A stretch of 32,695 bases of DNA. Origin: a virus. The stretch covers positions 1-32,695 of IMG/VR virus record IMGVR_UViG_3300008110_000593. One strand, given 5' to 3'. The number at the start of each line of letters is the position of its first letter. The first letter of the stretch is position 1. A model generated the notes under the pieces. The model was given only the letters and a program-made list of their open reading frames with translations, ran no database searches and was not told where the DNA came from. Shown here piece after piece: positions 1 to 32,695 of the stretch. A program made the translations under genes and the position numbers.

Positions 1-448
1 AGTGTTCGTGCGATCCTTTTTCATGATAATAATCAGCGCCAGCAACTGAAGAAATTTCTTCAACTAACACTATAGTTTTTTTCGCAAATGGAAATCTAAT
101 TTTTATCCAGGGAATCTTTTTAGTATCAATACTGTTAAATGATTTTTTTCTTTCTAGATCTTCTATAACAGTTATCGTTTTAGTTCTATCTATTATTCGA
201 AGCGGCATGCGTAGTGTCACTAGTGCTAACTCTAAATCAGTAAATCCCTGTGTTATAAACTGATCTTTATAAAGCACAAGTTTTTCTTTGAGAAGATCAT
301 ATTGTCTGTCTGTAAGGGGGATACTTTTGTACACTTGTTTAGCTATGCTTTGCAAGATGGTTACATCTTTTGCTTCGAGCTGAAACGTGCCACCGGTTTT
401 GTGTCCGGTTAATAATTCAAGATAGTCTTCAATAGTACGTTGATTCAT
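1..448 (-). CDS. N-terminal part of an unidentified phage protein (cut by window edge)
   Basis: An open frame reads from an ATG at 448 to the window start without a stop, giving about 149 residues that begin MNQRTIEDYLELL. The visible part is charged and mostly helical in character, followed by a more beta-like stretch containing WIKIRFPF and ending near YHEKGSHEH. No catalytic motif is visible and I cannot name the family with confidence. A distant memory is of N-terminal regions of large nucleic-acid enzymes in marine T4-like phages, but that is a guess. It lies directly downstream of the glycan cluster on the same strand, 17 nt after the stop of the 466-1308 gene. Confidence 0.7.
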   Translation of the reverse strand, partial: MNQRTIEDYLELLTGHKTGGTFQLEAKDVTILQSIAKQVYKSIPLTDRQYDLLKEKLVLYKDQFITQGFTDLELALVTLRMPLRIIDRTKTITVIEDLERKKSFNSIDTKKIPWIKIRFPFAKKTIVLVEEISSVAGADYYHEKGSHEH

Positions 449-465
449 ACTACAATTATAACAGA

Positions 466-1308
466 CTATAACCGTTCTGTCAAGTGTTTAAAAGGTAATC
501 CCTGTGAAATTTCTTGAATAGTAAATTCTGTCCAAGCTATGTCATTTAACCACTGTTGTCTATCAAACATTTGTGGAACCTCAATATCTGCTAGAGAATG
601 ATTAGCTACAGGAAACGCTAGACTAGCAGGCCCAGTAAACACTGGGTATCCGTTTATAACAGCACGTATACCGGGATTTGAAGTCCAACTTACAACAGCA
701 TGAGCATTATCAAATGGTATATCATAATCGTCGTATGTACCTGCTCGTTTTATAGGCATTTGTTTAATTACGTTTTTAAATTTATGTTCTACAGCAAGTA
801 TTGGACATCTAGGATGGGGCCTAATTACTATTTTTCTATCAGTGTATTTTCTAAGTTCTGCAATAATTTCAGTGAACCATTGACTTGCGTTAGGCATATT
901 TTGCCATTGTAAACTTTGATCGTGTTGCCCGCATATCAATATGTGACTGCCCTGTGTTCTCCAAGGTTTTAAATTTAATCCTAATAAATTAGCGCGAGTA
1001 TCATCATTGCCTGTACTAAAGAACGATTCTTTGTTAATTCCGTTTAATCCAACTTTCCAAGTAGTGCCTCGACGTATTCCGCCAACTTCTAATACAATAA
1101 CAGATTTACCAGTTGAGCGAGCAGTATCCCATATCAGTTTATTTTTACTCATTTTGCCGCTCCACAGCACACTCCAAATTACATCTACGTCTGCGTTTGA
1201 TTCGTTTTCGTAGACTGTGTGACCTGCTTTAATTAGACTGTGTTTGAACGCATCAAACACAGGTTTTGAATTAAGAGCTCCGTATTGTGTCCAAAGACTA
1301 AACTTCAT
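466..1308 (-). CDS. Capsule-polysaccharide-synthesis-like protein, paralogue A
   Basis: 280 aa, first of three paralogues in this cluster. Shared features are a HILIC segment (about 123-127), the motif KYTDRKIVIRPHPR (about 155-168) and a late glycine-rich motif VVSWTSNPGIRAVINGYPVF. The RPHP motif and the S-x-PG-x-x-A-x-x-x-G-x-PVF motif resemble the nucleotide-sugar-binding half of KpsC/KpsS-type capsule proteins with a GT-B-like fold. A role in transferring or processing a surface sugar is therefore likely, and the substrate is unknown. The ATG overlaps the end of the upstream glycosyltransferase by 11 nt and is preceded only by a weak purine stretch, so it is probably translationally coupled. 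Last gene of the minus-strand glycan operon. Confidence 0.75.
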   Translation of the reverse strand: MKFSLWTQYGALNSKPVFDAFKHSLIKAGHTVYENESNADVDVIWSVLWSGKMSKNKLIWDTARSTGKSVIVLEVGGIRRGTTWKVGLNGINKESFFSTGNDDTRANLLGLNLKPWRTQGSHILICGQHDQSLQWQNMPNASQWFTEIIAELRKYTDRKIVIRPHPRCPILAVEHKFKNVIKQMPIKRAGTYDDYDIPFDNAHAVVSWTSNPGIRAVINGYPVFTGPASLAFPVANHSLADIEVPQMFDRQQWLNDIAWTEFTIQEISQGLPFKHLTERL

Positions 1309-2023
1309 CTTTTAAATTTGTTTCAAGATTTTGAAAATCAATTGCGTCTTTTAAGCCTGCTTTGTAATGAGAAAGATATGGTGAAAGCACACTTCTTGAT
1401 ATTGGTGTTTTGTGATCAGCCGGATTTAGGTTAAGCATTTTGTAACCCCTTGCCTCCATAAGATCTACAGTTTTTCCGTAAACTTCTCCGTCGTAGAATC
1501 TTCTTAAACCAGTAACTCTATCGTGGTAGTATATGTCTTTGTATGTATCACAAAAGTCTTTGTATCCTGGATGTGTAGTATTAAGGATAAAAAAACCTGT
1601 TTCGCAACTGTGATATTTTGTTCCGTCAACAACGTGCCATACTGAGAAATGACTACTTAATACATCGTCCGGAGCAATAAGATCTAATAACTGTGATGGC
1701 ATTTCTTCATGAAATACTATGTCAGCGTCTAACCAAATAATTCTGTCTGCTTCCACATTATCCATGGCGTGAATTATACTAAATCCCTTTTTAGCAAATG
1801 TTTTAACCCTGTCATTAGTATGTCGTTGCTGAAATGAGTTGTATTGGATTCCTAAATTCCATCCCATAGAAGTAATAGTTTTTACTTTAATTTCAAATTC
1901 ATCTTCATTATAAACATACAATGGTGTAATAGTTGAAAAATATTTTTTATAACTTTTTAACATAGTTCTACCGCAATGGTTATAATAAGCTTCGTTCATA
2001 CTTGTAATTGCAGCGTATTTCAT
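1298..2023 (-). CDS. Glycosyltransferase-like protein (DAD motif), copy 1
   Basis: 241 aa from the ATG at 2023. A longer reading from a TTG at 2035 is possible but unlikely, because the ATG forms an ATGA overlap with the upstream stop and has GGAG a few bases before it. The metal/nucleotide-sugar motif IIWLDADIVF (DAD about 99-101) lies mid-protein. It is followed by ETGFFILN (about 141-148), which recurs in the 6512-7261 gene and in altered form (ECGLYSIN) in the 2020-2835 gene. This is the layout of GT-A-fold glycosyltransferases related to family 8. Predicted to transfer a hexose from a nucleotide sugar; acceptor unknown. No signal peptide or membrane segment, so cytoplasmic. Confidence 0.78.
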   Translation of the reverse strand: MKYAAITSMNEAYYNHCGRTMLKSYKKYFSTITPLYVYNEDEFEIKVKTITSMGWNLGIQYNSFQQRHTNDRVKTFAKKGFSIIHAMDNVEADRIIWLDADIVFHEEMPSQLLDLIAPDDVLSSHFSVWHVVDGTKYHSCETGFFILNTTHPGYKDFCDTYKDIYYHDRVTGLRRFYDGEVYGKTVDLMEARGYKMLNLNPADHKTPISRSVLSPYLSHYKAGLKDAIDFQNLETNLKDEV

Positions 2024-2835
2024 ATATTTCTCCAATATGGTTCTGTTCGTGGTCTTAGAAGATCTTTAGATAAACTTTTACCTTGTTTTTTTCTTCCGCC
2101 TTTAAGATGATCTAGATATGCACCCCATGGTGAATTAATTAAAGGATGCCCTTCACCCTTTACTAATCCTTTTGCCCAATCTAAAGAATTAATAGTTATG
2201 CTTTTTAATACTTCGTAGAATACAAAACTATCGTGCCACTCGTCCATTTTAAATATTCCGTTTTCAGCATCTTGATAAACTTTTTCAAATTCAAATAGAA
2301 ATTTTCTACCTGCATCACTTTTTAAATTAATACTATATAAACCGCACTCGGGCCACTTACGTTCTCGACCAATATAACATATGTCTTTGTCAACTGGAAT
2401 TAATCTATCTAGTTGTGCTAGAGTAATAGGGCTATGACAAAACATGTCTGCATCCATCCATATTAATACATCTGCATCAGTATTTTCTGCGGCATGAAAA
2501 ATTGAATAGACTTTATGACTAAATCTTATTGCGTCCCATTTAAATCCCTTCCAACTATCTTTTCTAGTAGCTTGTCTTTCTTTACTAACATCGCCATTGG
2601 CTTTAGGCACATCTTTCCATTTCTCTTTAAAAGCTACAAGTTTAGGAACTGACGAATGAAGATCATGCAACTGTATTCTATGATGATAATTTGTAATTTT
2701 TGGATTACAGTCTTCTGGATATAACATAAGTGTTACTTCACTTGGCCAGTTAAGCATATAACTGTCAATCATACGCTGTGCATATTGCGTTAATCCTGCG
2801 TTATGAAAGGTAGTTACAACAGCAAATTTTCTCAT
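2020..2835 (-). CDS. Glycosyltransferase-like protein (DAD motif), copy 2
   Basis: 271 aa from the ATG at 2835. The TTG at 2859 gives eight extra residues, but the ATG makes the 4-nt ATGA overlap typical of this operon and follows an AAGGA-type ribosome site. VLIWMDADMFCH carries the DxD motif (about 128-130), and ECGLYSIN (about 163-170) is the equivalent of the E-x-GFF-x-LN motif of its neighbours. GT-A-fold glycosyltransferase is the best reading. It is clearly related to the 1298-2023 and 6512-7261 products but diverged, so probably a distinct specificity rather than a recent duplicate. Substrate and acceptor cannot be told from the sequence. Confidence 0.77.
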   Translation of the reverse strand: MRKFAVVTTFHNAGLTQYAQRMIDSYMLNWPSEVTLMLYPEDCNPKITNYHHRIQLHDLHSSVPKLVAFKEKWKDVPKANGDVSKERQATRKDSWKGFKWDAIRFSHKVYSIFHAAENTDADVLIWMDADMFCHSPITLAQLDRLIPVDKDICYIGRERKWPECGLYSINLKSDAGRKFLFEFEKVYQDAENGIFKMDEWHDSFVFYEVLKSITINSLDWAKGLVKGEGHPLINSPWGAYLDHLKGGRKKQGKSLSKDLLRPRTEPYWRNI

Positions 2836-3743
2836 AGGTAATCCTTTATTATATTCCAAGCAACACCTGACTGTAAGTCTTTAAAGTTAAAATGACACAT
2901 TGATATCTTTTCAATCCAAGGTTGTCTATCAGGCATTAGCGGATTTTCAATCAATGACAGGTGTGTGTTAGCAATATCAAATGCTTGACTAACTTTAGGA
3001 TTAGGGTCTGTAACAAATACAGGAATGCCTTCAATTGCTGATGCAACTCCTGGACTACTATTGTAGGTTACAGTAGCCCATGCATATTTAAAGTCGTCTA
3101 ATATATTTTCATTACTACTAATTTTTACATTAGGATGATTTAATTTAAGGTATTGTCTAGCTCGTTTGTCGCCTGGATGTGCTCTAACAATTATAGGCCT
3201 ATCAGTATATTTTCTTAATTCGTTAATAGTTTGATCACACCATTTCATTACATCTAGACCGGCCATGCTCCATCCGCCGTTTCTTTGTAAACAAATTAAT
3301 ATATGAGCTCCTAGTAATCTCCAAGGATGCAATTCAAGCCCGATATCTTTTTTAATTTGTTGCCAACGACTGGAGTCAACATTATTAGTAAAATAATTAC
3401 CAGTAGTTGGAAATACATCATCAAGACTAAAACGAAGATATGTGTTAATGTTTTTAGGATCTTTATATAAAAACAAATTACTATCTATTGCAATAGTATG
3501 TTTACCAATTCTTCTCTGAGATTCTATTATCTTCTTTCTAAACATCAAATGCGGAGCAGTGCCGCTATCTGCGTGTACCCACCCTTGCATCACTGCTAGG
3601 TCAGAAGGCTCCCATGTCATTGTTTCAACTTCTGTACTTAGGCCGTCCTGAACTCCAAGATGAAAATTTCTTAGTACATCTCGTTTTTCTAATTTTGTAT
3701 TGTTAGCAGGTATACCTGCGTAGTAAATTCTAACAGTTTTCAT
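2832..3743 (-). CDS. Capsule-polysaccharide-synthesis-like protein, paralogue B
   Basis: 303 aa, second capsule-like paralogue. It shows HILICLQ (about 147-153), KYTDRPIIVRAHPG (about 181-194) and VTYNSSPGVASAIEGIPVFV, matching paralogue A motif by motif. It also shares the C-terminal pattern of an LSLIENP-like segment, then DRQPW, then a short F-x-x-x-x-L-x-x-G ending. The conserved AHP and S-x-PG-x-x-x-A-x-x-G-x-PVF signatures suggest a KpsC/KpsS-like sugar-transfer domain. The start ATG lies inside the previous gene, with a 14-nt overlap. The N-terminal 100 residues differ from paralogue A, which may reflect acceptor recognition. Exact reaction unknown. Confidence 0.75.
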   Translation of the reverse strand: MKTVRIYYAGIPANNTKLEKRDVLRNFHLGVQDGLSTEVETMTWEPSDLAVMQGWVHADSGTAPHLMFRKKIIESQRRIGKHTIAIDSNLFLYKDPKNINTYLRFSLDDVFPTTGNYFTNNVDSSRWQQIKKDIGLELHPWRLLGAHILICLQRNGGWSMAGLDVMKWCDQTINELRKYTDRPIIVRAHPGDKRARQYLKLNHPNVKISSNENILDDFKYAWATVTYNSSPGVASAIEGIPVFVTDPNPKVSQAFDIANTHLSLIENPLMPDRQPWIEKISMCHFNFKDLQSGVAWNIIKDYL

Positions 3744-4506
3744 TCATTAGTATTCTATATGCTGTGCCATTTTTTAATTCGTCTAGATGAAATTGGCCAT
3801 ATGCTAAATGACATGCCCATTTATATACTTTATCTATATCATGCACTGATGGCGTTTCAATTAGGCTTAAATCTTTATCGCTTACGGGATCGGCTGCTGT
3901 TGGTGCAAGAGTAAATGCTGGCACTCCATATAATACACTTTCTACAGCAGCTATACTTTGATAAGTTACTAGAGCATGACAATTATCTAAATCTTCAAAT
4001 ATTGTTTTTGTTAATCGGTGTTGTCTAACTGCTTTGTCTCTGATCACTATAGGACGATCAGTATATTTTTTAATTTCTTCAACAGTATTTTTAACCCAAA
4101 CATCACGATCTATACCATAAAATTTACATGGTTTTTCTGACGGTGTTACTAATAATATATGTTTGCCTCGCTTAGATTTTTCTATAGTATAATCTAATTT
4201 TCTCCAGCGATCGTCTAGTCTATCTATAATTTGTCCATGCTGAACATCATTCTTAACAATGCGATGCCATTGTTTCCAACCATAAGGATTAGATGGAGAT
4301 TTGTAGTTTCCTACATATCCGCTGTCCATAAAATAAAAAGGATGGTTTGTTTCCCAGCACTGGTGTATAAGTTTTCGTTTACCCATACTCCTAATTAATA
4401 TTGGATTAGAACCAAAGTCTGTGTCATAATCTTGCGTAGGCAAATTTGCACCACGTGCAAACATATTAATATATTCGTCGTCGAGATTTTTACTTAGACA
4501 AATCAT
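3730..4506 (-). CDS. Capsule-polysaccharide-synthesis-like protein, paralogue C (diverged)
   Basis: 258 aa from the ATG at 4506. A reading from a TTG at 4575 would add 23 residues that lie inside the upstream glycosyltransferase, so I prefer the ATG, which leaves a 17-nt overlap. It keeps the family landmarks GKHILLVTP, KYTDRPIVIRD and VTYQSIAAVESVLYGVPAFT, plus the LSLIETP ending region shared with paralogue B. Unlike A and B, the R-P/A-H-P motif after the TDR segment is replaced by IRDKAVRQHR and the PG of the S-x-PG motif is AA. It may therefore have a changed or lost activity. Same operon and probably a common ancestral duplication with A and B. Confidence 0.72.
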   Translation of the reverse strand: MICLSKNLDDEYINMFARGANLPTQDYDTDFGSNPILIRSMGKRKLIHQCWETNHPFYFMDSGYVGNYKSPSNPYGWKQWHRIVKNDVQHGQIIDRLDDRWRKLDYTIEKSKRGKHILLVTPSEKPCKFYGIDRDVWVKNTVEEIKKYTDRPIVIRDKAVRQHRLTKTIFEDLDNCHALVTYQSIAAVESVLYGVPAFTLAPTAADPVSDKDLSLIETPSVHDIDKVYKWACHLAYGQFHLDELKNGTAYRILMNENC

Positions 4507-5176
4507 GTTGCTGACAGTGTTCTGTATATACTCGTTCTCTATGCCACTCGTTACAGAAATTTCCTTTGTCGGCAAATTCGTGAAAGCAAGGAGTTCCTAA
4601 TGTATAATGTACTAACTTAGCATTGGGATTATATTCATATTCAATGTCTAGCCAATTCCATTCTTTAGGTAATTCGCCTATGCGGGTTTCATCTAACCAC
4701 GAGAAACGGTGGAGGAAACTGCCTTTGGATCGCTGGATAAATTCAGGGGTAAGTTTCCTGTTGTGAAGGCTAGCACAATTCCACAGAATAACACTAGACC
4801 AATTTTTTCGAGGATAGTCTTCATTTTTTGCTCCTAAATATTTAACAGGCATTTTAGTTTTGTAGTCGTGTTTGACTACCTGTACATCTTTGTTTTCGTC
4901 TTTTAAAGACCACAGTTCTGCAATGTCGCCACGTACAATCATATCACCGTCGATAAAAATTGCATGCCCTTCCCATTTCATTAAGTACGGTACTAAAAAT
5001 CTTGTGTATATAAAATGATTACTACCGTCTGTATGAGTTTCTGTATAATCTTTAAAAAGATTTAATGCTACAGGAATAATAGCTACAGGCTTAGAGGAAT
5101 TTCTTATAATACTGTTTGCACAGGTATGATAAGCAATAGCTTCCCTAGGATCATAGCCTATAAAAACTGGAATCAT
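4490..5176 (-). CDS. Family 8-like glycosyltransferase
   Basis: 228 aa from the ATG at 5176, which forms an ATGA overlap with the preceding stop. A TTG at 5203 would add nine residues and is rejected. The N-terminus MIPVFIGYDPREAIAYHTC matches the start of a GT-A Rossmann-like domain, HAIFIDGDMIVRGDI holds the DxD-type motif (DGD about 76-78), and KNWSSVILWNC and LVHYTLG follow in the positions expected for family 8 enzymes. Related glycosyltransferases are common in marine myoviruses. It probably uses a UDP-hexose; acceptor unknown. Spacing to the flanking genes implies translational coupling. Confidence 0.82.
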   Translation of the reverse strand: MIPVFIGYDPREAIAYHTCANSIIRNSSKPVAIIPVALNLFKDYTETHTDGSNHFIYTRFLVPYLMKWEGHAIFIDGDMIVRGDIAELWSLKDENKDVQVVKHDYKTKMPVKYLGAKNEDYPRKNWSSVILWNCASLHNRKLTPEFIQRSKGSFLHRFSWLDETRIGELPKEWNWLDIEYEYNPNAKLVHYTLGTPCFHEFADKGNFCNEWHRERVYTEHCQQHDLSK

Positions 5177-5937
5177 TTTCTTTCTATGTCCTCTTCTTCG
5201 CAACGATCGCCGTATTGTATTTCAATAAGTTTTAAAGGTTCATTAGATGGATTACATAATTGATGCCATTCTGTTTTTTTAATATGTAGGCTTTGGTGTT
5301 TATGAAAAACTCCATACAGTTCTTGGTCTGAACTTTTATTAATAGTATAAACTTCTGCTGTTCCTTCTGCTACAAACCAGTGTTCTGCACGATCTTGATG
5401 TCGCTGCATACTTAAACATTGTCCAGGGTCAACTGTTAATTCTTTAACTTTTACTTCTCTATTGTTTTCGTGTAATATTCGATAATATCCCCATTTGCGT
5501 TCAGTCTTAGGAGCTTTCCATTCTTGCAATATCCACGAGCTAGAGTTCTTTTTATCTTCGCCGCCTACACCAAATACAAATTCTAAATTATTATCAACTA
5601 CATCCATTTCTGGAATGTTCTTTGCTGTTCTATCACCGCCATTAGCAAATATTAATTTTGCATCAGGATAGTGTGCCCGAACTTGATGTATAAAATGTTT
5701 AGCAGATCCGTCTGAATCGTCAAATGTAAAAACTTCGTCGACCATTGACAGATTATTAATAATGCAGAGCCTTTCATTCCATGGCATGAATGCTGCACCC
5801 TTTTTACGCACTAACCACTCATCTGAATTAAGGCCGACTATTAGAACATCGCCAAGAGTTTTTGCTGCTTTAAAGTATGCTATGTGGCCGCTATGAACTG
5901 GATCAAAGCCTCCTGTAACTAACACAATTTTTGTCAT
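5173..5937 (-). CDS. Cytidylyltransferase-like / mannose-6-phosphate isomerase-like cupin fusion
   Basis: 254 aa with two domains. Residues 1-130 are a nucleotidyltransferase of the cytidylyltransferase/RfaE type: VTGGFDPVHSGHIAYF carries the H-x-GH signature (15-18) and NSDEWLVRKKG follows. The usual C-terminal S-T-T-x-R signature appears only as a weak NSSSW. Residues about 160-245 are a cupin close to the C-terminal type II mannose-6-phosphate isomerase domain, with SMQRHQDRAEHWFVAEGTAE supplying metal-ligand-like His180 and His186, and His225 further on. The domains together suggest sugar-phosphate isomerisation coupled to nucleotide activation, as in making an activated sugar or heptose. 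The combination is inferred from domains only. ATGA overlaps at both ends place it firmly in the glycan operon. Confidence 0.82.
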   Translation of the reverse strand: MTKIVLVTGGFDPVHSGHIAYFKAAKTLGDVLIVGLNSDEWLVRKKGAAFMPWNERLCIINNLSMVDEVFTFDDSDGSAKHFIHQVRAHYPDAKLIFANGGDRTAKNIPEMDVVDNNLEFVFGVGGEDKKNSSSWILQEWKAPKTERKWGYYRILHENNREVKVKELTVDPGQCLSMQRHQDRAEHWFVAEGTAEVYTINKSSDQELYGVFHKHQSLHIKKTEWHQLCNPSNEPLKLIEIQYGDRCEEEDIERK

Positions 5938-6515
5938 AAGATATTAAATCCTTTATAATTATTCTTCCATGATTCATAGTCTGTCTGAGTAAAATCTATA
6001 GTGTCTTTTACAAACCATGTTTCAAATATATCCGTTGGACTGTTGCCTACATACACATTTTCAACAGCAACTTTATATCCAACAGCCTGCAAATAATCCC
6101 TTGCTATTTTATCATATTCGCCAGTTGACTGATATGCATCATGTTCAAAAGTTATACATTCAAATGTAAATCCTTCTTCTATAACTTTTTTTAATGCAAG
6201 GAATGTATTATGCGGAGGTTCGATATCGCAACTTAAATATCCAATATTTTTAGTTAGTCCAATTTTTGTAGCTGCTTGACTATAATTGAATGTTAGTGCG
6301 TTATCCCAAAATACTTTATTTTTTCTAGTTGACTTATCCCATTTCTTTTTATGAGTAAGATCTAGTTCTATACTAAATCCTAAAAATTGATGTCCTTCTA
6401 AAAGGAATGTATTGCTCATTCTAGTAGGCGAATTTGCACCAATTTCTATATAAGATTTGTTTTTGCAAATCTGTAATGCAAACCTATCTTGCATTGACTG
6501 ACTTCCCTGCTTCAT
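5934..6515 (-). CDS. FkbM-like SAM-dependent methyltransferase
   Basis: 193 aa. YIEIGANSPTRMSNTFLLEG resembles the glycine-containing SAM-binding loop of FkbM-family methyltransferases, followed by GFSIELD (acidic end of strand 2) and YLSCDIEPPH (strand 4 region with an acidic and Pro-Pro motif). Such enzymes O-methylate sugars and other small hydroxyl groups. In this operon a sugar O-methyltransferase capping a glycan is the likely role, as inference. Start ATG at 6515 overlaps the upstream stop as ATGA. No signal peptide. Somewhat short for the family, so only the Rossmann core is present. Confidence 0.72.
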   Translation of the reverse strand: MKQGSQSMQDRFALQICKNKSYIEIGANSPTRMSNTFLLEGHQFLGFSIELDLTHKKKWDKSTRKNKVFWDNALTFNYSQAATKIGLTKNIGYLSCDIEPPHNTFLALKKVIEEGFTFECITFEHDAYQSTGEYDKIARDYLQAVGYKVAVENVYVGNSPTDIFETWFVKDTIDFTQTDYESWKNNYKGFNIL

Positions 6516-7261
6516 AGCAATTCTTCTTTCGTTATCTTTTCGCCTTTGGCATACAATGCTTTATTTTTAGGATCAACCCAATGACGCATATATTCTTTTA
6601 GTTCAGTGTGCATGAAAGGAGTTATGTGATTTATAGCAGATCCAAGATGATTTGTTTTAGCACCTTGTGCTTCTGCAAGTTTAACTCCATTGGCCCAAGC
6701 ACCTGTTTCCATGAACCTATGACAATTCATTATTTCTAATGTAGTGTGAGCTTTTCTATAATAATCAATAACTATATTTTTTAAAGGATGCTTCATATTC
6801 AATATAAAAAATCCTGTTTCTGCTTCTCTATACTTTGCTTTGCCACCTGCAGGTATATCTACGCTAAGAGTATTAATATCTAACAAATTATAGAAAAAAT
6901 CTAAAGGTATATCTTTTAGTGTAATAACATCACTGTCTAGCCAAATAAAAATATCATCATTAAATTCTTCAAGCGCACTAAGAACAACGTGTCCTTTCAT
7001 CCAAAATTTCTTACGACATATTACTTTTGGATTATCTGTGTGCCCTTCAACTAGATCTACAAAATTTTGAAATCTAGGGTTAATTTTAAAAAAATCTTTA
7101 ATAATTAATCTATCTGACTGCTCTTCAGGAACAAAGTTTTCTGCCCAAAGTTCCATTTTTATTTCTTTGGGCCAATGCTTTAAAAACGTTGTAATTGACT
7201 CTTTACCGATAAGGTCGTAATAGGGCCTGTGCTGTGAGGTTATAACTCGAATAGATCGCAT
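6512..7261 (-). CDS. Glycosyltransferase-like protein (DSD motif), copy 3
   Basis: 249 aa, first gene of the minus-strand glycan operon. DDIFIWLDSDVITLKDIP carries the DxD-type motif (DSD 109-111) and AETGFFILNMKHP (about 147-159) is the second signature shared with the 1298-2023 product. GT-A-fold glycosyltransferase is therefore likely. The ATG at 7261 has AAAGGAA shortly upstream. It sits about 30 nt downstream of a late-promoter octamer (minus strand 7299-7292), whose leader resembles that of the small terminase gene. The whole operon is thus expected to be a late transcript. Substrate unknown. Confidence 0.78.
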   Translation of the reverse strand: MRSIRVITSQHRPYYDLIGKESITTFLKHWPKEIKMELWAENFVPEEQSDRLIIKDFFKINPRFQNFVDLVEGHTDNPKVICRKKFWMKGHVVLSALEEFNDDIFIWLDSDVITLKDIPLDFFYNLLDINTLSVDIPAGGKAKYREAETGFFILNMKHPLKNIVIDYYRKAHTTLEIMNCHRFMETGAWANGVKLAEAQGAKTNHLGSAINHITPFMHTELKEYMRHWVDPKNKALYAKGEKITKEELL

Positions 7262-7291
7262 GAAATTCCTTTTGCCATTAACTGCTACTAT

Positions 7292-7299
7292 TATTTAGC
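7292..7299 (-). promoter_or_regulatory. Late promoter octamer GCTAAATA for the glycan operon
   Basis: GCTAAATA on the minus strand fits the T4-type late -10 element (N-x-TAAATA) seen before many genes here. It lies 30 nt before the ATG at 7261, leaving room for a leader with an AAGGAA ribosome site. It is one half of a perfect 14-bp palindrome (7292-7305). Confidence 0.6.
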
Positions 7300-7305
7300 T
7301 AAATA
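7298..7305 (+). promoter_or_regulatory. Late promoter octamer GCTAAATA for the epimerase operon
   Basis: The other half of the palindrome. It is followed by AATTT and then the ATG at 7311, a 5-nt gap. With T4 geometry transcription would start at or next to the A of the ATG, so there is no room for a ribosome site. Confidence 0.6.
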
Positions 7306-7310
7306 AATTT

Positions 7311-8171
7311 ATGAAGAATATTGTGTTGACCGGTCATAAAGGCTTCATAGGAAGTCACTATTACAATAAAATCAAAGAGAATTTTAATGTTTCTACATTT
7401 GATTTAAAAGAGGGTAAAAATCTTTGCTTGCAAGAAGTAACCGCTACTGCGCCCGATTGTGACGTTGTTGTGCATATGGCTGCAACCAATGGAACTAAGC
7501 TGTTCTATGAGATCCCAACAGAAGTTGCATTTAACAATACTTTGCCAACTTTTAATTTAATTAATCGTTATAAAGAAACAAATACTAAATTTGTTTTTAC
7601 TAGCACTTGTGAAATATTTAATGGAGCAATTGACGCTGGACTATATCCTGTGCCCACAGACGAAAAAGTTCCTGTGATGTTTAATGACATTACAAATCCT
7701 AGATGGAGCTATAGTATACCAAAAGCACTGGGCGAAAACCTAGTAGCCAACTCAGGACTAGATTGGTTAGTAATACGTTATTTTAATATATATGGTCCAG
7801 GGCAGATTGATCATTTTATTTCAGAATTTGTTGATCGTGTAAGCAAAGGTGAATACTATATCAAAGGCAATGATACTCGTAGTTTTTGCTATGTAGACGA
7901 TGCTGTTGAAATAACACATCAATTAATCATGAATCATAAAAATTCTATAGTCAATGTAGGAAGACAAGAAGAAAATAATATAGCAGACGTTGCTAGAATA
8001 ATTATGGACTTAATGGGCGTGGATCCCAATAAGTTAGAAATATTACCTGGCCCAAAAGGTAGTGCAAAACGTAGATGTCCTGACACTGTATTAATGCAAA
8101 AATTAACAAATTTTAAAAATTATACATCTCTTAGAGATGGACTAAAAACAACTGTAGAGAGTTTATTATGA
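7311..8171 (+). CDS. NAD-dependent nucleotide-sugar epimerase/dehydratase (extended SDR)
   Basis: 286 aa. VLTGHKGFIGSH (5-16) is the NAD-binding G-x-x-G-x-x-G loop, FTSTCEIFNG provides the catalytic Ser/Thr region, and YSIPK (134-138) is the catalytic Y-x-x-x-K. RYFNIYGPGQ is the usual extended-SDR motif after the catalytic helix. The protein probably epimerises or dehydrates an NDP-hexose; substrate cannot be fixed. It feeds the neighbouring glycosyltransferases. First gene of a plus-strand trio; its stop overlaps the next ATG (ATGA at 8168). The ATG lies 5 nt after a late-promoter octamer with no Shine-Dalgarno sequence. Confidence 0.87.
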   Translation: MKNIVLTGHKGFIGSHYYNKIKENFNVSTFDLKEGKNLCLQEVTATAPDCDVVVHMAATNGTKLFYEIPTEVAFNNTLPTFNLINRYKETNTKFVFTSTCEIFNGAIDAGLYPVPTDEKVPVMFNDITNPRWSYSIPKALGENLVANSGLDWLVIRYFNIYGPGQIDHFISEFVDRVSKGEYYIKGNDTRSFCYVDDAVEITHQLIMNHKNSIVNVGRQEENNIADVARIIMDLMGVDPNKLEILPGPKGSAKRRCPDTVLMQKLTNFKNYTSLRDGLKTTVESLL

Positions 8172-8959
8172 AAGTAGGAATAATTGGAGTAGGCGCTGTT
8201 GGCAGTGCATGTAGAAAAGGTTTTGAATTATTAAGCCACGAAGTTAAAGTACACGATCCTAAATTTAATACTAAAATAGAGGACGTTATTGATACAGACA
8301 TTGTATACGTTTGTGTACCAACTCCAGAAAGCGAAGATGGTAGTTGTGACCTAAGTATTGTAAGACAAACTATAAATGAATTAGAAAAATTAGCATATGC
8401 GGGTGTTGTTGCATTAAAATCAACTAGCGTTCCTGGAACAACAGAAGAGCTAATAAGCAAAACTAATCTTAGAATATGCTTTGTTCCTGAATTTCTACGA
8501 GAAAGAAGTGCAGTAGAAGATTTTGTAGTCAATCACGATTTACTTGCTGTAGGATGTCATTCAACAGATGTGTTTGACGTAGTTGTTGCAAGTCACGGAT
8601 TTTTTCCTAAGAATAAAGTTATGCTTACTCCTACCGAAGCTGAAATACTAAAATACTACTCTAATGTGTTTAATGCTACACGAATTGTATTTGCAAATGC
8701 AATGTATGAAATCTGTCAAGCACTAGATGCAGACTACGATAAAATTAAAGATACATATCTAATTCGAAAAACTGCTAGTCCTGACTATCTAGATTGCAAT
8801 GAAAGAATGCGAGGGTATGGCGGCATGTGTTTGCCTAAAGATACAAAGGCCATTGACTCTTTAATTAAAAAATTAAATTTAAATTTAAAATTATTTGAAG
8901 CAGTTGACCAAGATAATACAAAGTTTAAAAAAACAGTATTTCCTGGAATGCGTCCGTGA
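8168..8959 (+). CDS. UDP-glucose 6-dehydrogenase-like protein, short form
   Basis: 263 aa against about 390-450 for cellular enzymes. Present are the NAD loop G-x-G-x-x-G (7-12), CVPTPESEDG (49-58), STSVPGTTEE (85-94), the PEFLRE segment (107-112), LKYYSNVFNA (161-170) with a conserved Lys and Asn, and the catalytic cysteine in GYGGMCLPKDTKA (Cys221). What is missing is the C-terminal UDP-binding Rossmann domain, so the chain stops soon after the central helix region. The expected reaction is oxidation of UDP-glucose (or a related NDP-hexose) to the uronic acid, but substrate binding must be handled differently or by a dimer. Starts at an ATGA overlap; ends at a GTGA overlap with the radical SAM gene. 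Confidence 0.85.
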   Translation: MKVGIIGVGAVGSACRKGFELLSHEVKVHDPKFNTKIEDVIDTDIVYVCVPTPESEDGSCDLSIVRQTINELEKLAYAGVVALKSTSVPGTTEELISKTNLRICFVPEFLRERSAVEDFVVNHDLLAVGCHSTDVFDVVVASHGFFPKNKVMLTPTEAEILKYYSNVFNATRIVFANAMYEICQALDADYDKIKDTYLIRKTASPDYLDCNERMRGYGGMCLPKDTKAIDSLIKKLNLNLKLFEAVDQDNTKFKKTVFPGMRP

Positions 8960-10509
8960 ATCCAAAAATTCTTTTAGTATATCCTAATCTTCCTTTAATG
9001 ATGGCTCCTGCTATCAGCATGGGGATTTTTAATGCAATATGCAAAAATGAAGGATGTGCAGTTGAAATTTTTGAAACTACACAGTACAGTGATGCATACT
9101 CTAATCGTCACATACGCATGACAGAAATTGGCGCTAATCGTCCTAACAAAGATGACGAAGTCAAAGATATGTTTCATATTCAGCCAACTAGTGAAATTGT
9201 TCCAAACTTTATAAATCATGTAAAAACTTTCAAACCTGACTTAATTTTAATGGGTGTGCAAGAAGATGTTTGGGGCATGTCTTTAACGCTGTTAGATGCA
9301 ATTAAAGATTTAAATGTTGATCATATCCTTGGCGGAGTGTTCCCTACAAGTGCTCCGCAGATAGTTTTAGGCAATCCTTTAGTAAAACGTATAGGTATGC
9401 ACGAAGGTGAAAATATTGTGCTAGAAGCCATAAATTGCCTTAAAAATGGTGATAGTCTAGATACTGTTGCAGGCACATGGTGGAAGGATCGATTTGGACT
9501 TGTTCATAAGAACCCCTTGCCTCAACTCTGCGACATTACTAAGGTAACACCTGACTTTACTTGTTTTGCTGATTATCGCTGGCAACGCCCTATGGGTGGA
9601 AAAATCTTCAAAAGAGCAGTATCAATGGAGACTTATAGAGGGTGTCCCTATAACTGCACATACTGCAATAGTCCTAACACAAGAAACTTTTCTAAGGCGG
9701 CTGGTACTGGCAACTTCATGCGGCGCAAGTGTGTTAAGACCATTGAGAGAGATTTACTCTACTACAAAGAGCTTTATGAGCCTGACCTTATAATGTTCCA
9801 AGATGACAGCTTTTTGGCCAGGCCGAAACGTGAAATCTTTGAATTTTGCGAGATGTGGAGCAAGTACAAAATACCATTTTGGTTCAACACTAGAATTGAG
9901 AACTGTGCTCCTGATGTACTGGCTGCACTCAAAGAAGCGGGTGTGTATCGTATGACATTTGGTCTTGAGAGTGGTAATGAGGAATATCGATCAACAGTGC
10001 TAAAACGTGCAGTGACCAACAAAAAGTACCTAGAATACTTTGATTATATCAATGAAAGCAACATACCATACAGCCTTAATGTAATCATAGGTATGCCGTT
10101 TGAAACTCGGAGCATGGTTTCGATGTTTCAACCATACCATGGTACAGATTTGAGGGCCATGGCAGTAGAAAATGGATTTTTACCTGAAAATTTCATCAAT
10201 GGTCAAGACAGCTCTGAGATGGGTGGTGGCTACCTCGATTCGTGGGCTCTTCGGATGCCACAGCCTTACCTTCAGCCTAATGAAGTGAAAGCACTCACTC
10301 GAACCTTTGCTCTTTATGCTCACTTTGGTCGCGAGCACTATGATGAAATTTACCGTGCAGAGACGGATGATGAGGTGTATAAACGCCTAATGACCCAGTA
10401 CCAACATGAATTCTTTGGGGATATTCAGCAAGGCGGCGCAGACCGGATTAACTCCAAGTACTGCGCCGTGCATGATGCATCAAGCACCTATAACTTTGTA
10501 ACTGCTTAG
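8956..10509 (+). CDS. B12-binding-type radical SAM protein, with probable internal deletion
   Basis: 517 aa, GTG start overlapping the upstream TGA as GTGA. Residues about 1-170 look like a cobalamin-binding Rossmann domain, but the usual D-x-H-x-x-G is VQEDVWGMSL with no His, so B12 may not be bound. CPYNCTYC (230-237) is the radical SAM C-x-x-x-C-x-x-C cluster motif, and TFGLESGNEE and VIIGMPFETR follow as expected. Directly after GMPFETRSMV (388) comes SMFQPYHGTDLR. In relatives a further helix and strand of roughly 20-30 residues normally separate these motifs, so an in-frame deletion near 10120 is likely. GC content rises from about 33-42% in the first third to about 50-60% in the last third. 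Function unknown; possibly C-methylation or another glycan-linked reaction. Confidence 0.83.
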   Translation: MNPKILLVYPNLPLMMAPAISMGIFNAICKNEGCAVEIFETTQYSDAYSNRHIRMTEIGANRPNKDDEVKDMFHIQPTSEIVPNFINHVKTFKPDLILMGVQEDVWGMSLTLLDAIKDLNVDHILGGVFPTSAPQIVLGNPLVKRIGMHEGENIVLEAINCLKNGDSLDTVAGTWWKDRFGLVHKNPLPQLCDITKVTPDFTCFADYRWQRPMGGKIFKRAVSMETYRGCPYNCTYCNSPNTRNFSKAAGTGNFMRRKCVKTIERDLLYYKELYEPDLIMFQDDSFLARPKREIFEFCEMWSKYKIPFWFNTRIENCAPDVLAALKEAGVYRMTFGLESGNEEYRSTVLKRAVTNKKYLEYFDYINESNIPYSLNVIIGMPFETRSMVSMFQPYHGTDLRAMAVENGFLPENFINGQDSSEMGGGYLDSWALRMPQPYLQPNEVKALTRTFALYAHFGREHYDEIYRAETDDEVYKRLMTQYQHEFFGDIQQGGADRINSKYCAVHDASSTYNFVTA

Positions 10510-10961
10510 AGCGAAGCGTCTTCCATACCGGCAACTCTGAGCTTAACTACGTTGGTAATTTGCCATTGTTTCTGGTCTAATGCCTTCAAAACACCAAGCC
10601 ATTTGTTACGAACAAGTGCAAACTCATTAATAATCTTTTCGTAGTCAACTACGTCACTTTCACCGTCAACATACTTCTCAACATCTCGACTGCTTAGTGC
10701 TCGTTGATAATTTTCTAGATATTTCTTAAAGTAAGAACTACGCAGTCTACGTAGTTCTATGTTCATATACTCTAAAATTGCCTCAATTTCTTGAAGTTGG
10801 TTGAATCTTTGTTCAACAATGCCGGGCATCTCTGCTGCGGCACGTTCAACATTGCCTTTGAGCTTAACTTCTTGTCGAGCCTGTACTAGTTCGTTTTCAA
10901 AATGCATAACTGCATCAGGAATCTTTGAAATATCACGAGATACTTCTGAATACCAACCCAT
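10506..10961 (-). CDS. uvsY: UvsY-like recombination mediator
   Basis: 151 aa from the ATG at 10961, which begins one base after the upstream stop (TAG-T-ATG). A GTG at 11000 would extend it into the neighbour and is not favoured. The start MGWYSEVSRDISKIPDAV and the charged, strongly helical body (HFENELVQARQEVKLKGNVE, then MPGIVEQRFNQLQEIEAILE) are characteristic of T4 UvsY. UvsY loads the UvsX recombinase on ssDNA coated by gp32. All three partners are adjacent here. The gene is convergent with the radical SAM gene, the two stop codons sharing TTAG at 10506-10509, with no terminator between them. Confidence 0.9.
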   Translation of the reverse strand: MGWYSEVSRDISKIPDAVMHFENELVQARQEVKLKGNVERAAAEMPGIVEQRFNQLQEIEAILEYMNIELRRLRSSYFKKYLENYQRALSSRDVEKYVDGESDVVDYEKIINEFALVRNKWLGVLKALDQKQWQITNVVKLRVAGMEDASL

Positions 10962-10962
10962 A

Positions 10963-11193
10963 CTAGTCCCAATCCATTTCTTCGTCAAGCACTCCGTCAC
11001 TGTCTAATTCTAGATAGTAATTAATTGCTTGATCGAGATAGGCACAACTGCCTATTGCCGAAGTTAACGTTTCTTCTGGTACACCGTAATCAGCACAGAG
11101 GTCGATAAATCTTTCAGCGGCTGCTTCTAGATTTTTCTTTTCTATGTACTCTTTAAATGTACCCCAGATATCAACGATTTGACTTTCATCCAT
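10963..11193 (-). CDS. Conserved small acidic hypothetical between uvsX and uvsY
   Basis: 76 aa from the ATG at 11193, which has a perfect GAGGAG ribosome site at the end of uvsX. A GTG at 11202 would overlap the uvsX stop but would sit inside that ribosome site, so it is rejected. The product is acidic and helical (starts MDESQIVDIWGTFKEYI, ends DGVLDEEMDWD). No known motif. Its fixed place between recombinase and mediator suggests a recombination-linked role, as inference from context only. Confidence 0.75.
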   Translation of the reverse strand: MDESQIVDIWGTFKEYIEKKNLEAAAERFIDLCADYGVPEETLTSAIGSCAYLDQAINYYLELDSDGVLDEEMDWD

Positions 11194-11198
11194 TAGTT

Positions 11199-12269
11199 TC
11201 ACTCCTCAGTAAACTCTTCGTTACCTACTACAGCTTCTGAGTTATTTACCAATGTGACCATTTTTTCATTGTACTCTGACATAATCAAATCAAGTTTAGG
11301 ACCGTCCCACTGCTTGCGATAATCAATATGTTCTTTACCAGACATGTCAACATACTTAAGACGATTGCCTTGTTTAACTAACAAGCCCTTTTTCTCAAAT
11401 AATTCAACTAGTCCACTGTAAGGATTCATTCCAGTCTCGTATGGAATTTTGACCTGCACCCCTTCAAAAGGTTTAGCATAACGAGTCTTCATTACTTTAC
11501 AACCAGCACGAATGCCCATTACGTCTGAGATCTTATTGCCATCTTCATCTTCTTTAAGTTTAAGTTTTTTCATAGCAACTACAATACTTGAAGCATAAAT
11601 GAAGCCTTGACCACCTGAAATTTTATCGTCGGGGTCAAACATGTCTTGACTTGCATACGTGTGATTAGTACAGACTAATCCAACGTTAGCATTACCTAGC
11701 ATGTTAACAGTGTTACGAACTAATGAAGTTAGTGCCTTAGGCTTACGGCCCATGTCACCTTTCATGTCACCTGCTTCAAACTGGTTAACATCAGTAGGTG
11801 TTAACAACATACCTAGTGAATCAATTACAAACAATACTTTAGGTCGATCTGCTTCGTCCATTGCTTTATAATCTTTCATGAACGTCGAAATAGTTTTTGC
11901 TACATCGTCGATCATTGCCATATTAAGTTTAAGCAACTTTTCTTCGCTGGTATCAACGCCAAGTGCGTGTAACCAACTTTCATCAAGAGCATTTTCTGAA
12001 TCAATTAAAACTACAAAAATGCCCTGAGCTTGTGCATCTTTTACAATATTACCTGAACAGAAATATGATTTTCCTGCACCGCTCTCACCTGCAAACACAG
12101 TTACCTTACCTAGCGGTACGCCTTTATGAAAGTCGCCGCTGATGAGGAAATTTAATGCGTATGATCCTGTTGAAATCCAATCAGTGGGATCATTAAATCC
12201 AGCACTCACGCCTGAGATACTTTTAGTTAAGTCCTTACGGAACTTACTAACATCAAAAGAATTAGCCAT
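11199..12269 (-). CDS. uvsX: UvsX RecA-like recombinase
   Basis: 356 aa. Walker A GESGAGKS (61-68), Walker B VLFVIDS (145-151) and the RecA-like core segments TNHTYAS and KISGGQGFIYASSIVV are all present, and the C-terminus is acidic (NSEAVVGNEEFTEE). The length is close to T4 UvsX (about 390 aa). It forms ATP-dependent filaments on ssDNA for strand exchange and recombination-dependent replication, with gp32 and UvsY encoded beside it. Ribosome site AGGAG lies 6 nt before the ATG. It is downstream of gp32 in the same transcript, with a hairpin between them. Confidence 0.95.
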   Translation of the reverse strand: MANSFDVSKFRKDLTKSISGVSAGFNDPTDWISTGSYALNFLISGDFHKGVPLGKVTVFAGESGAGKSYFCSGNIVKDAQAQGIFVVLIDSENALDESWLHALGVDTSEEKLLKLNMAMIDDVAKTISTFMKDYKAMDEADRPKVLFVIDSLGMLLTPTDVNQFEAGDMKGDMGRKPKALTSLVRNTVNMLGNANVGLVCTNHTYASQDMFDPDDKISGGQGFIYASSIVVAMKKLKLKEDEDGNKISDVMGIRAGCKVMKTRYAKPFEGVQVKIPYETGMNPYSGLVELFEKKGLLVKQGNRLKYVDMSGKEHIDYRKQWDGPKLDLIMSEYNEKMVTLVNNSEAVVGNEEFTEE

Positions 12270-12293
12270 ATTTTTCTCCTATTAAGCCAAGAT

Positions 12294-12327
12294 GGTAAAG
12301 CATGTACTTGCGTACAGAGGCCTTACC
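12294..12327 (-). other. GNRA-capped RNA hairpin between gp32 and uvsX
   Basis: Read on the minus strand: outer arm GGTAAGGC, CTC bulge, inner arm TGTAC, loop GCAA, inner arm GTACA, T bulge, outer arm GCTTTACC. That is 13 pairs including one G-U. The wobble pair is an A-C mismatch on the other strand and the loop is GNRA only in this sense, so the minus-strand RNA is the folded form. No U-tract follows, so it is not an intrinsic terminator. It could protect the gp32 mRNA end, be a processing site or limit uvsX translation. Confidence 0.65.
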
Positions 12328-12335
12328 TATTCTAA

Positions 12336-13304
12336 TTAACCGTTGTTTTGTCTTGAACGGATCATTGCTAGAATGTCCTGTGCGTTGCCGCCTGCGGCTT
12401 GTTTAGGTTCTGCTTTTGGAGCAGGAGTTGCCGTTTTTACAGGAGCACTAACTGGCTCGTCATCTGGGTCTGGAGTAACTGCTGATGGTGCAACAGGATC
12501 GCCAGTCTTAGAACTCATTCCGGCTGGGCGGAAGTATTGTCCCCAACGTTGCATGTCAAATGCTTCACCATCTACTGATGCTTCAAACATTTCTTTCATG
12601 ACCTTAAGCTCTACATCGCCTGGTTTCTTAGGCAAATAGTCGCTCATGTTAAACAACCCATTAGTATTAACTGCTGACATTTCTGCGTCAGTTAACGGAC
12701 GCTCACGACGTGCCCAACTTGAAGTTGAGTAGTCAGCGTAGCCACCTTTTGAAGTCTTGTTAAGACGGAAATCTACACCGTGTGTGAAGTCAGTTGGCAA
12801 TTCTTCCATGTCTGGATCCATCAATGCTTGTTTGATGATCTGGAAGATCTGAGGACCAATGATAAATCGTCGAATTGGATTCTCTGGTGTCTTGTCATCG
12901 GAGATTGGGTTGTCGACTACAAACCCTTGGAAGATGTAACTCTTTTTCTTCCAGTACTTACGACCCATGTCTTCAAGAGTTGGATCTTTGAACCACGCAC
13001 GAACCTCGTTAAGGATTGGACAGCTTTCACCATACATTTCCATACAAGGTACTTGTACTTGTACAGGACGTGAATCTGTCTCGCCTTTAACTCCCGCGAA
13101 CGGAAGTTTAATCATGAGACGCTCTGCCCAGAAAAATGTATTATTGGTGTTACCATCTGGAACGAAACGAAGCGTTGCGCTTTGTCCTTCTTTCATGTTC
13201 CAAAACGGATAGATTGCGTTGTCGCCGCCTGAACTTTGATTGTTACCGCTTGCACGGCCTTCTTGCTCTTTGAGCTTTGCTCTAATTTCTGATAATGATG
13301 CCAT
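12336..13304 (-). CDS. gp32: gp32-like single-stranded DNA-binding protein
   Basis: 322 aa. The N-terminus MASLSEIRAKLKEQEGRASG corresponds to the cooperativity segment. The core contains VPCMEMYGESCPILNEVRAW and the conserved C-terminal core segment AFDMQRWGQYFRP. Only two Cys (87 and 95) are seen where T4 gp32 has a His-Cys3 zinc site, so zinc binding is doubtful or uses other ligands. A Pro/Ala-rich linker (about 275-305) precedes a short NAQDILAMIRSRQ tail that is less acidic than T4's. Coats ssDNA for replication and recombination. Good ATAGGAGG ribosome site. A sigma70-like promoter about 60 nt upstream of the ATG fits early or middle expression. Confidence 0.93.
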   Translation of the reverse strand: MASLSEIRAKLKEQEGRASGNNQSSGGDNAIYPFWNMKEGQSATLRFVPDGNTNNTFFWAERLMIKLPFAGVKGETDSRPVQVQVPCMEMYGESCPILNEVRAWFKDPTLEDMGRKYWKKKSYIFQGFVVDNPISDDKTPENPIRRFIIGPQIFQIIKQALMDPDMEELPTDFTHGVDFRLNKTSKGGYADYSTSSWARRERPLTDAEMSAVNTNGLFNMSDYLPKKPGDVELKVMKEMFEASVDGEAFDMQRWGQYFRPAGMSSKTGDPVAPSAVTPDPDDEPVSAPVKTATPAPKAEPKQAAGGNAQDILAMIRSRQNNG

Positions 13305-13364
13305 AGTATGTGCCTCCTATAAATTTGCCTATGTGCTTTGTGCCTTTAATGTAGCACTGTGTAT

Positions 13365-13394
13365 ATAATAACACAATGTTACTTACCTTGTCAA
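13365..13394 (-). promoter_or_regulatory. Sigma70-type promoter upstream of gp32
   Basis: Minus strand: perfect -35 TTGACA (13394-13389), 18-bp spacer, -10 TATTAT (13370-13365, 5 of 6 matches). TTATTA at 17 bp is the alternative. An A-rich stretch precedes the -35. No late TAAATA octamer lies here. This separates the gp32-uvsX-uvsY operon from the late genes upstream. Confidence 0.6.
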
Positions 13395-13434
13395 GTTATT
13401 TTCTTGAAAAAACCTGACTAAAAAATCATCTAGC

Positions 13435-13743
13435 TTATCTTAAGCCAGCCAATTCTTTCATTCGTTGAAATTCAGGATCGAACTGTTGCGGTGACTGTTC
13501 CATTTGAAATTGTTCAAATGTTTGATTAATCCGTTCTATAAACTGCTTGGCTGGTTCTATGAACGACTCGCCATAATCTTTTTCGATAGCAGTAAGAACA
13601 GCAGTTTCACCTTTGGGGAACGTACCTGTGTTTCTGTCATATAAAGAGAGAACAAACTCTGTGACTGGCACTTTCTTCTCAAGGGTGATTTGGTCGTCAC
13701 CATTAGGATGTGGAACCTTGTCGCCTTTCTTTTTGCCTTGCAT
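13435..13743 (-). CDS. C-terminal domain of a split (frameshifted) structural/hypothetical protein
   Basis: 102 aa. It can be read from the ATG at 13743, but there is no Shine-Dalgarno sequence and the ATG lies in an A-run inside the upstream frame. It overlaps the 13557-15287 frame by 187 nt. The segment PVTEFVLSLYDRNTGTFPKG followed by ETAVLTAIEKDYGE looks like a compact domain that I associate with the C-terminal end of a longer marine-phage protein. One added base in the A5 run at 13743-13747 would fuse the two frames into a single 617-aa product. It is therefore probably not an independent gene, unless expressed by a -1 ribosomal shift or re-initiation. Confidence 0.6.
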   Translation of the reverse strand: MQGKKKGDKVPHPNGDDQITLEKKVPVTEFVLSLYDRNTGTFPKGETAVLTAIEKDYGESFIEPAKQFIERINQTFEQFQMEQSPQQFDPEFQRMKELAGLR

Positions 13744-15287
13744 TTTTGCTGTATGTAATGTGTCTTACTTTGTGTATCTAGTACTGCTTTTCTTGTAGCA
13801 CCAAATGCTTCAATAGAAGTTAACATAAATCCATTGCCTAAATCTTGTTGTCCAGTATCTTCTTTGGTATCATCACCTGATGATAATGCGCCTGCTTCTA
13901 AATCTTCAGCCCATGATTCAAAATCTTGGAATGCACCTTTGATTCTTTCAAGAGTTGATTTAACATCGTTGCCTTTGCCTTTGTCATGATCAATGCTATC
14001 TACTTGCATATTAGCAGTACCTTTAAGACCAAACTTCTTTGCAATCTGTTGTACTTCTGGAGTCTCTGGTAAGCGTTTTTCTTTAACGTAAGAATATAAA
14101 CACTCTAGTTCATTGCCGTTACACGAAGCTAAAACTCTTCCAGCGGCTGTCTTGTCGCGTGTTTGAGTAACAATGTGTTTTGCTAATATGGTTTTAGCAT
14201 CTTCTTCTTCTTTACTACCAAATATTGCATCACCGATTGCGCCAGCTGCTTGTCCAACACCTGATTTAAATTTGTCCCAAGTTGGGCCTTCACCTAATAA
14301 GTCATCTGGACCCAGTTCTTTTGCTTTCGTATGTTCGCTTACTAGTCTATAAATGTATGGAAATACATCTTTAAGTTCTTCATTAAATTGACGAATAGTT
14401 AATTGGTCAATCCAATTTTCTGCAACATCGCTAGGTACTTCTTCCATCACAGGCACTGTGAATCCAGCAACTGCTTCTTTATAATATGTTTCTCTTTGTA
14501 GTCCGTGTATGGCAGATTTTACTGTAACAATTCTTTCATTAACTGCATCTAGATAATCACTAAGACCTTCTGCCATTACACTTGAACGACCCATGTATGT
14601 TTTAAATTTCTTTAGCTTAGATAGTTCTTCGGATAAACTTGTAATGTGTGATCCAAAGTCATCAAATGGCTTGCCACCTTCGCCTACATGACGAGCCATT
14701 GCTCTTGCTCCGTTTAAGTGACGGTATGGATATTTGAATCTTTCACCTTCGGAGCTTTCAATATAGATGCTTTCAATGTGCTGTGTTCTACCAGCTGGCA
14801 TCACTTGATTAATAGGTTGGCTATGTTTTATAGCTAGTCGAGCATTGCCGACATCTTGGTAACTAGTTCTACTAGTACCATACATTTTAGATTCTACCAT
14901 TGTATCTTCTCCGGTCCGGTTTGTTGCGAGAAATTTATAATCTCTTTTATCTAGATTTGATTTTGTAATATTGCGAGTATCAAAATTTAGCAAACGCTTT
15001 CTGCTAAATTGACGTAATTCTTTTAAAAATTCATACCAATGTTGACGTGTTGCTGTATCTTCGTTTTCAGCAAAATCATCACTGTACATTACTGATATAG
15101 TTTTTTCGTCAAGACTAACACTTACTTTACCTAGGCTTCTATCACCTTCTTTATAATCAAAATCAAAGAAACGAGCCTCTTTTGGAACGTTAGTTACCTC
15201 ACCGCTATCATTACCAATAGTGATGGTGGGGAATCTTCCTCTAATCTTGTTGAATAATTCGTCTGCTATAAAATCTAGATTTTTCAT
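13557..15287 (-). CDS. Conserved hypothetical phage protein, probably frameshifted near its C-terminus
   Basis: Reads 576 aa from the ATG at 15287. The body (starts MKNLDFIADELFNKIRGRFP) looks like a real protein up to about residue 514 (...LDTQSKTHY). The last 61 residues (CKAKRKATRFHILMV onwards) are rich in K, R and S and correspond to another frame of the downstream domain gene, so they are probably artefactual. No enzyme motif was recognised. A segment with GVGQAAGAIGDAIFG is glycine/alanine-rich and may be membrane-active or a linker. The function is unknown; its place between terminase and gp32 suggests a virion or morphogenesis role. The ATG is 6 nt from a GATAAATA octamer, with no ribosome site. 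Confidence 0.72.
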   Translation of the reverse strand: MKNLDFIADELFNKIRGRFPTITIGNDSGEVTNVPKEARFFDFDYKEGDRSLGKVSVSLDEKTISVMYSDDFAENEDTATRQHWYEFLKELRQFSRKRLLNFDTRNITKSNLDKRDYKFLATNRTGEDTMVESKMYGTSRTSYQDVGNARLAIKHSQPINQVMPAGRTQHIESIYIESSEGERFKYPYRHLNGARAMARHVGEGGKPFDDFGSHITSLSEELSKLKKFKTYMGRSSVMAEGLSDYLDAVNERIVTVKSAIHGLQRETYYKEAVAGFTVPVMEEVPSDVAENWIDQLTIRQFNEELKDVFPYIYRLVSEHTKAKELGPDDLLGEGPTWDKFKSGVGQAAGAIGDAIFGSKEEEDAKTILAKHIVTQTRDKTAAGRVLASCNGNELECLYSYVKEKRLPETPEVQQIAKKFGLKGTANMQVDSIDHDKGKGNDVKSTLERIKGAFQDFESWAEDLEAGALSSGDDTKEDTGQQDLGNGFMLTSIEAFGATRKAVLDTQSKTHYIQQKCKAKRKATRFHILMVTTKSPLRRKCQSQSLFSLYMTETQVRSPKVKLLFLLLSKKIMASRS

Positions 15288-15293
15288 ATGTTG

Positions 15294-15301
15294 TATTTAT
15301 C
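15294..15301 (-). promoter_or_regulatory. Late promoter octamer GATAAATA before the 15287 gene
   Basis: GATAAATA followed by CAACAT and the ATG (6 nt). It overlaps the stop codon of the terminase gene (TGA inside TGATAAATA). Close enough that the transcript would be leaderless or nearly so. Confidence 0.6.
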
Positions 15302-16880
15302 AATAGTTGGTGCTAATGAATATCGGCATCGGCGGCTCGTAATCTTCAAAATTGTCTGTTTGATTAAAGGTGTTATACACTCTAGGATCCCAATCTTTGA
15401 GCACATCTATCATACGTATGGACAATAACGTAGCACTAACCAAGTCATCGCTTTGTCCTAATTTAGCTTGGTAGGAACTACCTGTAGCAATAAAGTTCTT
15501 AAACTCAGAAATTAGAGGTTTAGAATTAACTTCTAATTTATCATTTTCAACCATTGTTTTTAATCTACTACAGGCTGTAATTTTTGCAGAATGTGTAGTA
15601 TTAAATCCTTTACGGAATTTACGCACATGGCCTTTACGTATAGGTTCTGATACAAAAAGTCCTGGAATATTTTCTTCTCCAAAATCGTTAATTACAATTA
15701 GTGCTGCTTCGCCTATTCCGTTGTTTTCTACACTCCAGTAAATACCTGTAGAATTTTTAGTTTCGGATTCGATATATTTGCATATGTCTGCTAAAATTCT
15801 TATCTGACCAGGGATAGCAGTAGTATTGTGTTGCCACTCAGCTACTTGCTTATATGTAGGTAATTCTATAACTTGTATAGCTGCATTATTTCCTCCGGTA
15901 CCCATTGACGGGTCAAGTGCAACGCAATAGGTATTATCGCTTGTGGGCTTTTTATACCAACGAGTTTGGCCCATATTAAGAATAGGACTTTTACCGTCTA
16001 ATGATGCAAGTTTAATACTGCTAATCAGTGTTTCATCAAATACTAAGAATTCACAGCCGTACTCTCGACGGAATCTTTCTTCACCAATTCTACCAATTTC
16101 TTCATCGCGCCATTTGTCGTCTCTATCAGGGTGTTCACTCCAGTGACATGTAAATGCGTGAAACCCGTTAATGCCCACGTCTGATTCATTGCCATATTCG
16201 TCAAACTTTTTATCAGCATCTTTCCAAATTGTAGCAAATGTATCTTCGTCTGAGTTTGGAGTTGAAGTAATAATTGCTCTACCACCAGTTGCAAGTGTTG
16301 GTGATATTGACGTCCAAAACTCGTCTGCAATGTTAGGAGCAACGAATGCAAACTCGTCGCAGTATAAGAGTGATATAGACATACCGCGACCGGTATTACC
16401 TGTAGTAGTAGCACTTACAATACGACTACCGTTTTCAAATTCAATACTGCCTTTGTTATAATTGATAACACCTGCTCTAATGTGATCTGGACATAATTCG
16501 TACACATAGCGTATACGCTGCATAATTTCTTGAGCACCTGTATATTTGTGTGCTGCAATAAGAATTGTTTGATCAGGATGGAACATTGCGAACCACGCAA
16601 GATACACCGCGGCACAAGTAGTCTTTCCAGTCTGACGAGGTAACATGTTAACGTTGAATCTATAATTGTGATAAGATTCCATTAACCTTTCTTGATATTC
16701 GTACGGATCAAATAATAATTTGCCTTTTACCGGGTGCTGAATATATGCAAAGTTTTTTGCAAAATAAAGATAGCCCGTATCGGAGTCCATACACTTTAAC
16801 AAATCTTCAATTTGATTTTCAGTATATGTTTCTTTTTTATTAGCTTTTTTGGTTAATACGCCGTCTAGTGATTTACTCAT
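15300..16880 (-). CDS. gp17: Terminase large subunit (gp17-like DNA-packaging motor)
   Basis: 526 aa. ATPase: LPRQTGKTT (80-88) is the Walker A-type loop in the T4 style, LLYCDEFAF (171-179) is Walker B with the catalytic Glu, and STPNS is the coupling motif. Nuclease: ALDPSMGTGG (Asp323), SVENNGIG (Glu385) and QSDDL (Asp478/479) supply the RNaseH-like metal site. It translocates and cuts concatemeric DNA into proheads with the gp16 small subunit, which is encoded three genes upstream. Slightly shorter than T4 gp17 (610 aa). The ATG at 16880 lies 5 nt from AGTAAATA, with no Shine-Dalgarno sequence; a terminator abuts that promoter. Confidence 0.96.
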   Translation of the reverse strand: MSKSLDGVLTKKANKKETYTENQIEDLLKCMDSDTGYLYFAKNFAYIQHPVKGKLLFDPYEYQERLMESYHNYRFNVNMLPRQTGKTTCAAVYLAWFAMFHPDQTILIAAHKYTGAQEIMQRIRYVYELCPDHIRAGVINYNKGSIEFENGSRIVSATTTGNTGRGMSISLLYCDEFAFVAPNIADEFWTSISPTLATGGRAIITSTPNSDEDTFATIWKDADKKFDEYGNESDVGINGFHAFTCHWSEHPDRDDKWRDEEIGRIGEERFRREYGCEFLVFDETLISSIKLASLDGKSPILNMGQTRWYKKPTSDNTYCVALDPSMGTGGNNAAIQVIELPTYKQVAEWQHNTTAIPGQIRILADICKYIESETKNSTGIYWSVENNGIGEAALIVINDFGEENIPGLFVSEPIRKGHVRKFRKGFNTTHSAKITACSRLKTMVENDKLEVNSKPLISEFKNFIATGSSYQAKLGQSDDLVSATLLSIRMIDVLKDWDPRVYNTFNQTDNFEDYEPPMPIFISTNY

Positions 16881-16885
16881 GTGTT

Positions 16886-16893
16886 TATTTACT
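16886..16893 (-). promoter_or_regulatory. Late promoter octamer AGTAAATA for the terminase gene
   Basis: AGTAAATA followed by AACAC then the ATG at 16880: exactly 5 nt. It begins one base after the U-tract of the terminator at 16895-16920, giving a stop-then-restart unit. Confidence 0.5.
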
Positions 16894-16894
16894 C

Positions 16895-16920
16895 AAAAAA
16901 ATGGGCTCCGGAGAGCCCAT
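16895..16920 (-). terminator. Intrinsic terminator after the 16942-17814 gene
   Basis: Minus strand: arm ATGGGCTC, loop TCCG, arm GAGCCCAT, then a run of Ts (16900-16895 plus the last stem T). Eight perfect pairs and a U-tract. Lies 21 nt past the stop of the upstream gene. Confidence 0.85.
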
Positions 16921-16941
16921 TTGAGTGCTATCTATAATAGC

Positions 16942-17814
16942 TTATTTTTTGGTATTATCAAATTTCTTACCACCTTCAACACCCCAAGTTCCAGTCTTAG
17001 ACTTTTTCTGCTCTGGAGCGCCTTTTTTCTCAGCAGCAGATCTAGACTTAGCATCTGATTTTGGTTCAGCATGTGGCTCATCACTGTAACGCTTTGGATT
17101 TTCTGTATGCTTAGTAACGCCCTTCTTTGAACGATCAATCTCGCCACCTGTAGAAGATTTTTCTTCTTTTACTTTTTTAGCAAATGGATTAACACCCTTT
17201 TTAGGTGCAGCGCCTTTCTTATCAGATACAGCTTTTTTCATTGGCTCTTTTTTGTTGCCATCTTTGTCCATATCTAAGAAATCTGGTTTTGCTTTCTTTT
17301 CTTTGAGTGCAGCCCATAAACGTTCTTTGATACTTTCTACTGCCATTGGGTTATCTCCGCCTGCAGCCGGCTTAAACATTTTCTTTTGCCCGTTAATACC
17401 GCCGCTAAGATCCTTAGTCATATATTTTGTATCACTATATTTTTCATCTGGGGCATTAGAAAATTCTTCTTCTTCCATTTCCGCATTATCCATAGCCAAT
17501 GCCATTGGCATAGTCTTTGCTGGCATTGGCATTGACATCGACGAGCTATCTAGTCCAGCACTTTTTAACAAACTCATTAGTTCGTCAACATTTTCTTTGC
17601 CGCTTGCATTTAAGCTAATGTTCATACTAACTGGAGTGCCTTCACGTTGCGGCATGCCGCCCATTGTGCCTGGCATAGTGCCGCATTCAGCTACTTGTAC
17701 TTTGTCAAAAGATTCAAGGATTTTTTTCATCGCGCCTGCTTCTTTTTGTGCGGTACCTTTAATAGTTCCTTTTTCAATGCCATTAAGAGTGGCGAGTAGT
17801 TTATTCATATCCAT
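16942..17814 (-). CDS. Lysine-rich conserved hypothetical, likely virion or prohead protein
   Basis: 290 aa. A short helical N-terminus (MDMNKLLATLNGIEK) is followed by a Met-rich acidic stretch (about 90-120, with MPMPAKTMPMALAMDN) and a Lys-rich C-terminal third that is low in complexity and strongly basic. It contains DMDKDGNKKEPM, which has the D-x-D-x-DG spacing of an EF-hand/dockerin calcium loop but ends in Met instead of Glu. The basic tail could bind DNA or core partners inside the prohead; this is inference. It follows the 17817 gene by 2 nt and is terminated at 16895-16920. I cannot assign a T4 homologue. Confidence 0.75.
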   Translation of the reverse strand: MDMNKLLATLNGIEKGTIKGTAQKEAGAMKKILESFDKVQVAECGTMPGTMGGMPQREGTPVSMNISLNASGKENVDELMSLLKSAGLDSSSMSMPMPAKTMPMALAMDNAEMEEEEFSNAPDEKYSDTKYMTKDLSGGINGQKKMFKPAAGGDNPMAVESIKERLWAALKEKKAKPDFLDMDKDGNKKEPMKKAVSDKKGAAPKKGVNPFAKKVKEEKSSTGGEIDRSKKGVTKHTENPKRYSDEPHAEPKSDAKSRSAAEKKGAPEQKKSKTGTWGVEGGKKFDNTKK

Positions 17815-17816
17815 AA

Positions 17817-18374
17817 TTAGTTTCCTATGACGCTAGTTGCGTTTTCTTTAGTATCCATCTGTTTGCTCTTACCGCTAGTAACTGCACCCGCAGGTTCTAC
17901 GTTTCTTTCTTTACGAGCAATTTCTAATTCTTTTAATAGATCCATCACTCTATTTTGACCAACATTAGGTTGGGCACTTTCACCGCCCATATCTTGTTTA
18001 GTTAACAAAGGTTCGTAAGGTTCATTTTCTTTAATATTTTGTTGTCTTTCTAGAGGATCATTTTCACCTCTAATTACCCAGCGATTTTTTGCAATCATGC
18101 AGTTGTCTGCTAGGTAGTGTTGTAACACGTGACTTGTTGTGGGATAGTTAACTTCGGCTTCAAACATATGAACTTCCATATTTTGCATCTGTGGAAAATC
18201 TAATGGAGTTTCTTGAATAGGTGTACGTTTTGGTGCTGACAGTTTAACTAGTTCAAATTTTTCTAGGTTGCGCTTCATACTATCCGCAAATCCTTCGGGT
18301 AGATCACCTGCTACCTTAATTAGAAACTTGTAGGTCTTTTTAGACTCTGTTAAAAAATCTTTAAAATTCTTCAT
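17817..18374 (-). CDS. Conserved hypothetical, likely structural (near small terminase)
   Basis: 185 aa from the ATG at 18374, beginning MKNFKDFLTESKKTYKFLIK, a form common at the start of marine phage structural genes. An in-frame ATG at 18389 would add five residues and would lie 7 nt from a GATAAATA octamer, so a near-leaderless start there is possible. The alternative at 18374 would have a 17-nt leader with a weak GGGA. No enzyme motif. A central segment with YPTTSHVLQHYLADNCMIAK precedes a polar C-terminal half. The gene is between gp16 and the Lys-rich protein, so a head or packaging role is likely but unproven. Confidence 0.72.
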   Translation of the reverse strand: MKNFKDFLTESKKTYKFLIKVAGDLPEGFADSMKRNLEKFELVKLSAPKRTPIQETPLDFPQMQNMEVHMFEAEVNYPTTSHVLQHYLADNCMIAKNRWVIRGENDPLERQQNIKENEPYEPLLTKQDMGGESAQPNVGQNRVMDLLKELEIARKERNVEPAGAVTSGKSKQMDTKENATSVIGN

Positions 18375-18395
18375 CGTGTGCAATCCCATTGTTTA

Positions 18396-18899
18396 TTATT
18401 TATCATTACTCATGCCTTTGAGCCGTTCAATTAAGCTATTACGGTCAGTAACAACAAACCCTTTTCCGTCAATTATTCCGCTATCGTTGTTATCTTCTTT
18501 ATCTAATTTTTCTTTTTTAAGCTGTAATTCAACCATTTTTAACTTCTTGTCAATCTTAGCTACTTTAGCGTCAAGACTGGTCTTAAGCATATTGCCTGCT
18601 ACTTCAAATACCCTACCACTGTATCTTGCCTCTACATTCATACCTAGATCCATTAGATCTTCATAAGCGTCAAGAGCTCGTTGAGCAATATCATTTAGTT
18701 CAGTATCAGCCATGTCGCCTAACCCTTGAACCTGTGGTAATGCGCTGGCAATTTTGTCAAATTCAGCTATGTCGCGTTTAGTATTTTCTTGTTCAACTAC
18801 TGCTGCTTCTTTAACTCTCTTTTTTTCAGCAGACCGCACGTTATCTACTATTTCTTTAGATTCTGGCAAGTTTAATAATTCTTCTAATTTTTTAGTCAT
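18396..18899 (-). CDS. gp16: Terminase small subunit (gp16-like)
   Basis: 167 aa, almost wholly helical and charged. The central LMDLGMNVEARYSGRVFEVA and the following KTSLDAKVAKIDKKLKMVEL segment are typical of T4-type small terminases. The protein forms a ring that recognises concatemeric DNA and stimulates gp17 ATPase and cutting. Length matches T4 gp16 (164 aa). The ATG has only a weak GGAAA upstream. The leader, beginning at the late-promoter octamer GCTAAATA (18936-18929), resembles the leader of the glycan operon at 7261. Confidence 0.92.
   Translation of the reverse strand: MTKKLEELLNLPESKEIVDNVRSAEKKRVKEAAVVEQENTKRDIAEFDKIASALPQVQGLGDMADTELNDIAQRALDAYEDLMDLGMNVEARYSGRVFEVAGNMLKTSLDAKVAKIDKKLKMVELQLKKEKLDKEDNNDSGIIDGKGFVVTDRNSLIERLKGMSNDK
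18397..18404 (-). promoter_or_regulatory. Late promoter octamer GATAAATA before the 18374/18389 gene
   Basis: GATAAATA, then ATAAACA and the ATG at 18389 (7 nt). It lies within the last codons of gp16 and overlaps its stop region, so the downstream unit can be transcribed independently. Confidence 0.5.
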
Positions 18900-18928
18900 A
18901 CAAGATTTCCATTAAGTGCTACTATTAT

Positions 18929-18936
18929 TATTTAGC
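18929..18936 (-). promoter_or_regulatory. Late promoter octamer GCTAAATA for gp16
   Basis: GCTAAATA 29 nt before the ATG. The next bases (ATAATAGTAGCAC, then TTAATGG) closely match the leader at 7262-7299, differing by a short ATA insertion and one G/C change. Confidence 0.6.
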
Positions 18937-18944
18937 TTTAATTA

Positions 18945-19589
18945 TTAAAACGTATATTCAAAATTTTTAAAATCTTCTTGAAAAAAATCGTACACAAAAT
19001 CTTTAGTTTTTTGACTTTTGTAATAGTGTCGATAATCGTCCATCCTAGTAATGTTTATTTCTGGAAAATCTAATCTAGTATAAAACCAATCTTCCATTAT
19101 TTTAAAATCGTTTTCTAATGTTTCGTATTTAAAGATTGTAGTTACATATTTTGTATACTCAGTAAGACTGTTGTCTACTACCCAAAATTTTCTATGATCT
19201 TCAATACACTCTAATAGCCATTGCTCAAACGTTAATGACGTAAAATAATCCTGGGCTCTAACTGCTTCAATTCTTTGTTTTTCCCATTGCAAAATTTCTT
19301 GGTCAGTAATTAACTCAATTCTTTTTTGATCAACTTGTCTAAGAGCGTTAGCTTGATAATAAGAAAATGTACTTACTACACGATCGTAAGGATTTCTAAT
19401 TATTGTAAATGTTTCGCCAAGCGGTATGTTTTGAGAAATTAAATCTGAGGCACTTGCATGCATATTAAACAATACTGTTTGCTTATCGTGATGACGTATC
19501 CATTGGGTAAGACTTTGGCCTGCTGTCTTTGGTATATGTATGAATGTTTTTAGCGTATTATTTTTATCTCGAAACTGACAAGTTGACAT
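18945..19589 (-). CDS. Sulfotransferase-family protein
   Basis: 214 aa. FIHIPKTAGQSLTQWI (17-31 region) contains the 5'-phosphosulfate-binding loop, and IRNPYDRVVSTFSYY (64-78) is the 3'-phosphate motif of PAPS-dependent sulfotransferases (Sulfotransfer_2 type). Remaining conserved features include a C-terminal FKYETLENDFKIM segment. It would move sulfate from PAPS to a hydroxyl group, commonly on a carbohydrate. It sits between gp4 and gp16, inside the packaging block, which is an unusual place for an accessory enzyme. Its ATG shares a base with the upstream stop (TAATG), so it is coupled to gp4. No signal peptide, so it acts in the cytoplasm. Confidence 0.85.
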   Translation of the reverse strand: MSTCQFRDKNNTLKTFIHIPKTAGQSLTQWIRHHDKQTVLFNMHASASDLISQNIPLGETFTIIRNPYDRVVSTFSYYQANALRQVDQKRIELITDQEILQWEKQRIEAVRAQDYFTSLTFEQWLLECIEDHRKFWVVDNSLTEYTKYVTTIFKYETLENDFKIMEDWFYTRLDFPEINITRMDDYRHYYKSQKTKDFVYDFFQEDFKNFEYTF

Positions 19590-20026
19590 TATTTTTTTCT
19601 ACCTTGATGAAACATATCTCCCTCGTTTATAATTCTAAACTTAATGCCCTGTTGTTTACACCAAGCATATGCCGCTTCCCATTTAGCCTGATTAACTACC
19701 CATGCTGCTTGATTATGTCGACTTTTGCCAACCTTTTCTATTAGAGTTTGATTAGCTGGTTTAACTTCTATAAGTTCAACAAATTGTTTTCCTGATCTAT
19801 CTCCATACGAAATAAAAAAATCAGGTACATATATTGTGTATTTTCCAGTTAAAGGGTTTCGATAAGGAATCTGTACAGCTTCGCTGGCCCATTTTGTAAT
19901 TGAAGGATGCTCGTCGCACATTTTCATAAAAGCAAATTCCCAACTGCTTCTGTAAGTTGGGGTTCGCGTGCCTATATATTTTTCAGGGTTTTTTAGAGCA
20001 AATTTTCCCTGGGCAAACTTTGACAT
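19589..20026 (-). CDS. gp4: Head completion protein gp4-like, PD-(D/E)XK nuclease fold
   Basis: 145 aa. The N-terminal SKFAQGKFALKNPEKYIG and TYRSSWEFAFMKMCDEHP, followed by IPYRNPLTGKYTIYVPDFF, are close to T4 gp4. Nuclease-like residues are Glu30, Asp69 in VPDFF and the E-x-K in LIEVKPAN (87-89), as in TnsA-type endonucleases. In T4, gp4 acts on the DNA-filled head before tail joining. Spacing of 1 nt to the upstream stop shows coupling with the 20028-20402 gene. Confidence 0.9.
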   Translation of the reverse strand: MSKFAQGKFALKNPEKYIGTRTPTYRSSWEFAFMKMCDEHPSITKWASEAVQIPYRNPLTGKYTIYVPDFFISYGDRSGKQFVELIEVKPANQTLIEKVGKSRHNQAAWVVNQAKWEAAYAWCKQQGIKFRIINEGDMFHQGRKK

Positions 20027-20027
20027 A

Positions 20028-20402
20028 TTATATTAAAATATTTCTACGTTCTGCTTTATCGGCAACGATTTCGCGTTTAAAACCCAGTGTGCTGGTTCTT
20101 TTTCTATTATAGTTAAGTACTTCTGCTACTACTACACTTAGTTGTAGATCTTGAAGACCTTTAAGTGTTTCAATTAATCTAAAAACTTTAATATTATCTA
20201 ATTTTGCTTGTTGTAGCAGAACTATTGCAACTGATGTTGCAGCACTGGTATCAAAATTTCGACTTTCAAAAAATGCAACTACAGTATCTAAATCGTTAGA
20301 CGAAACATTAATTGGTTTTGTAAAGTATCTATCAAAATAAAGATTAACTTCTTTATCTGAACGTTTAGTTACTGGTTGAATTGGTAAATTTGAATTTGTC
20401 AT
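20028..20402 (-). CDS. Conserved hypothetical, probably virion-associated
   Basis: 124 aa, helical after a polar N-terminus (MTNSNLPIQPVTKRSDKEVN). The central region DTSAATSVAIVLLQQAKLDN and a basic C-terminus (YNRKRTSTLGFKREIVADKA) are visible. No motif recognised. The ATG makes an ATGA overlap with the tube-like protein gene and the stop is 1 nt before gp4, so all three are co-translated. A tail or head-tail connector role is inferred only from this context. Confidence 0.72.
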   Translation of the reverse strand: MTNSNLPIQPVTKRSDKEVNLYFDRYFTKPINVSSNDLDTVVAFFESRNFDTSAATSVAIVLLQQAKLDNIKVFRLIETLKGLQDLQLSVVVAEVLNYNRKRTSTLGFKREIVADKAERRNILI

Positions 20403-21733
20403 TCTATTGCTTTGTCTTTATAAATTTGTTTACGAGCATCAGGTAATGTTTGCCACGACTGTATATAATTATTAACGCCACCCACTGCACCGCTAGTTAA
20501 ATAGTCTCTTTTATATAGCTGAATTGCTGCCGCTTCTAATGCTAATGGATTTTCTAAAAGTTCTTGTCTTGAAAACTGAGTAACTACAATAGCACCTGAG
20601 GCTGTTGCTCCGGACCCTGTTGCATTAGTGCCAGTAGCCGGTGTAGATCCGCTGATTGACGAAGCTGTAGTAGTTTGATTACTGCCGCCTGATCCGTTAT
20701 TTTTAGGGAATGATGAATTAGCAACACCGCTTACATCTATACCTGCAATATCGCCAATAGCATCTTTAACTATGTTGTATCCTTCTTGTCTTAAACCTTC
20801 AGATGTTAGACCTTCAAGGCTTCTTATAAACTGAAACGCTGCTAGGCCTGCTTCTAATGGACTTTGAAATGTTGACTTGCCGGAAATAAAATCATAAAGG
20901 TCTGCGCCTGCTCCAAAAAGTCCGTCAATGCCTAATTTTCCGCCCCCTAGTAACGATATTGGAGAAGGTTGTCGATCGTAATGAGTTGGGCCGCCGAAGC
21001 CTGTTGGACTACCGTCGGCTCCAGCCTTAACTAATCCTCTAGTGTAATGCACAGCTTCGTATGCAACGCTTATAGAATTTTGCATAGTAGTGTTACCATC
21101 TGCGCTGTCCACGCTGTCGTGTGACCATGTTGTAATTATTGGATTAACAATAGTATATGTTGTGTAAGATTTTCTAGAAAGTTGACTTATTTCTATACTT
21201 TGAAAAAACGGTACTGAGATATCATTATCTAAACCATATTTGTATTGGTTAAATCCAGTGCCTCTGTAAGTATTATCGCCACTGCCTGCTTTATTATATG
21301 CGCCAGGAATTCTTCCGTAGCTTGCATCAGCAAAATAATATCTATAATATGCTTCTAGTAGTGCAGTAGTTACACCGTAGTTGTCGTCGTGAAACGCGAT
21401 GTTAATAGGATCATAAGTTATAGAAGTATGTACGTTCTTTTTTCTATTATACTTGTTTTTAGTTTCAACATTAGCTGAAAATTTAGGTAAGTCTGCACTT
21501 TTAACTAACATGCCTATTTCTAAATTGTGTTTGTCTGCTAATTCAGGCAATATAGTTCTTACAATTGGATCTAGCTTAAAATACACATGAAAAAGAAACT
21601 TTTGTTTAGGTGCAAATTTTAATTTGCCGTCAATAAACAGGCGACTTGCATGTTGCCAAGAGGCCATATTTCCCTTGGGACCTAAAATCCCTGAAACTAA
21701 GTTGTCTAAAAATCCGTTAGATGTAGCTGGCAT
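20399..21733 (-). CDS. Tail-tube-related or baseplate structural protein
   Basis: 444 aa. Residues about 40-250 (ASRLFIDGKLKFAPKQKFLF, then KSADLPKFSANVETKNKYNR and NIAFHDDNYGVTTALLEAYY) resemble a tail-tube-type beta-barrel like that of gp19 and of the T4 tube-initiator proteins gp48/gp54. It is followed by a Gly-rich linker and a Ser/Thr/Ala/Gly-rich stretch (about 345-385) before a helical C-terminus. It is likely a tube initiator, tube-like adaptor or other virion protein; identity among these is not certain. The ATG lies 5 nt from GATAAATA, with no ribosome site, downstream of a terminator. Confidence 0.78.
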   Translation of the reverse strand: MPATSNGFLDNLVSGILGPKGNMASWQHASRLFIDGKLKFAPKQKFLFHVYFKLDPIVRTILPELADKHNLEIGMLVKSADLPKFSANVETKNKYNRKKNVHTSITYDPINIAFHDDNYGVTTALLEAYYRYYFADASYGRIPGAYNKAGSGDNTYRGTGFNQYKYGLDNDISVPFFQSIEISQLSRKSYTTYTIVNPIITTWSHDSVDSADGNTTMQNSISVAYEAVHYTRGLVKAGADGSPTGFGGPTHYDRQPSPISLLGGGKLGIDGLFGAGADLYDFISGKSTFQSPLEAGLAAFQFIRSLEGLTSEGLRQEGYNIVKDAIGDIAGIDVSGVANSSFPKNNGSGGSNQTTTASSISGSTPATGTNATGSGATASGAIVVTQFSRQELLENPLALEAAAIQLYKRDYLTSGAVGGVNNYIQSWQTLPDARKQIYKDKAIE

Positions 21734-21738
21734 AATAA

Positions 21739-21746
21739 TATTTATC
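21739..21746 (-). promoter_or_regulatory. Late promoter octamer GATAAATA before the tube-like gene
   Basis: GATAAATA followed by TTATT and the ATG at 21733: exactly 5 nt. Lies 25 nt downstream of the terminator at 21772-21796 in the direction of transcription. Confidence 0.65.
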
Positions 21747-21771
21747 TATTGTAATTAAGTGATCGGATAAT

Positions 21772-21796
21772 AAAAAAGGAGCCGAAGCTCCTTTTT
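21772..21796 (-). terminator. Strong UUCG-loop intrinsic terminator after gp19
   Basis: Minus strand: AAAAAGGAGC, loop TTCG, GCTCCTTTTTT. Ten perfect pairs (five GC-rich), an extra-stable UUCG tetraloop and a U-tract. The opposite strand also reads a T-run, so it could stop both directions. It lies 22 nt past the gp19 stop. Confidence 0.9.
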
Positions 21797-21818
21797 GTAG
21801 TTAAAATCATAACTAGAT

Positions 21819-22445
21819 TTAAGTGCCGCCGCCGGTAATTAATGTACCTAAACCGCGTCCTACAGCAGTGCCAATACCAGTACCCTGCGGTGTTTGGATA
21901 GCATTGTCGTATTGTATTTCTAATGTAATTGTAACAGGTTCGTTGGTTGCATATGACAACGTATTGTAGTTAGCATTAGTAACAAAACAACCATACAACT
22001 CAAAAGTTTCTAGCACGTTTGGTGTGTTAGCACCGTTACCACCGTCTAGAATTTCAATACGTGTTGTAAACTTATAATCTTGACCGCTTGCCGCACTAGA
22101 TTGTTCGTAAAAGTCAAATTGTTTCTGTAACTGTTCGCCAACAAGTTTTTGAACTGCGTTATTAACATCTTCACGCAAGTTAAGTGTAATTGGCGCCCAA
22201 GTGTGTTTCCCAGCTAGATATGCTTTAGAGTTATATGCATGAATTTCCATTGGTTCAAATGAAACCGTTGGTCTAGTAATATCTACAACCTGCTTTGTTA
22301 ATTCAGTTGTCGGCGTTGATACACCAAAGTTTTCCAGTGACACCCTGAAGCGGTACTGGAGCTTGGGCATCAACAGACCCTGTGTGCTAGCGGAGTCTCC
22401 GCTAGCAAGTGGCACAGTAATTTTTGATAGTGTTGAAATTGCCAT
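21819..22445 (-). CDS. gp19: Tail tube protein gp19-like
   Basis: 208 aa. The body MPKLQYRFRVSLENFG, TRPTVSFEPMEIHAYN, KHTWAPITLNLREDVNN and the C-terminal NYNTLSYATNEPVTITLEIQ are typical of T4-like tail tube subunits with a beta-sandwich fold. Forms the inner tube through which DNA passes. The length is a little above T4 gp19 (163 aa), with a Gly-rich C-terminus. AGGAG ribosome site 8 nt before the ATG, with its own GATAAATA promoter upstream and a strong terminator downstream, as expected for a protein needed in many copies. Confidence 0.93.
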   Translation of the reverse strand: MAISTLSKITVPLASGDSASTQGLLMPKLQYRFRVSLENFGVSTPTTELTKQVVDITRPTVSFEPMEIHAYNSKAYLAGKHTWAPITLNLREDVNNAVQKLVGEQLQKQFDFYEQSSAASGQDYKFTTRIEILDGGNGANTPNVLETFELYGCFVTNANYNTLSYATNEPVTITLEIQYDNAIQTPQGTGIGTAVGRGLGTLITGGGT

Positions 22446-22468
22446 TTAACTTGCTCCTAATTCGTTAG

Positions 22469-22476
22469 TATTTATC
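22469..22476 (-). promoter_or_regulatory. Late promoter octamer GATAAATA for gp19
   Basis: GATAAATA in the 34-nt gap after the sheath gene, 23 nt before the ATG. The leader holds AGGAG. Confidence 0.65.
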
Positions 22477-22479
22477 ATA

Positions 22480-25400
22480 TTATAGGCCCGCTATTTCTCC
22501 GGTATTCTTTAAGCGCAATGGAATGTAGATAAACTCAATTGCCTTAACTGGCTCAATTGCGACATCAACATAAAGTTCATTGCGGTCAATTCTGTTTGGA
22601 GTATTATTAGATTCGTCACATACAACTAAGTAGTCGTAAATGGCTCTCTGACCAACTAGTTCAAGTAATAAGCTCTCAACTGCTCCTTTAATTTCGTCTC
22701 TTGTGATCTTATCGTTAGGTTCAAAAATGTATGGTTTAGCTAATAACGTTAATTGACTACGTAGGTATACTACTAAACGTGCTACGTTAATACGATCTAA
22801 AGCACTTGCATTTCTAGCGCGAGTTTTTTGACCAAAGTTTACCAAGCCAGCGCCAGCAATTGTAGTAATAGGATTAACAGCGTTAGTATACAGTGTATCG
22901 CGCTGTCCTTCGTTTAGAGTTACGCTTACAAATTCACCTTCACTGTTAATATAACCAGTTGAACTTGCATTAGTAATTCCGCCACGTCTTGTACCAGCTG
23001 GTGCAAACCATGGATTAGACACATTGTCGCTTAGTGCAATAGTGCGTAACATCATGTGACTTGGTGGTACAACAATATTATTACCAAAGTTATCGCTAGT
23101 AAAGCCCCATGGATAGAACACTGCAAGATATTCATCTCTTGTTGCTAAACCTTCGTCGTTGTCTTCAGCTACTTGTTTTACGTTAGTTGCCCATTCGTTT
23201 AATGTTGTAGCATTAGATTGTAATCTTGCAGGTGGATCACCTAATACAAATCCTGATAATCCACGATCATAGTTAAGGCTAACTAATTCACCAATTAGCT
23301 CTGGATATCCAGGTGCTGAAAGTATGTTAAAGATTCTTGAATCGTCATCACGTATGTCATCGTTGTTATTGATAACAGCTTGCATAGCCTGTAATACAAC
23401 TTTACGTTGTGCCTTGCGACCAAAGCTACCAGAACCATCATTTTGATTACCACTTTCTGTTACCCAACGATGTGGATAATAGTTTCTCATGTCAGCATCT
23501 GCTAAACGTGTATTTTTATCGCCTGTGTTAATGTAGTTGCGAACAAATTTCTTAACATTAAATCCTGAACGGCGTAGATTCCATAGCAACATACCTTTTG
23601 GATACAATGCAGGATCTGGACAATCTGGATCAATATAGGCACTGCCTAGTAAATCTACTATTTCTGCCTTTGCGCTTGATTCGCCAGTTAAACTGTAACG
23701 TGCATCAGCAAATAATACACCGTTTTCTGTTGTTTGATCAGCTGAATCTAGTAACTCCCAGCGATCTGTTACTTCTCTATATTTGTAAACTGTAGGATAA
23801 TTTTCTAAATCACTAGTATCAATCCATAAATCGCCAGTAACTAGATCAGTACCGTCGCTCTGTTTAGTTGGCTGTGTTGCACTTATAATAGGACCGCCAG
23901 GACTTGTTTTTGCAGTGTCTAATACATTATAGTAAGGACTTGCATCAATACCAGCTGCACCGGCAAACTGATATCCTACCCAAGTAGTTCCGTTGTGTAC
24001 AAGAATGTCAACTTCATCGACAATAGAATTGTACCACAATGTACCATCTTCAGCTAATGTTGTAGGAGCATTTGATCCAGGTGTATAAGATAATGGTCTC
24101 CAGTTAGTTAGTCTATATTCTTGTGGACTAGTTGCGCCGTTAGTGCCAGACTCGTATACAACATTTGGTGTTCCGGTGTTAGCGTCAACAAATGGACTAA
24201 TACCTAACTGTGTAAAAATTCCAGCATTAGTTGACTGTCCTTCTACTAGACGAATTTCGCCGCCACGACTGTGTTTAATTAAAATTCTATTTGTACTGTC
24301 TACTTCAGCGGTTACAAATGGAACACCTGCTGAAGTAATAGCTTGCGCAACTGCATTAGCATCAGATGGAGCATCTTCTATATTTGCGTTTGCAATTAAA
24401 ATTGTTACAGGTGTTGAAAATGCTGAACTTCCAGGTTCTGTTGCAGAAATAGTTAGATTGTAGCCAGCACCAGCAGTGTCAGTTAATCCAGTAATGATTC
24501 CTGATCTAATAGTAGTAGCACCAACCGCGTGTCTTCTATAAATTTTAAATGTTGCTAAAGGATTTGTATCTCCTGCCACGTTACTTTGAATAAACAATGC
24601 ACCAATTGAAAGATTCTGTCCACCACCAATTCTGTCAAGTTCAAATATTGCTTGTTCAGCAGTTGGATAAATTGGTGCTTCAATGCTTTCAAATAATCTT
24701 GTTTCAGTATTCCAAAGTTTCACTCTCCAGCGAGCACCTGCGTTTGGTTCAGTAGTCTTGATCCATACAGAGCCTGTAGGACGTGGATTAGTGTCAGTTT
24801 CTTTAAAAGCAGGAACTTGTGTATGTTTTGCAATGTGCAATGATGGAGGATAAAAAGTCTTAGTTGATTGACTTTCAGTTAAAATCCCCATAGATACTAG
24901 AGCAGCTCCAGAACCGCCTTTAGATAGAACTACAGCGCCGGACAATGTTGAATCAGGACCTGATACTGCGCCGTCACTGTAAATTACAAGTCTATTATCT
25001 TCTACACCAGCAGTAATGCCATTAATATTAAGATTATTAATTGTAGTAGCTAGCCCGGTCATAGTCATACCGCCAGTTACAGTAACGATACTGTCATTAA
25101 TTAAGAATGTACCGCCTGACAGTGTTGGATTTGCTACAGTAGCTTTAACTGTTGGCCAACTAGTTCTCCATTCATCGCTACCAACTTCGACCCAGGTGCC
25201 GCTCTTATTTCTGTACCAGAATGTATTTAAGTTAGAAACAGCAACAACTGCATAATCACCAATTTGACCAATTGAACCTAGTGGAGCGCCAGGATTAGAT
25301 AATGTGCCAGTAACTTGTACAACTTCTGTCAGTACCAAAGGAACCTTATTTGTAAAGCTCTGTCCACCAGTTACAGTTATAGGATTGCTATTCCACTCTT

Positions 25401-25839
25401 GAATACCAAATTGAGATGTTTGTGTATCTAACCAATAAGTTCCAGCAGCAGGATCTGCTGACGGTACTGAAGAACTTGGTCTTAGAAGATTTAAATCAAT
25501 AGGAGCTCTAACTACCCAAGCTCTGTTGCTTACTCCTAAGAATGAATAAGCTGCTTGCAGACCGTACTCATTTAGTTCACTACCGTGAATAGGATTATTA
25601 TTAGAATCAATTTGAAACAACGGATCACCGAACGTGTCAGCTAAATCACGCTGTGAGGTTAGCAGGAATGGTTTACCTGCATTTTGTGCTAGTGTGCCCT
25701 GAGCTACGCCTGATCCTGAAGCGTTAGTTTTGTTCTCAGCACTAGCAACGAATATAACTGGGGTTGTACCTGGTTCAGCTGGAGTGTAGAAACTTTCGTC
25801 TACAACGCTAACCTGTACGCCTGGTGATGTTAAAGCCAT
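22480..25839 (-). CDS. gp18: Tail sheath protein gp18-like, large form
   Basis: 1119 aa, far longer than T4 gp18 (659). N-terminus MALTSPGVQVSVVDESFYTP and the C-terminal third (NTRLADADMRNYYPHRWVTE, GTRRGGITNASSTGYINSEG, IFEPNDKITRDEIKGAVESL) are typical contractile-sheath regions. The middle, about residues 110-720, contains repeated Ser/Thr/Gly-rich beta-like segments, including repeated labels such as GSVWIKTTEP and GDLWIDTSDL. These look like inserted surface domains. Builds the contractile sheath around gp19. The ribosome site AGGAG and the late octamer GGTAAATA lie upstream. Confidence 0.95.
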   Translation of the reverse strand: MALTSPGVQVSVVDESFYTPAEPGTTPVIFVASAENKTNASGSGVAQGTLAQNAGKPFLLTSQRDLADTFGDPLFQIDSNNNPIHGSELNEYGLQAAYSFLGVSNRAWVVRAPIDLNLLRPSSSVPSADPAAGTYWLDTQTSQFGIQEWNSNPITVTGGQSFTNKVPLVLTEVVQVTGTLSNPGAPLGSIGQIGDYAVVAVSNLNTFWYRNKSGTWVEVGSDEWRTSWPTVKATVANPTLSGGTFLINDSIVTVTGGMTMTGLATTINNLNINGITAGVEDNRLVIYSDGAVSGPDSTLSGAVVLSKGGSGAALVSMGILTESQSTKTFYPPSLHIAKHTQVPAFKETDTNPRPTGSVWIKTTEPNAGARWRVKLWNTETRLFESIEAPIYPTAEQAIFELDRIGGGQNLSIGALFIQSNVAGDTNPLATFKIYRRHAVGATTIRSGIITGLTDTAGAGYNLTISATEPGSSAFSTPVTILIANANIEDAPSDANAVAQAITSAGVPFVTAEVDSTNRILIKHSRGGEIRLVEGQSTNAGIFTQLGISPFVDANTGTPNVVYESGTNGATSPQEYRLTNWRPLSYTPGSNAPTTLAEDGTLWYNSIVDEVDILVHNGTTWVGYQFAGAAGIDASPYYNVLDTAKTSPGGPIISATQPTKQSDGTDLVTGDLWIDTSDLENYPTVYKYREVTDRWELLDSADQTTENGVLFADARYSLTGESSAKAEIVDLLGSAYIDPDCPDPALYPKGMLLWNLRRSGFNVKKFVRNYINTGDKNTRLADADMRNYYPHRWVTESGNQNDGSGSFGRKAQRKVVLQAMQAVINNNDDIRDDDSRIFNILSAPGYPELIGELVSLNYDRGLSGFVLGDPPARLQSNATTLNEWATNVKQVAEDNDEGLATRDEYLAVFYPWGFTSDNFGNNIVVPPSHMMLRTIALSDNVSNPWFAPAGTRRGGITNASSTGYINSEGEFVSVTLNEGQRDTLYTNAVNPITTIAGAGLVNFGQKTRARNASALDRINVARLVVYLRSQLTLLAKPYIFEPNDKITRDEIKGAVESLLLELVGQRAIYDYLVVCDESNNTPNRIDRNELYVDVAIEPVKAIEFIYIPLRLKNTGEIAGL

Positions 25840-25875
25840 TCTGTATCTCCTGTTGGAATTGGTTTTTCTTGTATA

Positions 25876-25883
25876 TATTTACC
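25876..25883 (-). promoter_or_regulatory. Late promoter octamer GGTAAATA for gp18
   Basis: GGTAAATA 36 nt before the ATG at 25839, leader with AGGAG. Variant first bases, otherwise the same TAAATA core. Confidence 0.5.
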
Positions 25884-25938
25884 ATAAAAGGTACAAAACA
25901 GGCTTTATAACAGTTCAAAAAAGGGGTGAAAAAGGTGA

Positions 25939-25946
25939 GGTAAATA
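25939..25946 (+). promoter_or_regulatory. Late promoter octamer GGTAAATA for the HNH-like gene
   Basis: GGTAAATA followed by CACT and the ATG at 25951 (4 nt). AAGGTGAGG just before it is too far for a normal ribosome site, so a leaderless transcript is possible. Alternatively that purine stretch serves a longer transcript. Confidence 0.4.
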
Positions 25947-25950
25947 CACT

Positions 25951-26286
25951 ATGCGACCATTATGTCAATGCGGCCAACGACCCGCAGCAATAAATTATAA
26001 AAAAGAAGGTAAAACCTTCTATAGAAAGAAATGCGAGGTATGTTTACGCCACGGAGTAAACCACGGTGTACCAAAATGGAAACAGGCGGGCTATGAGAAA
26101 AAAAATTATTGTGAAAAATGCGGATTTAAAAGCAAGCACCTAGAACAGTTTAATGTTTTTCATGTAGACGGAAAGTTAGAAAACTGTCGTCCTAGCAATT
26201 TAAAAACAATATGTGCAAACTGTCAACGTGTGCTTCAAAAAGAAGGCGTTAAATGGAAGCAGGGCGACCTTCGACCAGACTTTTAG
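25951..26286 (+). CDS. HNH-endonuclease-like zinc protein
   Basis: 111 aa. Two cysteine clusters: C5-x-C7 with C28-x-x-C31, and C54-x-x-C57 with C88-x-x-C91. Between the last pairs lies FHVDGKLENCRPSNLKTIC, which fits an HNH-type beta-beta-alpha metal core (His71, Asn83). Small, basic and soluble. Could be a DNA nuclease or only a DNA/RNA-binding zinc protein. I recall similar short ORFs beside the sheath gene in marine T4-like phages. The 3' end overlaps the convergent dNMP kinase gene by 38 nt. Confidence 0.8.
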   Translation: MRPLCQCGQRPAAINYKKEGKTFYRKKCEVCLRHGVNHGVPKWKQAGYEKKNYCEKCGFKSKHLEQFNVFHVDGKLENCRPSNLKTICANCQRVLQKEGVKWKQGDLRPDF

Positions 26287-26881
26287 TCCTAGCAAACAAT
26301 TGCTCTATTGTTCCGTTGTTGTCTAATTCGTAATCAAATTCAGTTCCTACCCATGCAGTTTCGCTAGCATGTATTTTTAAATGTTTTAATTCTTGTGCAG
26401 CCAAATTATGCCCTTGATTAGCAGATACAGCTAGGTTATACCAAGCAGGTAACTCTCCTCTTTTAACCAAAACAATTTTTCCGCCAGAGTCTTTGATACT
26501 TTTGATTTCGTTTGGGAACCGACAGTCGCTTATAACCACATTATCTTTGCTATTGCGCAGTTTGTTCTCTAACGATGCAATCCATATATCATCGTGAAAG
26601 CTTCTTCGACAAACTTCTGTGCCCCAATATTGCAGAACCCAGCGAGGAGTTAGTGTAGGTATTGCTAATCGTTCTGCCCACCACGGATCTACCTGTTCGC
26701 GCCACTCGCGAGCCTCTTTAGTTCGACCTTCAAGCATGGTACGATCCCAGCCAAACACTGCGGCGACCGCATCCTTTAGAGTTGATGCAAAACTTTCTCT
26801 TCTAAATTCATGAAAATTAACTAGATAGTCTGCAACAGTATCTTTGCCCGACCCAATAAAACCGCAAATACCAATAATCAT
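26249..26881 (-). CDS. Deoxynucleoside monophosphate kinase (T4 gp1-like)
   Basis: 210 aa. GFIGSGKDT (7-15) is the Walker A loop. ESFASTLKDAVAAVFGWDR, WVLQYWGTEVCRR and NVVISDCRFPNEI match the T4 gp1/dNMP kinase family (about 241 aa in T4). It phosphorylates dGMP, dTMP and related dNMPs to feed DNA synthesis. GGAGG ribosome site 5 nt before the ATG. A TTGACT-N17-TAACAT promoter upstream suggests earlier expression than its structural neighbours. The C-terminus overlaps the HNH-like gene on the other strand. Confidence 0.88.
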   Translation of the reverse strand: MIIGICGFIGSGKDTVADYLVNFHEFRRESFASTLKDAVAAVFGWDRTMLEGRTKEAREWREQVDPWWAERLAIPTLTPRWVLQYWGTEVCRRSFHDDIWIASLENKLRNSKDNVVISDCRFPNEIKSIKDSGGKIVLVKRGELPAWYNLAVSANQGHNLAAQELKHLKIHASETAWVGTEFDYELDNNGTIEQLFARTKSLVEGRPASI

Positions 26882-26901
26882 ATAGCCTCCGTAGATGCTA
26901 T

Positions 26902-26930
26902 ATGTTACTTTATTTTTACAGTAAAGTCAA
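26902..26930 (-). promoter_or_regulatory. Sigma70-type promoter for dNMP kinase
   Basis: -35 TTGACT (26930-26925, 5 of 6), spacer 17, -10 TAACAT (26907-26902, 4 of 6). TSS would be near 26895 and leaves a leader holding GGAGG. No late octamer is present in this gap. Confidence 0.4.
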
Positions 26931-26937
26931 ATGATAA

Positions 26938-27696
26938 TTAACCAATTATAAAGCCGTAGCCGTTACCACCTGATACTGCGGTTGCTACTTCTGTCTCTAA
27001 TTTTTCCATTTCGGCTTGTGCTTCTGACTTGAGAGTGTCACCGTTGAGTTGACTGCCGCCCTGTGGTCCAGAAATAGTTGCAAATTTAGACCTTGCTTCA
27101 CCTAGCATGTACTTGCAGGCTGCAAGCGTGTAGTCTTTAAGCCATTGTTTGTCCATATAGTCTTCGAGCAGTTGACTATCTGGACGATAATTGTGTACAT
27201 ACAACATTAGTGTTTCGTCTGCTCGTGGACGTTGTAAAATAACTAATTTTTTAGTCACTGCGTTCCATCTAAATTCAATAAAACTACCAAACATACGTCC
27301 TACTAGTTCTTGGTACTGACTAAAAAAATCATATGTGGCTAATCCGCCCATGTTCGATGAACTTAGCAGGTATGTATTTGTATAAGCTAAGTTAAATGGT
27401 TCAAAAATTGTGCCGCCATCGCCGCTGCCTGACCTACTGCCTACGCTTCTACGGAAAATTTGTCTAACTTCCATAACTTCGTTGGGTAGTGTGTACTCGT
27501 TCTGATCAATCACAGTATTCATAAAGATATAACTATCCTCAACTGAGCCATCACTACGTTGGCGATAACGGGTGAGTGCTTTTGTCAGCCCTGTTTCGTA
27601 ATGTACTGGGTCTAGTTCGACATCAACCATCCCACCGCCAAGCATAGCGTAGACATAGTCAAAAACTTCTTGTTTTTGTGTTTTTAAATCAGCCAT
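26938..27696 (-). CDS. gp13: Neck protein gp13-like
   Basis: 252 aa from the ATG at 27696. A GTG at 27738 would add 14 residues across the promoter region and is rejected. Typical segments are FDYVYAMLGGGMVDVELDP, LPNEVMEVRQIFRRSVGSRS, GGLATYDFFSQYQELVGRMF, KDYTLAACKYMLGEARSKFA and the ending YGFIIG. Family knowledge: gp13 with gp14 forms the neck that closes the head and joins the tail. GGAG ribosome site in an 11-nt predicted leader. Divergent from gp14 across a shared promoter region. The 13/14 assignment is by resemblance to marine myovirus proteins. Confidence 0.85.
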   Translation of the reverse strand: MADLKTQKQEVFDYVYAMLGGGMVDVELDPVHYETGLTKALTRYRQRSDGSVEDSYIFMNTVIDQNEYTLPNEVMEVRQIFRRSVGSRSGSGDGGTIFEPFNLAYTNTYLLSSSNMGGLATYDFFSQYQELVGRMFGSFIEFRWNAVTKKLVILQRPRADETLMLYVHNYRPDSQLLEDYMDKQWLKDYTLAACKYMLGEARSKFATISGPQGGSQLNGDTLKSEAQAEMEKLETEVATAVSGGNGYGFIIG

Positions 27697-27712
27697 ATAG
27701 TTCTCCGTACAG

Positions 27713-27720
27713 TATTTATC
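27713..27720 (-). promoter_or_regulatory. Late promoter octamer GATAAATA for gp13
   Basis: One arm of the inverted repeat 27713-27733. Predicted start near 27707, giving an 11-nt leader that begins with CGGAG, so the ribosome site sits at the 5' end. Confidence 0.65.
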
Positions 27721-27725
27721 GTAGC

Positions 27726-27733
27726 GATAAATA
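27726..27733 (+). promoter_or_regulatory. Late promoter octamer GATAAATA for gp14-gp15
   Basis: Other arm of the inverted repeat, separated from the first by GTAGC. It is followed by TACAC and the ATG at 27739: exactly 5 nt, no room for a leader. Confidence 0.65.
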
Positions 27734-27738
27734 TACAC

Positions 27739-28839
27739 ATGCCAAGATTATCCTTATACAAGCCTGAAAAAGGCAAAGATTACGAGTTTCTAGATAGACA
27801 AATTCTAGAAATGTTTACCGTTGGCGGTACTGATATCCTAATACACAAGTATATAGGTACAGATGACGGTACTACTGTAAAAGATGAAACACAGATTCAA
27901 GATGTTATGTTTGGTGAAAACCGTGATAGACGCTATGACCCTGATATTTACACCCATAGAGCAATCTATAACGTACAAGATTTAGATTTTAACCTAAGTC
28001 AGTTTGGGTTATTTTTAAGTAACGACACACTGTTTATGACTATACATATTCGCAGTAGTGTAAAAACACTAGGGCGCAAAATTATGTCTGGTGACGTGAT
28101 TGAATTACCTCATTTAAAAGATGAATATGCTCTTAACGATTATTCAATGGCGCTAAAAAGATTTTATGTTGTTGAAGAAGTCACAAGAGCAGCCGAAGGT
28201 TTTAGTCAAACTTGGTATCCACACTTGTATAGACTAAAACTTAAACAAATTTACGACGGGCAAGAATATAAAGACATCCTTGATTTACCTGCAGACGAAG
28301 AAGCACCCGGTGGACCTAATCTAAGAGATTTTCTTAGTACATATGAAAGAGAAATGCAGATCAACGATGCTATTCTTGAAGAAGCTATTAGTGAAACACA
28401 ACAAAGCGGTTACGACACTAGTCATTTTTTTACACTACAAGCAGATAGCACTGGTAAAACTGAATTAACACAAGTTCAAAATCCCGAAGGGTTTAGCGAA
28501 ATGGCTAAGCCTGATCGACCGGGCTATCAAGGTTATCTTATTGGTACACTTGCTCCTAACGGAGAAGTATTTGGACATGGTATTGCATTTCCTAGTACAC
28601 CGCAAGATGGTGATTATTTTTTAAGAACAGATTTTTTACCTAACAGGTTGTTCAAATATAAAAACAGTCGTTGGAATAAGGTGCAGGACCTACGCCGTGC
28701 AGATATGATTAGTGCGGACACTGCAAATAATCAGAAGGGTGATTTTATTAACAACAGTTCTACATCAACAGTGGCAGGAGAAACGTTTGATCAACGACAA
28801 TCTCTGTCAAAAGCACTTAGACCCAAGGCAGATAATTAA
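27739..28839 (+). CDS. gp14: Neck protein gp14-like
   Basis: 366 aa. N-terminus MPRLSLYKPEKGKDYEFLDR with LEMFTVGGTDILIHKYIG, then YDPDIYTHRAIYNVQDLDFN, LSQFGLFLSNDTLF and GRKIMSGDVIELPHLKDEYA, are typical of T4-like neck proteins in marine phages (T4 gp14 is 256 aa, so this is longer). The C-terminal third contains GYLIGTLAPNGEVFGHGIAF and is a likely extra domain. With gp13 it makes the connector to the tail. Starts 5 nt after a late octamer with no ribosome site. Shares its stop/start (TAATG) with gp15. Confidence 0.87.
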   Translation: MPRLSLYKPEKGKDYEFLDRQILEMFTVGGTDILIHKYIGTDDGTTVKDETQIQDVMFGENRDRRYDPDIYTHRAIYNVQDLDFNLSQFGLFLSNDTLFMTIHIRSSVKTLGRKIMSGDVIELPHLKDEYALNDYSMALKRFYVVEEVTRAAEGFSQTWYPHLYRLKLKQIYDGQEYKDILDLPADEEAPGGPNLRDFLSTYEREMQINDAILEEAISETQQSGYDTSHFFTLQADSTGKTELTQVQNPEGFSEMAKPDRPGYQGYLIGTLAPNGEVFGHGIAFPSTPQDGDYFLRTDFLPNRLFKYKNSRWNKVQDLRRADMISADTANNQKGDFINNSSTSTVAGETFDQRQSLSKALRPKADN

Positions 28840-30485
28840 TGCAACATTTTTACGATGCTCAGATAAGACGTTATCTAACACAAATTGTTAGAATGATGAG
28901 TAACTTTAGTTATAAAGACGGCAAAGGTCGTTTAGTTCGTATTCCTGTAATGTACGGCGATTTAACTAGACAGGCTGCAAGTGTTATAAGTCAAAATTCA
29001 GAAAATAAAATTCCTAGTGCTCCAAGAATGGCTGTGTATATTACAGGACTAGAGATGGATAGAACTAGGACCGGTGATAGTAGTTATGTTAACAAAGTTA
29101 ATATTAGAGAGCGAGCGTTTGATAACTCAGGTAACGAATATTTAAAAACTGAAGGTAAAAATTACACAGTTGAAAGGTTAATGCCAACGCCTTATATATT
29201 AACTGTCAATGTTGACATATGGTCAACAAATACTGATCAAAAATTACAGATCATGGAACAGATATTAATGCTGTTTAATCCTAGTTTAGAAATACAGACC
29301 ACTGACAATTATATTGACTGGACCAGCCTCAGTGTTGTAAATTTAGAAAGTATTACTTTCAGTAGTAGAACTATTCCCGCAGGTACAGAAAGTGAAATTG
29401 ATATTGCTACATTAAATTTTACAACTCCTATATGGCTTACACCTCCAGCTAAAGTTAAGAAGCTCGGTGTCATTACAAATATTATCACAGCTATATTTGC
29501 AGACAATGGTTTAGAAATTAACATGGACGACAGTGTATTTGCTGAAAGCCTTGTTAAGGAAGCAGTTATTGTAGACGAGGACGGTGAGTTGACAACTACT
29601 ACACGCAACGGAACCAGAGAAGGCATGACTTTTGAAACAGGCATTGTAGCATCAAGTCACAGAAACTACGACCTTGTGTTTTTAAATGGAGTTGCAAAAC
29701 TTCTAGGAAGAGGTACAATTGGTGCAGAAACTTGGACAGGTTATTTAAAAGCTATTCCTGAAGTATTTGAGTCAGGCATAACTGAATTAAGATTACAACG
29801 TCGAGATAATTACGGTGACATTGTTGGTACTGTAAGTATTAATCCTCTCAATGAACGTGAACTGATAGTTAATCTAGATCCAGACACACTGCCTACTGAT
29901 ACTACAATTAACGGACCTAATGGTGCAAGAAGTAAAATTGATTATATTATAGATCCGTTGAAGTTTGACCCTAGAGGAATACTAACAGAAAGTCCAAGAA
30001 TATTGTTATTAGGCAATGTTGGTCATACTTACAAACAACGTATTGTAACCACTACCAAAACTATGTTAATAGACACAGGTGTGCCGTTTGAAGATGTTAG
30101 AGGTATTCGAGTATTAGTAAACGGCAACGAAGTGAATACTACAACTGAAACATGGAGTGATTCATCCAATGACTCAGAAACTTATAAAATTAAATTTCCT
30201 GCACTGTTGAACATTGGTGCAATAATTGATTACGAAATATATCTAGACGAAGACGGTCCTGATGCTTGGAAGAATCTAGATGGATCTGACTTTGCTGCGT
30301 TTGCAAATGATATAGTAGAGTGGGACGGTTCTCGTTGGCACATAGTATTTGATGCTTCTGCAACATCAACTGTTACTTATACAACCAATTTAAACACAGG
30401 TACTCAATATAAATGGCAAGACAAAGAATGGGTGTTGTCATTTGAAGGAGAATATCCAGACGGTACTTGGAGATTAGCATACTAA
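28839..30485 (+). CDS. gp15: Tail completion/sheath stabiliser gp15-like
   Basis: 548 aa, versus 272 in T4. The N-terminal half carries the conserved core: HFYDAQIRRYLTQIVRMMSN, RIPVMYGDLTRQAASVISQN, PYILTVNVDIWSTNTDQKLQ, LFNPSLEIQTTDNYIDWTSL and TPIWLTPPAKVKKLGVITNI. The C-terminal half (beyond about 240) is beta-rich and may be an added domain. It caps the sheath and tube on the head side. The start overlaps the gp14 stop by one base. Confidence 0.87.
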   Translation: MQHFYDAQIRRYLTQIVRMMSNFSYKDGKGRLVRIPVMYGDLTRQAASVISQNSENKIPSAPRMAVYITGLEMDRTRTGDSSYVNKVNIRERAFDNSGNEYLKTEGKNYTVERLMPTPYILTVNVDIWSTNTDQKLQIMEQILMLFNPSLEIQTTDNYIDWTSLSVVNLESITFSSRTIPAGTESEIDIATLNFTTPIWLTPPAKVKKLGVITNIITAIFADNGLEINMDDSVFAESLVKEAVIVDEDGELTTTTRNGTREGMTFETGIVASSHRNYDLVFLNGVAKLLGRGTIGAETWTGYLKAIPEVFESGITELRLQRRDNYGDIVGTVSINPLNERELIVNLDPDTLPTDTTINGPNGARSKIDYIIDPLKFDPRGILTESPRILLLGNVGHTYKQRIVTTTKTMLIDTGVPFEDVRGIRVLVNGNEVNTTTETWSDSSNDSETYKIKFPALLNIGAIIDYEIYLDEDGPDAWKNLDGSDFAAFANDIVEWDGSRWHIVFDASATSTVTYTTNLNTGTQYKWQDKEWVLSFEGEYPDGTWRLAY

Positions 30486-30498
30486 GATAATTATTAGT

Positions 30499-30930
30499 AT
30501 GAGTGATATAGTTTGTAGTGGTGCATTATTCTATGCACTAAATTCTAAACGTTTTTTGTTCTTACATAGAGCCCGAGGAAAACAGGGCAATATGTGGGGC
30601 CTTGTAGGCGGCACTAACGAAGGTGCAGAAACTCCCTGGGAAGGTCTTAAGCGAGAAATTGTTGAAGAAATTGGTTCTGTAGAGATTAAGAAAACAATAC
30701 CTTTAGAAACATTTATTTCTAACGATAATAAATTTAGTTTTCACACATACTTGTGCGTTGTAAAAGAAGATTTTATCCCTAAACTAAATGAAGAACATGA
30801 CGGGTATGCTTGGGTATCATTTTCTCAATGGCCAAAACCTCTGCATCATGGGTTGCGAAACACTCTTCAGAATAAAACAAATCTAGCTAAACTACAAACT
30901 GTATTTCAAGTCATTGATTTAATTAATTAA
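30499..30930 (+). CDS. Nudix hydrolase
   Basis: 143 aa. The Nudix box reads GTNEGAE (38-44), seven residues, then REIVEEIGS (52-60), matching G-x5-E-x7-REU-x-EE-x-GU. The preceding GALFYALNSKRFLFLHRA is the usual first strand pair. It hydrolyses a nucleoside diphosphate linked to another moiety; possible substrates include dNTP damage products, NDP-sugars, ADP-ribose or capped RNA. It follows gp15 by 13 nt in the same plus-strand operon. No clear ribosome site. Confidence 0.9.
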   Translation: MSDIVCSGALFYALNSKRFLFLHRARGKQGNMWGLVGGTNEGAETPWEGLKREIVEEIGSVEIKKTIPLETFISNDNKFSFHTYLCVVKEDFIPKLNEEHDGYAWVSFSQWPKPLHHGLRNTLQNKTNLAKLQTVFQVIDLIN

Positions 30931-30931
30931 T

Positions 30932-31198
30932 ATGCTATCACTTAAAGATTCAGAAAGTTTTCAACGCGAATATTTGTTGTATAAAGCAGCTATAGAAAAT
31001 ATTGAAGTAGAATCTGCTCGAGAACGGGGTTTTTCTTTATTGGCCAAATTACGTGACTATTGCAATCTAATTGACGAAGGCCATAACTCGCGTAACAACG
31101 GAAATATAGATCCTAGGGCACTGCGAGATAATATTTTAGAACTAGTTGAGATTAGAAAAGAACTAACACAACTAGCAAAAGATTCTAAAATTAAATAG
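30932..31198 (+). CDS. Small hypothetical following Nudix
   Basis: 88 aa, mostly helical and charged (starts MLSLKDSESFQREYLLYKAA, with ALRDNILELVEIRKELTQLA near the end). No motif recognised. One base after the Nudix stop, so translated with it. Its 3' end overlaps the convergent tail-fibre-like gene by 8 nt. Could be a virion-associated or regulatory protein; context gives no stronger hint. Confidence 0.68.
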   Translation: MLSLKDSESFQREYLLYKAAIENIEVESARERGFSLLAKLRDYCNLIDEGHNSRNNGNIDPRALRDNILELVEIRKELTQLAKDSKIK

Positions 31199-32033
31199 TT
31201 GACAATCTCTTAACTGTTATTGCACCAACCATCGGTGTAAAGCTAGGACACTGATACCTATAATTTCCAGAAATTGTTTCTGGTACTCTCCAATACAATG
31301 TACCACTGTCTTTATTTTGAGCAGCACTGCCTGTGGATACAGTTCCGTCTATAGCTACATGAACGAGTCCAGTGTTATAAGCTACTCCAGTAGGATCTTG
31401 TATTTGAAAAGGCAAACTAGGTATTGCAGCTAAATGAAATGCTATAGTAGCTCCCGCCAAGGCATATATTGTAGGATTGTTACCTGAGTAATGACTGTTG
31501 AATGTGTATGCTGTAGTACCTACATTATCAACACGCAACGTTGCCATTGCTGGTTCGTAGACTTGATCAATTGTTATATTTGCTGTATCTACGTCTGCTA
31601 GATTAGCAAACGATGTGGACTCTGCAAAAGAATTACTAATTGTTATATTTCCATCTGCATCTGTTGCTGTTTCAATACCAGCGCCGCCTATAAACTGTAC
31701 TGTTTCTCCTTGGCTAATAGGTATTTGTGCAGAATCGTCAGCAGCAATACTGAACACATTTGATAAATTTAAATTTGCATTAAATGTAATTGAATCAGTA
31801 ACAGGATTTGTAGTTATAGAGATATTATTCCCTGCAATTAAATCTAACACATGTGATGTAGAGTCTGCAATAATACTTGGTTGACCATTAGTTGATATAA
31901 TTCCAAATGCATTATTAGCCTGTGACAGTGTAGAGAAACTTACATTCCATGCAGTGCCGTCATAGACCCAAGTAGAGTTACCAGATGTGTATACTGCGTT
32001 AGTTTGTGGATTGCTTGGAAAATTTAATGCCAT
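31191..32033 (-). CDS. Tail-fibre-type structural protein with a cupredoxin-like C-terminal domain
   Basis: 280 aa from the ATG at 32033 (MALNFPSNPQTNAVYTSGNS), preceded by AGGAT. A longer TTG/ATG reading to 32081 overlaps the upstream gene and is rejected. The N-terminus has the STWVYDGTAWNV repeat-like motif of phage fibre proteins. The middle is beta-rich. Residues about 176-276 resemble a cupredoxin fold: IYALAGATIAFHLAAIPSLP, then YWRVPETISGNYRYQC and MVGAITV. Of the four usual copper ligands, Cys262 and Met268 remain, but the two His positions are Leu207 and Phe265. So the fold is probably kept but copper binding lost. Likely exposed on the virion for host contact. Confidence 0.75.
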   Translation of the reverse strand: MALNFPSNPQTNAVYTSGNSTWVYDGTAWNVSFSTLSQANNAFGIISTNGQPSIIADSTSHVLDLIAGNNISITTNPVTDSITFNANLNLSNVFSIAADDSAQIPISQGETVQFIGGAGIETATDADGNITISNSFAESTSFANLADVDTANITIDQVYEPAMATLRVDNVGTTAYTFNSHYSGNNPTIYALAGATIAFHLAAIPSLPFQIQDPTGVAYNTGLVHVAIDGTVSTGSAAQNKDSGTLYWRVPETISGNYRYQCPSFTPMVGAITVKRLSTI

Positions 32034-32044
32034 TTGATATCCTA

Positions 32045-32695
32045 TTATGCGTAAGTAGTTAAACTGCCTAGTACAGTCCAAGCAGAATCAGCTCTAATCA
32101 AAGTAAAACTAACTACATCAATTTGATTTGCTGTTCCAGCGGGCACTGTGCCGCCTTGATATTTTATTGTTTGCGTAACACCGTTAATTTGTATTGTAGA
32201 AGGAACTCTTGGAGTAGCTCCTTGAACTAAAATTAATACAGCAGAATTTGTTCTGTTGTTTGTTGTTGGAACATTTGTAAAATTAGCAGTAAAATTTGCA
32301 TCTATACTTGTATGATAGAATATAGCACCTGTAGAATAATCATGTTCTACAACTCCGGTCGCGTCTACTTTTGAATTAAAAACTTCGCTAGTTTGTTGAA
32401 TGATTGTTAAACCAGACAACGTAGTATCTGTAAAAGTAGAATCAGTTAAGATGTTACTTATTGATGTGTCAACATATGTTTTGACTGCCCCTTCAGTTGG
32501 AACCGCTGAATTACTAGCGTCAACTAATCCCGAGTCTATAGAAAATTCATCAATAGCTACTCCTAGGGTAAATCCTAGAGCTCCTATTTGTGTGAGTGTT
32601 ATTTCCGCAGTAACACTTAACGTGCCGTCTGGGCTTACTGATAGACCTACACCAGGTTTTACAATTCCAGCTACTTGACTAGTTGCAATTCCTGG
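32045..32695 (-). CDS. C-terminal part of a large tail-fibre or virion surface protein (cut by window edge)
   Basis: The frame is open from the window end down to the stop at 32045, at least 216 aa, with no start in view; a TTG at 32419 is only an internal codon. The visible text is Ser/Thr/Ala/Val-rich: GVGLSVSPDGTLSVTAEITL, VPTEGAVKTYVDTSI (a motif common in phage fibre proteins) and a beta-rich end with TIQINGVTQTIKYQGG. Probably a long fibre subunit that precedes the 31191-32033 gene by 11 nt in the same operon. Function in host binding is inferred from composition and context. Confidence 0.72.
   Translation of the reverse strand, partial: PGIATSQVAGIVKPGVGLSVSPDGTLSVTAEITLTQIGALGFTLGVAIDEFSIDSGLVDASNSAVPTEGAVKTYVDTSISNILTDSTFTDTTLSGLTIIQQTSEVFNSKVDATGVVEHDYSTGAIFYHTSIDANFTANFTNVPTTNNRTNSAVLILVQGATPRVPSTIQINGVTQTIKYQGGTVPAGTANQIDVVSFTLIRADSAWTVLGSLTTYA

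Follow-up and report, generated by a model that had tools for sequence, protein, structure and literature searches.

The block that follows a late-type octamer in the leader of the small terminase (gp16) gene is a real conserved element, maintained far above its flanks, and the combination of octamer and block is specific, yet not exclusive to gp16 and to a glycan operon carried by the same virus. The commonest home found is the leader of the small-terminase gene in many uncultured water phages. The block appears as a form of 13-17 nt, AGTAGYA-KWTWAT, to which GG is added in gp16. Together, octamer NNTAAATA and start-of-transcript block probably constitute a two-part late expression unit of T4-superfamily phages acting in cis, and the data suggest that additional genes join the late programme by borrowing this unit. 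A leader recurring before terminase, glycan and halogenase genes would offer a handle on this wiring of accessory genes, and octamer plus block a sequence tag for finding such genes in metagenomes.

Two composite leaders in the window

The window is the whole stretch of viral DNA that was analyzed, positions 1 to 32,695 of IMG/VR record IMGVR_UViG_3300008110_000593. It belongs to the same species as IMG/VR record G012 (99.9% identity), in which both composite copies described here are present. On the minus strand, direct reading from 7299 gives GCTAAATA ATAGTAGCAGTTAATGG CAAAAGGAATTTC ATG (7261), and reading from 18936 gives GCTAAATA ATAATAGTAGCACTTAATGG AAATCTTGT ATG (18899), confirming the preliminary description of both leaders as an octamer followed by an ATA-rich stretch, AGTAGCA, one variable base and TTAATGG. 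The common segment has its 3' limit at TTAATGG; the Shine-Dalgarno-like site AAAAGGAA beyond it is found at the glycan gene only, gp16 being without one. The composite CTAAATA-N(0-8)-AGTAGCANTTAATGG has two matches in the whole window and none in 100 dinucleotide shuffles, and the glycan block scores 37.8 of 39.9 against a matrix built from gp16 leaders. The gp16 protein, encoded upstream of the large terminase, is 40.7% identical to its PA5oct homologue over 99%. Features of both loci are collected in Table 1.

Table 1. Coordinates of the features discussed, in the numbering of the window
Feature	Position	Strand	Basis or remark
Putative late-promoter octamer GCTAAATA of the minus-strand glycan operon	7292..7299	-	octamer class NNTAAATA; gp55-like sigma in same species
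Conserved leader block ATAGTAGCAGTTAATGG, glycan operon	7275..7291	-	identical to gp16 leaders of other phages
Shine-Dalgarno-like site AAAAGGAA of the 7261 gene	7266..7273	-	3' of block, read directly
First gene of minus-strand glycan operon, 249 aa	6512..7261	-	glycosyltransferase-like by neighbourhood only
Second octamer GCTAAATA	7298..7305	+	5 nt before ATG of divergent operon; leaderless if T4 geometry holds
Perfect 14-bp palindrome TATTTAGCTAAATA	7292..7305	.	two putative late octamers with common central GC
NAD-dependent epimerase/dehydratase, first plus-strand operon gene	7311..8171	+	PF01370, E 3.8e-29
Large terminase (gp17-like)	15300..16880	-	octamer 5 nt before ATG
Small terminase (gp16-like), 167 aa	18396..18899	-	phrog_445, E 1.9e-4
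gp16 leader block ATAATAGTAGCACTTAATGG	18909..18928	-	3-nt ATA insertion relative to common form
Putative late-promoter octamer GCTAAATA of gp16	18929..18936	-	sequence
Sulfotransferase, between head-closure gene and gp16 leader	18945..19589	-	PF03567, E 5.7e-7; phrog_3347
Head-closure gene (gp4-like), usual upstream neighbour of gp16	19589..20026	-	phrog_218, E 4.6e-43

Conservation of the block in gp16 leaders

The preliminary description had proposed a search in relatives; the composite, given a spacer of 0-12 nt, matched 45 IMG/VR viral-contig stretches, and the same pattern reversed matched none. Forty-two of these stretches lie before gp16-like genes and two are the glycan copy; at the remaining one (L016, with a longer spacer) no open reading frame was found behind the composite. 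A further gp16 set was fetched by protein, with no use of the motif (80 of 594, among the matches listed). Among these matches, NNTAAATA is present in 67 of the 72 distinct gp16 leaders and octamer plus block in 52 of them, with GATAAATAATAGTAGCATATAATGGA as the leader consensus. The exact composite of the preliminary description, with any first two octamer bases allowed, was found in 13 of 73 leaders among the matches listed, the difference between 72 and 73 arising from two slightly different duplicate rules. A BLAST search of the 31-nt consensus against named phages gave weak matches alone (lowest E listed 0.2) and was uninformative.

Pairwise identity across 45 gp16 clusters amounts to 88% in the block. 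It falls to 39% over the 20 nt upstream and to 36% from block to ATG, and at third codon positions of shared residues it is 60%; these 45 of 62 clusters were block-selected (less than 90% gp16 identity and at most six mismatches to the consensus). Octamer and block are separated by 1, 3, 4, 7 or 8 nt, with 4 nt in 43 of 52 leaders, and this variable distance makes the block a poor fit to a rigid promoter element. Among the matches listed, 20 of the 72 distinct gp16 leaders are without the block, the terminases possibly differing and the records being fragments, and none was found at gp16 of PA5oct, CBB or Atu_ph07, indicating that the block is not essential.

The commonest block form reads TATAAT or TATTAT, which could be taken for the -10 box of a hidden host sigma-70 promoter giving earlier expression besides the late promoter. 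The second base of a -10 box is normally among the most constrained, whereas here it is A in only about half of the gp16 sites and T (GTTAAT) at the glycan site of the window. Moreover, no conserved -35 or TGn is seen upstream in the leader sequences read, so that such a promoter is highly improbable. A MotA box plus -10 was also considered and dropped, since most leaders start with GATAAATA, not with GCT.

The octamer as a putative T4-type late promoter

The late promoter of T4 depends on gp55, gp33 and gp45, and the usual view of late promoters in T4-like phages is that of an octamer standing alone in front of core genes. Structural genes of three related records are preceded by NNTAAATA, mostly in the form GATAAATA, and 16 such octamers lie within the window. 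The octamer-to-ATG distance in four records is bimodal, with peaks at 4-5 nt and at about 16-28 nt, and octamers on the opposite strand of the same four records, taken as a control, show neither peak. A gp55-like late sigma factor (phrog_234) is encoded in 8 of 10 records, G012 among them. By sequence, therefore, the GCTAAATA octamer qualifies as a putative T4-type late promoter, and late transcription through gp55 is a prediction well supported on these sequence grounds.

According to the accessible part of PMC1524935, the T4 late octamer TATAAATA spans -13 to -6 and CTAAATA is the form described for Aeh1. The promoters described here share with that of T4 the octamer class, the position before structural genes and the presence of a gp55-like sigma gene. 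The T4 late promoter is described as an octamer alone, whereas here a conserved block follows at a few genes; likewise, the octamer searches in the accessible parts of PMC3037559 and PMC9004378 contain nothing beyond the octamer. The same part of PMC1524935 reports late promoters at no genes other than orthologues of T4 late genes, while here they stand before accessory genes as well.

Genes behind the octamer and block

With the gp16-leader matrix at more than 14 bits, the seven related records yielded the gp16 leader in all seven, the glycan copy in G012 and a weak site in G002. Of the other late-octamer sites in these records (139 after merging near-duplicates and removing gp16 and the glycan copy), one carries the block at a score above 6, at 122252 in G012 before a 301-aa gene. 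Column-permuted matrices gave a mean of 0.6 such sites among the 139, and at least one in 130 of 300 permutations; nor did the mean score over all 139 sites reach significance, with 30 of 300 permutations as high. On this count of 1 in 139, the block as a general late leader was rejected.

Across the loci collected, 94 distinct block sites comprise 72 at gp16 and 22 others. Sites outside gp16, in this set and in the later scan described below, were found with patterns that fix the block, two scans being targeted at block copies followed by AAGGA or GGAG, so their counts are not block frequencies at such genes. Tryptophan halogenases lie behind the block at five loci (L101, L178, L184, L222 and L259), and the further homes are an epimerase (L299), a conserved 95-aa gene, a 197-aa gene (L278), a 301-aa gene (L055), two small open reading frames and the glycan copy. 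When GGAG was required downstream of the block, a later scan yielded 23 loci: 20 precede an open reading frame and three do not. The genes at these loci include a nucleotide-sugar epimerase (L313), members of unknown families and a spanin-like gene (L311; L318, L319, L324 and L332 share its start). The motif thus marks more genes than the two initially described. A gp16 profile run on nine records with non-gp16 copies found no gp16; most of these records are fragments, and the run had no positive control.

The first half, CTAAATAATAGTAGCA, occurs at 66 distinct sites. All 54 of these 16-mer sites that continue into the second half precede an open reading frame in their own orientation; of the 12 that lack it, 8 precede an open reading frame. 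The random placement that the preliminary description had named as counter-evidence is not the case. The position of these sites also bears on packaging. As a pac-like site, the block DNA would be bound by the small terminase beside its own gene and the second copy would be a second site. The block does adjoin gp16, is nearly single-copy in related records and forms, in the window, direct repeats flanking the terminase genes; in T4, putative pac sites in g16 and g19 have been linked to gp16-dependent recombination (PMC9958956, as far as its accessible text goes). Against packaging, 54 of 54 sites sit just before same-orientation reading frames, unrelated genes included, and 20 of 72 gp16 leaders among the matches listed are without the block, although the terminases may differ and the records are fragments. 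Additionally, the 110-kb relative G042, whose record may be a fragment, has no copy within two mismatches and PA5oct none within one, so that a pac site is quite improbable and, like the hidden sigma-70 promoter, less likely than the late expression unit.

Two observations concern individual genes behind the block. At L184:592-3789, two tryptophan-halogenase genes stand in tandem, each preceded by octamer and block. The 95-aa gene (L183:1442-1726) and its homologues have no Pfam or PHROG match; it carries the block in several uncultured phages and is conserved in PA5oct, Atu_ph07, Phosso and SCTP-2.

Insertions at the head-closure/gp16 junction

The junction upstream of gp16 was surveyed in 74 of the 80 gp16 loci, six with little upstream DNA being left out, among the matches listed. 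The head-closure gene adjoins gp16 in 59 of the 74 and was not found in one, while the other 14 have an insertion between the two genes. At seven of these 14, gp16 has kept the block immediately in front of it, and the sulfotransferase-like or other genes lie farther upstream, as in the window. At two, it stands before the inserted gene, namely the halogenase of L101 and a NifU/IscU-like gene (by Pfam) of L146, where the block is degenerate. No block was found at the remaining five. A separate search located a 197-aa gene between block and gp16 in L278. Having an inserted gene behind the block, L101 and L278 indicate that an accessory gene can take over the gp16 leader, and such insertions may illustrate how accessory genes can come under this putative promoter.

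The junction is a recurrent insertion spot for accessory genes (window 18945-19589, L114, L138, L141, L101, L146 and L278), with sulfotransferases, a halogenase and a NifU/IscU-like gene as cargo.

The glycan locus and the origin of its leader

The first minus-strand gene has no Pfam match at E≤1 and no PHROG match, and comparison with solved structures gave nothing usable. The divergent plus-strand operon encodes the epimerase, a UDP-glucose/GDP-mannose dehydrogenase-like protein and a radical SAM protein. The two operons differ at their heads: the plus operon starts 5 nt past its octamer, whereas the minus operon carries the block followed by a ribosome-binding site. As the two octamers overlap, the promoters should be mutually exclusive at any instant.

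The glycan leader is letter-for-letter identical (25/25, the gp16-type GG included) to the leader that precedes gp16 in other phages, L001, L002 and L003 being examples, while the gp16 leader of the phage itself differs from it by the 3-nt ATA insertion and a different variable base. Copying from the phage's own present gp16 leader is thus unsupported, the closer match being with other phages. Neither octamer nor block stands within 100 nt upstream of the nearest relatives of the 7261 gene (L288 and L289, 56-58% identical), suggesting that the unit goes with this operon head rather than with the gene.

Instead of being copied, the leader could have evolved independently at the glycan operon under selection. 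Unrelated genes of distant phages do carry the same block within different flanks, and the common segment ends sharply on both sides. Identity at 25 of 25 positions with the gp16 leaders of relatives, down to the GG, is much to ask of convergence, and insertion behind the gp16 block offers a route of transfer; we regard convergence as conceivable but rather doubtful. Of the proposal that a copied control segment places accessory genes under late control, three elements stand: the octamer is of the late type by sequence, the unit precedes accessory genes elsewhere, and L101 and L278 have insertions behind it. The phage's own present gp16 leader is unsupported as the source, and the direction and mechanism of any copying are putative.

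Possible mode of action

In the reading we favour, a gp55-type octamer plus block would head the minus-strand glycan operon, and the operon should consequently switch on late together with gp16. Accessory genes would gain the unit by inserting just behind it at gp16, of which L101 and L278 are examples, or would receive it through a later transfer. With T4 geometry, transcription would start inside or at the beginning of the block, which would then represent both promoter-proximal DNA and the opening bases of the mRNA. That the block begins at this predicted start, with the same octamer spacing in 43 of 52 leaders, is consistent with a promoter-proximal or early-transcript role, in which it may act in cis on late transcript initiation or on early use of the message, upstream of a separate ribosome-binding site.

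No RNA structure was predicted in the four leaders examined (z-scores 0.44 to 1.35), and a structured RNA leader was rejected for these four. A leader peptide from the ATG in TTAATGG was rejected as well, some leaders reading TAACGG and the frame to gp16 varying. The conserved leader signal that had been proposed as an alternative to copying is partly supported, by conservation far above the flanks.

The block might also be an RNA operator, through which a translational repressor of the phage (RegA-like or gp16) would adjust the levels of gp16, spanin and accessory proteins. In the predicted message it would come first, at the 5' end; its spacing from the octamer varies, and anti-Shine-Dalgarno pairing is weaker in block-bearing gp16 leaders than in other late genes (mean -3.8 vs -5.8 kcal/mol). 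Against these points stand the lack of predicted structure in the four leaders, the inclusion among the conserved bases of a stretch that T4 geometry places before the start, and a regulator that is only postulated, making an RNA operator unlikely. More tentatively, octamer and block could define a small late regulon across T4-superfamily phages, an undescribed late-promoter subclass whose block is read by a trans-acting factor that distinguishes these genes from the rest of the late genes. The regulon would unite the small terminase and the spanin-like gene with surface- or metabolite-modifying genes gained horizontally, for which it would serve as a plug-in module; this extension of the cis-acting unit is possible, with the odds against it.

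Relation to known systems

The PeSL mobile regulatory cassettes of T4-like phages (Arbiol 2010; Comeau 2014; both as cited in the accessible part of PMC4503421) are likewise regulatory segments that recur before accessory genes and are tied to gene shuffling. They consist of an early promoter and a stem-loop, whereas here a late octamer precedes an unstructured leader (four leaders, leader only), and neither a conserved -35 nor an extended -10, as in an early (sigma-70) promoter of the PeSL type, was seen in the sequences read. The T4 pac sites of genes 16 and 19 resemble the present copies as short repeats around terminase genes, but in the accessible text of PMC9958956 the putative sites lie within genes, whereas this block lies in leaders, those of unrelated genes included. 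Moron insertions with their own promoter also combine an accessory gene with an expression signal; here the signal is the phage's own putative late promoter and leader. A literature search for the literal motif TAAATAATAGTAGCA found no paper, which does not prove it undescribed, and none of the related titles and abstract openings describes an octamer-block motif.

Additional features of the window

Near 13751 (around 13751-13757) the window lacks about 163 bp that G012 and G014 have, and near 10118 it lacks about 54 bp that G012 has. The gene at 13557-15287 encodes 576 aa in the window and 673 aa in G012. These differences reflect either strain difference or assembly.

Seven of the 16 NNTAAATA octamers in the window, including that of the large terminase, lie 4-7 nt before an ATG (7298, 15301, 16893, 18404, 21746, 25939 and 27726), so that with T4 geometry those late mRNAs would be leaderless or nearly so. 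Among the four related records, 18 genes begin 4-5 nt from an octamer, where the opposite-strand control is without a peak. A second back-to-back pair of late-type octamers, TATTTATCGTAGCGATAAATA, is found at 27713-27733 in the window, one side lying 5 nt from an ATG and the other having a leader, and pairs of a similar kind are also present in related records.
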